From Caldicellulosiruptor hydrothermalis 108 (lineage in GTDB: Bacteria; Bacillota; Thermoanaerobacteria; Caldicellulosiruptorales; Caldicellulosiruptoraceae), in contig NC_014652.1 of the NCBI RefSeq assembly GCF_000166355.1, positions 588,001 to 652,000 of the forward strand: a DNA stretch of 64,000 nt, written 5' to 3'. A model generated the notes under the pieces. It saw only the letters and a program-made list of their open reading frames with translations, had not been told where the DNA came from and ran no database searches. This document shows positions 1 through 64,000 of this stretch, in pieces; positions within the stretch are counted from its first letter, which is position 1, and every line of letters begins with the position of its first letter. The position numbers and the translations under genes are program-made.

Positions 1-147
1 AATTTTTGAAAGCTCTGCTTTGAAAGTTTTTTCTAACAAAGATGCTTGGGCTTGCTGACTCGATATAGCAAAAATTGAAGATGATAGCGAAAAGGTTATA
101 AAGCAAATTGTCACAATCACTGAAAGTACCCTTGCAGCTCTTATCAT
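1..147 (-). CDS. Secreted protein, N-terminal part only
   Basis: The first 49 codons of a minus-strand gene that runs off the left edge. The start ATG (147) has a good ribosome binding site, GGAGGTG, just upstream. The protein opens with Met-Ile-Arg, two Ala and an Arg, then a hydrophobic stretch of about 20 residues and a Ser/Ala-rich zone ending near Phe-Ala, which looks like a signal peptide. The visible mature part (SQQAQASLLEKTF) shows no domain I recognise. It is likely exported; its function cannot be told from this fragment. Confidence 0.7.
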   Translation of the reverse strand, partial: MIRAARVLSVIVTICFITFSLSSSIFAISSQQAQASLLEKTFKAELSKI

Positions 148-219
148 TGTTTCACCTCCAGGAATTTTGAATAGGAATATTCCAAATAATATTATATCAC
201 TCTTCGAAAAAAATGACTA

Positions 220-369
220 TCAGTTTTGTTTTTTGTCATCCCTCTTTTTATCTTTTGAAATTTTATTTCTAACTGTTTGAGCACTGATTTCAGTAGTGCT
301 TGATGCCCTGGCAAGTTCTTTTAAAACACCTACAAAAATTTTGCATCCTGCTGCAACGTTTGCGACAGC
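220..369 (-). pseudogene. Possible C-terminal gene remnant
   Basis: A 49-codon open frame on the minus strand ends in TGA at 220 and is closed upstream by TAA at 370-372, with no usable start codon inside. The translation (for example VGVLKELARASST, then EISAQTVRNKISKDKK) has a plausible protein composition, a helix-turn-helix feel and a charged tail. It could be the end of a decayed gene. I do not recognise the family, and chance is a real alternative. Confidence 0.2.
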
Positions 370-532
370 TTAAGGGGTGCGTAAAATGAGCCAAGTAACA
401 TTTTTAACTTATTATGTTACTAAGTAAACATAATAAATATACATAAATAGTGAAAATTATAGTCGACCAATGTTTTAAATCAAGAACATCAATTGGATTT
501 CCAAGTAAATTGCTTGTCTTTCTTAAAAACCA

Positions 533-561
533 TTGAATTGGAAAGGTAAAAAGGGTAAAAT
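533..561 (+). promoter_or_regulatory. Predicted promoter of the GGDEF/EAL gene
   Basis: TTGAAT (533-538) and TAAAAT (556-561) are separated by 17 bases, a good SigA-type match, and lie about 57 bases before the start at 619. Confidence 0.5.
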
Positions 562-618
562 TAGACTAACGAAAGGGGCAGTAGATAAATTCTCGTTTAG
601 AAAGGATGAAAAGGATGT

Positions 619-2352
619 ATGAAAGAAACTTCGGTTGATTTATGGATAAAGGATTTTATAGAGCTTACTGATACCCAGTTTGAAAGGTTTGAGCAGGCAA
701 TAAAATCAGAAAGAGGATTTTGGCTATACGATATCAAAGAAAAGAAGATTTATCTGTCAGACGGCGTTGTGTATCTTACAATACAAAGTGAGAATATTGA
801 GGACTATGTCAAAAAGCTTATGGCTGAAAATGAATTTATCCACCTTTTAAATCTTGCAAAAGAAAGTATAGAGAATAAACAAAATGGTTTTTCTATCAGA
901 GTAAAACTAAAGGAAGGCAGATGGATTTTTGTTTGTGCCACCATCCTCTATAAAAAGGGGATACCATTTAGGATAGTGGGGACATTTGAAGATGTAACAC
1001 CCCATGTTTCATGTGATTTAAGACTGAACAGGTATATTGAGCTTATTGCATATTATGATGATGTAACTGGGCTTCCAAATAGAAACTTTTTAAACGAAAA
1101 GATTAGAGAGAGAATAGAGGAGAGCAAGAAAGAGAATTCAAAATTTTGGGTAATATTTATTGAGGTTGGTAATTTTAGTTATATCAATGAAATATTTGGA
1201 CACGCAGTAGGAGATGAATTTTTAAAGTCGATAGCAATGGAGATAAAAAAGTTTTTGCCAAGAGAATGGATTTTCAGCAGGTTTGGCGGGGATGAATTTG
1301 TAGTAGTGACAACAGATGTAGAGAAAGCTTCGGTTGTACAAATTGTAGAAAATCTTGTAGAAAGATTTTCAAGAAGTTGGAGTGTAATGGGGAAGTGGTT
1401 ATATACAAACATCAACATAGGGATTGCTGGATACCCGCAGGATGGCACAGAAGCTGATACAATTTTGCAAAATGCAGAAATTGCCCTCACAATGGCCAAA
1501 AAGCGTGGAAAGGATATGGGCAAAAGTCTTTATGAGTTTTACGAAAGGTCTATGACAGAAGAGATTTTGAGAAGAGTTGAAATTGAGTCTGAAATCTTGA
1601 GAGGAATTCAAAATAAACAGTTCTTTTTAGTATATCAGCCAAAAGTATCCCGTGATGGTAGGACGGTAGTCGGTTTTGAGGCACTTCTGAGATGGAACTC
1701 CCAGAGAGGGATTTTGACCCCAGACAAGTTTATCCAGATTGCAGAAGAGAGCGGCCTTGTGTATGATTTAAACAGGCTCATATTGGATATTGTTTGCAGA
1801 GATATAAAATATATAAAAGAAAATGGTTTCAAGAAAGTGCCGGTTGCTATAAATTTGTCAGGCAAAGAGTTTGCCATGTATAATATGATAGGTATTTTAA
1901 GCGAATATCTGGAAAAACACGATGTGACTTCTAAAGATATTGAGATAGAAGTAACTGAAAGGATAATTTTGAATAATTTAGAACTTTCAAAAGAAATTTT
2001 TAATGAACTTTATGAAAAAGGCATTAAGATTTCAATAGATGATTTTGGCACTGGTTATTCGTCCCTTGAGCTGCTTTTGACACTTCCTATTCATGCCCTT
2101 AAGATTGACAAAAAGTTTATAAGCAGAATAGAGTTTTTTGGTAATGAATATGTTATTGTTAAAAATATCATTTATATGGCAAAAGAAATGAATTTGAAAA
2201 CAATTGCTGAAGGTGTTGAAAGAAAAGAACAATATGAGATATTAAAGGAATTGGGATGCGATGAATTTCAAGGCTATTATTTTTCAAAGCCGATGAGAAT
2301 AGAAGAGGTAGCTGAGCTTAGAAAGCAAGATGAGAGTCTTGAAATACAATAA
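619..2352 (+). CDS. GGDEF/EAL protein with PAS-like N-terminus
   Basis: A 577-residue cytoplasmic protein for cyclic-di-GMP turnover. Residues about 25-130 resemble a PAS sensor domain. A GGDEF domain follows, with the signature intact at 223-227, then an EAL domain with its signature at 354-356. The EAL domain keeps the residues expected for phosphodiesterase activity: the Asn of INLSG, the paired Glu of EVTER, DDFGTGYSS from 474, the Lys of LKIDKKF, the Glu of IAEGVER and the Gln of QGYYFSKP. In the GGDEF domain the first metal-binding Asp of the usual D-x-D-x-F motif reads Glu (IEVGNF), and there is no RxxD inhibitory site before GGDEF. Hydrolysis is therefore the safer activity call. It seems to be a single-gene unit. 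Confidence 0.9.
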   Translation: MKETSVDLWIKDFIELTDTQFERFEQAIKSERGFWLYDIKEKKIYLSDGVVYLTIQSENIEDYVKKLMAENEFIHLLNLAKESIENKQNGFSIRVKLKEGRWIFVCATILYKKGIPFRIVGTFEDVTPHVSCDLRLNRYIELIAYYDDVTGLPNRNFLNEKIRERIEESKKENSKFWVIFIEVGNFSYINEIFGHAVGDEFLKSIAMEIKKFLPREWIFSRFGGDEFVVVTTDVEKASVVQIVENLVERFSRSWSVMGKWLYTNINIGIAGYPQDGTEADTILQNAEIALTMAKKRGKDMGKSLYEFYERSMTEEILRRVEIESEILRGIQNKQFFLVYQPKVSRDGRTVVGFEALLRWNSQRGILTPDKFIQIAEESGLVYDLNRLILDIVCRDIKYIKENGFKKVPVAINLSGKEFAMYNMIGILSEYLEKHDVTSKDIEIEVTERIILNNLELSKEIFNELYEKGIKISIDDFGTGYSSLELLLTLPIHALKIDKKFISRIEFFGNEYVIVKNIIYMAKEMNLKTIAEGVERKEQYEILKELGCDEFQGYYFSKPMRIEEVAELRKQDESLEIQ

Positions 2353-2469
2353 AGATAGTACTGTGTTTCTCATATTTTCCCATATACAATAGAAAATTAC
2401 TTACAAAAAATTAAAAAGCAAAATAAACTTCTTTTAGGCACTTCGACTGACTACGATGGAAAGGTAATT

Positions 2470-2498
2470 TTGGTATTGAATCCAGGGTATTTTATAAT
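2470..2498 (+). promoter_or_regulatory. Predicted araB promoter
   Basis: TTGGTA (2470-2475) and TATAAT (2493-2498) with a 17-base spacer. Transcription would begin near 2505, at the start of the long hairpin at 2501-2555, and continue into araB. Confidence 0.5.
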
Positions 2499-2500
2499 CT

Positions 2501-2555
2501 AAAAGAGAAGGATGTGAAATTGTTCACGTACAACTTTTTTCACTCCTTCTCTTTT
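2501..2555 (+). terminator. Long hairpin in the araB leader
   Basis: AAAAGAGAAGGA (2501-2512) pairs perfectly with TCCTTCTCTTTT (2544-2555). A further 6 base pairs (2514-2519 with 2538-2543) follow after one bulged T. GTTCTTTTT comes after it. It could end transcription of the GGDEF/EAL gene, but it lies downstream of the predicted araB promoter, so it may also act as an attenuator or as a stabilising 5' hairpin. Confidence 0.55.
2520..2533. promoter_or_regulatory. Candidate AraR operator
   Basis: TTGTTC-AC-GTACAA is an inverted repeat with 5 of 6 symmetrical positions. It resembles the known AraR site TTGTAC-GTACAA, with two extra central bases. It sits about 15 bases after the predicted start of the araB transcript, where a bound repressor would block transcription. 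araR lies just downstream of araB. The match is imperfect. Confidence 0.4.
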
Positions 2556-2631
2556 GTTCTTTTTGCATATATGTTACTATATTTTTAAAGAAACATGTAT
2601 GCACAAGCAAAAGGGGAAAAGGGGGATTTTT

Positions 2632-4302
2632 ATGGCAAAGTTTAGTATAGGAATTGATTTTGGGACACAGTCAGGAAGGGCAGTGCTTGTAAATGTGGAG
2701 ACAGGTGAAGAGGTTGCAACAAGTGTGAAAGAGTACACTCATGGAGTTATGGACGAAAGTTTACCAGATGGTACAAAACTCCCTCATGACTGGGCACTTC
2801 AACATCCACAGGATTATATAGAAGTCTTGGCAACAACTGTTCCAGATGTCTTGAAAAAAGCAGGTGTTTCCAAAGACGATGTGATTGGAATAGGAATTGA
2901 CTTTACAGCCTGTACAATGCTTCCTATCAAGAAAGATGGAACACCGCTTTGCATGATAGACAAATTCAAATCACATCCTCATGCCTATGTTAAGCTGTGG
3001 AAACACCATGCTGCTCAAAAGTATGCAAATAGGCTAAATCAAATAGCACAGGAGAGAGGAGAAAAGTTCTTACAAAGGTATGGTGGAAAGATTTCATCTG
3101 AGTGGCTTTTCCCAAAGATCATGCAAATATTAGAAGAAGCACCGGAAATTTATGAAGAAGCAGACAAGTTTATAGAGGCTGCTGACTGGGTTGTAATGAA
3201 GATGACAGGTGTTGAAAAGAGAAACTCATGCACAGCTGGATATAAAGCTATCTGGAGCAAGAGGGAAGGATATCCTTCAAAAGAGTTTTTCATGGCGCTT
3301 CATCCAAGGCTTGAAAATGTGGTTGACGAAAAGCTGTCACGCGACATATATCCTATCGGTCAAAAAGCTGGAGAGCTCACAGAAGAGATGGCAAAGCTAA
3401 TGGGACTCAATCCTGGGACAGCTGTTGCAATTGCAAATGTGGATGCCCATGTATCTGTGCCAGCTGTTGGGATTACTGATATTGGCAAGATGCTAATGAT
3501 AATCGGAACATCTACATGCCACATGCTTCTGTGGAACGAAGAGAAGATGGTGCCAGGCATCTGTGGATATGTTGAGGATGGTATTTTGCCTGGTTTTTAT
3601 GGGTATGAGGCAGGTCAGAGCTGTGTTGGAGACCATTTTGAGTGGTTTGTTGAAAACTGCGTGCCACCAACATACTATGATGAAGCAAAGCAAAAAGGAC
3701 TAAATATCTATCAGCTACTCAAAGAAAAAGCAAAGGTGCTAAGGCCCGGCCAAAGCGGTCTTTTGGCGCTTGACTGGTGGAATGGCAACAGGTCAATTCT
3801 GGTTGATGCAGACCTCACTGGTATGATGCTTGGCATGACCTTAACTACAAAGCCTGAGGAGATGTACAGGGCACTGATTGAGGCAACAGCGTATGGCACA
3901 AAGATAATAATTGACAACTTCAATGAACATGGCATTGAGGTAAGAGAACTTTATGCATGTGGAGGAATTGCTGAGAAAGACGAACTTTTGATGCAGATTT
4001 ATGCTGATGTGACAGGACTTGAGATAAAGGTATCAGCATCACCTCAAACACCAGCACTTGGTTCTGCTATGTTTGGTGCAGTTGCTGCAGGAAAAGAAAA
4101 AGGTGGTTATGACAGCATATTTGAGGCTGCAAAGAAGATGGCAAAACTAAAAGACTATTCTTACAAACCAAATCCGCAAAACCATGAGATTTACAAAAAG
4201 CTATACAGAGAATACAGAATTCTTCACGACTATTTTGGCCGTGGAGCAAATGATGTGATGAAGAGACTAAAAGAGATAAAGGAAGAAGTTTCAAAGATAT
4301 AG
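2632..4302 (+). CDS. araB: L-ribulokinase
   Basis: A 556-residue FGGY-family sugar kinase that phosphorylates L-ribulose to L-ribulose 5-phosphate in arabinose catabolism. The N-terminal phosphate motif ([10 protein letters not shown]) begins near residue 7. The ribulokinase-type stretch [13 protein letters not shown] lies near residue 85, and the C-terminal FGGY region carries [10 protein letters not shown] and [13 protein letters not shown]. Length fits AraB (about 560). An open frame extends 26 codons upstream, but the ATG at 2632 follows a GGGGG ribosome binding site and matches where relatives begin, so that start is used. araR and araD follow on the same strand. An araA isomerase is not in the window. 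Confidence 0.93.
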
Positions 4303-4329
4303 ATCTTTAAGTCTTTTAACCATTCAAAA

Positions 4330-4376
4330 GCAGGCTGCCCTTTGAAAACTACCTTTGCTTTTTAGGGGCGGCCTGC
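4330..4376. terminator. Hairpin between araB and araR
   Basis: GCAGGCTGCCC (4330-4340) pairs with GGGCGGCCTGC (4366-4376) with one G-T pair around a 25-base loop. No T-run follows, so it may be a processing or weak pausing signal and not a full terminator. Confidence 0.4.
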
Positions 4377-4455
4377 AAGTTAAATAATGGTATTGATTTA
4401 AAAATTTTTAAGTGGTATGATAAAAATAAACTTGTATGGACAAGATGATGATAAA

Positions 4456-5511
4456 ATGAGCAAAACCAAATATGAGATTATAAAAGATTTCATTATTGAA
4501 GGAATTAACTCTGGCAAGTTCAAAGAGGGCGAGAAAATTTATTCAGAGAATATGCTATCACGAAAGTTCAAAGTTTCGCGGCACACTGTAAGAAGAGCTA
4601 TAATGGAGCTCGAATTTGAAGGACTTTTGGTGTCGCAGAAAGGAAGAGGCACGTTTGTTGCAAAGAAAAGTGCAGACAGCTCTAAATGCATTGCTGTTCT
4701 GACAACATTTATATCAGACTACATCTTTCCCCTGATTATAAGAGGAATTGAAAAGGTGATAGCACATGAAGGGTACGGTCTTTTGCTGTTTTCGACTGAC
4801 AACAGCTATGAATTTGAAAGATATCACTTGGAGAGCATAATAAACAACCCAAACATAGACGCTGTCATAATAGAACCAACAAAAAGTACCTTGCCTTCCA
4901 AAAATCAAGAGCTTTATAGAAAACTCATACAAAAAGACATCCCTGTGATTTTCATCAATACTATTTTAGAAGAAATTGCTCAAAACTACATAATAACCAA
5001 AGACCAGTCAGCTGTTTACAGGCTTACATGCAGCCTCATAAAAAGCGGTTGCAAAAAGCTTCTTGGCATTTTCAAAGGCGACGATTTGCAAGGGATAAAA
5101 AGATACAGTGGTTTTGAAAAAGCGTGCAGGGAGGCACAGGCAGAGTTTGATGCAATCTTTTTCACAAGTGAGGAGTATAATTTTGTTCATAACAGAGCTG
5201 CTGAAGTCATATCAAGAGAGAGATTTGATGCAGCCGTTTGCTACAACGACAAGATTGCCCTTCCTCTTTGTGTAAAGCTAAAAGAAATGGGATTTAGAAT
5301 TCCTCAGGATATATCTGTTACAGGATATGACAACTCACTTCTTTCTACACTGACAGATATAAAGCTCACAACTGTTGAGCATCCAAAAGAAAAGCTTGGA
5401 GAGATGGCAGCAAAGGCAGCAGTTGCCATGATAAAGAAGAATAGAAAAGGTGTCAAGGAAGAGGTTGAATGTGAGATAATCTTCAGAAATTCAACAAAAG
5501 GAGGATTTTGA
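4456..5511 (+). CDS. araR: Arabinose repressor AraR (GntR-LacI type)
   Basis: A 351-residue regulator with a GntR-type winged helix at the N-terminus (KYEIIKDFI, then the recognition helix VSRHTVRRAI and the wing QKGRGTFVAKK) joined to a LacI/GalR-type sugar-binding domain from about residue 75. This fusion is the hallmark of AraR, which represses arabinose genes until L-arabinose binds. The frame is open from 4417, but the Bacillus AraR N-terminus (MLPKY) aligns with the ATG at 4456 (MSKTKY). Neither start has a strong ribosome binding site. It sits between araB and araD, and its likely target is the site at 2520-2533. Confidence 0.85.
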   Translation: MSKTKYEIIKDFIIEGINSGKFKEGEKIYSENMLSRKFKVSRHTVRRAIMELEFEGLLVSQKGRGTFVAKKSADSSKCIAVLTTFISDYIFPLIIRGIEKVIAHEGYGLLLFSTDNSYEFERYHLESIINNPNIDAVIIEPTKSTLPSKNQELYRKLIQKDIPVIFINTILEEIAQNYIITKDQSAVYRLTCSLIKSGCKKLLGIFKGDDLQGIKRYSGFEKACREAQAEFDAIFFTSEEYNFVHNRAAEVISRERFDAAVCYNDKIALPLCVKLKEMGFRIPQDISVTGYDNSLLSTLTDIKLTTVEHPKEKLGEMAAKAAVAMIKKNRKGVKEEVECEIIFRNSTKGGF

Positions 5512-5513
5512 AA

Positions 5514-6158
5514 ATGCTTGAGAGTTTGAAAGAGCTTGTTTGTAAATACAATCTTTATCTTCCAAAATTTGGTCTTGTCACATGGACATCTGGTAACGTC
5601 TCAGCACGCGACCCTGAGACAAACCTTGTTGTTATAAAGCCATCGGGTGTTATGTATGATGATTTGACACCTGACAAGATGGTTGTTGTTGATATGGATG
5701 GAAATATAGTTGAAGGAAATTTAAAACCTTCAACAGACACACTTACACATCTTTATGTATACAAGCACATGCCACACATAAATGCTGTTGTCCATACTCA
5801 TTCAAACTATGCAACAGCGTTTGCAGCCTTGGGCCAGCCAATAAAAGTGTATTTGACAGCAATTGCCGATGAGTTTGGCTGTGAGATTCCATGCGGACCG
5901 TATGCTCAGATTGGTGGTGAGGACATAGGCAAGGTGATAGTTGAGTATATAGGTTCAAGCCCGGCAATTCTTCTTCAGAACCATGGAGTTTTTACGATAG
6001 GCAAGACAGTTGATGAGGCAGTAAAAGCTGCTGTTATGGTAGAAGATGTAGCAAAAACAGTATTTATTGCAAAGATGATGGGCGAGCCTATCGAGATTCC
6101 ACCTGAAGAGGTAAAAAGAGCTCATGAGAGGTACATGACAAAATATGGGCAAAAATAA
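5514..6158 (+). CDS. araD: L-ribulose-5-phosphate 4-epimerase / class II aldolase
   Basis: A 214-residue class II aldolase/adducin-family enzyme, most likely converting L-ribulose 5-phosphate to D-xylulose 5-phosphate, the last step before the pentose phosphate pathway. The zinc ligands are visible in VVHTHSN (near residue 88) and in QNHGVF. The ATG at 5514 lies 9 bases after AAAGGAGG; a TTG at 5508 is too close to it. The gene begins just after the araR stop. L-fuculose-phosphate aldolase is the alternative reading for this family, but the arabinose neighbourhood and the N-terminus (LPKFGLVTWTSGNVSARD) favour AraD. Confidence 0.85.
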   Translation: MLESLKELVCKYNLYLPKFGLVTWTSGNVSARDPETNLVVIKPSGVMYDDLTPDKMVVVDMDGNIVEGNLKPSTDTLTHLYVYKHMPHINAVVHTHSNYATAFAALGQPIKVYLTAIADEFGCEIPCGPYAQIGGEDIGKVIVEYIGSSPAILLQNHGVFTIGKTVDEAVKAAVMVEDVAKTVFIAKMMGEPIEIPPEEVKRAHERYMTKYGQK

Positions 6159-6204
6159 AAAATTACTTTTCCCCCAGCACAAGAAAGGATTGTTAATACA
6201 ACAT

Positions 6205-6243
6205 AAGGCTGCCGTTTTCAAGTGGCAGCCTTGCTTGTTTTTT
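6205..6243. terminator. Terminator after araD
   Basis: AAGGCTGCC (6205-6213) pairs perfectly with GGCAGCCTT (6224-6232), followed by GC and a T-rich run. It lies between convergent genes. Confidence 0.8.
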
Positions 6244-7601
6244 TACAGTCCAAATATTCTGCTTACAACCTCTTTTAGCTCTTCATCACTTATTGATGTA
6301 TTTCTTCCATTTTCATATTGACTGTCTACCCACTCTTTGACCTTCTGAACCCTTGGGTCTTTTTTGTCAACCTGAATGTCAATGCCGCTATCTTTGAAAT
6401 ACCTGTTTATCCAGATTACAATTCCTGCAATGCCTGAGTATGCATCAATAATCACCTTAGGAGGCTTCCCCAGAATCTTTCCTGTATCAAATATATTGTA
6501 AATCTCCTCATCTTTCATAAGTCCATCTGCATGGATTCCTGCCCGTGTTGCGTTAAAGTTCTCACCGACAAAAGGCGTCATTGGAGGAATCTCATACCCG
6601 ATTTCTTTTTTGAAATACTCAGCAATCTCAGATATCACAGCAACGTTCATGCCATCTGCCGACCCTCTTATCTGAATATATTCCATCACCATTGCCTCTA
6701 ATGGAGTGTTGCCGGTTCGCTCACCTATTCCCAAAAGAGATGTGTTTACCATTGAGGCACCATAAAGCCATGCCATTGTTGAGTTTATGACTGCCTTGTA
6801 AAAATCGTTATGGCCATGCCATTCAAGCCACTCAGATGGCACTTCACCATAGTTCACAATGCCATAGATTATCTGTGGAACGCTTCTTGGCAGAGCCACA
6901 CCCGGTATTGGTGATCCAAGCCCCAGCGTGTCACAGGCTCTGATTTTCACAGGCATATTTGCCTCTTTTGAAAGCTTCATAAGTTCATTAATAAACGGCA
7001 GGACAAACCCGTAAAAGTCTGCGCGTGTGATGTCTTCAAAATGGCAGCGTGGTATAATTCCTGCCTCAAGGGCTGATGAGACAATCTCTAAGTATTGCTT
7101 CATTGCCTGACTTCTTGTCATCTTTAATTTTTTGAAGATATGATAGTCAGAACATGAAACCAAAATTCCTGTTTCCTTGATACCAAGGCTCTTTACAATC
7201 TCAAAATCCTCTTTTTTTGCGCGAATCCAAGCGGTGACTTTTGGGAAATCATAACCTTTTTCCAAACACTTTAAAACTGCTTCTTTGTCCTGTTTTGAGT
7301 ACACAAAAAACTCTGTATGAAGAATAACGCCACTCCCATTGTCAAGTTCATGCAAGTAGTCATAAATTCTACAAATTTGATCAACAGTGTACGGTGAGCG
7401 TGATTGCTGGCCGTCTCTGAAAGTTGTGTCGGTAATATAAAGTTTTTCTGGCACGTTCATGGGCACAATCCTGTGGTTGAATACAAGCCTTGGTACTTCA
7501 TTGTAAGGATAGATGTTTCTGAAAAGATTTGGCTCTTCAACATCCCTGAACTGATACTCAATCTCAAGAATGTGAGTCTTTTGATTAAATTTTACATTCA
7601 T
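6243..7601 (-). CDS. Re-type citrate synthase candidate (DRE-TIM family)
   Basis: A 452-residue member of the isopropylmalate/homocitrate synthase (DRE-TIM) family. It condenses an acyl-CoA with an oxoacid in a metal-bound TIM barrel. Visible motifs are DTTFRDGQQ at residues 58-66, HFEDITRAD in the middle, the metal site HGHND, and GIGERTGNTPLEAMV. It lacks the C-terminal LeuA allosteric domain. An N-terminal extension before the barrel, the FRDGQQSR variant and the length agree with what I recall of Re-citrate synthases such as the Clostridium kluyveri enzyme, which makes citrate for glutamate synthesis in anaerobes. The ATG at 7601 lies about 10 bases after GGGAGG; an upstream TTG at 7610 touches the ribosome binding site and is rejected. 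A c-di-AMP riboswitch occupies its leader. A homocitrate synthase or other DRE-TIM activity cannot be excluded. Confidence 0.7.
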   Translation of the reverse strand: MNVKFNQKTHILEIEYQFRDVEEPNLFRNIYPYNEVPRLVFNHRIVPMNVPEKLYITDTTFRDGQQSRSPYTVDQICRIYDYLHELDNGSGVILHTEFFVYSKQDKEAVLKCLEKGYDFPKVTAWIRAKKEDFEIVKSLGIKETGILVSCSDYHIFKKLKMTRSQAMKQYLEIVSSALEAGIIPRCHFEDITRADFYGFVLPFINELMKLSKEANMPVKIRACDTLGLGSPIPGVALPRSVPQIIYGIVNYGEVPSEWLEWHGHNDFYKAVINSTMAWLYGASMVNTSLLGIGERTGNTPLEAMVMEYIQIRGSADGMNVAVISEIAEYFKKEIGYEIPPMTPFVGENFNATRAGIHADGLMKDEEIYNIFDTGKILGKPPKVIIDAYSGIAGIVIWINRYFKDSGIDIQVDKKDPRVQKVKEWVDSQYENGRNTSISDEELKEVVSRIFGL

Positions 7602-7621
7602 AAAAAACAAACCTCCCTTTC

Positions 7622-7750
7622 AAAGCTTCGGGGGTTAGCTGACGGGTTCGGGCAGAAAGGGACTTTTGCCCTACAAGGCAAAAATGCCTTGATTCACCCC
7701 AAAAAGTGGGTCCCCCCTATCCTGTGCTTTTTACACAGGAATTCAGCTTT
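7622..7750 (-). promoter_or_regulatory. c-di-AMP riboswitch (ydaO/yuaA class)
   Basis: The minus-strand leader matches the ydaO aptamer block by block. P1 is AAAGC/GCTTT (7746-7750 with 7622-7626). Then come GCTGAATTC, a CCTGTG...CACAGG stem (7721-7739), GGGGGGACCCAC followed by TTTTTGGGGTGAATC (ending at 7691), a CAAGGCA/TGCCTTG stem, GTAGGGC (7668-7674), CCCGAACCCG, and CAGCTAACCCCCGAAGC (7625-7641). These follow the same order as the Thermoanaerobacter ydaO aptamer as I recall it. The ribosome binding site of the downstream gene starts a few bases after P1. This suggests control of translation, with ligand expected to switch expression off as in known members. Confidence 0.9.
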
Positions 7751-7780
7751 TTTTGATTTTATTTTTTTATTATGATTTTT

Positions 7781-7809
7781 ATCATACCAGAAAAGCGGCA
7801 GTTTGGCAA
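7781..7809 (-). promoter_or_regulatory. Promoter of the riboswitch and citrate synthase gene
   Basis: On the minus strand TTGCCA (7804-7809) and TATGAT (7781-7786) are separated by 17 bases. The transcript would start near 7774, about 25 bases before the aptamer. Confidence 0.65.
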
Positions 7810-7819
7810 GAAAGAATGT

Positions 7820-8941
7820 CTATACCTTCACAAGCTCATACTCTAAACTTCCAAGCCCAATCTCTTGAGCATGTTTTAGTGCAACTCTCCAGTCTGTGTC
7901 AGGATGAATGCTCTTGAACCTGTCAATTTTGCCATCAACCTCAATGTGTTTTGCTTTTTCAAATGCAGACCCAGCTGGTGTGAATGCAGAGCTATTTACA
8001 AGGTCAACACATGCCTTATCCAAGGCAACAGGGTCGAATGATGCTGCAATACCAATGTCTGGTGCAATAGGAATATCGTTGTGTGACCAGCAGTCACAGT
8101 CAGGCGAAATGTTCATGACAAAGTTTATATGAAAATGAGGCTTATCTTTTAAAACTGCATACGCATACTCAGCAATCTTCTCGCTTGCAATTGATGCAGC
8201 CTCATCCCACTTGACTGTTGCTGCACCGAACTGGCACACTGCAACGCACTGACCACATCCAACACATTTTTCATAGTCAATGACCGCTTTTTTCTTCTCA
8301 TTCAAAGTTATAGCAAGCTGCGCACAGCTTTTGACGCACATTCCGCAGCCAACACATTTTGATGTCTTTATAACCGGCTTTGAGGATGAGTGCATAAAAA
8401 GCTTTCCACCGCGAGAGCCTGAACCCATTCCAATGTTTTTGATAGCGCCACCAAACCCTGTCATCTCATGACCTTTAAAGTGGTTCATTGAGATTATAAT
8501 ATCAGCATCTGCGATGGCAGAACCTATCTTTGCTTTTTGTGTATGCTTGAGGTTTACCTCAATTTCCCTGTACTCTGTTCCTTTCAAACCATCTGCGATG
8601 ATTACATGACAGCCAAGCACAAGCGGGTTAAACCCATTTTCATACGCAGCTTCTAAGTGGTCCAGAGCATTGCTTCTTCTTCCCGTGTAAAGTGTGTTTG
8701 CATCTGTCACGAACGGTTTTCCACCAAGGCTTTTGATGAGTTTTACAATCCTTGCGACATAGTTTGGTCTTATATACGCAAGGTTTCCTGGTTCTCCAAA
8801 GTGGACCTTGATAGCGACAAACTTGTTTTTAAAATCGATTGTTTCAATCCCTGCCTTTTTCACAAGGTTTTCAAGCTTATCAAGCATATTATACCCTGGT
8901 TTGGTTTTAAAGTCTGTGAAATACACCTTTGATTTTGCCAT
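7820..8941 (-). CDS. DUF362 protein with two 4Fe-4S ferredoxin motifs
   Basis: A 373-residue protein. The DUF362 domain covers the N-terminal and central parts (AIKVHFGEPGN, SMNHFKGHEMTGFGGAIKNIGMG). A bacterial ferredoxin insert at about residues 190-245 carries CVGCGMCVKSC and CVGCGQCVAVC, enough for two 4Fe-4S clusters. No signal peptide or membrane segment is seen, so it should be cytoplasmic. Proteins of this type are common in anaerobes, but their reaction is not established. AAAGGAG precedes the start. The gene is probably transcribed apart from the downstream gene, which has its own promoter. Confidence 0.85.
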   Translation of the reverse strand: MAKSKVYFTDFKTKPGYNMLDKLENLVKKAGIETIDFKNKFVAIKVHFGEPGNLAYIRPNYVARIVKLIKSLGGKPFVTDANTLYTGRRSNALDHLEAAYENGFNPLVLGCHVIIADGLKGTEYREIEVNLKHTQKAKIGSAIADADIIISMNHFKGHEMTGFGGAIKNIGMGSGSRGGKLFMHSSSKPVIKTSKCVGCGMCVKSCAQLAITLNEKKKAVIDYEKCVGCGQCVAVCQFGAATVKWDEAASIASEKIAEYAYAVLKDKPHFHINFVMNISPDCDCWSHNDIPIAPDIGIAASFDPVALDKACVDLVNSSAFTPAGSAFEKAKHIEVDGKIDRFKSIHPDTDWRVALKHAQEIGLGSLEYELVKV

Positions 8942-9041
8942 TTTCCCTTTTCAACTCCTTTCAAAATTTTCGGGTAAATAAAATTATAATCCTTTTTTGA
9001 AATTTGTGAATAGCTCAATTTTAACAGAAGGTTGCAAAATA

Positions 9042-9073
9042 TTGATGTGCACCTTTGCAAGTTATAGTATAAT
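9042..9073 (+). promoter_or_regulatory. Possible promoter of the pab operon
   Basis: TTGATG (9042-9047) is followed by overlapping -10 candidates: TAGTAT (9065-9070, 17-base spacer) and TATAAT (9068-9073, 20-base spacer). It lies about 100 bases before pabA. Confidence 0.4.
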
Positions 9074-9176
9074 ATTGAGCAAAACCATTTAACAAGAATG
9101 CACTTTTTTGATATAAGGTATCAAAAAGGATACTATCAAATATAGTCTCCGGCCAGCTAAAGAGGGTGTTTTTGCA

Positions 9177-9740
9177 ATGAAGGTCTTGATTGTTGACAAT
9201 TTTGATTCGTTTACGTATAATCTCTACAACTATTTTTTAAGACTCAAAGTGTCTACCACTGTGATAAACCGCGACAAGCTTACCATAGAAGATATTTACA
9301 AGCTAAACCCTACTCACATTGTCCTTTCTCCTGGACCAGGAAGACCTACAGACGATAAGATTTTGTTTGAAATCATAGATAAATTTAAAGAGTCAAAAAA
9401 TATTCTTGGTGTATGTCTTGGACATCAGGCAATTGGCATGTTCTTTGGGGCAAAACTTAAAAAGGCAAAAAGACCTATGCACGGGATAGTAGACACAGTA
9501 TTTCATGACCAAAAAGGAGTATTTGAAAACCTCAAAAACCCTCTGAGTGTTGTTCGATACCACTCTCTTGTGATAGATGATGTTGACAGCACGCAGCTTA
9601 CCATCACAGCAGTATCAAAAGAGGGAGAGGTTATGGGTATAAGACACAAAAGGTTTAAAATAGAAGGTGTGCAGTTTCATCCTGAGTCAATTGCAACTCA
9701 GCATGGACTTTTGATGCTTAAAAACTTTTTAAAAGGGTGA
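9177..9740 (+). CDS. pabA: Aminodeoxychorismate synthase, glutamine amidotransferase subunit
   Basis: A 187-residue class I glutamine amidotransferase that supplies ammonia to PabB to make 4-amino-4-deoxychorismate for folate. The catalytic Cys80 sits in GVCLGHQ and the His/Glu pair in FHPES near the C-terminus. The N-terminal VDNFDSFTYNL and the SPGPGRP motif are typical. Anthranilate synthase component II (TrpG) is nearly identical in this family. The adjoining pabB and pabC, with no trp genes, favour PabA; it may serve both enzymes. Confidence 0.88.
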   Translation: MKVLIVDNFDSFTYNLYNYFLRLKVSTTVINRDKLTIEDIYKLNPTHIVLSPGPGRPTDDKILFEIIDKFKESKNILGVCLGHQAIGMFFGAKLKKAKRPMHGIVDTVFHDQKGVFENLKNPLSVVRYHSLVIDDVDSTQLTITAVSKEGEVMGIRHKRFKIEGVQFHPESIATQHGLLMLKNFLKG

Positions 9741-9749
9741 GAATTTAAA

Positions 9750-11069
9750 GTGCAGATTGCAGTTTATAACATGGTACCTGACCCATTTTTGATTTTTTGT
9801 CATTTGAAAAGTGATTTTTCAGTTTTGCTTGAGAGCAGTATGCTGAGCAAGAGGTATGGGAGATATTCTTTTTTGTTTTTAAAGCCCAAGGAAGTTTATA
9901 TCTTGAGTGAAGACGATGATGTTTTTGAGTATTTAGAAATTCTTTCGAATAAAATAGAAAGAAATAAAAACACTTCTAATTTTGTTTTTAATGGTGGGTT
10001 TGCAGGATATTTTTCTTACAACTTTGGTGTTGACCTTTTTGAAGTTGAAAGGAAAAAAGATACTTCTCTTGTCCCCAAAGCATATTTTGGATATTTTGAA
10101 GATTTTGTGGTCATTGACCACTTTGAAAAAAAGACATATGCTTCTTTTACATCCAAAGCCTTAGCAATGGAATTTGAAGGGATACTAAAAAATGAAAACC
10201 TTGCCTTGACAAGCTTTAAAAAGTCTGAGGTTGAAAGAGCTTGGTGCAACTTTGAAAAGTCAGAATACATGCAGGCAGTGAAAAGAATAAAGGATTATAT
10301 TTTTGAAGGTGATGTTTACCAAGTAAATCTTTCACAGCGCTTTTTTGTAAAAGGAGTATTTGATCCTGACTTTTTGTATTTTGACCTCAGAAAAAGAAAC
10401 TATGGCTGTTACCATGCGTATATAAAGTTTCCAAAAGCATCCATCATATCAACATCGCCCGAACTTTTTTTGAGGAAAAGAGGAGATACCATCATAACCA
10501 AACCGATAAAAGGTACATCTAAACGTGGAAAAACTCCAGAAGAAGATAGAATTTTAAAAGAGCGACTATATAACGATATAAAGTGCAGGTCAGAGCTTTT
10601 GATGATTGTTGACCTTGAGAGAAACGACTTTGCAAAGATATGTTTGCCAGAATCCATTGAGGTTGAAAAACTATTTGATGTTGAAGAATATTCAACAGTT
10701 TTTCATCTTGTCTCAACCATAAAGGGAAAGCTTCTAAATGGTATGGATTTAAAAAGGATAATTGAAGCAACCTTTCCAGGTGGGTCAATAACAGGTGCAC
10801 CAAAGCTGAATGCTATAAAGATTATAGAGGAGCTTGAGAAGTGTCCGCGAGGAATATACTGCGGCTCTATTGGCTATATCTCAAACAATTTCAACATGGA
10901 TTTTAACATTGCAATCAGAACGCTTGTTGTAGAAGATGACACAGCATACTTTAGTGTTGGCGGCGGAATTGTTTGGGACTCTCAAGAAGAGGAAGAGTGG
11001 TGGGAGACCATCCACAAAGGGAAACCGTTTTTTGAAATTTTAGGCATAAGCGATTTTGCAGGTGCTTGA
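9750..11069 (+). CDS. pabB: Aminodeoxychorismate synthase component I
   Basis: A 439-residue chorismate-using enzyme that aminates chorismate with ammonia from PabA. The C-terminal half shows the family motifs: GDVYQVNLSQRF near residue 187, KPIKGTSKRG, SELLMIVDLERND, FPGGSITGAPK, YCGSIGYI and SVGGGIVWDS. PIKGT is the PabB form of a motif that reads PIAGT in anthranilate synthase, so this supports PabB over TrpE. The start is GTG at 9750, ten bases after the pabA stop. pabC follows with a 16-base gap. Confidence 0.88.
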   Translation: MQIAVYNMVPDPFLIFCHLKSDFSVLLESSMLSKRYGRYSFLFLKPKEVYILSEDDDVFEYLEILSNKIERNKNTSNFVFNGGFAGYFSYNFGVDLFEVERKKDTSLVPKAYFGYFEDFVVIDHFEKKTYASFTSKALAMEFEGILKNENLALTSFKKSEVERAWCNFEKSEYMQAVKRIKDYIFEGDVYQVNLSQRFFVKGVFDPDFLYFDLRKRNYGCYHAYIKFPKASIISTSPELFLRKRGDTIITKPIKGTSKRGKTPEEDRILKERLYNDIKCRSELLMIVDLERNDFAKICLPESIEVEKLFDVEEYSTVFHLVSTIKGKLLNGMDLKRIIEATFPGGSITGAPKLNAIKIIEELEKCPRGIYCGSIGYISNNFNMDFNIAIRTLVVEDDTAYFSVGGGIVWDSQEEEEWWETIHKGKPFFEILGISDFAGA

Positions 11070-11085
11070 AAAGGAGGTTCAAGAT

Positions 11086-11838
11086 TTGGAAGAATCTTTC
11101 CAGTCATATGGCTTTGGTTTGTTTCCTTTTGAAACAATTTATTTTGACAGGGAAGGTGCGCATTTTCTGGAGGACCACTATCTAAGATTCAAAAGAACTT
11201 TTTGGATACTTGGAGTTAAGTTTCACTTAGACTTTGAAAAGTTTAAAGAGTCAATAGAAAAGTATATACTTTCTACTGAAAGAGATTATGGTGGGGTGAG
11301 AGTTGCATATGTTCATGACAGGTTAGTGATAGAACTAAAAGAAATACGATATAATAAAGTTTTGTTCCAAAAAGGTTTTGAGCTTGCGATTGCACGAACG
11401 AAAAAGGATTCAAAAAACATTTTAAATTATATAAAAACTTCTAATATAGGTATTAATTTGATAGAAGAAAAAAGAGCTAATAAGAAAGGATTTGACAGCT
11501 GTCTTTTTCTCAATCAAGATGGTTTTATATGCGAGGCGGCGTTTGCCAACATCTTTTTTAGAAAAGATAAGGTTATTTACACACCTCACATTTTGTGCGG
11601 ACTGCTTCCTGGCATTGTAAGAAAACATGTGATAAGGGTATCAGAGAAGTTAGGATATATGGTAAAAAAGGCTTATTTGGAAATAGGTGATATTAAAGAT
11701 ATGGATGAGTGCTTTATTACAAGCAGCATAGCAGGTATTTTCCCTGTTTTGCGGATTGAAAATATAGAGTTTAAACAGCGAGGTTTTGCAGAGTATTTAC
11801 TGAGCATGGAAAAATTTGATCGTCCATGGGTGTGCTAA
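11086..11838 (+). CDS. pabC: Aminodeoxychorismate lyase
   Basis: A 250-residue fold-type IV PLP enzyme that releases pyruvate from 4-amino-4-deoxychorismate to give p-aminobenzoate. The PLP lysine is expected in NYIKTSNIG, and the conserved ICEAAFANIFF region follows. Order and content complete a pabA-pabB-pabC operon. The frame opens at 11056 inside pabB, but AAGGAGG at 11071-11077 points to the TTG at 11086, 8 bases downstream. Confidence 0.85.
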   Translation: MEESFQSYGFGLFPFETIYFDREGAHFLEDHYLRFKRTFWILGVKFHLDFEKFKESIEKYILSTERDYGGVRVAYVHDRLVIELKEIRYNKVLFQKGFELAIARTKKDSKNILNYIKTSNIGINLIEEKRANKKGFDSCLFLNQDGFICEAAFANIFFRKDKVIYTPHILCGLLPGIVRKHVIRVSEKLGYMVKKAYLEIGDIKDMDECFITSSIAGIFPVLRIENIEFKQRGFAEYLLSMEKFDRPWVC

Positions 11839-11860
11839 AAGATAAAAAACAACAAAAAAT

Positions 11861-11893
11861 GGGCTGCTAAACTCTCTTAATTTTGAGCAGCCC
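11861..11893. terminator. Bidirectional terminator between pabC and the polyferredoxin gene
   Basis: GGGCTGCT (11861-11868) pairs with AGCAGCCC (11886-11893). An A-run lies before it and a T-rich run after, which suits both convergent genes. Confidence 0.7.
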
Positions 11894-11902
11894 GTGTACT
11901 TT

Positions 11903-13186
11903 TTAATTTTGTGCCGACTCATCATTTTCAATTTTTGCCTTACTGAGTGCATCTTCAACTGCCATGATAATACCATATGATGTTCTTGTCGCACCAGAGA
12001 TAATATCAACATTTGTTGACTGAGACTCTATTATCTCTTTTGGAATGATCTCAAATGGCAGCTGTGCAAAGCTTGGTGTTTCGTGATGAGAGATTATCTG
12101 GATATCTGTAATTTTATCGTTTTTGATTGTAACCTGAACAACAAGCCCTGGTCTGTATCCAAAACCTTCGCCTGTATATGTTCCATCTTTGTAAATTTTA
12201 GAGGCAGAATTTTGTGTGGTAGTTTCCTGAGAATTTTGTGTAGCAAGGCCTGTATTTTCTGATTCAGTTTGATTTTCTTGCAAGCCCGAGTTATTTTCAG
12301 ATTGAATACTTTGTGAAAAAGTTGTTGAAGGTTTTGAAGATGTAAATTTTTGATTCAATGGTTCAATAGAAGAAGTAGCAAAAAAGCTTGCAACTGAAAA
12401 CACGCCTGCAATGGCTGCGGCAGAGGTATACCGTGGGTCTATTTTGGTCTTTGCGATGTTCAGCTCAATATTTAACCTTGGACAGCTTTCAACGCATTTT
12501 ACACACGCTATGCACTCACCTTTGTAATTTTCGACATTGTTCATATCTATTCCCATTGGGCAAGCACTAGTGCATATTCTGCACTTTCCACAGTTTTTGT
12601 CTACCTTTTTGACAAATAAAAGTTTTGCTCTGGAGATTATATTGAAGATTGCACCAAGTGGGCAGAAGTATCTGCAATGGGCTCTGTTTACAAAAAGGCT
12701 CAAGATTAATACAAACACAAAAAATACAAAGCTTGGCAAGTATGTCTTTATATCAAAATTCAAAGAAAGCAGGTTGTCAAAGGCATCCCAGGGGTCAGCA
12801 TAAAAAGTTTTTCCAAACGTCCACACAATCACAATGAGGTACACAAGCACAAGGTATTTTATCATTTTAAGAAAGCTATCTAATTTTTTAGGCATTTCAA
12901 ATGTCTTTTTAAAGATTTTCTTGCCCAAAAAATGTATCCATTCTAAAATGCTTCCGAACGCACATACCCAGCCGCAAAAAAACCTTCCCAAAAAGATTGT
13001 GATAATCAGGGTTACAATAAGCATTATAAAGTTCTGATTAAATTGAAAGTTTTCCTTGCCCAAAAAGGCTAAATACAGACTTTTTATTTGAGATAGAAGC
13101 ATTGCAAAAGAAAGAGGAAAGAAAATAAATGAAATAAGCTGGATGAAAAACCTTAGTATTTGTGTTGGCATTACTTTCTTTGTCAC
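11903..13186 (-). CDS. Membrane polyferredoxin fused to an FMN-binding domain
   Basis: A 427-residue fusion. The N-terminal 190 residues hold about five membrane helices with two CxxxCP-like motifs (FCGWVCAFGS and CRYFCPLGA), as in the NapH/NosR/RnfB-like membrane ferredoxins. Residues about 195-235 hold two 4Fe-4S motifs (CGKCRICTSACP and CIACVKCVESCP). After another hydrophobic segment and a Ser/Thr/Gln-rich linker comes an FMN-binding domain with the flavinylation motif SGATRTSYG, whose Thr would carry covalent FMN. The natural role is electron transfer from the cytoplasm or quinone pool to flavin outside the membrane. apbE lies directly upstream with a 4-base overlap, so the pair is one operon. 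The electron donor and acceptor are unknown. Confidence 0.85.
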   Translation of the reverse strand: MTKKVMPTQILRFFIQLISFIFFPLSFAMLLSQIKSLYLAFLGKENFQFNQNFIMLIVTLIITIFLGRFFCGWVCAFGSILEWIHFLGKKIFKKTFEMPKKLDSFLKMIKYLVLVYLIVIVWTFGKTFYADPWDAFDNLLSLNFDIKTYLPSFVFFVFVLILSLFVNRAHCRYFCPLGAIFNIISRAKLLFVKKVDKNCGKCRICTSACPMGIDMNNVENYKGECIACVKCVESCPRLNIELNIAKTKIDPRYTSAAAIAGVFSVASFFATSSIEPLNQKFTSSKPSTTFSQSIQSENNSGLQENQTESENTGLATQNSQETTTQNSASKIYKDGTYTGEGFGYRPGLVVQVTIKNDKITDIQIISHHETPSFAQLPFEIIPKEIIESQSTNVDIISGATRTSYGIIMAVEDALSKAKIENDESAQN

Positions 13187-14175
13187 AGAACAATCACCTC
13201 ATTTGTCTTGATAACTCTGAAGGAGCTATCGCACAGGGTAAACCTTTGTGCAAGCCCTGGTGTTATATATATTTCTCGAAAAGAAGTAGCAACCACTGCT
13301 TCAATGGTCTTGCTGTCCTGTATGAAGTTTATGGCCTTTTTAAATCCCATTGCAAAAAGAGCAGTTGACATCGCATCTGCAAATGTTGAGTTTGTGTCAA
13401 CAACGGTTATACTTGCAATGTCATCTTTTACAGGAAATCCTGTTTTTGGATTGATTATGTGTGAAAGTTTTTTGTTATCAATTGTAAAATACCTTTCATA
13501 ACTTGCGGATGTTACAACTGAAGTACTACCAAGCTCTAAAAAACCCAGCACATCTTCTCTTGTTTTAAAAGGATGCCGAATCCCCACCTTCCAAAGGCTC
13601 TCATCATGTTTTTTCCCAACTGTCAGTATGTGCCCGCCAAGGTCGACAATTGCTGAATTTATACCTTCCTGTTCAAAAATCTCACGTATTTTGTCTGCAA
13701 GAAAGCCTTTGGCAATAGCTCCAAAGTCAAGTTTGACTTTGTTTTTGAGCTTTACTCTATAGTTTGATAAAAGCTGTATGTTTTCTGAGCCTGTATAAAG
13801 AAAAGCAAGTTCTACTTCTTCTTTTGCTGGCATCTGATTTTTTTGTTTTGCTTCTTTCCACACATCTATAAGTCTTTTTACCGTTATATCAAAATAGCCT
13901 TCTGAAAATAGGCTGTACTCAACCGACTTTTTTATAAGCTCATAAACCTCCGGGCAAACCTTTATGGGGATGTAATTTCCGTATCTATTCAATTTTGCTA
14001 CCAAACTTTTTGGCTTGAAAACCGACAATTTATTTTCCATATCTAAAATGAGACTGTGGGCCCTGTCAAATGCACTTTCAAAGTTTGGCTGATAAAAAAT
14101 AAAATGAATGTCTGTGCCAAGTGCAAATATTGATTTTATAATCTTTGTCTCATTTGAAATCAAGGCTGTGTCCAT
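13183..14175 (-). CDS. apbE: FAD:protein FMN transferase
   Basis: A 330-residue ApbE-family enzyme that attaches FMN from FAD to a Thr in FMN-binding domains. Family motifs are KLDFGAIAKGFLADK, IVDLGGHI, IINPKTGFPV and the metal site TFADAMSTALF. Most relatives are lipoproteins or carry a signal peptide; none is evident here, so the protein may start differently or act inside the cell. An AGAAGGAG ribosome binding site lies about 15 bases before the ATG, which is long. The downstream gene is its obvious substrate. The upstream region carries phased TTCACA repeats. Confidence 0.88.
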   Translation of the reverse strand: MDTALISNETKIIKSIFALGTDIHFIFYQPNFESAFDRAHSLILDMENKLSVFKPKSLVAKLNRYGNYIPIKVCPEVYELIKKSVEYSLFSEGYFDITVKRLIDVWKEAKQKNQMPAKEEVELAFLYTGSENIQLLSNYRVKLKNKVKLDFGAIAKGFLADKIREIFEQEGINSAIVDLGGHILTVGKKHDESLWKVGIRHPFKTREDVLGFLELGSTSVVTSASYERYFTIDNKKLSHIINPKTGFPVKDDIASITVVDTNSTFADAMSTALFAMGFKKAINFIQDSKTIEAVVATSFREIYITPGLAQRFTLCDSSFRVIKTNEVIVL

Positions 14176-14219
14176 CGCGGTTTTTCTTAAGCTCCTTCTG
14201 TGCAGTTTTTGTAATATCT

Positions 14220-14294
14220 ATTATAAGGCAAAAAAAGAGATGGTGTGTGAACAAATTGTGAAAAGATTGTGAAAGGAGATTAAAAAATTGTGAA
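14220..14294 (-). promoter_or_regulatory. Phased TTCACA repeats (Pho-box-like) and -10 of the apbE operon
   Basis: Reading the minus strand, hexamers TTCACA (14289-14294), TTAATC (14278-14283), TTCACA (14268-14273), TTCACA (14257-14262) and TTCACA (14246-14251) repeat every 10-11 bases on one face of the helix. TATAAT (14220-14225) follows 20 bases further on, with no good -35. Direct TT(A/C/T)ACA hexamers with about 5-base gaps are the known binding pattern of Bacillus PhoP. Another OmpR-family regulator could use the same layout. Confidence 0.65.
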
Positions 14295-14296
14295 AT

Positions 14297-14902
14297 TCAA
14301 TTTTCAAGAATTTTTCGAATTGTGGACAAAAGAAGAGGTTTTACCTTTTCGATTGGAGCAGGTTCATTGTTTACAATGCTTGAATAGGTGAGCGAGCTTA
14401 CAAGTTCGAGTATCATAAACACAACAATCTCAAGTTCTTCTTGCGTATAGTTTGTATTAAAATTTTTTAGAAACATTTCTTTTGCTCTTTTCAATTCTGC
14501 AAACTGTTCATTGTCTGTAATTTTTTTGTAAAATACCCATGAGAAATCCTTTTTTAAGAATTTAAAAAGGACTCTGTTTTTACTCAAATAGTCTATAATA
14601 TACTCAAGAAAATAAAGAAATTTGTCAACAGGTGATGTAAATTCTCTTATAGATACCTCTTGCAAAGCTTTTTTGACAATCTCACTGCTTTTTTTGAGAA
14701 TTAACTTTTCAAGGATATCCTCTTTGTCCTTGAAATAAAGATAAAAAGTTCCCTTTGCAACGCCAGCTTTCTTTACTATTTCATCTATTGCAGTGGCTGT
14801 TATTCCCTTTTCAATAAAAAGGCTGTATGCAGCATCTAAAAGCCTGTTTTCTTTTATTATCTTTTTCTGTTCTCTTTTTCTTCCTTCTTTTCTAAGAAGC
14901 AT
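14297..14902 (-). CDS. TetR-family transcriptional regulator
   Basis: A 201-residue regulator. The N-terminal helix-turn-helix is clear at about residues 15-60 (LLDAAYSLFIEKG, IDEIVKKAGVAKGTFYLYFKDKEDIL). The C-terminal ligand domain is helical and not assignable. An open frame begins with TTG at 14947, overlapping the upstream stop, but the ATG at 14902 has AAAGGGA at the right distance and is used. It lies between an esterase gene upstream and the apbE operon downstream, both on the same strand. Its target could be either one. Confidence 0.85.
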   Translation of the reverse strand: MLLRKEGRKREQKKIIKENRLLDAAYSLFIEKGITATAIDEIVKKAGVAKGTFYLYFKDKEDILEKLILKKSSEIVKKALQEVSIREFTSPVDKFLYFLEYIIDYLSKNRVLFKFLKKDFSWVFYKKITDNEQFAELKRAKEMFLKNFNTNYTQEELEIVVFMILELVSSLTYSSIVNNEPAPIEKVKPLLLSTIRKILEN

Positions 14903-14943
14903 TTGCAATCCCTTTCTTTTAAAGTTGAAAATGCGTTTTACTA

Positions 14944-15756
14944 TCAAACATTATATCCTATAAACCCTATGCTTTCAAACCATTTTTCGCAGAGCTTTGT
15001 CCACTCTTTAACATATAAAGTGTCGCTGGCAAGACCAAGTCCATGTCTTCCGTGAGGGAAGATGTGAAGCTCAAACGGTACCCCATGTTTTTTTAGAGCC
15101 ATTGCAAACAAGAGAGAGTTTTCGACAAGGACGCTACTATCATCGCTTGTATGCCACAAGAATGTTGGTGGTGTTTTGCTTGAAACCATGTTGTGTGATG
15201 AAAGTGTCCACACCAAAACTGGGTCGGGGTTTTCACCAAGCAGAGCTTTTTTGCTGCCTTCATGGGCATACTCAGCAAGGCTTATCACAGGGTAGCACAG
15301 GACCATACAGTCGGGTCTGCAGGAAACTCTTTCAACAGGGTCATTGTTTTTCTTGTCACCGCTGTCAAAATGTGTACCAACCAAGGATGCCAAGTGCCCG
15401 CCTGCAGAAAAGCCCAAAACACCAATTCTGTTTGGGTCAATATTCCATTTTTTAGAAAAGTATCTTATAAGTCGAATAGCTCTTTTGGCATCCAAAAGAG
15501 GAGCAGGGTGTTTGTAAGGCTGTACTCTGTAGTTTAGTACAAATGCTGAAATTCCAATAGAGTTTAACCACAGGCAAACGGGTTCTGATTCATGCTGTGC
15601 TCTGTGTGTGTACCCACCGCCAGGAAATACAATTATGCAAGGTAGCTGCTTGCTACTTTCAAGTATGTAAGGCACAAGATGGGGTACAAAAGGGTTTGCA
15701 GGGTCAAAAAGAGGAATATCATTTTGATTTTCCCAAAGTGGTATCACATTTATCAT
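14944..15756 (-). CDS. Alpha/beta hydrolase, esterase type
   Basis: A 270-residue cytoplasmic alpha/beta hydrolase. The oxyanion motif PGGGY lies near residue 46, the nucleophile elbow is GFSAGG near residue 116, an acid is likely in WHTSDDSSV, and the catalytic His is in PHGRHGLGL. This pattern fits the BD-FAE/xylan acetylesterase-like group that removes acyl groups from plant sugars. No signal peptide is present, so it would act on imported oligosaccharides. The ATG at 15756 touches the AAGAAAGG site; GTG at 15747 is better spaced and may be the true start. Confidence 0.75.
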   Translation of the reverse strand: MINVIPLWENQNDIPLFDPANPFVPHLVPYILESSKQLPCIIVFPGGGYTHRAQHESEPVCLWLNSIGISAFVLNYRVQPYKHPAPLLDAKRAIRLIRYFSKKWNIDPNRIGVLGFSAGGHLASLVGTHFDSGDKKNNDPVERVSCRPDCMVLCYPVISLAEYAHEGSKKALLGENPDPVLVWTLSSHNMVSSKTPPTFLWHTSDDSSVLVENSLLFAMALKKHGVPFELHIFPHGRHGLGLASDTLYVKEWTKLCEKWFESIGFIGYNV

Positions 15757-15852
15757 CCTTTCTTAAGAAGATTTTGGTAGGCTTATTTACTTATGTATTG
15801 CTTATAAAAGAATTATAATACTATTTTCCCTGTTTGCAAGTTTTGATTGAAA

Positions 15853-15880
15853 TTGAACGTCTCATCCATTATAATATAAT
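15853..15880 (+). promoter_or_regulatory. Predicted promoter of the TDT transporter gene
   Basis: TTGAAC (15853-15858) and TATAAT (15875-15880) with a 16-base spacer, about 35 bases before the gene start. Confidence 0.45.
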
Positions 15881-15914
15881 TATATTCTTATACAATTATG
15901 AAAGGTGGTAAAAA

Positions 15915-16961
15915 GTGATGAAAAACATTATCAGAAACTTTTATCCCTCATGGTTTGTTGTTTGCATGGGTACAGGCATTATAGCAAATCTTTTTAAGGC
16001 TATTGGCCAGGATTACTTATCTTATACATTCACCTTGATTAACATTATATTTTTTGCGATAATCTTTTTAATTTGGTTTTTGAGATGGTTTGTGGGATTT
16101 GAAAATGTAAAGAAAGACGTTGAAAATCCACTTTTATCAAACTACTTTGCCACAATGCCAATTTCTCTTATGATTATAGGATTGAACATTTTAGTCAATA
16201 AACTATACTTTGGCAGTGACTTTTCAGTTGCTTTTGCAAAGTTTTCATTCTATACAGGAAGTTTTCTTATGGTAGTATTTTCAATAATCACATTCGTGGT
16301 TCATCTTTCTCACAAGGAGATACCAAGTTCGATTTTGAACTTTGCCTATTTTATGCCACCTGTTGGAAATATAATAGCGCCAATACTTGGAAATGAAATT
16401 ATAAACAGAGCTACGCTTGACAGCCAGGAAAAAAGCGCAGTTCTTTTTATAAATTTAGCTATGTTTGGAATAGGATTTATGCTATTTTTGACCTATTTGC
16501 CTATAATCAAAGGAAGATTTCTTTTGCAGGAACCCATTGAAAAAGGGCATTTTCCAACAATGTTTATTCTCCTTGCACCTGTTGGTGCATCAATTGTTGC
16601 TATAAAAGGTTTTGCCCAGAGCTTCAAGGTAGCAGGGCTTGTAAATGACACATTTTTGCCCACCCTGTTTAACATACTGGCAACAATGCTTTGGGGATTT
16701 GGACTTTGGATCTTTATAGCACTGATTGTACTGTGGATAAGAAGTCTTAAAACAAAAATTCCCTTTAGCCTTGCATACTGGGCATATATATTCCCAGTTG
16801 GCATATTTGCGCTTGCAAGTTTTAAGGTAAACTCAAGTTTCAATTTTTCAACAATAAATTGGTTTTCAAAGGCTATTGTTTGGATTTTGTTGATTGTTTG
16901 GATATATAATATCTTGATGACACTAAAAAACGTGTTTAACAAGAAGCTTTTGACAAGATAA
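15915..16961 (+). CDS. TDT-family transporter (TehA/SLAC1-like)
   Basis: A 348-residue membrane protein with about ten hydrophobic segments. The N-terminal motif FYPSWFVVCMGTGIIA and the FMPPVGNIIAPILG region are typical of the tellurite-resistance/dicarboxylate (TDT) family, whose members move anions such as dicarboxylates or sulfite. The substrate here is unknown. The start can be GTG 15915 or ATG 15918; AAAGGTGG at 15901-15908 fits both. A sulfite-exporter-like gene lies next door, convergent, which might hint at sulfur oxyanions, but that is only neighbourhood evidence. Confidence 0.8.
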   Translation: MMKNIIRNFYPSWFVVCMGTGIIANLFKAIGQDYLSYTFTLINIIFFAIIFLIWFLRWFVGFENVKKDVENPLLSNYFATMPISLMIIGLNILVNKLYFGSDFSVAFAKFSFYTGSFLMVVFSIITFVVHLSHKEIPSSILNFAYFMPPVGNIIAPILGNEIINRATLDSQEKSAVLFINLAMFGIGFMLFLTYLPIIKGRFLLQEPIEKGHFPTMFILLAPVGASIVAIKGFAQSFKVAGLVNDTFLPTLFNILATMLWGFGLWIFIALIVLWIRSLKTKIPFSLAYWAYIFPVGIFALASFKVNSSFNFSTINWFSKAIVWILLIVWIYNILMTLKNVFNKKLLTR

Positions 16962-16993
16962 AAACAATATACAAATCTATGAATAAAACAATC

Positions 16994-17036
16994 AAGCCAC
17001 AGGAAGCTCGAAAATGCAAATCCTGTGGCTTTTTTG
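16994..17036. terminator. Terminator after the TDT transporter
   Basis: AAGCCACAGGA (16994-17004) pairs perfectly with TCCTGTGGCTT (17021-17031), followed by a T-run. It may serve the convergent gene too. Confidence 0.85.
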
Positions 17037-17054
17037 TTCATATTTTATAAGAAT

Positions 17055-17354
17055 TTAAATTTTAGCTGATACAAGCAGATTGCTTACCACTATAATCACA
17101 ATTATAGCCAACGTTATAGCAAAGTATATCAAATCTTTTTCTATAAGGAACATAAAAAGGGAGACAACAAGCCTTGCAAAAGGAGTAAGAAAAAGAATAT
17201 AAAGCCCTATTTTTATAATCAGACTCCCAACAGCAAGCTTTAGCACAATGTGCAAAAAAAGTCCTGCACAGATAACAATTATACTCAGCAGCACTCCAGC
17301 TCTCAAAACAATACTTATTATATCTTCCATTGTTGCTGTTTTTCTATTTTCCAT
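17055..17354 (-). CDS. DUF1634 small membrane protein
   Basis: A 99-residue protein with three hydrophobic segments (about residues 14-36, 41-65 and 75-95) and a short charged start. It matches the DUF1634 pattern, including VLRAGVLLS near the first segment. Its ATG begins at the base after the stop of the upstream TauE-like gene. DUF1634 genes commonly sit beside TauE/SafE exporters, so it is probably an accessory subunit. Its function is not established. Confidence 0.75.
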   Translation of the reverse strand: MENRKTATMEDIISIVLRAGVLLSIIVICAGLFLHIVLKLAVGSLIIKIGLYILFLTPFARLVVSLFMFLIEKDLIYFAITLAIIVIIVVSNLLVSAKI

Positions 17355-18185
17355 CTAAAACAGCCCCTTTCTAATCATTTCAATTGAGGTATAAATTAAA
17401 ATCAGGGCAAATGCTACGCGAAGGTACTTTGATTTTATGTAAGGCATAAGTCGCGCACCTATTGCAGAACCTACAAGCACGCCAACTGCAACAGCCCCAC
17501 ATGCATCGTACACAATATCACCTCTTGCAAGATATATGCTAATACTGGCCAAAGCAGTCACACCCATCATGAAATTGCTTGTTGCAGTTGAAACCTTGAA
17601 AGGCAGTTTCATTATGGTGTCAAGTGCTAAAACTTTAAAGATTCCACTGCCAATGCCCAAAAGCCCTGAAAGTATTCCTGCAAGTGTCATCATCAGAAAG
17701 CCACCTGTAATGTTTTGTGCACTGTATTCTATTTCTCTGTTTTGAATCTTGTCAAAATAGCTTCCATAAAGTTTTAACTTCTTTGCCCATTTGGATATTT
17801 GAAGGCTTGATGGTTGTGGCTTTTCATCAGACTTTCTATTTTTTATCATCAAAAACGAATTGTATAAAAGCAGAATTCCAAATATGAGTGACAACACTTT
17901 TGCAGGCAAAAAACCACTCAGAATTGCTCCAAGTACACCACCAATAACTGTTGCAAGCTGCAAGAACATTCCTATTCTAAGATGAGTAAGCCTATCTTTG
18001 ACATAGGCAGACGCAGCACCAGACGATGTTGCGATGACTGACACAAGCCCGGCTGCAGCAGCTTGGTGCATGTTGAACTTGAATACAATTGACAAAAATG
18101 GGATAACAATAAGCCCACCACCAATTCCTAGAAGAGAGCCAATAAATCCTGCAATAATTGACACAACAAATACTTCTGCAATCAT
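17355..18185 (-). CDS. TauE/SafE-family exporter
   Basis: A 276-residue membrane protein with about eight hydrophobic segments and the duplicated family pattern: GFIGSLLGIGGGLIVIPFL near the N-terminus and GILSGLLGIGSGIFKV in the second half. Family members export sulfite, sulfoacetate or related anions. The frame opens 32 codons earlier, but AAAGGAG lies 9 bases before the ATG at 18185, and that start places the first helix right at the N-terminus. It forms an operon with the DUF1634 gene. Confidence 0.85.
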   Translation of the reverse strand: MIAEVFVVSIIAGFIGSLLGIGGGLIVIPFLSIVFKFNMHQAAAAGLVSVIATSSGAASAYVKDRLTHLRIGMFLQLATVIGGVLGAILSGFLPAKVLSLIFGILLLYNSFLMIKNRKSDEKPQPSSLQISKWAKKLKLYGSYFDKIQNREIEYSAQNITGGFLMMTLAGILSGLLGIGSGIFKVLALDTIMKLPFKVSTATSNFMMGVTALASISIYLARGDIVYDACGAVAVGVLVGSAIGARLMPYIKSKYLRVAFALILIYTSIEMIRKGLF

Positions 18186-18458
18186 TGTATCCATCTCCTT
18201 TGCAAGTTTGTAAACTGTTTTGGGTAGAAAATGAATATTATTATTATACCATAAAATCTTAAATTGTCTGCCTATTTTCAAACCATATGTGGCAAAATAA
18301 GAAGAAAATACAGTTCACTCAATTCTGTGGTATATAATTAAAATAGGGAAGAAAAATAGACTGCAAAAGAAAAGGAAAAATAGAGTGTGTACAGGTTTGC
18401 CGCCAAAAGAGCACAATGCAACATTCAAGTTTTTATTAAACAGAGGGAAGTGGATGGT

Positions 18459-18656
18459 ATGGGTGAGTTTGTATCAAATGTTGCAAGACTTCTGGATGAG
18501 ACAAAGACAAAAGATTTTATGGCAGGTAAACTTGAAGCAACAATTGAGTTTGCAAAAAGGTTAATACAAAAGGGTTTTAGCGATGAAGAAATTGCAGAAC
18601 TTACAGAATTGGAGATTGAAAGAATAAAAGAGCTGAGAAAATCCATGCTGAATTGA
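18459..18656 (+). CDS. Small helical protein, Rpn/transposase-tail-like
   Basis: A 65-residue protein with AGAGGGA 10 bases before the ATG. The C-terminal half (EFAKRLIQKGFSDEEIAEL, then IERIKELRKSM) resembles the helical tail found at the end of Rpn-family recombination-promoting nucleases. The nuclease core is absent, so it is either a free-standing small protein or what remains of a larger gene. A possible -10 (TATAAT) lies near 18333. Function unknown. Confidence 0.5.
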   Translation: MGEFVSNVARLLDETKTKDFMAGKLEATIEFAKRLIQKGFSDEEIAELTELEIERIKELRKSMLN

Positions 18657-18725
18657 GAGCTGTGGAAACTATCCTCTGCAGATGTTGTTTTAAGGAATGT
18701 TCTGTAAAAACCAAAAAAATAAAAA

Positions 18726-18818
18726 TGGCGGAGAGAGTGGGATTCGAACCCACGGTACCGCTTTTGGCGGTACGCACGATTTCGAGTCGTGTGCCTTCGA
18801 CCACTCGGCCATCTCTCC
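18726..18818 (-). tRNA. tRNA-Ser (anticodon CGA)
   Basis: On the minus strand the 93-base gene starts GGAGAGAT and ends with the matching TCTCTCC, discriminator G and an encoded CCA. The anticodon arm CACGA-CTCGAAA-TCGTG gives anticodon CGA. A long variable arm (TACCGC/GCGGTA) and GGTTCGAATCC complete a class II serine tRNA. Confidence 0.95.
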
Positions 18819-18841
18819 GCCTTTTTCATTTTGCACAATCA

Positions 18842-18870
18842 ATTATAATTCATCTTATCAGCATTTTCAA
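18842..18870 (-). promoter_or_regulatory. Promoter of tRNA-Ser
   Basis: On the minus strand TTGAAA (18865-18870) and TATAAT (18842-18847) with a 17-base spacer, about 24 bases before the mature tRNA end. Confidence 0.6.
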
Positions 18871-18892
18871 GTCAAACTTTTTCATATTATAA

Positions 18893-18921
18893 TTGACAAT
18901 TCCACAAAATAGAAGTAATAT
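18893..18921 (+). promoter_or_regulatory. Promoter of the thioesterase-fhs operon
   Basis: TTGACA (18893-18898) and TAATAT (18916-18921) with a 17-base spacer. The transcript would have a leader of about 95 bases. Confidence 0.65.
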
Positions 18922-18927
18922 ATTTAT

Positions 18928-19024
18928 TAAAGCATATATTGTGAACAAAATTGTGCACCACGATAGCATGTTTTAAATGGTGTCCCGAAAGCACAGGAGG
19001 AGCATTCAAAGGAGGCGCATTTAA
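18928..19024 (+). other. Leader of the thioesterase-fhs operon with possible stem
   Basis: Within this leader CACCA can pair with TGGTG, and an outer GTGC with GCAC (around 18953-18998). Two ribosome-binding-site-like sequences follow (GGAGG, then AAAGGAGG at 19010-19017). I could not match it to the glycine or tetrahydrofolate riboswitch patterns I know. Confidence 0.3.
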
Positions 19025-19423
19025 TTGAAAAAGCCGGAACTTCAAGTTGGACTTAAATTTGAGATTGAGGAAGTAGTAAGCGATAACATGCTTGCTTCTC
19101 ATTTTCAAAGCGGACTTTTGGATGTCTTTGCAACTCCTTCAATGATAGCGCTGATGGAAAAGGCAGCACTTCTTTGTGTTGAGAACTACTTAGAAGAAGG
19201 TTATACCACAGTTGGAAGCAAAGTAGATATTTTGCATTTAGCGCCCACTCCAAAGGGAATGAAAGTAAAAGCAGTTGCCCAGCTAATTGCCATTGAAGAC
19301 AGAAAACTCACATTTAAAGTAGAGGCGTATGACAGCTTTGAGAAGATTGGAGAAGGAGTTCACGAAAGGTTTATTGTAAATCGCGAAAGATTTTTAAACA
19401 AAACATATCAAAAGGTTAGGTGA
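19025..19423 (+). CDS. FlK-like hotdog thioesterase
   Basis: A 132-residue acyl-CoA thioesterase of the hotdog fold, related to fluoroacetyl-CoA thioesterase FlK. The FlK triad is conserved: Thr37 in FATPSM, Glu45 in LMEKAA and His71 in LHLAPTPKG. The true substrate in this organism is unknown; a short acyl-CoA is likely. The start is TTG 19025, 8 bases after AAAGGAGG. The stop is nine bases before fhs, so the two form one operon, which hints at a link to C1 or acetyl-CoA metabolism. Confidence 0.8.
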   Translation: MKKPELQVGLKFEIEEVVSDNMLASHFQSGLLDVFATPSMIALMEKAALLCVENYLEEGYTTVGSKVDILHLAPTPKGMKVKAVAQLIAIEDRKLTFKVEAYDSFEKIGEGVHERFIVNRERFLNKTYQKVR

Positions 19424-19432
19424 AATCTACCT

Positions 19433-21094
19433 ATGAAAAGCATATCAAAAGTGCAGGAGACCACCCTTGAGCCTATATCCAAGATTGCAGAGAAAATAGG
19501 GCTTGATGAGGATGAAATTGAGCTTTATGGAAAGTACAAGGCAAAAATAAGTTTGGATGTCCTCAAGAAAAAAGCAGAAGTAGAAGACGGTAAGGTTATT
19601 TTAGTGACATCTATTAATCCAACACCTTTTGGAGAGGGAAAAACAACAACTGCAATTGGCCTTTCGATGGCAATAAACAGGATGGGATTTAAATCTATTG
19701 TTACTTTGAGAGAACCTTCCTTAGGACCGTTTTTAGGTTTGAAAGGTGGGGCAACAGGTGGCGGTGCGTGTCAGATTTTGCCCTCAATTGATATAAACCT
19801 TCACTTTACAGGAGATATTCATGCTGTGACCTCTGCAAACAATCTTCTTTGTGCTGCCATTGATAATCATATTTATCATGGGAATAGCCTTGGAATAAAT
19901 CCAAAGTCTATAACCATAAAAAGAGCAATGGATATGAATGATAGAAGCCTTCGGCATATCATAGTTGGGTTTTCAAATGACCAAAAAGGTGCTATAAGAG
20001 AAGATGGTTTTGTTATCTCTGTTGCTTCTGAAGTTATGGCAGTTTTGTGCCTTTCGATGAGCTATGATGAGCTCAAAGAAAAACTCGGGAATATCTTGAT
20101 AGGCTTTACTTATGACAAAAAACCTCTGTATGCCAAGGATTTGAACGTCCATGGGAGCATGGCTCTTTTGTTAAAAGATGCGCTAAAACCAAACCTTGTT
20201 CAGACCTCTGAAAATACCGCAGCAATTGTCCATGGTGGACCGTTTGCAAACATTGCGCACGGTACAAACAGCATTGTTGCCACAAAGATTGCTCAAAAAC
20301 TTGCTGATTATGTTGTTGTTGAAGCAGGTTTTGGGTCGGATTTAGGAGCAGAGAAGTTTATAAATATTGTTGCAAGAAAATCTGGAATATATCCACACGC
20401 TGCTGTTCTGGTTGTGACAACAAAGGCTTTAAAACATCATGCGAGAATTGAAGAAAATGGTGGGCTACAGAGTGATGTAAATTCTATTCAACGAGGGCTT
20501 GAGAATTTAGAAAAGCACATTGAAAATCTTAAAATTATGGGACTTGAGACAGTGGTGGCTTTAAATAAGTTTCCGGATGATACAGAGGAAGAGATTGAAC
20601 TTATCAGGTCTTTTTGCGAGCAAAAGGGTGTGGAATTTTCAGTATCAAATGCATATGCTCACGGGTCAGAAGGTGTGCTTGATCTTGCTGAAAAGGTTAT
20701 AGAGATGAGCAATAAAAGAAAGAAAATAAACTTTGTTTATGAGGACAGTGATCCTGTTGAAGAGAAAATCAAAAAGGTTGCAACCATCATCTATGATGCA
20801 AAAGATGTAAAGTTTTCTAAGGCGGCGGTGTCAAAACTTGAGCTTATAAAAAATCTCAAGATTGAACATTTTCCAATTTGTATGTCAAAAACTCAGTATT
20901 CGCTTTCTGATGACCCAAAATTACTTGGAAGGCCAAAAGATTTTGTCTTAAATGTCACAGATATAGAAATAAAAAATGGAGCTGGGTTTGTAGTTGTCAT
21001 GTGCGGTGATATAATTGCAATGCCGGGGCTTGGAAAAGACTTTGCAGCTCTTCATCTTGACATAGACAGTAGTGGAAATCCAATTTTTAAATAA
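19433..21094 (+). CDS. fhs: Formate-tetrahydrofolate ligase
   Basis: A 553-residue ATP-dependent enzyme that joins formate to tetrahydrofolate to give 10-formyl-THF for purine, methionine and glycine/serine metabolism. The P-loop region TPFGEGKTTTAIGL lies near residue 65, followed by REPSLGPFLGLKGGATGGG and DINLHFTGD, all family signatures; EAGFGSDLGAEKF comes near residue 300. Length fits the family (about 555). AGGTGA overlapping the thioesterase stop provides the ribosome binding site. Confidence 0.96.
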   Translation: MKSISKVQETTLEPISKIAEKIGLDEDEIELYGKYKAKISLDVLKKKAEVEDGKVILVTSINPTPFGEGKTTTAIGLSMAINRMGFKSIVTLREPSLGPFLGLKGGATGGGACQILPSIDINLHFTGDIHAVTSANNLLCAAIDNHIYHGNSLGINPKSITIKRAMDMNDRSLRHIIVGFSNDQKGAIREDGFVISVASEVMAVLCLSMSYDELKEKLGNILIGFTYDKKPLYAKDLNVHGSMALLLKDALKPNLVQTSENTAAIVHGGPFANIAHGTNSIVATKIAQKLADYVVVEAGFGSDLGAEKFINIVARKSGIYPHAAVLVVTTKALKHHARIEENGGLQSDVNSIQRGLENLEKHIENLKIMGLETVVALNKFPDDTEEEIELIRSFCEQKGVEFSVSNAYAHGSEGVLDLAEKVIEMSNKRKKINFVYEDSDPVEEKIKKVATIIYDAKDVKFSKAAVSKLELIKNLKIEHFPICMSKTQYSLSDDPKLLGRPKDFVLNVTDIEIKNGAGFVVVMCGDIIAMPGLGKDFAALHLDIDSSGNPIFK

Positions 21095-21152
21095 TTCTTT
21101 TTTTAGGTTATGCATGTGCACAAAAATGTGTTCAGAAGGAGGTTGAAAAAAG

Positions 21153-22403
21153 ATGATTGATACCACAAAATTTTCGCTTGCTGATTTTATGAAGAGCGAA
21201 GATAAAAATATTATGGAGCTTGCAAAAGAGTTCTGGGAGTACAAGGAAGATTATGTCAGAAGAAGACATTATCAATACAGAAGAGTTTCAATCACAGGGT
21301 CAGGTCCAACCATGAAGATTATTGATCACTACACAGGACAGATTAAAGAGATGATAAACCTTGCATCAAACGACTACCTCAATCTTACAAAACATCCAAG
21401 AACAATTAAAGCAGGAATTGAAGCTGTCAAAAAGTACGGGACGGGTGCTGGGTCTGTGCCACTTCTTGGTGGAACACTTGATATTCATGTGGAGCTTGAA
21501 AAGAAGCTTGCAAAGTTCAAAGGCTGTGAAGATGCTCTAATTTACACAAGCGGTTATGGCTCAAATCTGGGGACAATTTCAGCCATTCTGCACGAAAAGG
21601 ACGTTGCTATACTTGACATGTATGTGCACGCAAGCATAATTGATGGGTGTAGAAACACAAATGTAGAGTTTTTCAGACACAACAATATGGATTCTCTTGA
21701 AAAGGTTCTGAAGAAGGTTAAGGACAAGTACAACACAAAACTTGTCATTGTTGATGGTGTATATTCCATGGACGGTGACATTGCGCCGCTTGACCAGATT
21801 ATTGAGATAGCACATGCTTATGGTGCGTTTGTCATGGTTGATGAAGCCCATGCAACAGGTGTGATTGGTAAAAACGGAAGAGGAACACCTGAACATTGCA
21901 ACGTGGAAGGCAAGGTTGATATAGTTGCAGGAACTTTATCTAAAGCACTTGGCGCTGTCGGTGGATTTATCGCAACCAATAAAGAGCTTGTAAACTACCT
22001 GCACTTTTATTCAAGAGCATACATGTTCTCAACAGCACCAACGCCGCAGGCAACTGCTTCTTTAATTGAAGCATTAAATGTAATTGAAGAGGAACCAGAG
22101 CTACGACAAAGACTTTGGGACAACATCAGGTATTTTAGGGAAAACCTATTGAAGCTTGGATTTAACCTTGGCAACCAGCAAACTGCTATTTTCCCAATAA
22201 TTATAGGAGATGATTACAAGGTAAAAGAGATGTGCAGAGAGCTTCATGAAGCAGGGATATATGTAAATCCTGTGTTTTATCCGGCTGTGCCAAGAAGACT
22301 TTCGCGAATTAGGATGTCGGTCACAGCTGGGCATACAAAAGAGCATCTTGACAGAACATTAGATGTTCTTGAACACTTGGGCAAGAAATACGGTATAATT
22401 TAA
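21153..22403 (+). CDS. kbl: Glycine C-acetyltransferase-like (Kbl/BioF family)
   Basis: A 416-residue PLP-dependent alpha-oxoamine synthase. Visible are NLASNDYLNLTKHP, the GTGAGSVPLLGGT loop, DEAHATGVIGKNGRG, and the PLP lysine in GTLSKALGAVGGF. In this family the choice is 2-amino-3-oxobutyrate CoA ligase (Kbl), 8-amino-7-oxononanoate synthase (BioF) or a relative. A dehydrogenase resembling threonine dehydrogenase follows, so threonine breakdown to glycine and acetyl-CoA is the best guess. An N-terminal extension of about 25 residues is present. AGAAGGAGG precedes the ATG. Confidence 0.8.
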   Translation: MIDTTKFSLADFMKSEDKNIMELAKEFWEYKEDYVRRRHYQYRRVSITGSGPTMKIIDHYTGQIKEMINLASNDYLNLTKHPRTIKAGIEAVKKYGTGAGSVPLLGGTLDIHVELEKKLAKFKGCEDALIYTSGYGSNLGTISAILHEKDVAILDMYVHASIIDGCRNTNVEFFRHNNMDSLEKVLKKVKDKYNTKLVIVDGVYSMDGDIAPLDQIIEIAHAYGAFVMVDEAHATGVIGKNGRGTPEHCNVEGKVDIVAGTLSKALGAVGGFIATNKELVNYLHFYSRAYMFSTAPTPQATASLIEALNVIEEEPELRQRLWDNIRYFRENLLKLGFNLGNQQTAIFPIIIGDDYKVKEMCRELHEAGIYVNPVFYPAVPRRLSRIRMSVTAGHTKEHLDRTLDVLEHLGKKYGII

Positions 22404-22426
22404 ATATATAGGCTATTCATCCAACA

Positions 22427-22457
22427 AAGGGGCTGCCGCAAAAGGGTGCAGCCTCTT
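22427..22457 (+). terminator. Hairpin after kbl
   Basis: AAGGGGCTGC pairs with GCAGCCTCTT with one G-T pair; AAAGTTTTT follows. It is weak to moderate and may reduce read-through into the dehydrogenase gene. Confidence 0.5.
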
Positions 22458-22502
22458 AAAGTTTTTAAACAAATTCTTAACAAATGAAAGGAGATATGAA
22501 GA

Positions 22503-23720
22503 ATGAAAGCAGTTGTGTTTGATGCAAATGTTGCAAAGTACATAAGAACTCTTTTGCTTGGTAAAATTTCCAAGAAGTTTTTTTACAATAGATTTTCGTG
22601 TATTCTACTGAAAGACATTCCTGAACCCGAGCTTCCTTCAGAAAACTATGTGAAAATAAAAACCACATATGCAGGGATTTGCGGTTCTGACTTAAATCTC
22701 ATATTTTTGCACGACTCACCCTCAACCTCACCTTTTGCTTCATTTCCTTTCGTCATAGGGCACGAGAATCTTGGAGTGATAGTTGAAAAAGGCAAAGCTG
22801 TTTCCGAGTTTGAAATAGGTGACAGAGTCATTGTTGACCCGGTGCTTGATTGTGACGCACGAGAACTTCCAAGATGCCCGTCCTGTCAGGAAGAGGAATT
22901 TTCAACCTGTCTTAATATAACAGAAGGAAAGCTTTCACCTGGCACAATTATGGGAGCGTGCAGCACAACAGGTGGGTCGTGGGGCGAATATTTTGTTGCG
23001 CACAAGTCGCAGGTTATAAAGGTACCTGCTACTGTCAAGGACCAAGAGGCGATACTGGTCGACCCATTAGCATCAGCTCTTCATCCTGTTATGAGAAATT
23101 TTCCAAAAGATAGCGAAAAGGTTTTGGTTTATGGAGCTGGGATAATTGGTCTTTTGGTTATTTGGAGCTTGAGAAAGCTTGGAAGCTCAGCAGATATCAC
23201 AGCCATTGCAAAATATGACTTTCAGGCAGATTTGGCAATAGAGTTTGGTGCAAACAGAGTGGTAAAGCCAAAGGAAGGGTATTTGGATGAGCTTGCAAAA
23301 GTAGCTTATGCAAAAGTATTTCAGCCAATGATTGGTGATAAGGTCTTGCTTGGCGGATTTGACAAGGTCTTTGACTGTGTAGGGTCGAAAAAGACCATTA
23401 GGGATGGCATGTGGCTTACAAAACAGCGAGGAAGCTATATTCTTGTAGGGCTTGCATCAACTGTGAAGGATTTAGATTTGACTCCGATTTGGTTTAAAGA
23501 ACTGAATGTCAAAGGAGCTTACTGTTACAGCACAGAAAACGTAAATGAATACAGAATGTCCACGTATCAGCTTGCACTGAGCCTTATTCAGCAGCACGGA
23601 ATTCCGTATGAGAAGCTTATTACCCATTATTTTAAACTCGAGGATTATCAGAAAGCCATTGAAGTTGCGTCATCAAAGGGTCGTGAAAAGAGTATAAAAG
23701 TTGTGTTTAGATTTTTGTGA
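22503..23720 (+). CDS. Zinc-dependent alcohol/threonine dehydrogenase-like
   Basis: A 405-residue medium-chain dehydrogenase. The catalytic zinc Cys lies in AGICGSDLN (near residue 60) and the active-site pair in IGHENLG. Four Cys within residues about 118-138 (LDCDARE, RCPSCQ, STC) can bind the structural zinc. The NAD(P)-binding motif GAGIIGLL is near residue 216. It follows a Kbl-like gene, which suggests threonine 3-dehydrogenase, but the sequence is not a close Tdh and another alcohol substrate is possible. Confidence 0.75.
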   Translation: MKAVVFDANVAKYIRTLLLGKISKKFFYNRFSCILLKDIPEPELPSENYVKIKTTYAGICGSDLNLIFLHDSPSTSPFASFPFVIGHENLGVIVEKGKAVSEFEIGDRVIVDPVLDCDARELPRCPSCQEEEFSTCLNITEGKLSPGTIMGACSTTGGSWGEYFVAHKSQVIKVPATVKDQEAILVDPLASALHPVMRNFPKDSEKVLVYGAGIIGLLVIWSLRKLGSSADITAIAKYDFQADLAIEFGANRVVKPKEGYLDELAKVAYAKVFQPMIGDKVLLGGFDKVFDCVGSKKTIRDGMWLTKQRGSYILVGLASTVKDLDLTPIWFKELNVKGAYCYSTENVNEYRMSTYQLALSLIQQHGIPYEKLITHYFKLEDYQKAIEVASSKGREKSIKVVFRFL

Positions 23721-23890
23721 AATTTTACAATCAAAAAGTAGTTGCTAATACCGTTTGAATAATATTAAAATTGAATTAACATACAGGTATTTTGGCAAAG
23801 AAAAGCTAAACTTTTTGTGCATATGCCTCAAAAATATGGGTATATATTTAAAAGAATACAAGAAAGGGATTAGCAGTTGGTGAGAAGTTT

Positions 23891-24805
23891 ATGAGAGAAA
23901 AGTTTGGCAAGGTATATGGGATAATCACATTTACTGAGCTTTTGTTATTTTTTGGGCTTGTTTTGTATATTCAGCTTCAAACTCATACATACAGCATAGT
24001 ATCATGGATTTTGATTTGTACAAGTTTGAGCTTGATTGTGGCTGCAGGATATGTTTTCGGGATTTTGCCGATTATAAATGAATTTGGTGGACGAGTTAAG
24101 AAGATAGAGGATGTTTTAAAGATATTGAACAAAAACTTTGAGTTTTCGGTTGAGGATGATATCCAGTTTGAAAATTCTCTGCAAACAATACAAAGTAAAC
24201 TTCATTTATTGGAAGAGGAGAGGGAAAAAGAAAACTTCTTTATTTCTGCTTATAAGGAGATGATAATTAGAAACGTCCAACTTATATATGAGATAGCAGC
24301 TGAAAAAAGGCAAAAGGAAATTGAAGGGCTTGCAAGGTCACTTTTAGACATGTTGGAAACAAGCGTGTATTCAAACCGCATATTTGTTCCGCTATGGTAT
24401 GAGGTGACATTATTTCAAACAATTCTTTCTGGTTGTATTTATTCACTTAAGAACAATTTTGAAATAGTTGTAAATTTCCACGACGATAGTTTGAAAGAAA
24501 GATTTATACTTCATGGGACACTGAGTTTTATTGCAAAGCTTTTTACCAGTTGTTCAGAAAGGCAGCTACCAATTAAAAGTGTAATACAGCTTTCGATATT
24601 TGAACTATCAGGGATGCTGAATATAAGAATATATTACAATGATGTCATAAAAAACTATGAGAAGATTGAAGAAGTGATGAATATTCTCAAAAACAAGTTT
24701 GCGCTGTATTATCCTGAGGGTACATATCTGCTGACATATTCAACCGGTGACAATCATTTTGTGATTGAGATGACTTTGCCTGAGATAAAATCTTTTGAGA
24801 GTTGA
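23891..24805 (+). CDS. Membrane protein with degenerate LytS-like kinase region
   Basis: A 304-residue protein with two membrane helices at the N-terminus (about residues 10-28 and 38-60), then a coiled linker (IEDVLKILNKNFEF to LHLLEEEREKE). The C-terminal half follows the layout of LytS/YesM sensor kinases: a helical region (ARSLLDMLETS), a VPLWYEVTLFQTIL stretch matching the usual VPLxxELxxxxxYL, and FILHGTLSFIAKLF where the N-box should be. The phosphate-accepting PHFLFN motif and the ATP-binding Asn/Gly motifs are missing. It is probably a pseudokinase or a structural relative. Partner and signal are unknown; a LacI regulator follows. Confidence 0.55.
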   Translation: MREKFGKVYGIITFTELLLFFGLVLYIQLQTHTYSIVSWILICTSLSLIVAAGYVFGILPIINEFGGRVKKIEDVLKILNKNFEFSVEDDIQFENSLQTIQSKLHLLEEEREKENFFISAYKEMIIRNVQLIYEIAAEKRQKEIEGLARSLLDMLETSVYSNRIFVPLWYEVTLFQTILSGCIYSLKNNFEIVVNFHDDSLKERFILHGTLSFIAKLFTSCSERQLPIKSVIQLSIFELSGMLNIRIYYNDVIKNYEKIEEVMNILKNKFALYYPEGTYLLTYSTGDNHFVIEMTLPEIKSFES

Positions 24806-24830
24806 AACTAATCAAACTTTTCAGTATAAT

Positions 24831-24859
24831 TTGCAATTTTTCTGAATATTTGGTATTAT
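24831..24859 (+). promoter_or_regulatory. Promoter of the LacI-family regulator gene
   Basis: TTGCAA (24831-24836) and TATTAT (24854-24859) with a 17-base spacer, about 55 bases before the gene. Confidence 0.6.
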
Positions 24860-24914
24860 TGAAATTAAGCTTTAAGAAAAGAAATGCAAAAAAAAGAGTT
24901 GGGATGAGAGTAAG

Positions 24915-25928
24915 ATGGTAACAATTAAAGACATAGCAAGGGAAGCAGGTGTTTCACCTTCCACAGTGTCAAGAGTGTTATCTGGTAAAGCGAAGATTTC
25001 TCCCGAGACAACCAAAAGAGTGATGGAAGCCATAGAAAAACTTGGATATATTCCGAATGCAAGTGCGAAAAGTCTTGTTATGAAAAAGGCTTATTCGGTG
25101 GGCATTTTCATGCCAAGAAGGCTTGAGCAGACATTGACTTCTACATTTTTTGACCAGGTTGTGTCTGGTATCTGCAGCTATATAAACGCTACTGAATATG
25201 AAATAGTACTTTCGATTGTGCCTCCAGAAAAGGAAAAGGAGAGTTTAGAGAGGCTGATAAAAAGCAAGAAAGTTGATGGGTTTATACTTCTGACGTCACG
25301 TATAAACGACTATGCAATAAAATACTTGCGAAATCTAAAATTTCCTTTTGTGCTGATAGGGTCGCCTGACAAGGATAAAGACTATGTAAACTGGGTTGAC
25401 AACGACAACAAAAAAGCTGCGTTTGATGCAACAGAGTATCTAATTCGACTTGGACATACTCAAATAGGTTTTCTGGGTGGAATGGAAAATCTTGTTCTGA
25501 CTCAAGATAGGCTTTCGGGTTACAAAAGTGCTCTTGCCAAATACAAAATTCCAGTTGAGAACCAATATATTATGTTTACTGAGTTTGATGAGCAAAGCTC
25601 GTATGAAAAGGCAAAGCAGATGTTGCAATTATCCAACAGGCCAACGGCTATTGTTTGTATTGACGAGGTTGTTGCATATGCAGCAATAAGAGCGTGCAGG
25701 GAGCTTGATTTGAAAGTAGGGTATGACGTGTCTGTGATAGGGTTTAATGAGTCAATTTTTTCGAAGCTATCCTCACCAAGGTTGACAACCATCAATACCA
25801 ATGTATTTTATTTAGGATACTATGCAGCTGAGATGCTAATAAAAGAACTTGAAGAGCCCTACAAGACGTACAAAAGACTGATTGTTGAACACTCAATTAT
25901 TGAGGGGGAGACCTGCAGAGCAATATAA
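24915..25928 (+). CDS. LacI-family transcriptional regulator
   Basis: A 337-residue sugar-responsive repressor. The N-terminal LacI helix-turn-helix (TIKDIAREAGVSPSTVSRVL) covers residues 3-22 and the hinge helix is near residue 50. The periplasmic-binding-like sugar domain shows DNDNKKAAFDATEYLIRLGH and IGFLGG, typical of regulators of maltose or plant sugars. The effector cannot be read from the sequence. An esterase gene begins 18 bases after the stop, so the two are probably cotranscribed, and the esterase may belong to the regulon. Confidence 0.9.
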   Translation: MVTIKDIAREAGVSPSTVSRVLSGKAKISPETTKRVMEAIEKLGYIPNASAKSLVMKKAYSVGIFMPRRLEQTLTSTFFDQVVSGICSYINATEYEIVLSIVPPEKEKESLERLIKSKKVDGFILLTSRINDYAIKYLRNLKFPFVLIGSPDKDKDYVNWVDNDNKKAAFDATEYLIRLGHTQIGFLGGMENLVLTQDRLSGYKSALAKYKIPVENQYIMFTEFDEQSSYEKAKQMLQLSNRPTAIVCIDEVVAYAAIRACRELDLKVGYDVSVIGFNESIFSKLSSPRLTTINTNVFYLGYYAAEMLIKELEEPYKTYKRLIVEHSIIEGETCRAI

Positions 25929-25946
25929 AGCCAAGGGGGATTTTGA

Positions 25947-26705
25947 ATGCAAAAGCATGTTGAGATCAAAAACAAAATAGGTCAGGTGCTAAGAGGTTAC
26001 TTGCATACTCCTGGTGAATACGAGGGGAAAATCCCTGCTGTTGCTATATTTCACGGGTTTACAGGAAACAAAATGGAACCGCATTTTATCTTTGTAAAGC
26101 TCTCGCGCCTTTTAGAACAACATGGGATTGCAAGCGTGAGGTTTGACTTTGCGGGCTCTGGCGAGTCAGACGGAGAGTTTTACGACATGACAGTTACGCG
26201 TGAGATTGACGATGCACGCTGTATTTTAGAGTATCTATTTTCTCTTGATTTTGTTGACAAGCAGAAGATTTCAATAGTTGGACTTTCGCTTGGCGGTGCA
26301 ATATCCTCTTATCTTGCTGGTGAGTATAAAGAAAAACTTTACAAGGTCGTTCTGTGGGCACCTGCAGGTAATATGAAAGAGATTGCAAAAAATGTGGTTG
26401 AGACAAATCCAACCATCAAAGAGAAGGGATATATAGACTTGGGAGGACTTTTACTTTCTCAGGATTTTTATTACGATTTGCAAAAGTATGATTTCTTTGA
26501 AGAAATAAAAAGATATCCTGGTAAGGTTTTGATTTTGCACGGTACAAATGATCAAGCTGTACCCATCGAGGTTGGAAGAAAATATAAACAGATTTTAGGG
26601 AATAGGGCTGAGCTTATTGAGATTGAAGGTGCTGACCATACATTTAACAAGTATGAATGGGAAAGATTAGTGCTTGATAAAACGGTTGAGTTTTTAAAGG
26701 ATTGA
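25947..26705 (+). CDS. Alpha/beta hydrolase, cinnamoyl-esterase-like
   Basis: A 252-residue cytoplasmic serine hydrolase. The oxyanion loop is HGFTGNK, the nucleophile elbow GLSLGG near residue 113, the acid lies in HGTNDQAVP and the catalytic His in GADHTF. The layout, with RFDFAGSGESDG before the elbow, matches Est1E/LJ0536-like cinnamoyl or feruloyl esterases. No signal peptide is seen. It sits behind a LacI regulator with a spacing that suggests cotranscription; a role in plant-polysaccharide use is plausible but not proven. Confidence 0.8.
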   Translation: MQKHVEIKNKIGQVLRGYLHTPGEYEGKIPAVAIFHGFTGNKMEPHFIFVKLSRLLEQHGIASVRFDFAGSGESDGEFYDMTVTREIDDARCILEYLFSLDFVDKQKISIVGLSLGGAISSYLAGEYKEKLYKVVLWAPAGNMKEIAKNVVETNPTIKEKGYIDLGGLLLSQDFYYDLQKYDFFEEIKRYPGKVLILHGTNDQAVPIEVGRKYKQILGNRAELIEIEGADHTFNKYEWERLVLDKTVEFLKD

Positions 26706-26715
26706 TAAAAAATAC

Positions 26716-26751
26716 AAAAGGGTGGACACAAAAAAGTTTCCACCCTTTTTT
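26716..26751 (+). terminator. Terminator after the esterase gene
   Basis: AAAAGGGTGGA (26716-26726) pairs perfectly with TCCACCCTTTT (26739-26749), and the T-run continues. Confidence 0.9.
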
Positions 26752-26818
26752 GTCACCCATCTACTTTCAAATGAATATAATAGAATAAAACCAGCTGTTG
26801 AAAGAATATATTTATGGT

Positions 26819-26995
26819 ATGAGCAAGCATTTTTCGCACAAAAACAAAAAATGGTTGGGTCTTGCACTGCTTCTCATTGGTATAGGGATTCTGATATCGC
26901 TACTGATGCCTCCATGGCTTTTAGCGTTTATAATCGCAGTCTTGTTAATAGGTGCAGGAATATATCTATTTTTGAAAGATGGGAGATGGAAGTAA
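26819..26995 (+). CDS. Small membrane protein, two helices
   Basis: A 58-residue protein: a basic N-terminus (MSKHFSHKNKKW), two hydrophobic helices (about residues 14-30 and 33-52) separated by a Pro-Pro turn, and a basic end (KDGRWK). An in-frame TTG at 26798 would add seven residues; neither start has a strong ribosome binding site. I do not recognise the family. A 26-codon gene starts two bases after the stop. Confidence 0.5.
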   Translation: MSKHFSHKNKKWLGLALLLIGIGILISLLMPPWLLAFIIAVLLIGAGIYLFLKDGRWK

Positions 26996-26996
26996 A

Positions 26997-27077
26997 ATGA
27001 GAATCATGGTGTTTAAAATGCCAAGGTTTTTGAGCAAGTTAATAAAAAAGCTGTTTAAAATAAGTGATGATAAATAA
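26997..27077 (+). CDS. Very small basic protein (26 residues)
   Basis: An ATG at 26997 comes right after the stop of the upstream small gene and is preceded by GGGAGATGGAAG. It opens a 26-codon frame with many Lys and Phe (MVFKMPRFLSKLIKKLFK is its core), which would form an amphipathic basic helix. A strong terminator follows within 5 bases of the stop. It may be a real small protein coupled to its neighbour. No family is recognised. Confidence 0.4.
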   Translation: MRIMVFKMPRFLSKLIKKLFKISDDK

Positions 27078-27081
27078 AGAA

Positions 27082-27122
27082 AAAAGTTCAAGATAAACTT
27101 TGATTGCTTATCTTGAACTTTT
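27082..27122. terminator. Bidirectional terminator before rpmB end
   Basis: AAAAGTTCAAGATAA (27082-27096) pairs perfectly over 15 bases with TTATCTTGAACTTTT (27108-27122). It lies between convergent genes, with T-rich sequence on one side and A-rich on the other. Confidence 0.9.
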
Positions 27123-27128
27123 CTATTT

Positions 27129-27317
27129 TTAAGCACGGACAACCTTGCCAGCCTTTATACAGCTTGTGCACACATATATTCTCTTTCTCTGACCATTCTG
27201 CAGAAGAACTTTTATTTTCTTTACATTTGGCTTCCATGTTCTTCTTGATTTCTTGTTTGAATGGCTGACCTTATTTCCAAAAGCAACTTTTTTACCGCAA
27301 ACTTCGCACATTGCCAT
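27129..27317 (-). CDS. rpmB: Ribosomal protein L28, zinc-binding form
   Basis: A 62-residue protein of the large ribosomal subunit. CEVCGKK near the N-terminus and CTSC near the end form the four-Cys zinc site of the C+ form; GNKVSHSNKKSRRTWKPN is the L28 signature. An open frame extends 20 codons upstream, but GGGAGG lies about 10 bases before the ATG at 27317 and L28 begins there. Cells with a zinc regulator (see zur) often treat such ribosomal proteins as zinc stores. Confidence 0.95.
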   Translation of the reverse strand: MAMCEVCGKKVAFGNKVSHSNKKSRRTWKPNVKKIKVLLQNGQRKRIYVCTSCIKAGKVVRA

Positions 27318-27400
27318 CTCTGATTTCCCTCCCTTTTCCCAACAGAAGCTTAAAAAAGCCACAAAATATTTTAACATAAAAAAGAGAAAAAGAGCAAGGA

Positions 27401-28468
27401 TTAATTTTCTTTATAAAGGATTGCCTCTTTGTCTATATAAAGCTCACAGTTGATATACTCATTTTTGATATCTACATCTTTTACAAGCTCAATCCTGTAC
27501 ATGCTTGATGTGTACCAGTTGAGCTTTGGTTGAACATTTACAAAAGTAAGGCTACTCTCAAGCGATGGCAAGAGATAGTTCCAGTTTACATAATGATTGA
27601 AATTCTCAATGATGTCTGTAATAACCGCATTGAACTTGTTCAAAAGAAGTTTTTGAAATTCATGCCATTTTGAAAGTGAAGCTTCGATGTTTGTAAGACC
27701 AAAGTAGCCTGCACAGCCTGCTCCTTTCAAGCTGGAGATTGTTCTTGTAAAGCAAAGGTCTAAAGCCTCAATTGTCTCAGGTGGATCTATTGTAAATGTG
27801 TCAAAGCTTTTTACAAAATCATCAGGAAGTTTGTTTCTAAAGTCATATTCAATAGCTTTGAGGTTTAAATTGTGTTCTTTTGCAGCCTGATTTATAAAGT
27901 CAACAAGACGCTTATCTATCTCTAAAACTATGACCTCTTTTGGAAGTTTTGTTAGTGCTGCTGCGATTGACACAAGGTCATCGTCACCAAATACTATTAG
28001 CCTTTTTCCAACCAAGTCTCCTTTTTTAATCATCAGCGCAATTCGTGAATATGCTGTTTCTTCTGTGACATATCCCTGGTCGTACTCAACTATTGCATCA
28101 GGTCTTGTCTTGACAATCTCTTTAAACTTCTCATAAGCATCCTTGATTTCAGAAAAGACTATTCCTCTTCCTTCACAGTAGGAACAAGTGTAATTTTTTA
28201 CAACAGGAATATTGTTAGCGCTTATAAATTCTTTTCCTTTTTCTGTTAATATCAAGTTACCCGATTCATCCGTCTTAACAAAATCTATTGAAATAAGATA
28301 GTTGATTGTTTCTCTTACCACAGCAAATGGTTTTTGTGAAAGGAAAATAACTTCCCAAAAATGGTTTGTGGAGTTCAGCGCCGACAATATTTTTTCTATA
28401 TCTCTTTGGTTTATCTCAACCTTTGTCTTGTTCTGTACAAAATCCACAGCACCCTTTAATACATCCAC
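27401..28468 (-). CDS. bpsA: Branched-chain polyamine synthase
   Basis: A 355-residue aminopropyltransferase of the BpsA family that adds aminopropyl groups to spermidine to give N4-branched polyamines, which stabilise nucleic acids at high temperature. An N-terminal winged-helix-like part (residues 1-90) precedes a CSYCEGRG motif and the Rossmann-type core with the family motifs GDDDL (near residue 160) and DPPET (near 230). Length is close to archaeal BpsA (about 350). The frame is open to 28516, but AGGAGG directs the start to GTG 28468, 8 bases downstream. Its presence argues for a thermophile. Confidence 0.85.
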   Translation of the reverse strand: MDVLKGAVDFVQNKTKVEINQRDIEKILSALNSTNHFWEVIFLSQKPFAVVRETINYLISIDFVKTDESGNLILTEKGKEFISANNIPVVKNYTCSYCEGRGIVFSEIKDAYEKFKEIVKTRPDAIVEYDQGYVTEETAYSRIALMIKKGDLVGKRLIVFGDDDLVSIAAALTKLPKEVIVLEIDKRLVDFINQAAKEHNLNLKAIEYDFRNKLPDDFVKSFDTFTIDPPETIEALDLCFTRTISSLKGAGCAGYFGLTNIEASLSKWHEFQKLLLNKFNAVITDIIENFNHYVNWNYLLPSLESSLTFVNVQPKLNWYTSSMYRIELVKDVDIKNEYINCELYIDKEAILYKEN

Positions 28469-28525
28469 TTCTACCACCTCCTCATAATATTTATTGTTAC
28501 CCGATTTTTTCAGCAAAATAGTTTG

Positions 28526-28554
28526 TTGACAACAATATATAATGATATCATAAT
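28526..28554 (+). promoter_or_regulatory. Promoter of truD
   Basis: TTGACA (28526-28531) and CATAAT (28549-28554) with a 17-base spacer. The -35 lies in a TTGTTGACAACAA palindrome shared by the divergent bpsA side. Confidence 0.5.
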
Positions 28555-28612
28555 AAAATAAGGTGTCAATAAGAGTTTTGAAGAATTGTGGATTTTAAAG
28601 GGTGATAATAGT

Positions 28613-29773
28613 TTGAAGATTAAGGTTTTGCCAGAGGATTTTGTTGTGAGAGAAAAACTCAGACTTGAAATAAAACCGTCAGGCAAATACAAAATTTATC
28701 TTTTAACAAAAAGGCACTGGAACACGGTTGATGCTCTCAGGTTCATTTCAAAGGAGAACAAGATTCCACTTGAAAAGATTGGCTGTGCAGGCAGAAAAGA
28801 CAGACACGCACTCACTTTTCAGTATATTTCTGTACCAAGAGAATATACCATAAATTTTAACAAAGAAAATGTAAAGGCTCAGTTCATAGGGTATTCAGAT
28901 GATTTTGTATCCCCTTTGATTCTCGAGGGGAATTTTTTTGAAATAACAATAAGGAAATTAAAAAATAAAGATGAAAGAATTTTACGAAGATTGAATGAAG
29001 TACAGCAGTTTGGCTTTCCCAACTACTTTGATGACCAGCGGTTTGGGAGCAGTCAAAGTGAAGATGAGTTCATAGGCGAAAAGATTGTTAAAAAACATTA
29101 CAACGGTGCTCTCAAACTTTACTTTACAACCATTCATCCTGAAGATAAAAAAGAAGAAAAGGAGAGGAAGAAAAAAATCTCTGAGCTTTGGGGAGATTTT
29201 GAAAAGATACTGCCTCTTTGTAAAACGAAGGTAGAAAGGGATATTATAAAAACTCTCTTAAATGGCAAGAGCAGACACTATTTAATCGAAGCGCTCAATC
29301 TTATTCCCAAAGAAGAGATGTCCATTTTTCTTTCTGCTTACCAGAGCTATATTTGGAACAGGACATTGATTGCAGTTTTGCCTTATTATGTTGATTTGTT
29401 AAAACCTGTAAAAGGAAAAATTATGGACTACTTGATTTACACTACACTTTCAACAAAGTCTTTAAATAGCTTAAAAAACCTTCAGATTCCAACCATTTCA
29501 TCAAAAATACCATATGTAAGTGATATTGTAAATAACGCTATTTTAGAGATTTTAAATGAAAGAGGAGTAAAACCTTCTGATTTTGATACCAAAAAGATCA
29601 GGAGCTGGTATTTTAAATCGTTTTTAAGACCTGCCATAGTCTTTCCAGAAAAGCTTGAAGTGTCCGACTTTGAAGAAGATGATTTTTACAGCGGGTATTA
29701 TAAGCTAAGGATAAAATTCTATCTTCCTGCGGGTTCCTTTGCTACAATGCTTATAAAAAGTTTAACTGTTTAA
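28613..29773 (+). CDS. truD: tRNA pseudouridine(13) synthase
   Basis: A 386-residue TruD-family enzyme that converts U13 of some tRNAs to pseudouridine. The catalytic Asp lies in CAGRKDRHALTFQY near residue 62. NYFDDQRFGSSQ, a TruD signature, is near residue 143, and SAYQSYIWNR lies in the insertion domain. A GTG at 28586 is in frame, but AAAGGGTGA 7 bases before the TTG at 28613 decides for the later start. Divergent from bpsA. Confidence 0.88.
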   Translation: MKIKVLPEDFVVREKLRLEIKPSGKYKIYLLTKRHWNTVDALRFISKENKIPLEKIGCAGRKDRHALTFQYISVPREYTINFNKENVKAQFIGYSDDFVSPLILEGNFFEITIRKLKNKDERILRRLNEVQQFGFPNYFDDQRFGSSQSEDEFIGEKIVKKHYNGALKLYFTTIHPEDKKEEKERKKKISELWGDFEKILPLCKTKVERDIIKTLLNGKSRHYLIEALNLIPKEEMSIFLSAYQSYIWNRTLIAVLPYYVDLLKPVKGKIMDYLIYTTLSTKSLNSLKNLQIPTISSKIPYVSDIVNNAILEILNERGVKPSDFDTKKIRSWYFKSFLRPAIVFPEKLEVSDFEEDDFYSGYYKLRIKFYLPAGSFATMLIKSLTV

Positions 29774-29804
29774 ATTTGAAAAGTTATATGTGAGGTGATT
29801 ATAA

Positions 29805-30218
29805 ATGATAATTCGCGAAATGAATCCAGATGATTGGTCAAAAGTCATATCTTTGTGGCAAAACACAGAAGGTATTGGCATTGGTAGAAGTGATACGAAA
29901 GAAGGTTTAGAAAAATTCCTCAATAGGAATAAAGGAATGAGCTTTGTGTGTGAAATTGACGGTAAAATAATAGCTACCATTATGTGTGGACATGATGGCC
30001 GGCGAGGCTTTATATATCATTTGGCGGTTGCTGAAAATTTTAGATTACAAGGCATAGGGAAACGTTTGGTTGAGAAAGCTTTAGAAGAACTTAAAAACCA
30101 AGGAATACATAAATGTCATATTTTTGTAATGAAAAATAATGAAAAAGGAAAAAGTTTCTGGTCAAAAATGGGTTTTCAGAAGAGGGATGATATTGAAGTA
30201 TTTTCAATAGATATTTAA
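29805..30218 (+). CDS. GNAT-family N-acetyltransferase
   Basis: A 137-residue acetyltransferase similar in layout to YpeA. The acetyl-CoA loop is visible as RLQGIGKRLV near residue 85, after IYHLAVAENF. The late MKNNEKGKSFWSKMGFQ region is typical. The acyl acceptor (small molecule or protein) is unknown. GAGGTGAT precedes the ATG. It follows truD by about 30 bases and may be cotranscribed. Confidence 0.85.
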   Translation: MIIREMNPDDWSKVISLWQNTEGIGIGRSDTKEGLEKFLNRNKGMSFVCEIDGKIIATIMCGHDGRRGFIYHLAVAENFRLQGIGKRLVEKALEELKNQGIHKCHIFVMKNNEKGKSFWSKMGFQKRDDIEVFSIDI

Positions 30219-30286
30219 TAAAACATGCATGAATGTTGTAAAAAGCCGTTTTTCATTTTTGTATAACTGCGAACATATAATCGCTA

Positions 30287-30315
30287 TTGACTAACTGGAC
30301 TGTTGACTTTATAAT
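30287..30315 (+). promoter_or_regulatory. Promoter of the tRNA cluster
   Basis: TTGACT (30287-30292) and a perfect TATAAT (30310-30315) with a 17-base spacer, 23 bases before tRNA-His. Confidence 0.8.
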
Positions 30316-30337
30316 ATGATTTGCTTGTTAAAGAGGC

Positions 30338-30415
30338 GGTGGATATAGCTCAGTTGGTTAGAGCGCCAGGTTGTGGCCCTGGAGGTCATGGGTTCGAGTC
30401 CCATTATCCACCCCA
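30338..30415 (+). tRNA. tRNA-His (anticodon GTG)
   Basis: Acceptor GTGGATA pairs with TATCCAC. The anticodon arm CCAGG-TTGTGGC-CCTGG gives GTG. The encoded G at position -1 (30338) can pair with the C73 discriminator, the mark of tRNA-His. CCA is encoded. Confidence 0.95.
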
Positions 30416-30427
30416 TTTAAATTATGT

Positions 30428-30503
30428 TGGGGTGTCGCCAAGCGGTAAGGCACAGGACTTTGACTCCTGCATTTCGGTGGTTCGAATCCACCCACCCCAG
30501 CCA
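30428..30503 (+). tRNA. tRNA-Gln (anticodon TTG)
   Basis: Acceptor TGGGGTG pairs with CACCCCA. The anticodon arm reads CAGGA-CTTTGAC-TCCTG with TTG in the middle. GGTTCGAATCC forms the T loop and CCA is encoded. Confidence 0.95.
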
Positions 30504-30522
30504 TTTTTGTTTTTTAATATAT

Positions 30523-30598
30523 GGGCCATTAGCTCAGTAGGCAGAGCACCAGCCTTTTAAGCTGGGTGTCCCGCGTTCGAGTCGCGGATGGCTCACCA
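30523..30598 (+). tRNA. tRNA-Lys (anticodon TTT)
   Basis: Acceptor GGGCCAT pairs with ATGGCTC (one G-T pair). The anticodon arm CCAGC-CTTTTAA-GCTGG gives TTT. Discriminator A and CCA are encoded. Confidence 0.95.
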
Positions 30599-30611
30599 TC
30601 TTCAAAAACAT

Positions 30612-30636
30612 AAGCCCTTGAAAAAGGGCTTTTTTG
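30612..30636 (+). terminator. Terminator of the tRNA cluster
   Basis: AAGCCCTT (30612-30619) pairs with AAGGGCTT (30624-30631), followed by a T-run. Confidence 0.9.
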
Positions 30637-30707
30637 TTTATATTGAAAAAGAAATTAAGCTGTGATAAAGTTTTAATAAAAAAGGGAAAGGAAAAGCTAT
30701 ATAAAAA

Positions 30708-32240
30708 ATGCTTGCAAAAGTTTTGACATCTTCTTACCTTGGCATAAAAGGCTATATTGTTACAGTTGAAACAGACATGTCAAATGGCCTTCCGAGTTTT
30801 GATATAGTTGGCCTTCCTGATGTGACTATTAAAGAGGCAAAAGAAAGAATAAGAGTAGCAATAAAGAACAGTGGCTTTGACTTTCCAAACAGAAAAATAA
30901 TTGTAAATCTCGCACCTGCAAGCACCAGAAAGGAAGGCTCATCTTTTGACCTGCCTGTAGCTATTTCTGTGCTAAAGTCGTCTGAGCAGATAAGTCCTAA
31001 AATTAGTCCCCAGGAGATTGCAATAATTGGAGAGCTTTCTCTTGATGGAAGTGTCAAAAGGGTGGATGGGGCTTTACTTATGACAATCGCAGCTTTGGAA
31101 AATGGTATCAAAAAGATTATTGTTCCTTATGAGAACAGGGCAGAATGTGGCGTTGTGAGAGGAATTGATGTTTTTCCTGTGAAAACTTTAAAAGAAGCTG
31201 TGGAGATTTTGGATAACCCTCAGAGTGCCACTCCTCATAAGGTCGAAATAGATGAAATGAATCTTCTTGATACTTTTACATATGACGTTGATTTTTCAGA
31301 GGTAAAAGGTCAAGAATATGTCAAAAGAGCAGTTGAGGTAGCAGTGGCAGGAATGCACAACCTTCTTTTAATTGGTCCACCAGGAAGCGGCAAAACCATG
31401 ATTGCTCAGCGCATACCCACAATCCTGCCACAAATGACCTTTGAAGAAAGCCTGGAAGTAACAAAAATTTACAGTTGTGCAGGACTTTTGAAAGATGGTC
31501 AGGCGCTTGTCACCGCAAGACCTTTTAGAAGTCCTCATCACACCTCTTCTTCGATTGCTATAATTGGTGGAGGTAAGGTTCCAAAACCAGGAGAGGTTTC
31601 ACTTGCCCACAATGGAGTTCTGTTTTTGGATGAGTTTCCCGAATTTGATAAAAAGACAATAGAGGTTCTTCGCCAGCCCCTTGAAGATGGATATGTGACA
31701 ATTTCAAGGGTCAACGCATCTATTGAATATCCTGCAAGGTTTATGCTTGTTTGTGCCATGAACCCTTGCAAATGTGGCTATTTTTTGTCAGATGAAAGGG
31801 AGTGCACATGCACACCCGCTCAAATAAAGCAGTATCTGGGCAGGATTTCTGGTCCTATTTTGGACAGGATTGATGTTCAGGTTGAAGTAAAGTCTGTAAA
31901 GCTTGAAAACTTCAATTCCTCAATTTGCAAAGATTCAGCAGCTATGAGAAAAGAGGTAGAAAGAGCAAGACAAATTCAGCTTGAAAGGTTCAAAGGGCTT
32001 GGCATATTTTATAATTCTCAAATGAAAGGATCTCTTGTAAACAAATTTTGCAAACTTTCAAAGAAAGAAAAGCAGCTTCTTGAAAAGGCATTTAATACCT
32101 TGGGACTGTCGCTTAGAGGATATACCAAAATTTTAAAAGTTGCAAGAACAATTGCTGATTTGGAAGAAAGCGAAGAGATAAAAGCAGAACACCTGCAAGA
32201 GGCAATCTCTTACAGGCTCTTGGAAAGAAGGCTTATTTAA
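30708..32240 (+). CDS. ComM/YifB-family magnesium-chelatase-like ATPase
   Basis: A 510-residue AAA+ protein. An N-terminal ChlI-like domain (GLPSFDIVGLPD, then KEAKERIRVAIKNSGF) precedes the ATPase core: Walker A GPPGSGKTM near residue 225, GEVSLAHNGVLFLDEFPEF as the Walker B region, and a CNPCKCGYF cysteine motif. In naturally competent bacteria ComM is a helicase that extends recombination of imported DNA; in Firmicutes the role is less sure. Its 3' end overlaps the convergent znuB gene by 8 bases. Confidence 0.88.
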   Translation: MLAKVLTSSYLGIKGYIVTVETDMSNGLPSFDIVGLPDVTIKEAKERIRVAIKNSGFDFPNRKIIVNLAPASTRKEGSSFDLPVAISVLKSSEQISPKISPQEIAIIGELSLDGSVKRVDGALLMTIAALENGIKKIIVPYENRAECGVVRGIDVFPVKTLKEAVEILDNPQSATPHKVEIDEMNLLDTFTYDVDFSEVKGQEYVKRAVEVAVAGMHNLLLIGPPGSGKTMIAQRIPTILPQMTFEESLEVTKIYSCAGLLKDGQALVTARPFRSPHHTSSSIAIIGGGKVPKPGEVSLAHNGVLFLDEFPEFDKKTIEVLRQPLEDGYVTISRVNASIEYPARFMLVCAMNPCKCGYFLSDERECTCTPAQIKQYLGRISGPILDRIDVQVEVKSVKLENFNSSICKDSAAMRKEVERARQIQLERFKGLGIFYNSQMKGSLVNKFCKLSKKEKQLLEKAFNTLGLSLRGYTKILKVARTIADLEESEEIKAEHLQEAISYRLLERRLI

Positions 32241-33048
32241 AAGTTTTAGCAAGACTTCTTTTTCTTGCGATGTTAATAATTTCAGCTATAAAGAAAATGA
32301 GTACAAATATCAAAACTGTTGCTCCACCAGGGGGAATATCAATGTAATAAGAAGAAGTCAAACCACTTATTATAGCAATTAGTGACACTGAAAGTGAAAC
32401 TACTTGAAGCATCTTGAAGTTTTTTGAAAACCTCATTGCGATTGCTGTGGGAAACACAATCAGGCTTGAGATTAAAAGACCACCTACAATCTTGATTGAA
32501 ACAGCAATTATTGTTGCTGAAACAATACTCAGCAAAAAATCAAGTAGTTTTGTGTTTATTCCCGAAACCTTTGCGCTAACTTCATCAAATGTAGCAAGAA
32601 TAAGTCTTTTTCTAAACATGGCTATAAAAGTGACTGTTACAAGGCATACTGCAAGGATGATCCACACATCTTCATTTCCAATTGTGACTATGCTTCCGAA
32701 AAGGAAGCTCATTAAGTTGCTACTACTTTTTAAAATTCCAAACAGAACTGATGCAAGGCCCAGGGCAGTGATTGAAACAAGGGCAAGAGATACTTCTTCA
32801 AACCTTTTAAATCTTGATTTGAAATACTCAATAGCCAAAGCAAATGCAACTGTTGAGACAATTGCGCCAATGGTTGGGCTAAAATTTAAAAGCAGTGCTG
32901 CTGCAACACCAACAATTGCTGTGTGTGAAAGAGAGTCTCCCATCTGTGAAAATCTCTTTAAAACAAGAAAGTTTCCAGCAAGCGAGGTCATAATGCTAAC
33001 CAGCACACCTGCTAAAAAAGCCCTTTGCATAAATTCATATTGAAGCAT
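32233..33048 (-). CDS. znuB: Zinc ABC transporter, permease
   Basis: A 271-residue ABC-3 family permease with about eight hydrophobic segments. The early motif RFSQMGDSLSHTAIVGVA and the late GGLLISSLIVFPTA are family signatures. It would form the membrane channel for zinc (or manganese) delivered by the lipoprotein encoded upstream. The frame is open for 29 more codons, but AGGATGTGAT before the ATG at 33048 and family alignment choose this start. It is the last gene of zur-znuA-znuC-znuB. Confidence 0.85.
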   Translation of the reverse strand: MLQYEFMQRAFLAGVLVSIMTSLAGNFLVLKRFSQMGDSLSHTAIVGVAAALLLNFSPTIGAIVSTVAFALAIEYFKSRFKRFEEVSLALVSITALGLASVLFGILKSSSNLMSFLFGSIVTIGNEDVWIILAVCLVTVTFIAMFRKRLILATFDEVSAKVSGINTKLLDFLLSIVSATIIAVSIKIVGGLLISSLIVFPTAIAMRFSKNFKMLQVVSLSVSLIAIISGLTSSYYIDIPPGGATVLIFVLIFFIAEIINIARKRSLAKTFK

Positions 33049-33067
33049 AATATCACATCCTGTTATT

Positions 33068-33820
33068 TTATTCTTTTTTAGTATAAGAGTGTCTGTGTTC
33101 AATTTTCTTAATCTTATATTTGTACACACTTTCAAACTTTGATGGGGAAAAGTCTTTTGCGCTGCAAGCAGTGTAAATCATACCATCCCCCATACAGATT
33201 ATGGTATCAGCATGCTGAGTTACAGCATACACATCGTGTGTTACCATTAATATTGTTGTCCCTTCTTTCTTTTTCTCCCCAAGAATTTCAAAAAGAAGCT
33301 GCTCAGAGAGACTGTCTATCCCCACAGTTGGCTCATCTAGAAGAAGTATTTGTGGGTCGGATATGAGCGCGCGGGCTAAAAATACTCTTTGCTGCTGTCC
33401 GCCAGAAAGCTGGCCTATCAGCCTGTTTTTGAGCTGCTTTATTTGAAGCTTTTCTAAAATGCTTTCAGCTTTTTCAAAGTCCTGCTTTGAAAATCTCTGA
33501 AGCAATCCTTTTTTTGGCACCAGTCCTAAAAGTACAGTTTCAAAAACGCTCAAAGGGAAGCTCTGGTTAAAATTTGTGACCTTTTGAGGAACAAAGGATA
33601 TTTTCTGCCTATCCTGCGGGGTAAGATGCTGTTTGCCAAATATTAGTCTTTTTCCACTTGTAGGGGTGTAAATCCCTGAGATTATATTCAAAAGTGTGGT
33701 CTTACCAGAACCGTTTGGTCCGACTATGGCAGCAAACTCACCTTTTTGTATTTTGAGGTTTATGTCTTTTAGGATTCTTTTCTGGTCAATATAAAAGTTT
33801 ACATCTATAAGTTCAATCAT
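33068..33820 (-). CDS. znuC: Zinc ABC transporter, ATP-binding protein
   Basis: A 250-residue ABC ATPase. Walker A is GPNGSGKTT near residue 35, the Q-loop is VPQKV, the signature LSGGQQQR, and Walker B LLLDEPTVGID. The C-terminal tail HRHSY may bind metal, as in other ZnuC proteins. GGGAGAG lies 10 bases before the ATG at 33820; an upstream GTG at 33838 is inside that site and is rejected. It sits between the binding protein and the permease. Confidence 0.87.
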   Translation of the reverse strand: MIELIDVNFYIDQKRILKDINLKIQKGEFAAIVGPNGSGKTTLLNIISGIYTPTSGKRLIFGKQHLTPQDRQKISFVPQKVTNFNQSFPLSVFETVLLGLVPKKGLLQRFSKQDFEKAESILEKLQIKQLKNRLIGQLSGGQQQRVFLARALISDPQILLLDEPTVGIDSLSEQLLFEILGEKKKEGTTILMVTHDVYAVTQHADTIICMGDGMIYTACSAKDFSPSKFESVYKYKIKKIEHRHSYTKKE

Positions 33821-33843
33821 TCTGGTTTTCTCTCCCACAACAT

Positions 33844-34707
33844 TTATTTTAAAACCATCTCAAATGCTTTTAAGTTCTTTTCCATAAGGCTCAATATTGT
33901 CTCATTTTTTGCTTGAGATGAGTTTACAATTCCCATTCCATAGATGTTTACAATTTTGACGCCAGTATCTTTTGCGATTGTCTTAACAGCAGGCAAATTT
34001 TCATTTGGGTCAACAAGAATGTACTTTATGTTCTTTTCCTTTATAAGCTGAACAATCTCTTTCATTTTTTGAGCCGAGGGCTCTTCTTCTTCATTCACAC
34101 CTGTAATTGAATATTGCTTGAGGCTGTAGTCTCTTGCTAAATATCCAAAAGAGGGATGGGCAATTAGAAATTCTTTTCTTTTTGAGCTTTTCACAACAGA
34201 AGAAAATTCCTTATCAAGTTTATCAAGACTTGCAATCAGCTTTGAAGCATTTTCTTGGTAATAACTTTTGTTTTTTGGATCTAAGCTTATTAAGGCATTT
34301 TCAATGTTTCTTGCTATTTTCTTTAAAAGCCTTGGTGATGTCCATATATGAGGGTCACTATCTATAAACTCTATACCTTCAGATGCTCTAAAGATTTTGA
34401 CCTTTGTTCCCTCAAGAGGTTTTTTAACCCATTCATCAACAAGCCCGAGATATATCACCGCTTTTGCTGATGTAAGCTTGGCAATGTCACGTGAAGATGG
34501 TTCAAATGAGTGAATCTCTGCACCGTCCTTTACAAGCTTTTCAACTGTCAGTTTCTGTCCTGCTATAAGTTTTGTAATAGAATACAAAGGATAGATAGTA
34601 GTGTAGACTGTGCCTTTGGTGGTAGTTAAAGCTTCATTTTTGCATCCACTCAAGAAAACTATAGTGCTAACAAGCAGAACTATAAATAGTAGCTTTATCC
34701 TCTTCAT
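33844..34707 (-). CDS. znuA: Zinc-binding lipoprotein of the ABC transporter
   Basis: A 287-residue metal-binding lipoprotein of the cluster 9 family. The N-terminus has a lysine/arginine start, a hydrophobic core and the lipobox LSGC, with Cys near residue 21. Metal ligands expected are the His of IHSFEPS, of DPHIW and of AHPSFGYLARDY, plus an acidic residue in VDPNENL. It lacks the long His-rich loop of E. coli ZnuA, so manganese is possible; the adjacent Zur-like gene supports zinc. The ATG overlaps the zur stop (TAATG), which implies coupled translation. Confidence 0.87.
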   Translation of the reverse strand: MKRIKLLFIVLLVSTIVFLSGCKNEALTTTKGTVYTTIYPLYSITKLIAGQKLTVEKLVKDGAEIHSFEPSSRDIAKLTSAKAVIYLGLVDEWVKKPLEGTKVKIFRASEGIEFIDSDPHIWTSPRLLKKIARNIENALISLDPKNKSYYQENASKLIASLDKLDKEFSSVVKSSKRKEFLIAHPSFGYLARDYSLKQYSITGVNEEEEPSAQKMKEIVQLIKEKNIKYILVDPNENLPAVKTIAKDTGVKIVNIYGMGIVNSSQAKNETILSLMEKNLKAFEMVLK

Positions 34708-35129
34708 TATTCCTCCCTCCCACAACATTTATCGCATATCCCATACACTTCCAAATTGTGATCCAAAATTTTAAAGTTCATTTTGTTTAGTTCCTCTTCA
34801 ATTAGATTTATCTTACAGTCTACAATTTCGGCTTTTGCATTGCACTTTATACATACAAAATAGTGGTGATGGCTACTTTTCTTTATCTCAAAAAAATGCT
34901 TTCTATTGATAGTAGATTTTACTGCTATACCATTTTGAACAAAAAGTTCAAGGTTTCTATAAACCGTTGCAAGGTCAATATTAAGGTTTTGTGTTTTCAG
35001 TAGCTGCAGTATCTCATCGGCAGATAAACACTGCTGTGAGTTTTGCAAAACCTTGTATATTTCAACCCTCTGCCGCGTGGCTTTTATATTGTGCGAGTTT
35101 AGAATTGACTTTACATCTTGATGCTTCAT
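34707..35129 (-). CDS. zur: Fur-family metal regulator, Zur-like
   Basis: A 140-residue Fur-family repressor. The winged helix (ATRQRVEIYKVL to DLATVYRNLELF) covers about residues 15-70. The metal site HHHYFVCIKCNAKAE follows, then a second CDKCC pair, giving the structural zinc CxxC...CxxC. It heads a zinc-uptake operon, which points to Zur. The ATG at 35129 follows AGGTGG closely; an upstream GTG lies within the ribosome binding site. Its own leader carries a 7-1-7 inverted repeat, so it probably represses itself and znuACB when zinc is ample. Confidence 0.85.
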   Translation of the reverse strand: MKHQDVKSILNSHNIKATRQRVEIYKVLQNSQQCLSADEILQLLKTQNLNIDLATVYRNLELFVQNGIAVKSTINRKHFFEIKKSSHHHYFVCIKCNAKAEIVDCKINLIEEELNKMNFKILDHNLEVYGICDKCCGREE

Positions 35130-35142
35130 CTTTTCCACCTAC

Positions 35143-35159
35143 TTGCAAATAATTTGCAA
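35143..35159. promoter_or_regulatory. Candidate Zur operator (7-1-7 inverted repeat)
   Basis: TTGCAAAT-A-ATTTGCAA is a perfect 8-1-8 palindrome, with the spacing of Fur-family boxes (TGCAAAT-N-ATTTGCA compared with Bacillus Zur TCGTAAT-N-ATTACGA). It lies just after the predicted transcription start and before the zur ribosome binding site. Confidence 0.7.
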
Positions 35160-35174
35160 CAACCTATGTTTAAC

Positions 35175-35203
35175 ATTATAGATTCTGTGGATAAAAAAAT
35201 CAA
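35175..35203 (-). promoter_or_regulatory. Promoter of the zur-znu operon
   Basis: On the minus strand TTGATT (35198-35203) and TATAAT (35175-35180) with a 17-base spacer; the operator lies about 10 bases past the expected start. Confidence 0.7.
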
Positions 35204-35214
35204 GATGTACGAAA

Positions 35215-35260
35215 AATAAAAAAGACCTCCTTTACACATTTTTTGCAAGGAGGCCTCTTT
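35215..35260 (-). terminator. Terminator of the arsR-like gene
   Basis: On the minus strand AAAGA-GG-CCTCCTT pairs with AAGGAGG-TCTTT (a 12-base-pair stem with a 2-base bulge), followed by a T-rich run. Confidence 0.8.
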
Positions 35261-35282
35261 GTTGTTTATTGCAACACAGTTT

Positions 35283-35600
35283 TTAACTAAGAGAGGACAA
35301 AAGTCTCAAATCATTCGCAAATATATCTACCTTTGCAAGGTCTTGAATGAGAGCTTTTAAAAATGGGTATTTTTCAAACACATCCTCTTTTATTGAATAA
35401 ATTCTTTTTTGCGCATGGTTTCTGGCTTCTATAAGCCCAACATTTTTAAGATAAGCAAGGTGGCGAGACACTTTTGGCTGACTTTCCTGAATCAACTGAA
35501 CAAGACTGCTTACATTTTGTTCGCGGTGGGCCAATATATTTAAAATTCTGAGCCTTGTTGTGTCTGAAAGAGCATACAGTATTTCATTCAGCCTTGTCAT
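35283..35600 (-). CDS. ArsR-family winged-helix regulator
   Basis: A 105-residue repressor-like protein. The helix-turn-helix is visible at about residues 30-65 (NVSSLVQLIQESQPKVSRHLAYLKNVGLIEARNHAQ). The metal-binding Cys box found in ArsR/SmtB sensors (ELCVCDL) is absent, and the whole protein has no Cys, so it senses something other than thiol-bound metal or none. GGGGAG lies before the ATG. It is divergent from the radical SAM gene, and a palindrome lies between them, which makes that gene and itself its likely targets. Confidence 0.85.
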   Translation of the reverse strand: MTRLNEILYALSDTTRLRILNILAHREQNVSSLVQLIQESQPKVSRHLAYLKNVGLIEARNHAQKRIYSIKEDVFEKYPFLKALIQDLAKVDIFANDLRLLSSLS

Positions 35601-35641
35601 TTTTGCTCCCCTTCGCTCAAGAAGTAGTTATGACAAGTATC

Positions 35642-35695
35642 ATTATATCACGTTTTTGAAAAAAAATAAACATATTTATATACACATATGCATAT
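35642..35695. promoter_or_regulatory. arsR-like gene -10 and candidate operator
   Basis: On the minus strand TATAAT (35642-35647) can serve the arsR-like gene, with a poor -35. The palindrome ATATGCATAT (35686-35695), within a longer AT-rich imperfect repeat, sits 8 bases before the -35 of the divergent gene and is a candidate operator for both. Confidence 0.4.
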
Positions 35696-35702
35696 ATAAC
35701 TA

Positions 35703-35732
35703 TTGACACATTAGAGGCAGAAGATGTATAAT
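35703..35732 (+). promoter_or_regulatory. Promoter of the radical SAM gene
   Basis: A perfect TTGACA (35703-35708) and a perfect TATAAT (35727-35732) with an 18-base spacer. This is why the ATG at 35766, and not the frame opening at 35724, is taken as the start. Confidence 0.8.
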
Positions 35733-35765
35733 TGTAGTCAAGCAAGAAAAAAGGAGTGGGGAGTT

Positions 35766-37163
35766 ATGGAACTTCCAAAGAAGATAATAGGTGAAGCTGT
35801 GTTAAAGCAGGTAATAAGATATCTTGCAAACAATCCTGAAGAGAACATAGGCAAGATTTTAGACCTTACAGAAAAGATAGTAAGACGTGATAGGGACAAA
35901 TGGTATATACAGAGTGCTAAAAAGTATCTGCTTGACCCTAACAGCTCTTGGCATCACTATGCAATGAGGATTATTAAGGAGACAAATCCAAGAGTGAGAG
36001 AAAGAATTCTCATTAATTTCTTCCTGAATGCTGGTTTTATTGGTGTTCCAAAACAACTTGAACTTATCAAGAAATATGACATAAATATTCCATATGCAAT
36101 TTTGATTGACCCGACAGCTGCTTGTAACCTGCACTGCAAAGGATGCTGGGCAGGAGAGTATCACAAAGCTGCAAAACTTGACTATGAAATACTTGACAGG
36201 GTTGTAAAAGAGGCTCAGGAGCTTGGAATTTACTTTATAATCTTCTCAGGTGGAGAGCCACTTCTGAGAAAAGACGATATTCTAAAGCTTTGTGAAAAGT
36301 ATGAGGATACAGTATTCCTGTCATTTACAAATGCTACTTTGATTGACGATGATTTCATCGACAAGGTTGCAAAAGTGGGCAACTTGGCATTTGCAATTAG
36401 CATAGATGGATTTGAAAAGTCAACAGATGAAAGACGTGGCCAAGGTGTATTCAAGAAGGTTGTAACTGCAATGGAAAAGCTCAAAGAAGCAGGCGTTGTG
36501 TTTGGATTTTCAACCACATATCACAGATATAACGTTGAAGAGGTATCTTCTGATGAATATATAGACTTCTTGATAGAAAAAGGAGCAAAGTTTGGATGGT
36601 ACTTTACTTACGTTCCTGTTGGAAAAGATGCAGACATCTCTTACATGGCAACACCAGAGCAAAGAGCTTACATGTACAAGAGAATAGAAGAGATAAGATG
36701 GTCAAAACCGATATTTGTGCTTGATTTCTGGAACGATGGAGAACCTGCTGGTGGGTGCATTGCAGGCGGAAGAAGATATCTTCATATCAACGCAAACGGT
36801 GATGTTGAACCTTGCGCATTTATCCATTTTTCAAACGTCAATATAAAAGAATGTTCGCTTTTGGATGCTTTAAAATCTCCACTGTTTATGGCATACAGGA
36901 GGAATATTCCATTTAATGAGAACCATCTGCGACCATGTCCTATGATAGACAATCCACTCAAGCTCAAAAAGATTGTTGAAGAATCTGGTGCACGTCCAAC
37001 TCAGATTGGTGGTGAGACAGAGACAGCTGAAGAACTTGCAAACAAACTTATTGAATATTCAGAGGCTTGGGGCAGGGTTGCAGATAAGCTTTGGGAGCAG
37101 AGAAAACAAGGTATTCCTCAGAACAAAGTTGATTTATCTGTGATTCAAGAGATCAAAAGTTAA
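35766..37163 (+). CDS. Radical SAM protein with SPASM-like tail
   Basis: A 465-residue enzyme. An N-terminal helical part of about 110 residues precedes the radical SAM core, where CNLHCKGC binds the 4Fe-4S cluster and SGGEPLLR is the SAM-binding GGE motif. The C-terminal part has further Cys (GGCIAGG, EPCAFIHF, RPCPMIDNP), as in SPASM domains that hold extra clusters. Its substrate is unknown; no peptide precursor is seen beside it. AAAAGGAG lies before the ATG. It is expressed from a near-perfect promoter and faces an ArsR-type regulator. Confidence 0.85.
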   Translation: MELPKKIIGEAVLKQVIRYLANNPEENIGKILDLTEKIVRRDRDKWYIQSAKKYLLDPNSSWHHYAMRIIKETNPRVRERILINFFLNAGFIGVPKQLELIKKYDINIPYAILIDPTAACNLHCKGCWAGEYHKAAKLDYEILDRVVKEAQELGIYFIIFSGGEPLLRKDDILKLCEKYEDTVFLSFTNATLIDDDFIDKVAKVGNLAFAISIDGFEKSTDERRGQGVFKKVVTAMEKLKEAGVVFGFSTTYHRYNVEEVSSDEYIDFLIEKGAKFGWYFTYVPVGKDADISYMATPEQRAYMYKRIEEIRWSKPIFVLDFWNDGEPAGGCIAGGRRYLHINANGDVEPCAFIHFSNVNIKECSLLDALKSPLFMAYRRNIPFNENHLRPCPMIDNPLKLKKIVEESGARPTQIGGETETAEELANKLIEYSEAWGRVADKLWEQRKQGIPQNKVDLSVIQEIKS

Positions 37164-37186
37164 AGTTGGCGAAAGAGATTGTAGTT

Positions 37187-37224
37187 AAAGCAAGCTATTT
37201 CCCGAGAAAGGGATGGCTTGCTTT
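37187..37224. terminator. Bidirectional terminator overlapping the plsY end
   Basis: AAAGCAAGC (37187-37195) pairs with GCTTGCTTT (37216-37224), followed by a T-run. The stem includes the last codons of convergent plsY. Confidence 0.8.
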
Positions 37225-37818
37225 TTTTATCGTATTTTTTATTTCCTTTATGATATCTATTGGAATAGATGGAGTCCTCAATTGGCGATATGTTAAGAAG
37301 AGGCAAAGCATACTTAGAAATATTATGTCATTTGCATTGGCATTAAAAAGCATTGCAAAAAGTATTACAGACCATATTCCCAGGACTGTTCCTATGTTGT
37401 CTTTTCTGAAAACCAAAAGTCCAAAAAAAGTGCCCAGACAGAAGAATATCACGGGCAAGAATCCGTACAGAAATAGCAGGATTCCCATCGTGCTTGCGAT
37501 TGATTTTCCCCCTTTTAATTTAAGAAAAATTGAGTAAGCATGCCCTAATACCACCATGAAAGCACATACGTACACCGGTAATTTTTGGGAATAAAAAATT
37601 GTATTCGCAATGTATATGGTAAAATAACCTTTAGATATATCCAATATCAAAGATGGGATACCTGCTTTTATTCCTGCCACTCTGAATGCATTTGTGGCAC
37701 CTGGATTATTATCATAAAAATGGGTAATGTCTTTATTAAAAAATTTCTTTGTGATAATATACGAAAAAGGAATACTTCCTATCAAAAAAGCAAGGGAGTA
37801 AAAAACAAACTCTTTCAT
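37195..37818 (-). CDS. plsY: PlsY-like glycerol-3-phosphate acyltransferase
   Basis: A 207-residue membrane enzyme that transfers an acyl group from acyl phosphate to glycerol 3-phosphate, the first step of phospholipid synthesis. About five hydrophobic segments are seen. Family motifs are GSIPFSYII, NNPGATNAFRVAG and LGHAYSIFLKLKGGKSIAST. These differ a little from the common forms (GSGNPGATN, FKGGKGVAT), so it may be a second, divergent copy. A TTG at 37824 is an alternative start. The 3' end lies within a terminator stem. Confidence 0.82.
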   Translation of the reverse strand: MKEFVFYSLAFLIGSIPFSYIITKKFFNKDITHFYDNNPGATNAFRVAGIKAGIPSLILDISKGYFTIYIANTIFYSQKLPVYVCAFMVVLGHAYSIFLKLKGGKSIASTMGILLFLYGFLPVIFFCLGTFFGLLVFRKDNIGTVLGIWSVILFAMLFNANANDIIFLSMLCLFLTYRQLRTPSIPIDIIKEIKNTIKKASHPFLGK

Positions 37819-37919
37819 TTTCAAAAATTGGTTTCCCCACCATAGTATTTAATAATATTTTAATGTATTATGAGTTATTTATAAAGATTAAAAAGCAAAT
37901 ACGGTGGTGAAGGTTTTTT

Positions 37920-39275
37920 ATGAAAAAGATAAGAGACGGTGTTTATACAAACGACTATGCGATATTCTTCATGACAGAAGAGATTTTAAAGGACCTTGAC
38001 GAAGGGGTGCTCCAGCAGGCAAAAAACGCATCCCAAATTCCAAATGTAGAGTTTTTGGGCTACACACCAGATGCACACATAGGCAAAGGTACTTCAATTG
38101 GCACAATAATTGTCTGGGACATGTCAAAGGCGTGGATTTCACCAACAATTGTTGGTGTTGACATAGGCTGTGGTATGAGATTGATACTTACAGACAAGTT
38201 TGCAGATGATATAGATAAAGCACTTTTGAAGAGAATAATGGATGAGGTAGAAGATTTGATTCCAACAGGTGTTGGTAAGAAGAACAAAAAGATTGCACTT
38301 TCCAAGGCAAAGTATGAAGAGTATCTGCAAAATACAGAGATTGATAAGGACATTTCAGACAAGATGGTTCTCATTCATGAGTTTGACCTTGACACAATAC
38401 CGGATGAGGCTTATGAGATTGGCAAAGAGCAGTTTGCAACCTTGGGTGGAGGCAACCACTTTATAGAGTTTCAAAAACTTCATGTCATAGATAAAATTAT
38501 TGCAGAAAAATGGGGACTTTTCGATGGGCAGTTTGTTGTGATGATACATTCTGGTTCGCGAAGGTTTGGAGCGGTCATTGGCGATTATTATCAGAAGAAA
38601 TTCAAAGACGTCATGAAATCCAAGGGTATCACAACACCCGACCCGCAGCTTACCTTTTTGCCAATTGACAACAAGGTTGCAAAAGATTATATTAAAGCTA
38701 TGCAGTCAGCAGCTATATATGCAAAGATAAATAGACACTATATGAGCAATTTCATAATATCAGTCTTAGAAAAACACTCAATTGACGCTTGGGTTTTGTA
38801 TGACGTTGCTCATAACATTGCGTACATGGAAAGATTTGCAAACAGAGAAAAGCTTGTTATAAGAAAAGGAGCAACAAGAGCACTCCCACCAAACCACTAT
38901 TTGATTCCAAATCCTAAATTTGCTGATACAGGACATCCTGTAATCTTGCCGGGCAGTATGGGTTCAAGTTCATACCTGATGAGAGGAATACAGGACAATA
39001 TAATTAGCTATCACACAGTAAACCATGGTGCAGGCAGGGTTTTATCGCGCACAAAGGCAAAAAAGACAATCTCTATAGATGAGTTTTCAAAGGCATTAAA
39101 ACAGGGTCAGGATGGAGAGATTCTTATAAACACCAAAAACCTCAAAGACTTTTTAGACGAAAGTCCACAGAGTTACAAAGACATTGAACTAGTGATAAAT
39201 TCAGTAATTACATCGAGGCTTGCTACTCCTGTTGCTAAAATGGAGCCGCTTGGAGTTATAAAGGGGAAGGATTAA
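37920..39275 (+). CDS. rtcB: RtcB-family RNA ligase
   Basis: A 451-residue GTP-dependent RNA ligase of the RtcB family, which joins 2',3'-cyclic phosphate or 3'-phosphate RNA ends to 5'-OH ends. The metal and guanylate ligands are all visible: PDAHIGKG, Cys in VGVDIGCGM, GGGNHFIE, IHSGSRR, DVAHNIAYME and the nucleotidyl His in NHGAGR, plus PGSMGSSSY. No archease or RtcA gene is next to it. It precedes dprA by about 30 bases and probably belongs to the same transcript. Its targets here (tRNA repair, mRNA repair) are unknown. Confidence 0.9.
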   Translation: MKKIRDGVYTNDYAIFFMTEEILKDLDEGVLQQAKNASQIPNVEFLGYTPDAHIGKGTSIGTIIVWDMSKAWISPTIVGVDIGCGMRLILTDKFADDIDKALLKRIMDEVEDLIPTGVGKKNKKIALSKAKYEEYLQNTEIDKDISDKMVLIHEFDLDTIPDEAYEIGKEQFATLGGGNHFIEFQKLHVIDKIIAEKWGLFDGQFVVMIHSGSRRFGAVIGDYYQKKFKDVMKSKGITTPDPQLTFLPIDNKVAKDYIKAMQSAAIYAKINRHYMSNFIISVLEKHSIDAWVLYDVAHNIAYMERFANREKLVIRKGATRALPPNHYLIPNPKFADTGHPVILPGSMGSSSYLMRGIQDNIISYHTVNHGAGRVLSRTKAKKTISIDEFSKALKQGQDGEILINTKNLKDFLDESPQSYKDIELVINSVITSRLATPVAKMEPLGVIKGKD

Positions 39276-39306
39276 TATTACAAATTGGTTTGGGATGAGG
39301 TCGAAA

Positions 39307-40404
39307 ATGAACAGAGAAGAACTCATTTATTCTTTGTGGCTTTACAGCATAAAAGGTATAGGGCCAAAGAAGTTCAGGCAGATAAAAAATAAATACAAAA
39401 CTCTTAAAGAGGCTTATTTTAACAGAAAAGAATTAGAAGTAGAAGGTATTTTTGGACATCTTAAAGATGAGATAAAAAACTCTGATACTGCAGAGGCTGA
39501 AAAAATTCTTGAATTTTGTGAGAGAAATAGTATAAATATAATACTTGAAGACGATAGGCTGTATCCTGATGAGTTCAAAGTTTTTGACCATGCACCAGTT
39601 ATGCTCTTTGTAAAAGGGGATGCAAAGCTTCTTAAATTTCCGCGTAAAATATCAATGGTTGGCACACGAGAACCTACTTATTATGGCAAAAGAGTTGCAA
39701 AAGAGCTGGCAAGTCTGCTGGCTTCCTTAGGAATTTTAGTTGTTAGCGGAATGGCAAGGGGGATTGACAGTTTTTGCCATACAGGAGCACTTGAAAATGG
39801 GAAGACAGTAGCTGTTTTGGGTTGTGGAGTTGATATTGTGTATCCAAAAGAAAATTTAAAGCTCTACCGTCAGATTATAGAAAATGGGTGTGTTGTGTCT
39901 GAGTTTTTGCCAGGTACTTTGCCGGAGAAAATGAACTTTCCGCAGAGAAACAGGATTGTTGCAATGTTTTCACCGTGTTTGGTTGTGATTGAAGCTTCAA
40001 CCAAGAGCGGTACTTTTTCAACAGTTGACTTTGCTTTGGAGCAGGGGAAAGAGGTATTTGCGGTGCCTGGTAACATCTTTTCGCAAAAGAGTAGCGGCAC
40101 AAACAGGCTCATAAAAGAAGGTGCAAGGATTATATGTTCGTATGAGGATTTTCTTGAGGACATAAAGGAGATTTATTCTTTAAAACCTGCCCAGCTGAGC
40201 TTTGCTGACAAAGAAGATGAAGAAGAACTGACAGATGATGAGAAAAGATTGATAAAGCTTTTAGATGAAAATGGTGAGATGCACGTGGAAAGTTTGATTG
40301 CGCTCACAGGGTGGGACCCTGGTAAGATTGCAAGTTTAATTACTTCGCTTGAGATAAAGTCCAAGGTTGTAAGAGACCGAGGAAACATAATTTCTAAACT
40401 TTAA
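39307..40404 (+). CDS. dprA: DNA-processing protein DprA
   Basis: A 365-residue protein that loads RecA on single-stranded DNA taken up by transformation. An N-terminal helical domain (YSLWLYSIKGIGPKKF) precedes the Rossmann-like core with MVGTREPTYYG, SGMARGIDSFCHTGAL, FPQRNRIVA and GTFSTVDFALEQGKEVFAVPG. A C-terminal winged helix of about 60 residues follows. The ATG at 39307 follows GAGG closely; an ATG at 39295 is inside that site. With ComM/YifB in the same window, this suggests competence functions, though no uptake genes are seen. Confidence 0.92.
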   Translation: MNREELIYSLWLYSIKGIGPKKFRQIKNKYKTLKEAYFNRKELEVEGIFGHLKDEIKNSDTAEAEKILEFCERNSINIILEDDRLYPDEFKVFDHAPVMLFVKGDAKLLKFPRKISMVGTREPTYYGKRVAKELASLLASLGILVVSGMARGIDSFCHTGALENGKTVAVLGCGVDIVYPKENLKLYRQIIENGCVVSEFLPGTLPEKMNFPQRNRIVAMFSPCLVVIEASTKSGTFSTVDFALEQGKEVFAVPGNIFSQKSSGTNRLIKEGARIICSYEDFLEDIKEIYSLKPAQLSFADKEDEEELTDDEKRLIKLLDENGEMHVESLIALTGWDPGKIASLITSLEIKSKVVRDRGNIISKL

Positions 40405-40434
40405 AAAAATCTACTTACAGGGGGTAAAATTCTG

Positions 40435-42516
40435 TTGAAAAAACTTGTCATTGTAGAGTCACCTGCAAAGGCAAAAACAATTGCAAAGTATCTTGGCAAA
40501 GAGTTTAAGGTAGAGGCTTCAATGGGCCATGTCAGAGACCTTCCCAAGAGCGATTTGGGGGTTGACATAGAGAATGGTTTTGCACCCAAGTATATCAACA
40601 TCAGAGGTAAGGCAGATGTAATAAACAGGCTAAAAAAATCTGCAGAAAGTGCAGAAAAGGTTTACCTTGCAACAGACCCTGACAGGGAAGGCGAGGCAAT
40701 CTCATGGCATCTGGCAACTATTTTGGGGCTTGATGTAAACGACAATGTGAGAATTACATTCAATGAGATAACAAAAAAGGCTGTACAGGAATCTTTGAAA
40801 AATGCAAGGCCAATTGACCAGAACCTTGTCAATGCCCAGCAGGCACGAAGAGTGTTGGATAGGCTTGTCGGGTACAAGCTCAGCCCGTTTTTGTGGGAAA
40901 AGGTCAAAGGCGGACTTTCTGCTGGAAGGGTTCAGTCTGTTGCGACAAGGCTTGTGGTTGAAAGGGAAGAGGAGATAGAAAATTTTAAGCCTGAAGAGTA
41001 CTGGACGTTAGAAGCGGTATTTAAAAAAGATGCCCAAGAGTTTAAAGCAAAGTTTTATGGAGATAAGAAGGGTAAGATTGAGCTAAAAAACCAAGGTCAG
41101 GTCCAAGAGATTGAAGAAAAGATAAAAAATAAGGAGTTCAAAGTTGTAAAAATAAAGGTATCAGAGAAAAAGAAAAATCCGCCACCACCATTTATCACGA
41201 GCACCCTTCAACAGGAAGCGTCAAGAAAGTTAAGGTTTACTCCTGCAAAGACAATGGCGGTTGCGCAGATGCTGTATGAAGGCGTTGAGATAAAAGGAGA
41301 AGGAAGTGTCGGTCTTATAACATATATGAGAACAGACTCAACAAGAATTTCTGAGGAGGCACAGCAGGCAGCACGAAACCTTATCCTACAGAAGTTTGGC
41401 AAAGAATATCTTCCCGAAAAGCCGAGGGTTTACAAAACAAAAAAGGATGCTCAAGATGCTCATGAGGCTATAAGACCTACTTATTTGGATATGGACCCTG
41501 AAAGTATAAAGGATTCTCTGACACCTGACCAGTACAAGCTGTACAAGCTCATTTATGACAGGTTTTTAGCGTCGCAGATGGAAAGCAGCATATATGAGGT
41601 TCTTTCAGCCGAGCTTGAAGTGGAAGGCTATATTTTTAAGCTAACAGGGTCAAAGCTCAAGTTTGCTGGGTTCATGGAAGTGTACGTCGAGGGTAAAGAC
41701 ACAGAGGATGAAGAAGAGGAAAATCAGCTTCCAGAAATTAGAGAAGGAGAGGTTTTAAAGCCCATAAAACTTGAGAGCAAACAGCATTTTACTCAACCGC
41801 CTTCTCGCTATACTGAAGCAACCTTAATAAAGGCTTTAGAAGAAAAAGGTATAGGAAGACCGAGCACGTACGCTCCAACAATCCAGACAATTCTGGAGAG
41901 AGGATATGTTGTCAAAGAAGATAGGTTTTTAAAACCAACAGAGCTTGGCAAACTTGTAACAAATATACTTAAAGAATATTTCAAAGACATAATAGACATT
42001 GAATTTACTGCAGAGCTCGAAAGCAACCTTGACAAGATTGAGGAAGGAAAGCTTGAGTGGACTGAAGTTGTAAGAAAATACTACCAGCCGCTTGAAAAGG
42101 AACTTGAGATAGCACGAGCTACTTTGCTAAAGGTTAAGGTTGAGGATGAGGAGACAGACATTGTATGCGAAAACTGTGGAAGAAAAATGGTGATAAAAAA
42201 AGGCAGATACGGAAAGTTTTTGGCATGTCCAGGATATCCTGAATGCAAAAACACAAAACCTTATTACGATTACCTTGATGTGTTGTGTCCAAAGTGCGGC
42301 AAAAGGGTAATAGAAAAGAAGTCCAAAAAAGGCAAGAGATATTACACGTGCGAAGGATATCCTGACTGTGACCTCATTTTGTGGGAAAAGCCAGCCAAAA
42401 ACTGTCCAAAGTGCGGCAGTCTCATGTTTGAAAAGGGCAGGAAAGGGAATAGAAAGCTTGTATGTTCAAATGAAAACTGTGCTTACGAAGAAAAAATAGG
42501 GGAAAAAGGTGAGTAA
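40435..42516 (+). CDS. topA: DNA topoisomerase I
   Basis: A 693-residue type IA topoisomerase that relaxes negative supercoils. The Toprim domain opens the protein ([18 protein letters not shown], then [15 protein letters not shown]). The active-site Tyr lies in [14 protein letters not shown] near residue 300. Three C-terminal four-Cys zinc modules follow from about residue 580 ([24 protein letters not shown]). The start is TTG 40435 after a GGGGG site. Order dprA-topA-trmFO matches Bacillus. Confidence 0.96.
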
Positions 42517-42521
42517 TTGAT

Positions 42522-43832
42522 ATGGAAATTGTAGTGATTGGAGCTGGGCTTGCAGGTGTTGAGGCAGCAAATGTAATCACAAAGTTTGGAATAAAGGTAA
42601 AGCTTTTTGAGATGAAACCCAAAAAGTTTTCGCCTGCACACAAAATAGATACCTTTGCAGAGCTTGTGTGCAGCAATTCTTTAAAATCTAAGCTTTTGAC
42701 AAATGCATCTGGGCTTTTAAAAGAAGAGATGAAGGTGTTCGGTTCGCTTGTGATGGAAGCTGCCCAGGCAACATCAGTTGAGGCAGGACAGGCTTTGGCA
42801 GTTGATAGGTATAAGTTTTCAGAGTATATAACCCAGAAGATTAAACAAAATGAACTCATTGAAGTTATCCATGAAGAGGTAACAGAAGTTCCAAGAGACA
42901 AGGTAGTGGTTGTATGCACAGGTCCACTTACCACAGAAAGTCTTCTTTCTGATATTTCAAAGCTATGTAGTAGCAAAAACCTCTATTTTTTTGATGCAGC
43001 AGCACCGATAGTGCTCAAAGATTCAATAGACTTTTCTAAAGCGTTTTTTGCTTCGCGTTATAATAAAGGGTCAAATGATTATATAAACTGTCCAATGACA
43101 AAAGAAGAATATGAAAGGTTTTACTGGGAACTTGTAAATGCTGAGGTTATTGAGGTTAAAGACTTTGAAAAAGATTTGCTGTTCGAAGGTTGTATGCCTA
43201 TTGAAGAAATGGCGAGACGCGGAATTGATACAATTAGGTTTGGTCCACTAAAACCTGTTGGGATTATAGACCCAAGAACAGGAAAAATGCCATATGCGGT
43301 TGTACAGCTCAGGAAAGACACGCAAGACGGAAAGCTTTATAATATGGTCGGGTTTCAGACAAGACTCAAGTGGGGTGAGCAGAAAAGAGTTTTCAGGCTC
43401 ATTCCAGGTCTTGAAAATGCTGAGTTTGTAAGATATGGCGTGATGCACAAAAATTCTTATATTAACTCACCAGAGGTATTAACGAAATATCTTTTTTTGA
43501 AGAAATATCCTAATATATTTTTTGCCGGACAAATAACAGGTGTTGAAGGGTATTTGGAGTCTGCGGCAACAGGTATCATTGCAGGGATTAATGCAGCAAG
43601 GCAGGTATTGGGGAAAGAGCCTGTGAGTTTGCCCCCAAACACTTGCATTGGAGCTCTGATAGAGTATATTACAACACCCAAAAAAGATTTTCAGCCCATG
43701 AACGCTAACTATGGTATAATATCAATTGATAATGAAATTGCAAAAGTAAAAGATAAGGAAAAGAGAAAACTTTTGATTGCACAAAAATCTTTGGACATTT
43801 GCAAAGAAGTAGCCAACGAAATTTTTGAATAA
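42522..43832 (+). CDS. trmFO: Folate-dependent tRNA methyltransferase TrmFO
   Basis: A 436-residue flavoprotein that makes 5-methyluridine at position 54 of tRNA using methylene-tetrahydrofolate. The N-terminal FAD motif is [14 protein letters not shown]. The family stretches [40 protein letters not shown] and [14 protein letters not shown] are all present. It starts 5 bases after topA, and hslV follows by about 23 bases, as in the Bacillus topA-gid-codV-clpQY-codY region (here without xerC/codV). Confidence 0.95.
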
Positions 43833-43855
43833 TTTAAAGTTTATGGAGGTTTGCT

Positions 43856-44386
43856 ATGTTTCATGCAACAACAATAGTGGCTGTAAAAAAAGGCGAAAGT
43901 GTTGCCATAGCTGGTGATGGTCAGGTCACATTTTCCCAGAATATGATAATGAAATCGACAGCCAAAAAGGTTAGAAAACTTTACAATGGCAGGGTTTTGG
44001 TTGGTTTTGCAGGTTCTGTTGCAGACGCAATAACTCTGTGTGAAAAGTTTGAAGAAAAGCTTGAACAAAATAGTGGCAATTTGCAAAAGAGCGTTGTTGA
44101 GCTTGCAAAGGAGTGGCGACAGGACAAAGTCCTAAGACGCTTAGAAGCCCTCATGGTTGTAGCAGACAAAGAACACCTTTTTGTCGTATCAGGAAGTGGC
44201 GAGGTTGTAGAGCCAGATGACAACATTGCTGCGATTGGTTCTGGCGGACCGTATGCGTTGGCAGCTGCAAGGGCACTTTTGCAAAGCACTGACCTTTCTG
44301 CCGCTGAGATTGCCAAAAAGGCTTTGGAGATTGCGGCGTCCATTTGTGTGTACACAAACAACAACATTACAGTTTTGGAATTGTAG
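43856..44386 (+). CDS. hslV: ATP-dependent protease subunit HslV
   Basis: A 176-residue proteasome-like peptidase. The nucleophile Thr is expected after cleavage within [11 protein letters not shown] near residues 5-6, and the [10 protein letters not shown] stretch is typical. It forms double hexamers capped by HslU. The TGGAGG site lies just before the ATG. hslU starts 10 bases after the stop. Confidence 0.94.
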
Positions 44387-44396
44387 GTGATAAGAT

Positions 44397-45794
44397 ATGA
44401 TGGAATTAACTCCTCAGGAGATTGTAAGAGAGCTTGACAAGTATATAGTTGGACAGGAAAGGGCAAAAAAGTGTGTTGCCATTGCCCTCCGAAATAGGTA
44501 CAGGCGCGCAAAACTCCCAAAGGAGCTTCAGGATGAGATAACGCCAAAGAACATCTTGATGGTGGGACCAACAGGTGTTGGTAAGACAGAGATTGCAAGA
44601 AGACTTGCAAAACTTGTGAATGCTCCGTTTGTAAAAGTTGAAGCAACAAAGTTTACTGAGGTTGGATATGTTGGAAGAGATGTAGATTCAATGGTTCGAG
44701 ACCTTGTTGAAAATGCAATATCGCTTGTGAAAAGCGAGTACATGGAAAGAATGAAAGAAAGAGCAAAAGCTCTTGTTGAGGACAGAATTTTGGAGATATT
44801 AATTCCTGAACCTCAGTCAAGAAAAGCAGGGTTTAAAAATCCGTTTGAAGCACTTTTTGGTGCCACCTCACAAGAGATGGAGCAGAGTTATCAGACAACA
44901 GATGACTATATCAGAACGCAAAGAGAGATTTTGCGCGAAAAACTTCGCTCTGGAGAGCTTGAGGACAAGGTGATTGAGGTTGAGGTTGAAGATACTGTAA
45001 AGCCTCCATTTGAAATGATTATGGGCACAATTTCTGACGAGATGGGGATTTCTTTCCAGGACGTTTTTGGGTCACTATTTCCAAAGAAGAAGAAAAAGAA
45101 AAAGATGACAATAAGAGAAGCGCGTGAGGTTTTAGAGCAGGAGGAATACAACAAGCTCATTGACATGGATGAGGTTATAAAAGAAGCAATTCAGAGAGCT
45201 GAACAACATGGAATCATCTTTATTGATGAGATAGACAAGATTGCAGGAAAAGGTTCAAGTGTTGGGCCTGATGTTTCAAGAGAAGGTGTGCAAAGAGACA
45301 TTCTTCCCATTGTTGAGGGAAGCACTGTTATGACAAAATACGGTCCTGTAAAGACAGACCACATTCTGTTTATTGCAGCTGGAGCTTTTCATGTTGCAAA
45401 GGTTTCTGACCTGATACCAGAACTTCAGGGAAGGTTCCCAGTTGTTGTTGAGCTCAATCCTTTGACAGAAGAGGATTTCAAAAAGATACTCACGCAACCC
45501 AAAAATGCAATTATAAAGCAGTATATTGAGCTTATGAAAACAGAAGGTGTCAATATTACCTTTACAGATGATGCAATAGAGGCAATTGCAAAGGTTGCTG
45601 TGAAGATAAATGAGCAGAGCGAGAATATCGGTGCGCGAAGACTTCACACTGTTGTTGAAAAGATAATGGAAGACATTTCGTTTGAATATGCAAATGTTGA
45701 AAAACCAGTAGACCTTGTGATTGACAAGGATTATGTATATTCAAAGGTTTCGGATATTATAAAGGACAAAGATTTGAGCAGGTTCATAATATAA
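44397..45794 (+). CDS. hslU: ATP-dependent protease ATPase subunit HslU
   Basis: A 465-residue AAA+ unfoldase partner of HslV. Walker A is [14 protein letters not shown] near residue 60, with the GYVGRD pore motif close after it. A charged intermediate domain (about residues 110-240, with a run of Lys in PKKKKKKKM) follows, then Walker [12 protein letters not shown] and the sensor region [13 protein letters not shown]. Two adjacent ATG codons (44397 and 44400) are possible starts. Confidence 0.95.
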
Positions 45795-45837
45795 CTCAAT
45801 AAATGTCTTCCATAGGAATTGGTGAAGGGAGATAAAT

Positions 45838-46638
45838 GTGCCAATGCAGCAGAGTCTTCTTGAAAAAGTTCGGAAACTCAACAGAGTTATCCAAAGCAAG
45901 GACAAAGAAGTATTGGATTTTGATAGGCTGTGCTCTGTTGTTGGTGATGTGACAGATTCAAGTGTATTTTTTATTGACAAGGATGGCAGAGTTATTTGCA
46001 AATACATCATGCCTTTTGTGAATGTGGATATCAAGCTTTCTGAAGAGAAAAAGATAGGCGATAACCTTCAAAAGTTTTTTTGGTGGTTTGTGGACACCAG
46101 AGCTAATATGAAGTTTTCAGACATCACAAGAATTGCTGAAATTGAGAACAAAGTTGGTAGTGAAAAAGAATTGTTGTGTACATCTGTCCCTGTGATTGGC
46201 GGGGGCAGAAGGTTCGGTACAGTTCTGGCATTCAAAAGTTTTTCTGCTTTTACAGAAGAGGATATAATTGTTCTTGAATATGCCTCTACTGTGATTGGAC
46301 TTGAACTTTTGAATCTTTCAAAAGAAGAAGATGAAGAGGAAAAGAAAAAAAGAGAGATGATAAAATCTGCAATTGAGACACTTTCTGTGTCTGAGCTTGA
46401 AGCGCTTGTGCATATTTTTGATGAGCTAAAAGGGAATGAAGGACTTTTGGTTGCAAGCAGAATTGCAGACAAGGTGGGAATTACACGTTCTGTCATTGTA
46501 AATGCGCTCAGGAAATTTGAAAGTGCAGGACTTATAGAGACAAGATCGCTTGGTCTCAAAGGCACATATATAAAGGTGTTAAATGAAATGGTGAGGGATG
46601 AGATACAAAAACAAAAAGAGAAGTTAAAATTAAAATGA
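45838..46638 (+). CDS. codY: Global regulator CodY
   Basis: A 266-residue regulator that senses branched-chain amino acids and GTP and controls nutrient-limitation genes. The N-terminal GAF-type domain covers about 1-160 (SSVFFIDKDGRVICKY). The C-terminal winged helix is nearly canonical: VASRIADKVGITRSVIVNALRKFES..., then AGLIETRSLGLKGTYIKV. The start is GTG 45838 after GAAGGGAGA. It closes the hslVU-codY unit, with the flagellar operon next, the same order as in Bacillus. Confidence 0.95.
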   Translation: MPMQQSLLEKVRKLNRVIQSKDKEVLDFDRLCSVVGDVTDSSVFFIDKDGRVICKYIMPFVNVDIKLSEEKKIGDNLQKFFWWFVDTRANMKFSDITRIAEIENKVGSEKELLCTSVPVIGGGRRFGTVLAFKSFSAFTEEDIIVLEYASTVIGLELLNLSKEEDEEEKKKREMIKSAIETLSVSELEALVHIFDELKGNEGLLVASRIADKVGITRSVIVNALRKFESAGLIETRSLGLKGTYIKVLNEMVRDEIQKQKEKLKLK

Positions 46639-46648
46639 GGGGAAAGAT

Positions 46649-46700
46649 GAGGATAGCAGGGGGAATTTGTAAATTGAGTGCCTCTTGCTATCCTCTTTTT
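46649..46700 (+). terminator. Terminator after codY
   Basis: GAGGATAGCA (46649-46658) pairs perfectly with TGCTATCCTC (46686-46695), followed by a T-run. It separates codY from the flagellar operon. No clear SigA or SigD promoter could be picked in the AT-rich 90 bases after it. Confidence 0.85.
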
Positions 46701-46793
46701 TATCATTTTTAGTCTAAAAAATTTTGTATGGTATTTTTATCAAAAATTTTGTAAAATAAAATAAAAGATTGTCGAAAAATAGAGGGATAAAAA

Positions 46794-47192
46794 GTGATAA
46801 ATATGTTTGATAAAATTGACCTTTACAAAAAGGCACTTGACTGGGCATGGAAGAGAAACGAGATAATATCGAACAATATAGCTAATGCAGACACACCCGG
46901 CTACAAGGCAAAAGATTTAAATTTTGAAGCGTATTTACAAAGAAGTTTAAACCAAGAAGAAGGTTTACAACTTTTTACAACAAATGAAAGACATATAAAA
47001 GAAAGCAGCAGCCCAGACAATTCAATAGAAGTGCTTGATAGCAGCCTTCAGATGAGACTTGACCAGAACACTGTGGACATAGAACAGGAGATGGGAAAAC
47101 TCCTGCAAAACTCTCTGTATTTTGATGGTGTGTCACTTCAGCTTTCAAGGGAGATAAACAAGTGGAAGACGGTTATCAAGGAAGGTAGGTGA
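46794..47192 (+). CDS. flgB: Flagellar basal-body rod protein FlgB
   Basis: A 132-residue proximal rod protein. The rod-family motif ISNNIANADTPGYKAKDLNF lies near residue 25, and the C-terminal helix is typical of axial proteins. The start is GTG 46794, about 7 bases after AGAGGGA. It is the first gene of the flagellar operon, and flgC follows 6 bases after its stop. Confidence 0.93.
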   Translation: MINMFDKIDLYKKALDWAWKRNEIISNNIANADTPGYKAKDLNFEAYLQRSLNQEEGLQLFTTNERHIKESSSPDNSIEVLDSSLQMRLDQNTVDIEQEMGKLLQNSLYFDGVSLQLSREINKWKTVIKEGR

Positions 47193-47198
47193 TAAAGA

Positions 47199-47642
47199 AT
47201 GGGAATGTTTGATGCGATAAACATCTCTTCGTCGGCTTTGACTGCACAGCGTGTCAGAATGGATGTAATTGCTCAAAATATTGCAAACGCAAACACTACA
47301 AAAACAGAAAATGGTCAGCCTTACAGAAGAAAGGTTGTGGTTTTTGAAGAAAGAAGACAGAGCTTTGCTGAGATATTAAGTCAGAAGATTGGTCAGGCTC
47401 AAGCTTCATCTTATGGTGGTGTGAGAGTAAAGGCTATTTTAGAGGACCCAAGCCCGTTTAAAAAGGTATATGATCCTACCCATCCAGATGCTGACCAAAA
47501 CGGGTATGTAAATTATCCAAATGTAGACATTGTCACAGAGATGGTTAACATGATTGAAGCATCGCGTTCGTATGAGGCAAATGTCACTGCTCTTAACATC
47601 ACAAAGTCGATGATAACAAGAACATTTGAAATAGGTAAATAA
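47199..47642 (+). CDS. flgC: Flagellar basal-body rod protein FlgC
   Basis: A 147-residue rod protein. It has the N-terminal rod motif (SSALTAQRVRMDVIAQNIANAN) and the C-terminal helix with VNMIEASRSYEANVTALN typical of FlgC. Together with FlgB it builds the proximal rod. Confidence 0.94.
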   Translation: MGMFDAINISSSALTAQRVRMDVIAQNIANANTTKTENGQPYRRKVVVFEERRQSFAEILSQKIGQAQASSYGGVRVKAILEDPSPFKKVYDPTHPDADQNGYVNYPNVDIVTEMVNMIEASRSYEANVTALNITKSMITRTFEIGK

Positions 47643-47662
47643 TTAAGGGGGATTTGTAGACA

Positions 47663-47977
47663 ATGGTGGGGAACATAAACTTTGATAGCATTACAAAAGC
47701 TTTTGAAAAGCAGTTTTCGAGCATAAATACAAACAGCGCAAGTACTCAAAATTCCCAGGTTTCGTTTGTTGATTTTCTCTACAAAGCGTTAGAAGGTGTG
47801 GATGGGCTTCAAAAAGAAGCAGATTATCAGAACAACCTATTTTTGCTGGGGCTTTCTGCAAATCCGCAGGATGCGATAGTAGCATCTGAAAAAGCATCAA
47901 TTGCACTGCAGCTGACCTTGCAGATTCGAAACAAGATTTTGGATGCATACAATGAGATTATGCGCATGCAGGTATAA
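47663..47977 (+). CDS. fliE: Flagellar hook-basal body protein FliE
   Basis: A 104-residue protein joining the MS ring to the rod. The C-terminal half is characteristic: ADYQNNLFLLGLSANPQDAI, then EKASIALQLTLQIRNKIL and DAYNEIMRMQV. AGGGGGAT precedes the ATG. Confidence 0.92.
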   Translation: MVGNINFDSITKAFEKQFSSINTNSASTQNSQVSFVDFLYKALEGVDGLQKEADYQNNLFLLGLSANPQDAIVASEKASIALQLTLQIRNKILDAYNEIMRMQV

Positions 47978-48009
47978 CTTTTTTATTTCTTTGCGGGGAG
48001 GTATTATAG

Positions 48010-49692
48010 TTGCCTCAGTTTTTAAATGATTTTTTGAAAAATATAAAAGAAAAGTGGAGTAGCTTATCCAAATCGCAGAAGATAATGCTTGTTGTATCTT
48101 CTTCTATAATACTATTATCGGTCATTGCAGCCATTTACATTACAACAAGACCTCACTATGTCACAATCTTTTCTGGGCTTGACCCGAAAGAGGCAGCAGA
48201 GATTCAAAACATTTTAAGCGAGCAAAAGATTGATTCAAAAGCTGCAAACGGTGGTACAACTATATTGGTAAGAGATACTGATGTTGACAGGGCAAAGATG
48301 GCGGCAGCTCAAGCAGGGTATCCTAAAAACAGCAGTATTACATTTGAAGATGCGCTAAAACTTTCAAGCTCCATGACGGCAACAGAAGCTGATAAAAGAA
48401 GGACGTTTATAAAACTTAAAGAAAGTGAGATTCAACAGGCTCTAAAACAAATGTCAGATTACATAGAGGATGCGGTTGTAAATTTGAGCATACCTGAGGA
48501 CTACACTTTTGCGCTTAAAAGTGAGGCAACAAAACCCACTGCGAGTGTAAAGCTCACTTTGAAAAAGAGCTTAAGCTCAGACCAGATAGAGGGTATCCAG
48601 AGGTTTGTTGCAGCCTCTGTTGAAGGACTTTTGCCAGAAAATGTAGTGATAATAGACAATAAAGGCAATTATCTCTCAAGCAATTCATCCGATACAACAG
48701 AGGGACTTTCGAGCAAACAGCTTCAACTCAAGATTGCCACCAAAAATGAGATAGAGAAAAAGGTAAAAGAGCTTTTGGGAAGTTATGTAAGTTCCCCTGA
48801 AGATGTGAAGGTTTCAGTGAATTTAGATATGAACTTTGATATGCAAAAGATAAGTGAAACAAAGTACTCCCCTGTTTTAGAAGACAGTGGCATAGTGGTA
48901 TCAAAGAAGACAACAAAGGAGGAAGCTCAGAGCACAAATTCTTCATCCAGCGGTGTTCCCGGGACTGATACAAATCCCACACAGAATACAACACAGTATC
49001 CCATTTCATCTCAGGGAGGGCAGTCTACATATACAAAAACTGATGAGACTGTAAATTATCAGAACAATGAGAAAAAGATTGAGACTATAAAAGCACCTGG
49101 TACTATCAACTATGACAAGTCTTCAATAGCAGTTGTGCTATACAGATACGTTACATATACTCAGGAAGATTTTGAAAAGTCCGACCAGGCAAAAAACATG
49201 AGCTGGGCACAGTTCAAGCTCCAGAATCAGAACAACAAAAGGTCGTTTTTGACAGACCAAAAAGAGGTGGAAACCATTGTAAATCTTATAAAGAGTGCAA
49301 CAGGTATACAAAATGTAACGGTGGAAGGGTATGAAATCCCGACATTTGTTGACAAGCCACAAAGACAAATTCCTGTTGATTACATCTACGTTGCGCTTGC
49401 GTTTTTGCTTTTGATGGTGTTTGCGGCAAGCCTCTTGATAAAGGCATCAAAGAGCAAACCTCGTACTGTGGAGCTTGCGGGTGTTGGACCTGTAGAGATT
49501 TCAGAGGAAAAACCTGTAGCTGAGGAAATTTTGCAAGAGGCCGAAAAGAGAAAAAAAGCAGAAGTTGAAGAGATAAATGTCGAGGAATTTGGTGTTAGCC
49601 AGTATGAAAAACAGATTGACAAGCTCTTAAAAGAAAAACCTGAAATAGTTGCACAACTTCTCAGAAACTGGCTCAATGAAGATTGGGAGTGA
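48010..49692 (+). CDS. fliF: Flagellar MS-ring protein FliF
   Basis: A 560-residue membrane ring protein. The first membrane helix is near residues 26-46 and the second near 455-475. Between them lie the ring-building motifs (FSGLDPKEAAEIQNILSEQK, then KRRTFIKLKESEIQQAL) and a Ser/Thr/Gln-rich loop around 310-350. The acidic C-terminus binds FliG. The start is TTG 48010 with GGGGAGG 9 bases before. Confidence 0.94.
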   Translation: MPQFLNDFLKNIKEKWSSLSKSQKIMLVVSSSIILLSVIAAIYITTRPHYVTIFSGLDPKEAAEIQNILSEQKIDSKAANGGTTILVRDTDVDRAKMAAAQAGYPKNSSITFEDALKLSSSMTATEADKRRTFIKLKESEIQQALKQMSDYIEDAVVNLSIPEDYTFALKSEATKPTASVKLTLKKSLSSDQIEGIQRFVAASVEGLLPENVVIIDNKGNYLSSNSSDTTEGLSSKQLQLKIATKNEIEKKVKELLGSYVSSPEDVKVSVNLDMNFDMQKISETKYSPVLEDSGIVVSKKTTKEEAQSTNSSSSGVPGTDTNPTQNTTQYPISSQGGQSTYTKTDETVNYQNNEKKIETIKAPGTINYDKSSIAVVLYRYVTYTQEDFEKSDQAKNMSWAQFKLQNQNNKRSFLTDQKEVETIVNLIKSATGIQNVTVEGYEIPTFVDKPQRQIPVDYIYVALAFLLLMVFAASLLIKASKSKPRTVELAGVGPVEISEEKPVAEEILQEAEKRKKAEVEEINVEEFGVSQYEKQIDKLLKEKPEIVAQLLRNWLNEDWE

Positions 49693-49701
49693 TGGAGTTT
49701 A

Positions 49702-50709
49702 ATGGTTAAAAGTGGAATTTCAGGTAAACAAAAAGCAGCTATGCTTTTAATTGCGTTAGGGCCTGAGAGGTCAGCAAAGATTTTTAAGCACTTAAAAGAA
49801 GAGGAGATTGAAGAGCTGACACTTGAGATAGCCAATATAAGAACAGTATCGCCTGAGCAGAAGCAAGCTATCCTAGAAGAATTTTATAACCTTTGTCTTG
49901 CACAGGAGTATATTGCCGAAGGTGGAATTGACTACGCAAAAGAGGTTTTAGAAAAGGCACTTGGACCTGAAAAGGCAAGAGAGGTTATAGAGAAACTTAC
50001 AGTGTCGCTACAAGTAAGACCTTTTGACTTTATCAGAAAAGCTGATGCATCGCAGATACTCAACTTTATTCAAAACGAACATCCACAGACAATAGCGCTT
50101 GTTATCTCATACTTAAAACCACAGCAGGCTGCTCAGGTTTTAGCATCCCTGCCTCAGGAAAAACAGGCTGATGTTGCGCGAAGAATTGCGCTTATGGACA
50201 GGACCTCGCCTGATGTTATACGCGAGGTTGAAAAGGTGCTTGAGAAAAAGCTTTCATCTGTTGTCATGCAGGATTACACAGTTGTTGGTGGTATTCAGGC
50301 TATTGTTGATATCTTGAATGCTGTTGACAGGGGTACAGAAAAGAGGATTTTGGAAGCACTGGAACTTGAAGATGTTGAACTTGTTGAAGAGATTAGAAAA
50401 CGCATGTTTGTATTTGAAGACATTGTTAAGCTTGACAACAGGTCTATCCAGAGGATTTTGCGTGAGGTTGAGAATAACACACTGGCAATTGCTCTCAAAG
50501 GTACAACTGAAGAGGTCCGAAAAGTTATCTTTAGCAACATGTCAAAACGTATGGCAGAGATGATTCAAGAAGATATGGAGTATATGGGACCTGTTAGAAT
50601 ACGTGATGTCGAAGAGGCTCAGCAAAAAATTGTCAACATTATAAGAAAGCTTGAAGATGCCGGCGAGATTGTCATTTCTCGTGGCGGGGGAGATGAGATA
50701 ATTGTCTAA
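49702..50709 (+). CDS. fliG: Flagellar motor switch protein FliG
   Basis: A 335-residue rotor protein that transmits torque. It has the N-terminal FliF-binding domain (SGKQKAAMLLIALGPE), the middle domain with EHPQTIALVISYLKP, and the C-terminal torque helix with charged residues (MFVFEDIVKLDNRSIQRILREV). fliH starts inside its last codons. Confidence 0.95.
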   Translation: MVKSGISGKQKAAMLLIALGPERSAKIFKHLKEEEIEELTLEIANIRTVSPEQKQAILEEFYNLCLAQEYIAEGGIDYAKEVLEKALGPEKAREVIEKLTVSLQVRPFDFIRKADASQILNFIQNEHPQTIALVISYLKPQQAAQVLASLPQEKQADVARRIALMDRTSPDVIREVEKVLEKKLSSVVMQDYTVVGGIQAIVDILNAVDRGTEKRILEALELEDVELVEEIRKRMFVFEDIVKLDNRSIQRILREVENNTLAIALKGTTEEVRKVIFSNMSKRMAEMIQEDMEYMGPVRIRDVEEAQQKIVNIIRKLEDAGEIVISRGGGDEIIV

Positions 50710-51457
50710 TGTTATCAGAAATAACCAGGTACTGATTCAAAATCCAGTTGAGACAAACTACAAAGTGCTTCTTGAAAAGCTTATAAAGGCAAGGGCTGAG
50801 ATTGAGCACTATGAAAGAAGGTTAAAAGAGCAAGAAGAAGAGTTTGAAAAACAAAAAAATAGAGCCGAGGTTCTTCAAAAAGAAGCTGAAGAGGTTCTAA
50901 AAAAAGCAAAGGAAGAAGCACAGAGAATAGTAGATGAAGCAAATGTTCGCGCACAGCTAATTTTGCAGCAGGCACAGGAAGATGGTTACAGAGAAGGGTT
51001 TGAAAAGGGTTTGCTTGATGCTCAAAAAGAGTATGGAAAGATGCTTGAAAATATAGAAATTCAAAAGGCAATGATACTCAAAGAAAGAGAAGATATTCTC
51101 AAAGACCTCGAAAGCAAGGTTTTGATCCTTGTACCTCAGATTTTAGAGAAGGTTTTGGAAAGAGAGATAAAAGACAGAAGCTTTTTAGAGCAGTACATTA
51201 AAAATGCCATTTTGCAGCTTTCAATTCGAAGCAGTTTAACAATAAGGGTGAGTGAGGAGGATTTTGGATATGTAAATGAGAAGCTGGATGAGATTTTGCA
51301 GGGGATAGACGGAATTGACAAAGTAGATGTGAAAATTGACAAGGCCTTGAAAAGCGGTGATGTGTTGATCGAAACTCCGTACGGTTTTGTTGAAACAGGT
51401 GTGAGGATGCGTCTTGAGAAGATTCAAGAAATAGTTCTGTCTATGATTGGTGATTAA
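50702..51457 (+). CDS. fliH: Flagellar assembly protein FliH
   Basis: A 251-residue stator of the export ATPase. A long charged coiled coil (about residues 20-90) precedes QAQEDGYREGFEKG, the typical FliH turn, and a C-terminal domain that binds FliI. The start is TTG 50702, overlapping fliG by 8 bases, with GGGGGAGAT upstream. Confidence 0.9.
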   Translation: MSNVIRNNQVLIQNPVETNYKVLLEKLIKARAEIEHYERRLKEQEEEFEKQKNRAEVLQKEAEEVLKKAKEEAQRIVDEANVRAQLILQQAQEDGYREGFEKGLLDAQKEYGKMLENIEIQKAMILKEREDILKDLESKVLILVPQILEKVLEREIKDRSFLEQYIKNAILQLSIRSSLTIRVSEEDFGYVNEKLDEILQGIDGIDKVDVKIDKALKSGDVLIETPYGFVETGVRMRLEKIQEIVLSMIGD

Positions 51458-51458
51458 A

Positions 51459-52754
51459 ATGATTGAAAAATTAAAATCAAAGATTGAAAATGCAAACTTT
51501 TACCAATTCACCGGGTTTGTTAACCAGGTGATAGGCCTTACAATAGAATCACAGGGTCCGGCTGTTAGCATAGGCACGCTCTGCCGTATAAAAGCTGCAA
51601 AGACAGAGACTTTAGCAGAGGTTGTGGGGTTTAAAGAGAACAAGGTACTTTTAATGCCGTACTCTGACCTTGTAGGTGTTTTTCCAGGCTGCAAAGTGAT
51701 TGCACAGGACAGCATGTTTGAGGTGAAGGTGGGAAAAGAACTTTTGGGAAGAATCCTTGACGGTCTGGGTCAGCCAATTGACGGCAAAGGCGAGATAAAA
51801 TCAAAGATAAAGTACCCTGTTGAAAACAGGGCGCCAAACCCGCTTGAAAGACCCAGGATAGACACCATAATGCCCCTTGGAATAAAGGCTATAGATGCTC
51901 TTTTGACCATTGGCAAGGGACAGAGAGTTGGCATATTTGCAGGAAGCGGTGTTGGCAAAAGTACCCTTCTTGGCATGATTGCCCGAAATGCAAAGGCGGA
52001 TGTCAATGTTCTTGCTTTGATTGGTGAAAGAGGAAGAGAGCTCAAAGAGTTTCTGGAAAAGGATTTGAAGGAAGAAGGGCTTAAAAGGTCTGTTGTGGTA
52101 GTTGCAACCTCTGATGAGTCGGCGCTGAAAAGAGTAAAGGCAGCATATGTTGCGATGGCAATTGCAGAGTATTTTCGCGACCAGGGGCTTGATGTTCTTT
52201 TCTTAATGGACTCACTTACAAGGTTTGCGATGGCTCAAAGGGAGATAGGTCTTGCGGTTGGTGAGCCGCCGGTATCAAGAGGATATACACCATCTGTGTT
52301 TTCTGTAATGCCAAAGCTTTTGGAGAGAGCTGGAAAAAATAAGAGAGGGTCTATCACGGCACTTTTCACTGTGCTTGTTGACGGTGACGATTTTAACGAG
52401 CCTATTACTGATACCGCACGGGGTATTTTGGACGGTCACATTGTCCTGTCAAGGGCGATAGCCAATAAAAACCACTATCCGGCAATTGATGTGCTTGCAA
52501 GCATTAGCAGGGTGATGAACGATATTGTTGAGCCTTCTCACAGGGAGCTTGCGAACGAGACAAAACGAGTTTTAGCTGTGTACAGGGAAACAGAGGATTT
52601 GATAAACATTGGTGCGTATACAAAAGGGTCGAACCCGGAGATTGATAGAGCGATTGAACTTGTGCCACGGATAAACCAGTTTTTAAGGCAGGAGGTTGAC
52701 GAGAGGTTCGACTTTGAAGAGGAGATTGAGATGCTAAAGGCTATAATCTCATAA
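51459..52754 (+). CDS. fliI: Flagellum-specific ATP synthase FliI
   Basis: A 431-residue hexameric ATPase of the flagellar export machine. Walker A is GIFAGSGVGKSTLLGMI near residue 165. GERGREL and LDVLFLMDSLTRFAMAQREIGLA are further signatures. The ATG at 51459 lies just after the fliH stop; an earlier in-frame TTG (51447) is inside the coupling region. Confidence 0.95.
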   Translation: MIEKLKSKIENANFYQFTGFVNQVIGLTIESQGPAVSIGTLCRIKAAKTETLAEVVGFKENKVLLMPYSDLVGVFPGCKVIAQDSMFEVKVGKELLGRILDGLGQPIDGKGEIKSKIKYPVENRAPNPLERPRIDTIMPLGIKAIDALLTIGKGQRVGIFAGSGVGKSTLLGMIARNAKADVNVLALIGERGRELKEFLEKDLKEEGLKRSVVVVATSDESALKRVKAAYVAMAIAEYFRDQGLDVLFLMDSLTRFAMAQREIGLAVGEPPVSRGYTPSVFSVMPKLLERAGKNKRGSITALFTVLVDGDDFNEPITDTARGILDGHIVLSRAIANKNHYPAIDVLASISRVMNDIVEPSHRELANETKRVLAVYRETEDLINIGAYTKGSNPEIDRAIELVPRINQFLRQEVDERFDFEEEIEMLKAIIS

Positions 52755-52782
52755 AACGCTTTTTTGAAGGGTTGAAAAGAAG

Positions 52783-53241
52783 ATGGAAAGGTTTAGGTTT
52801 GAACAGCTGTTAAAGATAAAAACGCAGTTTGAGGAAATAAAAAAATCTGAGCTTGCTAAGCAAAATCAAATTTTGAATGAATACATTGCAAAAAAGCTTG
52901 AACTGGAGGAGAATGCAAAAAAGGTGAAAGAAGATTTAAAAAGTCTTTGCTTGAATGGTTTTTCGCCACAGCAGATGAAGGTTTATTCCCAGTTTCTCAG
53001 CATGCTAAAAAAGAGGGTGGATGTTCAAAACCAGTTAATTTACTATCAGCAAATTAGAGTTGAAGAGAAGAAAAAAGAGGTAATAGAAAGCATGATCGAA
53101 AAGAAAAAGTTCGAAAAGTTAAAGGAAAAGTATTTGATAAATTTGATGAATGAGATAAAACAGCTTGAGAACAAGGAACTTGACAGAGTGGTATCATACA
53201 AAATCTACAAAGGTATAGGTGATAGAAGTGGCAGAGACTAA
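52783..53241 (+). CDS. fliJ: Flagellar export chaperone FliJ
   Basis: A 152-residue, almost fully alpha-helical, highly charged protein between fliI and a motE-like gene. FRFEQLLKIKTQFEEIKK at the start is typical of FliJ, which acts as the stalk of the export ATPase. Its end overlaps the next gene by about 20 bases. Confidence 0.88.
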   Translation: MERFRFEQLLKIKTQFEEIKKSELAKQNQILNEYIAKKLELEENAKKVKEDLKSLCLNGFSPQQMKVYSQFLSMLKKRVDVQNQLIYYQQIRVEEKKKEVIESMIEKKKFEKLKEKYLINLMNEIKQLENKELDRVVSYKIYKGIGDRSGRD

Positions 53242-54049
53242 AGTTGTAGAGGATTTGACAACTGAAAATAAGCCAAAAAAGAAAGAGAAGAAAAAGAGAA
53301 AGGGTTTATTAATATTTTTAATAATTTTTCTGATTCTTGCTGGAGCGTCGTTTGCCGCTGTGTACTTTAATCTTTTTGGAGCAAAAAATGCTTTGGATGT
53401 ATTTCTAAAGAAAACTCCATTTGCAAAAAGTACAAATAAGACACAAACTGTAGATATGCAAAAGGTTTATGAAAAGCAGATTGCAGACCTTCAAAAACAG
53501 AAAGAGGCTCTGAAGTCAAAACTTTCTTTACTGGAAAAGCAAAACGCTAATTTGCAAAAGCAAATAGAAGATTTGACTGTGAAAATAACCGACCTTACTT
53601 CAAAACAGCTAGATGCTCAAAACAAAACAAAATATTTTGCAAGTTTGCTTCAGAATATGGATTCAAAAAAAGCTGCAAAGATACTTGAGAACTTGTTAGA
53701 TACAGATAGTCAGGTGGCAAATGATGTGCTTTCAGCAATACCATCTGAAACTGCATCAGAGATACTATCAAATATTGCGCCTGAGAAGACGATAAAATTA
53801 TTAGGGATTTCAAACTCAAATCAAAAGACAAATTCTGAAGATATCTCTATTTTGACAAACATCTATAAAAACATTGACCCGAAAGTTGCAGCGTCAATAT
53901 TTGAAAATATGATGAGTGATAATACAAAATATGCATTAGTGATTAGAATATTAAAATCACTTGATACAAAAACATCTTCGCAGATAATAAGTAACATGAG
54001 CGCTGAAAATGCTGCAAAGGTCACCTCAAGCCTTTCAGCATTGAGATAA
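53219..54049 (+). CDS. MotE/YlxF-like flagellar operon membrane protein
   Basis: A 276-residue protein: a Lys-rich start, one membrane helix at about residues 30-49, a long coiled coil (about 80-140), and a C-terminal domain of repeated MgtE-N-like helices (MDSKKAAKILENLL, IPSETASEILSNI, DPKVAASIFENMM, MSAENAAKVTSSL). This is the layout of Bacillus YlxF and of MotE chaperones. It sits between fliJ and fliK as in Bacillus. The start may be GTG 53219 or GTG 53228. Confidence 0.85.
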   Translation: MIEVAETKVVEDLTTENKPKKKEKKKRKGLLIFLIIFLILAGASFAAVYFNLFGAKNALDVFLKKTPFAKSTNKTQTVDMQKVYEKQIADLQKQKEALKSKLSLLEKQNANLQKQIEDLTVKITDLTSKQLDAQNKTKYFASLLQNMDSKKAAKILENLLDTDSQVANDVLSAIPSETASEILSNIAPEKTIKLLGISNSNQKTNSEDISILTNIYKNIDPKVAASIFENMMSDNTKYALVIRILKSLDTKTSSQIISNMSAENAAKVTSSLSALR

Positions 54050-54093
54050 TCTAAAATTTAAACTTTTAAAAAGAAAGGGGGGAAAAGGAGAAG

Positions 54094-55635
54094 GTGGGCA
54101 CGCAGAGCATTGTGAATACTAGTATGCTATTTTTTAAAACACCCACTGCAACATCGAAGACAAAAGATAGGCAGGAAAGCAGTATATCGTTTAAAGATGT
54201 TTTCAAAAAGACATCTGGCGATGCAGGAGATGTAGACAATAAAAGCAGTGTTTTGCCAAGAAAGGTAGTGACAGGGAGTTGTAGAGCAGCTATTGTATCT
54301 TCTCAAGGACAAGCTCAAAAGGATAAAGCTAATTTCCAAGAAGACAAACCTTTTTCTCAAGAGTTGCCAAACGGTACAAGCTCAGACTTAGAAAACCAGG
54401 TTCAACCCCAAGTATTGCAAGCTCAGATGATGGAATTTTTACAGCTAATTTTTAATTTGCTTCAAAGTGGTGAAAGCTTGGACAAGTTTAATTTAGAGCA
54501 GCTTTTTCAGAATAGCAGCATCCAAGGGACAGACTTTTTAAATTTGCAGCTGCGGTCAGTGCAGATGGACATGAATTTAGCTCAATATTTAAATTTAAAC
54601 GCTAATCTGAGCGATAAAATAGCAATTTCTGAACTTTTACAAAACATTGTGCAGAAAATAGAGCAGAAAACTCAAAACCAGCAGGTTCTTAGCTTTAGCT
54701 TTGTCCAAGGCAATGGAATTACTACAGAAAATATTTTTAAGTTATTAGAAGAGCTCATATTTGGAAAAGAGGGTCAAAAGCCGTTTTTTGAAGTTAAATC
54801 AGATGATAGTTCATTGCTTAAAAGTTTGAGAAATCTTTTTGCACAGGAAGGTCAAAGCTTCAAAGTTTTGTCTGAAGCTAATGATGGGGCAGAGATTTTA
54901 GAGCAGGTTTTAAAAGAGCTTGAGAATATTGTTAAAAAATCAAATGACCAAAAAACAGTAAATAGTTTTAATTTGGAGAATTCAGAGAAAGTAGAAATAG
55001 GCGAAAAAGGTACTAGCAATTTTAATGGTATAGGTTCAAATGACAATGATTTTAACAAAGTTTTTTCAACCTTGCTGAGAAAAGAGAACAACACGAGCGT
55101 AAATGACGAAAAAGGAGAATCTAAAACTTTAGATTTGAGACAGCATGCTTTTGCTTTTCAGAACAAGGTAGAGAATATAGAGAATACTATGTCTTATCAA
55201 GATAACAAAAGAATAAAAGAACTCAGAATGTCTATAATTAGCCAGCTTGCAGACAAAATTTCTGTAATCAATAAACAGAATTTGACGACATTGCAGGTGA
55301 GCATAAAACCCGAGTGGCTTGGAAGTGTTGTGATTGAACTGAGCAAAGATAGCAGCGGGAAAATTTTTGGCAACCTCATTGTAACAACGCCGCAGGTGAA
55401 AGAAATCATAGAAGGGTCGTTGAGTAATCTTCTAACCATTCTAAAAGACCAGGGTATAAACATATCACAGCTAAATGTAAGCTTAGGAGGAAATTCTACT
55501 GGTCAGCAGTATCAAGAACAGCAGAGGTTTTCTCAAAGAAGAAATTTGGTTGTTCAAGGTAATGAGGATAGTAGTAGAAGCATAGAGAGTTTGATTTATG
55601 AGATGAGCGAAAGCATTCTTAATTTGAGAGCTTGA
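54094..55635 (+). CDS. fliK: Flagellar hook-length control protein FliK
   Basis: A 513-residue protein. Most of it is a low-complexity Gln/Asn/Ser-rich ruler. The conserved C-terminal hook-length domain starts near residue 390 (LTTLQVSIKPEWLGSVVIEL, then PQVKEIIEGSLSNLLTILKDQGI). It measures the hook and switches export specificity. The start is GTG 54094 after AAAAGGAG. Confidence 0.88.
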   Translation: MGTQSIVNTSMLFFKTPTATSKTKDRQESSISFKDVFKKTSGDAGDVDNKSSVLPRKVVTGSCRAAIVSSQGQAQKDKANFQEDKPFSQELPNGTSSDLENQVQPQVLQAQMMEFLQLIFNLLQSGESLDKFNLEQLFQNSSIQGTDFLNLQLRSVQMDMNLAQYLNLNANLSDKIAISELLQNIVQKIEQKTQNQQVLSFSFVQGNGITTENIFKLLEELIFGKEGQKPFFEVKSDDSSLLKSLRNLFAQEGQSFKVLSEANDGAEILEQVLKELENIVKKSNDQKTVNSFNLENSEKVEIGEKGTSNFNGIGSNDNDFNKVFSTLLRKENNTSVNDEKGESKTLDLRQHAFAFQNKVENIENTMSYQDNKRIKELRMSIISQLADKISVINKQNLTTLQVSIKPEWLGSVVIELSKDSSGKIFGNLIVTTPQVKEIIEGSLSNLLTILKDQGINISQLNVSLGGNSTGQQYQEQQRFSQRRNLVVQGNEDSSRSIESLIYEMSESILNLRA

Positions 55636-55646
55636 GGTGAAAAAAG

Positions 55647-56141
55647 ATGGCAGACATGATGGTAAGTAGTAACACAAATGTATCAAATTCTACCCAAAGT
55701 TTAGCTGCTTCATCGGCCAAAAACGTCCTTGGCAAACAGGAGTTTTTAAATCTTTTAGTTACACAGCTAAGGTACCAGGATCCGTTAAAACCAATGGAAG
55801 ACAAAGAGTTTGTTGCCCAGCTTGCTCAGTTTTCTGCGCTTGAACAGATGCAAAACTTGAATGAGTCAGTTGAACTTTTAAAAGCCCAGAGCATGATAGG
55901 AAGATATGTTGTGGCAACAAGCCCACAAGATGCCTCAAAGCTAATTGAGGGAAGAGTTGATAGTATCAAGATAGACGGCAGCAAGGTATATTTGAAGGTA
56001 AACGGCACAGAAGTACTTTCTGATAATGTAAAAGAAGTTTATCACACCTACTCTGAGGAAATTTTGTCAAGCATTCTCAATAAAGTACCCTCAAAAGAAG
56101 ACCTGCTTGAGATACTAAGCTCCTTGCAAAAGGGAGAATGA
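55647..56141 (+). CDS. flgD: Flagellar hook assembly protein FlgD
   Basis: A 164-residue hook cap protein. LGKQEFLNLLVTQLRYQDPL, then PMEDKEFVAQLAQFSALEQM is the FlgD signature in the first 80 residues. A short C-terminal domain follows, shorter than in E. coli, as in other Firmicutes. Confidence 0.92.
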   Translation: MADMMVSSNTNVSNSTQSLAASSAKNVLGKQEFLNLLVTQLRYQDPLKPMEDKEFVAQLAQFSALEQMQNLNESVELLKAQSMIGRYVVATSPQDASKLIEGRVDSIKIDGSKVYLKVNGTEVLSDNVKEVYHTYSEEILSSILNKVPSKEDLLEILSSLQKGE

Positions 56142-56146
56142 GACGG

Positions 56147-56506
56147 ATGATAGTAAATAATATAAGAGGTATTACTGGTGGGAAACATGAAGGTTTTGTC
56201 TCAACTACTCCAAAGCAAGCCACAGAAAGTTTTGCCGGTATTCTTTCCTCATCGCTCAAAATTTCAAAACACGCAAGTGAAAGGTTGAAATTTCAGAATA
56301 TAAATTTGGATGAGGCTACTTTAGGAAAGCTTGAAGAGGCTTTGAAAAAGGCTGAGCAAAAAGGGCTTAAAAATGATGTACTGGTTTTAGATGGTGACAG
56401 GGCTTATATAGTAAATATTAAAAACAAGGTTATTGTGACTGTAAAAGATATGTCAAGCTTGAAAGATAACATATTCACAAACATTGATGGTGTGCTGATG
56501 ATTTAA
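56147..56506 (+). CDS. Flagellar operon protein of the flg_new (TIGR02530) type
   Basis: A 119-residue protein found between flgD and flgE in many clostridia. The core SKHASERLKFQNINLDEATL and the end DNIFTNIDGVLMI are typical. Its role is not fixed; it may help hook assembly. The ATG at 56138 overlaps the flgD stop but is only 2 bases from the GGGAG site, so the ATG at 56147 is better. Confidence 0.8.
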   Translation: MIVNNIRGITGGKHEGFVSTTPKQATESFAGILSSSLKISKHASERLKFQNINLDEATLGKLEEALKKAEQKGLKNDVLVLDGDRAYIVNIKNKVIVTVKDMSSLKDNIFTNIDGVLMI

Positions 56507-56515
56507 ATTGATAAT

Positions 56516-56618
56516 GGGGGATGGACCCGCAGAATGGGAGGTCCCCCGGACAAGGACCTTTCTGACTGACAGAGGAAAGGTCAAAAAAAAGAATACAATC
56601 TAAAATAAAAAAGGGGGA
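56516..56618 (+). promoter_or_regulatory. Structured leader before flgE, possible RNA switch
   Basis: Several exclusive pairings are possible. GGACC (56523-56527) or a second GGACC (56554-56558) can pair with GGTCC (56540-56544). GACCTTTC (56555-56562) pairs with GAAAGGTC (56575-56582). TCCCCC (56542-56547) can pair with GGGGGA at 56516-56521 or with the flgE ribosome binding site GGGGGA (56613-56618). No T-run follows, so translation and not termination would be the controlled step. This comes from hand pairing only. Confidence 0.4.
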
Positions 56619-56631
56619 TTTTATCTCAGCC

Positions 56632-58092
56632 ATGATGAGATCAATGTTTTCATCTATTTCTGCGCTTCGCGCTCACCAGACCAGGATGGATGTGATTGGT
56701 GATAACATCGCCAATGTAAATACAGTGGGGTTCAAGTCAAGCAGGGTGACATTTGCATCTGTTTTTGCCTCTGTCTTAAAATCAGCGTCAGCACCTGATA
56801 CAGCCTCTGGAAGAGGCGGGTCAAACCCTATGCAAATTGGTCTTGGTGTGTCGGTTGCGTCTGTTGATATGAACATGACAAGAGGAAGCCTTCAGAGAAC
56901 AGATAATCCCACAGACCTTGCAATTGAAGGCGATGGGTTTTTTGTTGTGGGAGGAGACGGTAGAGCTCCGCGCTTCACAAGAGCGGGAAATTTCAGCTTA
57001 GACAAGATGGGAAATTTAGTAACAGCAACAGGTTTAAATGTTCTGGGATGGATGTATGACCCTGTAAACAATCAAATTGACACCACAAAATCGCCTTCAA
57101 AGATAAACATACTTGCATTTCCTACTCTGCCTCCAAAGGCAACAGATAAGATTAGTTTTGACGGAAACCTAAGCGCAGATACAAAAATATATTCAGGGCA
57201 GATCACAAATTACGAGGACTTGTTGAATGTACCCGCTGACAGCAAGTATTCAACAAGTTTTAAAATTTACGATTCGCAGGGAAAAGAACACACATTGCAA
57301 CTCACGTTTGTAAAAACAAGCGATAACACATGGGAATGGTTTGTGGATGCTCCGAGGGTAAAGAAAAATATCGGTACTGCTCAAAATCCGGATGAGAAAT
57401 ATGTGTATGTTGATGAAATGCTGGATGCTAACAATGATTATGACAACTTCATCGCAAGAGGAACAATAACATTTGGACAAGCTGGAAAGGTGCTTGATGA
57501 CGAGAACACAACTGATGTTGAAGGAATTGCTATTACAGGGGGAAGAATTACTGGGAATGGAACTTTCACAATAAAATTCAAGAACGATGTTGTAAATCCT
57601 ATTACATTTAAAGTCAACAGTGCTGAGTTTGACGTAAATGACAATACAAACATTGCATTTTTCCTCAAAAACATAACACAGTTTGGTAATATGGAAAGCT
57701 CAATAAGGGTTGCGCAAATGACAGGATACAGCGCAGGAAGCCTTCAAGGATTTAACGTTGATGCATCAGGCAAGATTACAGGTGTATATTCAAATGGTTT
57801 GAACCAGCTGATAGGGCAGATTGCAATTGCCACATTTGCAAACCCTGCAGGACTTCAGCGAATTGGCGATAACCTTTATATAAACACAGTAAACTCAGGT
57901 GACCCCGAGATTGGAACACCTGGTTCTGGTTCAAGAGGTACAATATCTCAGGGAACACTTGAGATGTCAAATGTGGACTTAGCAAAAGAGTTTACAGACA
58001 TGATAGTAACTCAAAGAGGGTATCAGGCAAACGCAAGGGTGATAACAGCATCGGATGAGCTTTTGCAGGATTTGGTAAATATTAAGAGGTAA
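56632..58092 (+). CDS. flgE: Flagellar hook protein FlgE
   Basis: A 486-residue hook protein. The N-terminal rod/hook motif (HQTRMDVIGDNIANVNTVGFK) is near residue 15; GDGFFVVGG and FTRAGNFSLDKMGNLV follow, and the C-terminal helix contains MIVTQRGYQANARVITASDELLQ (read in two parts). The middle domain varies among species. The ATG (56632 or 56635) is 13-16 bases from GGGGGA, a long distance. A structured leader precedes it. Confidence 0.93.
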   Translation: MMRSMFSSISALRAHQTRMDVIGDNIANVNTVGFKSSRVTFASVFASVLKSASAPDTASGRGGSNPMQIGLGVSVASVDMNMTRGSLQRTDNPTDLAIEGDGFFVVGGDGRAPRFTRAGNFSLDKMGNLVTATGLNVLGWMYDPVNNQIDTTKSPSKINILAFPTLPPKATDKISFDGNLSADTKIYSGQITNYEDLLNVPADSKYSTSFKIYDSQGKEHTLQLTFVKTSDNTWEWFVDAPRVKKNIGTAQNPDEKYVYVDEMLDANNDYDNFIARGTITFGQAGKVLDDENTTDVEGIAITGGRITGNGTFTIKFKNDVVNPITFKVNSAEFDVNDNTNIAFFLKNITQFGNMESSIRVAQMTGYSAGSLQGFNVDASGKITGVYSNGLNQLIGQIAIATFANPAGLQRIGDNLYINTVNSGDPEIGTPGSGSRGTISQGTLEMSNVDLAKEFTDMIVTQRGYQANARVITASDELLQDLVNIKR

Positions 58093-58110
58093 AAGTGTAG
58101 GTAAAAAGTA

Positions 58111-58157
58111 AAGGGAGGGAGAAAAAGGTGTGCTACATAACTTTTTCTCCTTCCCTT
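58111..58157 (+). terminator. Long hairpin between flgE and flbD
   Basis: AAGGGAGGGAGAAAAA (58111-58126) pairs with TTTTTCTCCTTCCCTT (58142-58157) with one mismatch. No T-run follows, so it may lower expression of later genes or protect the flgE mRNA and not fully stop transcription. Confidence 0.5.
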
Positions 58158-58212
58158 GCAAAAGAGCAGATGCATCTTTTTCATTTCAATATCTTCAAGA
58201 GGTTGATTGTAT

Positions 58213-58440
58213 ATGATAAAATTGAGAAGGATAAACAACAAAGAGTTTGTGGTAAATGCCGATTTTATAGAGTTTGTAGAATCCACACCAGACACTGTAA
58301 TAACCCTCACAAACGGTGTAAAACTTGTTGTGAAAGAGTCTGTGGATGAGGTTATTGAAAAGGTCATTGAATATAAAAAGAGGATTTTTGAGGGTATTAT
58401 ATTTAATATACAACCTTTACAAAAGGAGCATGAAGGATGA
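58213..58440 (+). CDS. flbD: FlbD/SwrD-family small flagellar protein
   Basis: A 75-residue protein. IKLRRINNKEFVVNADFIEFVESTPDT, read in parts, and TLTNGVKLVVKESVDEVI match FlbD, called SwrD in Bacillus, which raises motor torque. A TTG at 58207 is in frame, but GAGG suits the ATG at 58213. fliL overlaps its stop. Confidence 0.85.
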   Translation: MIKLRRINNKEFVVNADFIEFVESTPDTVITLTNGVKLVVKESVDEVIEKVIEYKKRIFEGIIFNIQPLQKEHEG

Positions 58441-58907
58441 AAGGCGAAAAGATGAACTCAATAATTCTCATTTTACTCGTTCTGCTTCTTCTAATGATGG
58501 TGGGGATGGGAATAGGGTTTTTGACAGTTGTAAAAAATCTATCACCTACTTCATCAGCTGCAAAAACTACTCCAGTTGAGAAAAAACCAGAAAAGCTTTA
58601 TACATACGATGTAAATGATGGTAAGGCTCTTATGAGCAACCTGCAGGATACTCAAACAAATGCAGGAAGAATTATCAGAGTGACAGTTCAGCTTGAGGTA
58701 ACAGACAAGAAACTGCCTGAGACTATGAAAGAGAAAAACATAGTAATTGCTGATATAATCGACAGTGTTTTGAGAAGCAAGACAGCAGATGAGCTTTTAA
58801 AACCCGAGGGGAAAGAAAAGGTCAGAAAAGAGATTAAAGATAGGTTAAATGAGATATTTGAGAATAAAGTGTACAATGTCAATTTCGGTGAGTTTATAAT
58901 CCAGTAA
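58437..58907 (+). CDS. fliL: Flagellar basal-body protein FliL
   Basis: A 156-residue protein with one membrane helix at about residues 9-32 and an extracytoplasmic domain that rings the stator. VTVQLEVTDKKLPE and IADIIDSVLRSKTADEL are recognisable. The ATG overlaps the flbD stop (ATGA). Confidence 0.87.
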   Translation: MKGEKMNSIILILLVLLLLMMVGMGIGFLTVVKNLSPTSSAAKTTPVEKKPEKLYTYDVNDGKALMSNLQDTQTNAGRIIRVTVQLEVTDKKLPETMKEKNIVIADIIDSVLRSKTADELLKPEGKEKVRKEIKDRLNEIFENKVYNVNFGEFIIQ

Positions 58908-58929
58908 AAAAGGTGGTGAAAGTAAGAAT

Positions 58930-59919
58930 ATGGGCGATATACTGTCTCAGAGCGAAATAGATGAGCTTTTGCGTTCGCTTACATCAGGCGAACTTTCAAT
59001 CGAAGAGATTCAAAAGCCAAAACAGGAAAAGAACATAAGGGTATATGATTTTAAAAGACCGAGTAAGTTTGCAAAAGACCATTTGAGAACCCTTCAGATG
59101 ATATTTGAGAACTACGCCCGGATTGTCACCACCTTTTTATCTGGGTATTTGAGGACAGTTGTTCAGATGGACGTTTTGTCTGTTGAGCAGCTGACATATT
59201 ATGAATTTAGCAATTCTCTTTCAAACCCGGTTGTGATGGGCATTGTAAATTTTTCGCCATTAAAAGGAAGCATTGTGTTTGAGATGGCACCAGAGATTGC
59301 GTTTGCCATGATAGATAGAGTCCTTGGAGGATTTGGCAAAGGAATAGACAAAGTGAGGACTTTTACAGAGATCGAGCTTGTGCTGATAGAAAGGCTACTT
59401 CAGCAACTTATCAATTATTTCCAGGAAGCGTGGGAGAATATTGTTGATCTTCGGCCACGGCTTGAAAAGATAGAAACAAATCCACAGTTTACCCAGATTG
59501 TATCACCTAATGAGACAGTTGCGCTTGTGACCATTGCCATGAAAGTTGGCGAGGTAGAAGGCATGGCAAACATTTGCCTTCCGCATATGGTGATAGAGCC
59601 AATAATGCCGAGGCTCTCAACAAAGTTCTGGTTTTCAACATCTGCAAAGGAAACATCAGAGGAGACAAAAGAGTATTTACAGAAAAAAATTGAGAGAACA
59701 AGGGTTACAGTGAAAGCAGTACTTGGCAGAACACAAATTACGGTCCGGGAATTTTTGGAGCTTCAGGTGGGTGATGTGCTGAGGCTTGACAGGAGAAAGA
59801 ACCAGGAGATAGAAGTTTTTGTCGGGAACAAATTAAAATTTTATGGTGTTCCAGGACGAAAAGAAGGCAGGATTGCAGTAAAGATTACACGGGTAGAAGA
59901 GGGGGAGGATTTTAGATGA
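58930..59919 (+). CDS. fliM: Flagellar motor switch protein FliM
   Basis: A 329-residue rotor protein. The N-terminal CheY-binding motif (LSQSEIDELLRSL) opens it. The middle domain has the conserved GG of DRVLGGFGKG, and the C-terminal SpoA domain has LGRTQITVREFLELQVGDVLRL. fliY starts in its stop codon. Confidence 0.95.
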   Translation: MGDILSQSEIDELLRSLTSGELSIEEIQKPKQEKNIRVYDFKRPSKFAKDHLRTLQMIFENYARIVTTFLSGYLRTVVQMDVLSVEQLTYYEFSNSLSNPVVMGIVNFSPLKGSIVFEMAPEIAFAMIDRVLGGFGKGIDKVRTFTEIELVLIERLLQQLINYFQEAWENIVDLRPRLEKIETNPQFTQIVSPNETVALVTIAMKVGEVEGMANICLPHMVIEPIMPRLSTKFWFSTSAKETSEETKEYLQKKIERTRVTVKAVLGRTQITVREFLELQVGDVLRLDRRKNQEIEVFVGNKLKFYGVPGRKEGRIAVKITRVEEGEDFR

Positions 59920-61046
59920 GCGATTTGCTCTCTCAGGACGAAATAGACGCTCTTTTGCGGGGAATGAGCGAAACATCATCATCACCTACAATATCTGACC
60001 AGGACAAAGATGTTTTGGGCGAAATTGGAAACATCTCAATGGGCACAGCAGCCACCACCTTGAGCATTTTACTGAACCAGAAGGTAAACATTACAACGCC
60101 AATTGTGAGCGTTTTGAAATGGGAAGAGCTTCCCAAGGAGTTTCCTGTACCATATGTTGCAATTAAAGTGGTGTACAAGGAAGGACTTGACGGTGTAAAT
60201 CTTCTCATACTCAAGAAAGAGGATGTTGAAATCATTGCAGACCTTATGATGGGCGGTACAGGTCAAATTGAGTTTACCGAAGAGCTGACAGAACTTCAGC
60301 TTTCGGCAATACAGGAAGCAATGAACCAGATGGTGGGTTCTGCTTCCACATCGCTTTCTTCCATGTTAAATCTAAAGATTGACATAAATCCGCCCGAAGC
60401 CTTTGTGATTGACTTTGCCCAGAATGCCGAGGAGATGATACCTGAGCTAAAAAGAGCCGACGAGATTGTCAAGGTAGCTTTTCGGATGACCATAGGAGAT
60501 TTGATAGATAGCCAGATTATGCAGCTGATACCTGTTGACTTTGCAAAACAGCTTGTCGATGCCATGCTCAAAAATGCACTTGGTACACCTGCACAGATAG
60601 AAACATCAGCACAAAGTCAGCAAGAGTCTGTGAAGGAAGAGGTATTAAGACAACCTTCTTCTCAGCCTACGAAGAGTCAGAAGGCAGCGCCGCAGCCTTC
60701 TTATACGCCACCACCAAAGAAAGAGCAGCCGCAACAGGTTTACAATGTTTCACCTGTGCAGTTTGAAAGTTTTGATGAAGAAGAGGAGAGAAGGTATCCT
60801 GAGAACATTGAGCTCATTTTGGATGTGCCGCTTGAGATTACTGTTGAGCTTGGAAGGACACAGAAGCTTGTAAGAGAGATTTTGGAATTTTCAACAGGGT
60901 CAATTATTGAGCTTGAAAAGCTTGCAGGTGAGCCTGTTGACATTCTGGTAAACGGCAAGGTTATAGCAAAAGGCGAGGTTGTGGTCATTGATGAGAATTT
61001 TGGTGTGAGGATAACTGATATTGTCAACCCATCAAATAGATTATAA
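59916..61046 (+). CDS. fliY: Flagellar motor switch phosphatase FliY
   Basis: A 376-residue fusion of a CheC-like phosphatase with a FliN-like SpoA domain. The N-terminus LSQDEIDALLRGM binds CheY-P. Two phosphatase motifs are visible: DVLGEIGNISMG near residue 28 and an AIQEAMNQMVGSAS motif near residue 130. A Pro/Gln-rich linker (about 230-285) precedes the SpoA domain (ELGRTQKLVREILEFSTGSI). This is the Bacillus-type switch that removes phosphate from CheY. Confidence 0.93.
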   Translation: MSDLLSQDEIDALLRGMSETSSSPTISDQDKDVLGEIGNISMGTAATTLSILLNQKVNITTPIVSVLKWEELPKEFPVPYVAIKVVYKEGLDGVNLLILKKEDVEIIADLMMGGTGQIEFTEELTELQLSAIQEAMNQMVGSASTSLSSMLNLKIDINPPEAFVIDFAQNAEEMIPELKRADEIVKVAFRMTIGDLIDSQIMQLIPVDFAKQLVDAMLKNALGTPAQIETSAQSQQESVKEEVLRQPSSQPTKSQKAAPQPSYTPPPKKEQPQQVYNVSPVQFESFDEEEERRYPENIELILDVPLEITVELGRTQKLVREILEFSTGSIIELEKLAGEPVDILVNGKVIAKGEVVVIDENFGVRITDIVNPSNRL

Positions 61047-61132
61047 AATATAAATAAGTTATTTTTTCGTGAGCAAAAGTAAGTTTTTAAACTACAATTA
61101 AAAAAGAACTACATTGAAAAGGAGAGAGATTG

Positions 61133-61495
61133 ATGGCAAAAAGGATTCTGATAGTTGATGATGCGGCTTTTATGAGAATGATGTTAAAAGATATTATCAC
61201 AAAAAACGGTTACGAAGTTGCGGGAGAGGCAGAAAACGGGGCTAAAGCTGTTGAGATGTACAAAGAGTTAAAACCTGACCTTGTCATGATGGACATTACA
61301 ATGCCTGAAATGGACGGGATTCAAGCTGTGAGGGAAATAAAAAAGATAGACCCACAGGCAAAGATAATCATGTGTTCTGCTATGGGTCAGCAGGCAATGG
61401 TTATAGAATCTATTCAGGCAGGTGCGCGCGATTTTATAGTAAAGCCGTTCCAGGCAGAGAGAATTGTTGAAGCAATCAAAAAAGTGCTTGGGTAA
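61133..61495 (+). CDS. cheY: Chemotaxis response regulator CheY
   Basis: A 120-residue receiver domain. The acidic pair is in IVDDAAFMR, the phospho-accepting Asp is in LVMMDITMPEMDG, the switch Ser is in MCSAMGQQ, and the Lys is in DFIVKPFQ. The order fliY-cheY-fliO is the Bacillus one. The ATG at 61133 follows AAAAGGAGAG; an in-frame TTG at 61130 also fits. Confidence 0.95.
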   Translation: MAKRILIVDDAAFMRMMLKDIITKNGYEVAGEAENGAKAVEMYKELKPDLVMMDITMPEMDGIQAVREIKKIDPQAKIIMCSAMGQQAMVIESIQAGARDFIVKPFQAERIVEAIKKVLG

Positions 61496-61527
61496 AAATA
61501 GATTTTTGAGGAGAAAAAAATATAAAA

Positions 61528-61923
61528 ATGGAACTTGGATTTAGGGTAGTTTTAGCGCTGGGAGCTATATGCCTTCTCATATACATTACCTATTATGTAC
61601 TTAGGATTGTGAACAAAAAGATGTTTGGCAGGAAAGGGGAGTTTTTGAAGGTAATTGACCTGCTTCCCCTTTCTCAAGATAGTATGCTTGTGCTTGTTGA
61701 GATTGGTGACAAGGTTATTTTGCTTGGAAAGACGCAAAAGAGCATAACCTTTTTGAAAGAGTTCAGCAAAGACCAACTACTCAATTTCGAGGAGCAACAC
61801 CAGAGTTTTAAAAAGATAATTGATAACCAAATGAACTCTTCTTTTGACCTGAAGAACAAGGTGTTAAACCTTTACAACCTAATTAAAGACAGTGAAGGTA
61901 AAGAGGATGATGAAAAAAAATAA
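61528..61923 (+). CDS. fliO: Flagellar export protein FliO (FliZ)
   Basis: A 131-residue protein with one membrane helix at residues about 6-26 and a small cytoplasmic domain (EFLKVIDLLPLSQDSMLVLVEIGDKVILLG), read in parts, typical of FliO/FliZ, which helps FliP assemble. The ribosome binding site (GAGGAG) is about 14 bases from the ATG, longer than usual. Its end overlaps fliP. Confidence 0.88.
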   Translation: MELGFRVVLALGAICLLIYITYYVLRIVNKKMFGRKGEFLKVIDLLPLSQDSMLVLVEIGDKVILLGKTQKSITFLKEFSKDQLLNFEEQHQSFKKIIDNQMNSSFDLKNKVLNLYNLIKDSEGKEDDEKK

Positions 61924-62668
61924 GTCTCTTTATATTATATCGACACTACTTTTAATTTTAATAACTGCATGTGTAAAAAAAGAAATAGCCTTTGCAACGG
62001 CAAGCCTTAATATAAATCTTGGCAGTCCGCAGAATCCAAAGGATGTATCGTCTGCCCTGCAACTTATAATATTTCTCACCATCCTAACATTGGCACCGTC
62101 TATTCTGATAATGATGACATCATTTACGCGGATACTTATTGTCCTTGGATTTGTTCGAAACGCGCTCGGTACCCAGCAGATGCCGCCAAACCAGATTTTG
62201 ATTGGACTTGCACTCTTTTTGACCTTTTTTGTAATGGCGCCTGTGACTGACAAGATTTATACCCAGGCTTATCAGCCATACATAAATGGGAGAATAACAT
62301 CCCAAGAAGCTCTTAAAAGGGCAGAAGAGCCTTTAAAAGAGTTTATGCTGAAAAATACGCGCAAAAAAGACCTTGACCTTTTTGTAAAGCTTAGCAATGT
62401 AAATCCAAACACGAATGTAAAAGACCTTCCGCTAAGAGTTGTAGTTCCTGCTTTTATAATAAGTGAGCTCAAAAGTGCGTTCGAGATGGGGTTTTTAATA
62501 TATGTGCCATTTTTAATAATTGACATGGTTGTTGCAAGTATTCTGATGTCAATGGGAATGCTTATGATTCCACCTGTTATGATATCACTACCTTTCAAAA
62601 TTTTGCTGTTTATTTTGGTTGATGGTTGGAATTTAGTTGTAGAGTCGCTTGTGAGAAGTTTTAAATAA
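61907..62668 (+). CDS. fliP: Flagellar export gate protein FliP
   Basis: A 253-residue inner-membrane protein. An N-terminal cleavable-type signal (about residues 1-32, with LILITAC) is followed by TSFTRILIVLGFVRNALGTQ, PPNQILIGLALFLTFFVM and the C-terminal MGMLMIPPVMISLPFKI, all FliP signatures. The frame opens at 61892; the ATG at 61907 or 61910 is near AAAGAGG. It overlaps the end of fliO. Confidence 0.93.
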   Translation: MMKKNKSLYIISTLLLILITACVKKEIAFATASLNINLGSPQNPKDVSSALQLIIFLTILTLAPSILIMMTSFTRILIVLGFVRNALGTQQMPPNQILIGLALFLTFFVMAPVTDKIYTQAYQPYINGRITSQEALKRAEEPLKEFMLKNTRKKDLDLFVKLSNVNPNTNVKDLPLRVVVPAFIISELKSAFEMGFLIYVPFLIIDMVVASILMSMGMLMIPPVMISLPFKILLFILVDGWNLVVESLVRSFK

Positions 62669-62691
62669 AAGAAAAGTGAGAAGATGTAAAG

Positions 62692-62961
62692 ATGGATACA
62701 ACGCTTGTGCTTGAGATTGCAAGACAGGCAATTTTAACAGCATTTTATGTTGCGGGGCCTATTTTGCTCGTGTCAATGGTGGTGGGCATAGTTGTATCAA
62801 TTTTGCAGGCAACTACTCAGATAAACGAACAGACACTCACTTTTGTGCCAAAACTGATTGCAATTGCACTTTCGCTTTTAATTTTCGGGCAGTGGATGCT
62901 CACAAAGGTAGTAGAGTTTACAAGGTATTTGTGGACTAATATCAACCAGTTTGTAAAGTAA
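62692..62961 (+). CDS. fliQ: Flagellar export gate protein FliQ
   Basis: An 89-residue protein with two membrane helices. The loop ISILQATTQINEQTLTFVPK-type sequence (seen here as VSILQATTQINEQTL) is a strong FliQ signature. Confidence 0.94.
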   Translation: MDTTLVLEIARQAILTAFYVAGPILLVSMVVGIVVSILQATTQINEQTLTFVPKLIAIALSLLIFGQWMLTKVVEFTRYLWTNINQFVK

Positions 62962-62981
62962 ATCTTTGAGGAAGAACTTTT

Positions 62982-63764
62982 ATGACAGATATCATCAATA
63001 CATTTTTAAACAGCTCATATATATTTTTTCTTGTACTTGCAAGAATGAGCGGTCTTTTTATAGCCTCACCAATATTCGGCAGAAGAAATATTCCTGCGTA
63101 TTTTAAAATTGGTTTTGCCTTTTTCTTGAGCTTACTTGTTGTCACAACTTACAGATTTTCTTATAGTGTACCTGCCAATTTGCTGGAATATATCTTTGCA
63201 GTTATAAAGGAATTCATTGTTGGGCTTTTGGTAGGGTATATATCATACATGATATTTTCAGCTATACTTTTGGCGGGTCAAATCATTGACAATGCAATAG
63301 GTTTTGGTATGGCAAACGTCATTGATCCTATGAGCGAGATTCAGGTACCTCTTTTGGGAAACTTTTTGTACCTTTACATGCTTGTTGTGTTTTTTGGCAC
63401 AGACGCTCATCATCTTCTTATAAGAGCTGTAGTTTATAGCTACAAGCTTGTACCAATTGGACATGAAAGTTTTAGAAGCGAATTTACGTGGAGTTTTTTA
63501 AGATTTTTTTCAGAGCTTTTTTTGATAGGGGTTGAGATAAGCCTGCCAATTTTGATGAGCATGCTTATTGTAGACATAATTTTAGCTGTGCTATCACGTG
63601 CTGTGCCACAGATGAATGTGTTCATGGTAGGGCTTCCTATAAAGATTGCAATTGGTTTTTTGGTGCTTGTTATAATTCTTCCTTTCATGAATAAGATGAT
63701 ATTTGTGCTGATTGACAAAATAGCAGTGTATACTTTTGAATTCTTAAGAGGGAGTATCAAGTGA
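62982..63764 (+). CDS. fliR: Flagellar export gate protein FliR
   Basis: A 260-residue membrane protein with about six helices. RMSGLFIASPIFGRRNIPAY near the start and QIIDNAIGFGMANVIDP in the middle are FliR signatures. In some clostridia fliR and flhB are fused; here they are separate but overlap by 4 bases. Confidence 0.93.
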   Translation: MTDIINTFLNSSYIFFLVLARMSGLFIASPIFGRRNIPAYFKIGFAFFLSLLVVTTYRFSYSVPANLLEYIFAVIKEFIVGLLVGYISYMIFSAILLAGQIIDNAIGFGMANVIDPMSEIQVPLLGNFLYLYMLVVFFGTDAHHLLIRAVVYSYKLVPIGHESFRSEFTWSFLRFFSELFLIGVEISLPILMSMLIVDIILAVLSRAVPQMNVFMVGLPIKIAIGFLVLVIILPFMNKMIFVLIDKIAVYTFEFLRGSIK

Positions 63765-64000
63765 AGTTAAAATTTGATATTCAGTTGTTTTCAGAAGCAA
63801 GTGCTAAAACTGAAAAGGCAACCCCCCGAAAACGTCAGGAAGCAAGAAAACGTGGTATGGTAGCAAAAAGCAGAGAGGTTACCTCTGCTTTTGCTTTATT
63901 GATAAGTGTACTTTTTTTAAAGTTTGGTTATTCTTTAATTATTGAGCCATTGCAGCAAGGAAGCAAGTATTTTTTTAGCAATTTGAATTATAATTTAGAG
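63761..64000 (+). CDS. flhB: Flagellar export protein FlhB, N-terminal part
   Basis: The first 80 codons of flhB before the window edge. The start is GTG 63761, overlapping the fliR stop, with GAGGGAG 6 bases before. The N-terminal FlhB pattern is clear: FSEASAKTEKATPRKRQEAR, then KRGMVAKSREVTSAFALL, and the first membrane helix. FlhB controls the switch of export substrates together with FliK. Confidence 0.95.
   Translation, partial: MKLKFDIQLFSEASAKTEKATPRKRQEARKRGMVAKSREVTSAFALLISVLFLKFGYSLIIEPLQQGSKYFFSNLNYNLE

Follow-up and report, generated by a model that had tools for sequence, protein, structure and literature searches.

The minus-strand leader of a citrate-synthase-like gene in the thermophile Caldicellulosiruptor hydrothermalis 108 raises the question of whether a c-di-AMP riboswitch of the ydaO class controls a citrate synthase and, if so, in which direction and in what physiological setting. 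A sequence-only reading of this DNA had proposed that such an RNA, transcribed from its own promoter, governs how carbon enters citrate and lowers glutamate synthesis when c-di-AMP is high. We followed up this proposal in the whole 64,000-nucleotide stretch from which the locus comes (NC_014652.1, positions 588,001 to 652,000; referred to below as the window, whose numbering we use), in the rest of the genome, and in related genomes.

The ydaO leader and its conservation

A cmscan search of the whole window matched the leader to RF00379 over the full model (positions 1 to 134 of 134), far above the curated threshold of 38 bits (Table 1); at genome scope the same match has an E value of 2.3e-23. 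All conserved blocks of the aptamer are present, so that the leader shares the full aptamer of the ydaO/kimA c-di-AMP riboswitch, and the match ends 7 nt upstream of the ATG at 7601. The Infernal search with RF00379 that the sequence-only reading had suggested thus returned a significant hit, bearing out the ydaO aptamer that it had recognized and its place directly before the gene, and a candidate sigma-70-like site from a consensus scan agrees with the promoter that it had proposed. The span that it had given for the RNA, 7622 to 7750, runs exactly from the 5' strand to the 3' strand of P1 and stops short of positions 7621 to 7612, where the 3' strand of the pseudoknot and the Shine-Dalgarno sequence carry the mechanism proposed below. 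By family, the leader RNA is a genuine c-di-AMP riboswitch, predicted to bind this ligand; its aptamer is typical of an established class, and its target is unusual. Because the downstream neighbor is transcribed convergently and a terminator-like hairpin separates the two genes, the transcript probably carries this gene alone.

Table 1. Features of the leader and the gene that follows it (window positions).
Feature	Positions	Strand	Basis
Promoter-like site: TTGCCA (7809-7804), 17-nt spacer, TATGAT (7786-7781), TG before the -10 (extended)	7781-7809	-	Consensus scan, 10/12 matches; candidate
c-di-AMP (ydaO) riboswitch aptamer, full RF00379 match	7608-7758	-	95.8 bits, E 2.2e-21
P1 5' strand AAAGCU, partner AGCUUU (7627-7622)	7745-7750	-	Rfam alignment, helix extended by eye
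Aptamer helix ([[[ ]]] in Rfam), 5' strand of six G, partner CCCCC (7634-7630)	7712-7717	-	Rfam alignment
Aptamer loop UCCCUUUC, pseudoknot 5' strand	7655-7662	-	Covariation with tail, 84 leaders
CCCCC, inner aptamer helix 3' strand; also complementary to the Shine-Dalgarno sequence (basis of the ON alternative)	7630-7634	-	Rfam alignment; folding
P1 3' strand AGCUUU	7622-7627	-	Rfam alignment
Tail GAAAGGGA, pseudoknot 3' strand	7614-7621	-	Exact 8-nt complement of 7662-7655; covariation
Shine-Dalgarno sequence GGGAGG, 10 nt before ATG; four bases within the pseudoknot strand	7612-7617	-	Sequence
Re-citrate-synthase-like gene P0001, 452 aa, stop codon included	6243-7601	-	HMGL-like match; family beside aconitase
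Terminator-like hairpin between the Re-citrate-synthase-like gene and a convergent aldolase gene; T run on plus-strand copy	6204-6233		13-pair stem, consensus scan

The genome (2.77 Mb, one contig) contains three RF00379 matches, as does each of the 12 genomes of the genus (12/12). By coordinate comparison, an RF00379 match ends 5 to 7 nt before the Re-type citrate synthase (Re-CS) gene in 11 of the 12, which argues that the pairing did not arise by chance. In the twelfth genome (G006), a TnpB-type element separates the Shine-Dalgarno sequence of the riboswitch from the Re-CS ATG, and this genome is, judging from the arrangement, a natural loss of riboswitch control of Re-CS. The element occupies positions 3081 to 4559 (minus strand) of that locus (L064), between the GGGAGGTT of the riboswitch and the Re-CS start. 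No ydaO core was detected beside Re-CS among 80 Re-CS relatives in genome_contigs, and no ydaO RNA was detected beside Re-CS in 36 other genomes of the phylum with a Re-CS homologue; within these samples, ydaO immediately before Re-CS was confined to this genus. A search for other ydaO hits followed by this gene family, also suggested earlier, therefore succeeded within the genus (11/12 genomes) but yielded no direct pair outside it.

Identity of the downstream gene

The product of the gene, P0001, is an HMGL-like protein (PF00682, E = 3e-33), in line with the Re-citrate-synthase-like family assigned by the sequence-only reading. It belongs to the same enzyme superfamily as the Re-citrate synthases of C. 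kluyveri and C. thermocellum, with which it was compared by description (PMC6115520, PMC12016533). The only NCBIfam models that match are of the homocitrate/isopropylmalate (leuA/nifV) type, all far under their cutoffs; Re-citrate synthases are often misannotated as homocitrate or isopropylmalate synthases (PMC12016533). Members of the P0001 family have aconitase as a neighbor at 48 of 138 loci (duplicates are among them, and two are paralogues in the same bacterial family), so that many relatives of P0001 share the aconitase adjacency of the C. thermocellum Re-CS. A Si-type citrate synthase (PF00285) is absent from the genome, whereas 13 of 14 control genomes have this domain.

A second Re-CS paralogue, 71% identical to P0001, is encoded elsewhere in the genome and has no riboswitch. 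It is this paralogue, and not the P0001 copy itself, that has an aconitase neighbor in two relatives. In a protein tree, P0001 groups with its orthologue from a sister genus, apart from the paralogue, and the clade is distinguished from 103 more distant relatives by a single residue column (His95 for Gln). Considering the aconitase-adjacent family, the absence of PF00285, and the riboswitch-less paralogue found beside aconitase in two relatives, P0001 is probably a second, signal-controlled Re-CS; compared with the C. kluyveri and C. thermocellum enzymes, it would be a second, riboswitch-controlled copy of a putative Re-CS. The proposal that the RNA governs how carbon enters citrate goes too far, because the second paralogue lies outside this control.

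The same genome encodes a third, shorter homologue (G000:C1:2200887-2201849, minus strand; L071) that is 43% identical over residues 13 to 332. The nearest relatives of P0001 outside the family (72 to 73%) come from two MAGs labelled Actinomycetota (L136 and L137), where the Re-CS genes have an FmdE-like gene on one side and a convergent dehydrogenase-like gene on the other, and neither eam nor ydaO accompanies them.

Linkage to glutamate 2,3-aminomutase

The genome encodes one diadenylate cyclase (DAC) domain (E = 1e-47), and the organism is accordingly predicted to make c-di-AMP. Its second ydaO RNA precedes a radical-SAM aminomutase, glutamate 2,3-aminomutase (eam, beta-glutamate), which scores 677.2 bits on TIGR04368, above the equivalog cutoff of 650 bits; the third precedes a cell-wall SH3/NlpC-P60-like hydrolase, named from its sequence. 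The eam leader has a terminator, and within the terminator loop the sequence CCGAGGUUA is perfectly complementary to the strand UAACCUCGG of the aptamer. This arrangement matches the published description of OFF-type c-di-AMP switches (PMC9337991). When the eam terminator leaders were folded thermodynamically, the two states were not resolved from each other.

In G012, from the sister genus, one ydaO RNA stands in front of eam, and the P0001 orthologue comes 37 nt after eam. The same ydaO-eam-ReCS order occurs in a distant lineage (G048), where Re-CS is decayed; the eam genes of G012 and G048 score slightly under the TIGR04368 cutoff (644 and 625 bits). At the G048 locus (L065, positions 2006 to 3040, minus strand), Re-CS has several stops, a frame break, and an internal loss, and the eam gene before it is intact. 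Since ydaO, eam, and Re-CS form a single unit in both a sister genus and a distant lineage, Re-CS seems to be part of a glutamate/beta-glutamate regulon under c-di-AMP. The sequence-only reading had included neither the eam gene of the same genome nor these operons, through which Re-CS is linked to the production of osmolytes. Its view that ydaO switches mostly sit before potassium transporters and cell wall genes is too narrow, as eam is a common target in this phylum, with ydaO upstream in 22 of the 30 best eam loci of the phylum sample.

In sequence, the aptamers before Re-CS come closest to those before eam in the family (73 to 74%, versus 56% to NlpC) and group with them in the aptamer tree (92/91); the AU test leaves the NlpC grouping possible (P = 0.41). 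This nearness, taken together with the ydaO-eam-ReCS units in G012 and G048, fits an ancestral operon that may have split, each part keeping a copy of ydaO. Published work counts eam among the targets of Na+ riboswitches and places ablA under a c-di-AMP switch (PMC9337991). The tandem Na+/c-di-AMP riboswitches of Dehalobacter act on lysine 2,3-aminomutase, placing a c-di-AMP switch on an aminomutase for a beta-amino-acid osmolyte, as with eam; unlike the leader studied here, they are of the terminator type and without a citrate synthase (PMC9337991).

The loop-to-tail pseudoknot and the sign of control

Our scan found no intrinsic terminator between the aptamer and the Re-CS ATG, where the end of the aptamer match leaves no room for one. 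The leader is therefore not a transcription-terminating ydaO switch of the B. subtilis type, and in this respect, as in its target, it differs from the ydaO/kimA riboswitch. Its aptamer loop and the tail immediately 3' of P1 are exact complements (Table 1). Across 84 distinct ydaO leaders, the loop-tail self-match was 15.73, compared with 13.09 for shuffled pairings (standard deviation, 0.25; 0 of 5,000), and in the fixed register 74% of cells were Watson-Crick, with several pair types, compared with 52% for shuffles, which are inflated by related sequences, and at most 49% for slides, which preserve relatedness. The leader hardly varies inside the genus, and the covariation therefore rests on the other leaders. 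These data point to a loop-to-tail pseudoknot in the RF00379 class, one that is probably already known, since PMC9337991 mentions an "aptamer pseudoknot" that adjoins P1 at its right shoulder. In 44 of 50 leaders without a terminator, at least 3 nt of the Shine-Dalgarno sequence fall within the pseudoknot strand (the 50 probably include three eam leaders whose assigned start is spurious), and the native Re-CS tail matches the loop better than do the Shine-Dalgarno tails of 38 other genes in the window. At the loci L021 and L027, a dehydrogenase-like gene (MKFAVIGAGNGGQAMAAHL...) is preceded by two ydaO RNAs in tandem, of which the first has a terminator and the second lies directly on the Shine-Dalgarno sequence.

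Because the Shine-Dalgarno sequence lies within a covarying pseudoknot and the C. glutamicum nlpC switch was OFF when tested (PMC9960051), we favor, with somewhat better than even confidence, a translational OFF switch on Re-CS. The nlpC RNA, the sole tested terminator-less ydaO switch found in the literature examined, is a translational OFF switch for which its authors suggest a pseudoknot at the ribosome binding site (PMC9960051). Compared by description, it shares with the Re-CS leader the lack of a terminator and the proposed translational control, whereas its target is a cell wall peptidase rather than a citrate synthase gene. At high c-di-AMP, the folded aptamer would keep the loop paired with the tail, which holds most of the Shine-Dalgarno sequence, and ribosomes would be kept off the Re-CS mRNA. 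If c-di-AMP dropped, at low K+ or under osmotic stress, the pseudoknot would open and more citrate synthase would be made, feeding 2-oxoglutarate and glutamate; the second ydaO RNA would control eam and with it the conversion of glutamate to beta-glutamate. The Re-CS and eam switches together would constitute a c-di-AMP-set glutamate/beta-glutamate solute regulon, encoded as one operon in relatives. The direction proposed by the sequence-only reading, with c-di-AMP lowering the enzyme and glutamate synthesis, is probably right on the same two grounds, but it concerns one of two Re-CS copies.

Nested folding gives a different picture, with two states in balance: the free state pairs the Shine-Dalgarno sequence with 7634-7630 (P = 0.96 at 37°C), whereas forcing the aptamer releases it, and the free state may thus also be partly closed. 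Taken further, this suggests an ON switch, in which ligand-free AACCCCC (7636-7630) pairs with GGGAGGUU (7617-7610) and hides the Shine-Dalgarno sequence until c-di-AMP recaptures the strand and turns the gene on; the U-run after this hairpin perhaps also ends transcription in the free state. At 37°C, the Shine-Dalgarno sequence was unpaired at 0.18 in the free state versus 0.68 with the aptamer forced, and its openness was lower free than forced in 11/11 orthologous leaders folded, marginally so in one. Grafted tails lend modest support, as 2 to 4 of 39 Shine-Dalgarno tails, the native one among them, reach the native contrast. However, the strand 7636-7630 does not covary with the Shine-Dalgarno sequence across families, whereas the competing pseudoknot covaries strongly, and nested folding ignores pseudoknots, including this one; on these two grounds we demoted the ON reading to a rival. 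In addition, the hairpin is mostly open at 75°C (P = 0.26), the U-run is not retained in G009, the tested terminator-less relative is OFF (PMC9960051), and the sister operons have terminators of the OFF layout. We consider an ON switch unlikely.

Two further alternatives concern the gene and the link rather than the sign. P0001 could be a related synthase (for homocitrate, citramalate, or another acceptor) that serves an unspecified solute together with eam, which would leave the riboswitch part unchanged. The leuA/nifV-type NCBIfam matches, the divergence of P0001 from its paralogue, and the aconitase neighbor of the paralogue rather than of P0001 favor this; the single distinguishing residue column, the 48 aconitase-adjacent loci, the lack of a Si-type enzyme, and the frequent misannotation of Re-CS genes (PMC12016533) weigh against it, and we regard it as distinctly improbable. 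It is harder still to credit that the aptamer is a leftover of the split operon that no longer regulates Re-CS meaningfully. Although the insertion in G006 implies that the link is not essential there, and the tail GGGAGG is also common to the eam leader, where there is no start signal, the other 11 species retain the full aptamer and pseudoknot even though loop and spacer bases vary. As a whole, the explanation that best accounts for the locus, and one that we judge reasonably probable, is a c-di-AMP riboswitch controlling translation of a Re-type citrate synthase isozyme, with eam in the same solute regulon.

In other Gram-positive bacteria, c-di-AMP has been placed at pyruvate carboxylase and in K+/glutamate homeostasis (PMC8822347, PMC7857571). 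Citrate synthase as a c-di-AMP riboswitch target was not found in the literature examined; as far as that literature shows, the Re-CS target and its operon context are new, while the RNA is a standard member of its class. If the explanation is true, a citrate synthase gene is directly under c-di-AMP control, and the overlap of pseudoknot and Shine-Dalgarno sequence would provide a simple mechanism for terminator-less c-di-AMP riboswitches, a question left open by PMC9960051. The eam link leads to the physiological hypothesis that glutamate and beta-glutamate serve as solutes. The broader view, that c-di-AMP sets the glutamate/beta-glutamate pathway through eam and a second Re-CS and that the terminator-less ydaO class carries its Shine-Dalgarno sequence in the 3' strand of the pseudoknot, seems to us evenly balanced. 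For this genus, the likely outcome is that a potassium or osmotic signal dampens the initial step on the way to glutamate, next to a second switch on the gene for the related solute beta-glutamate.
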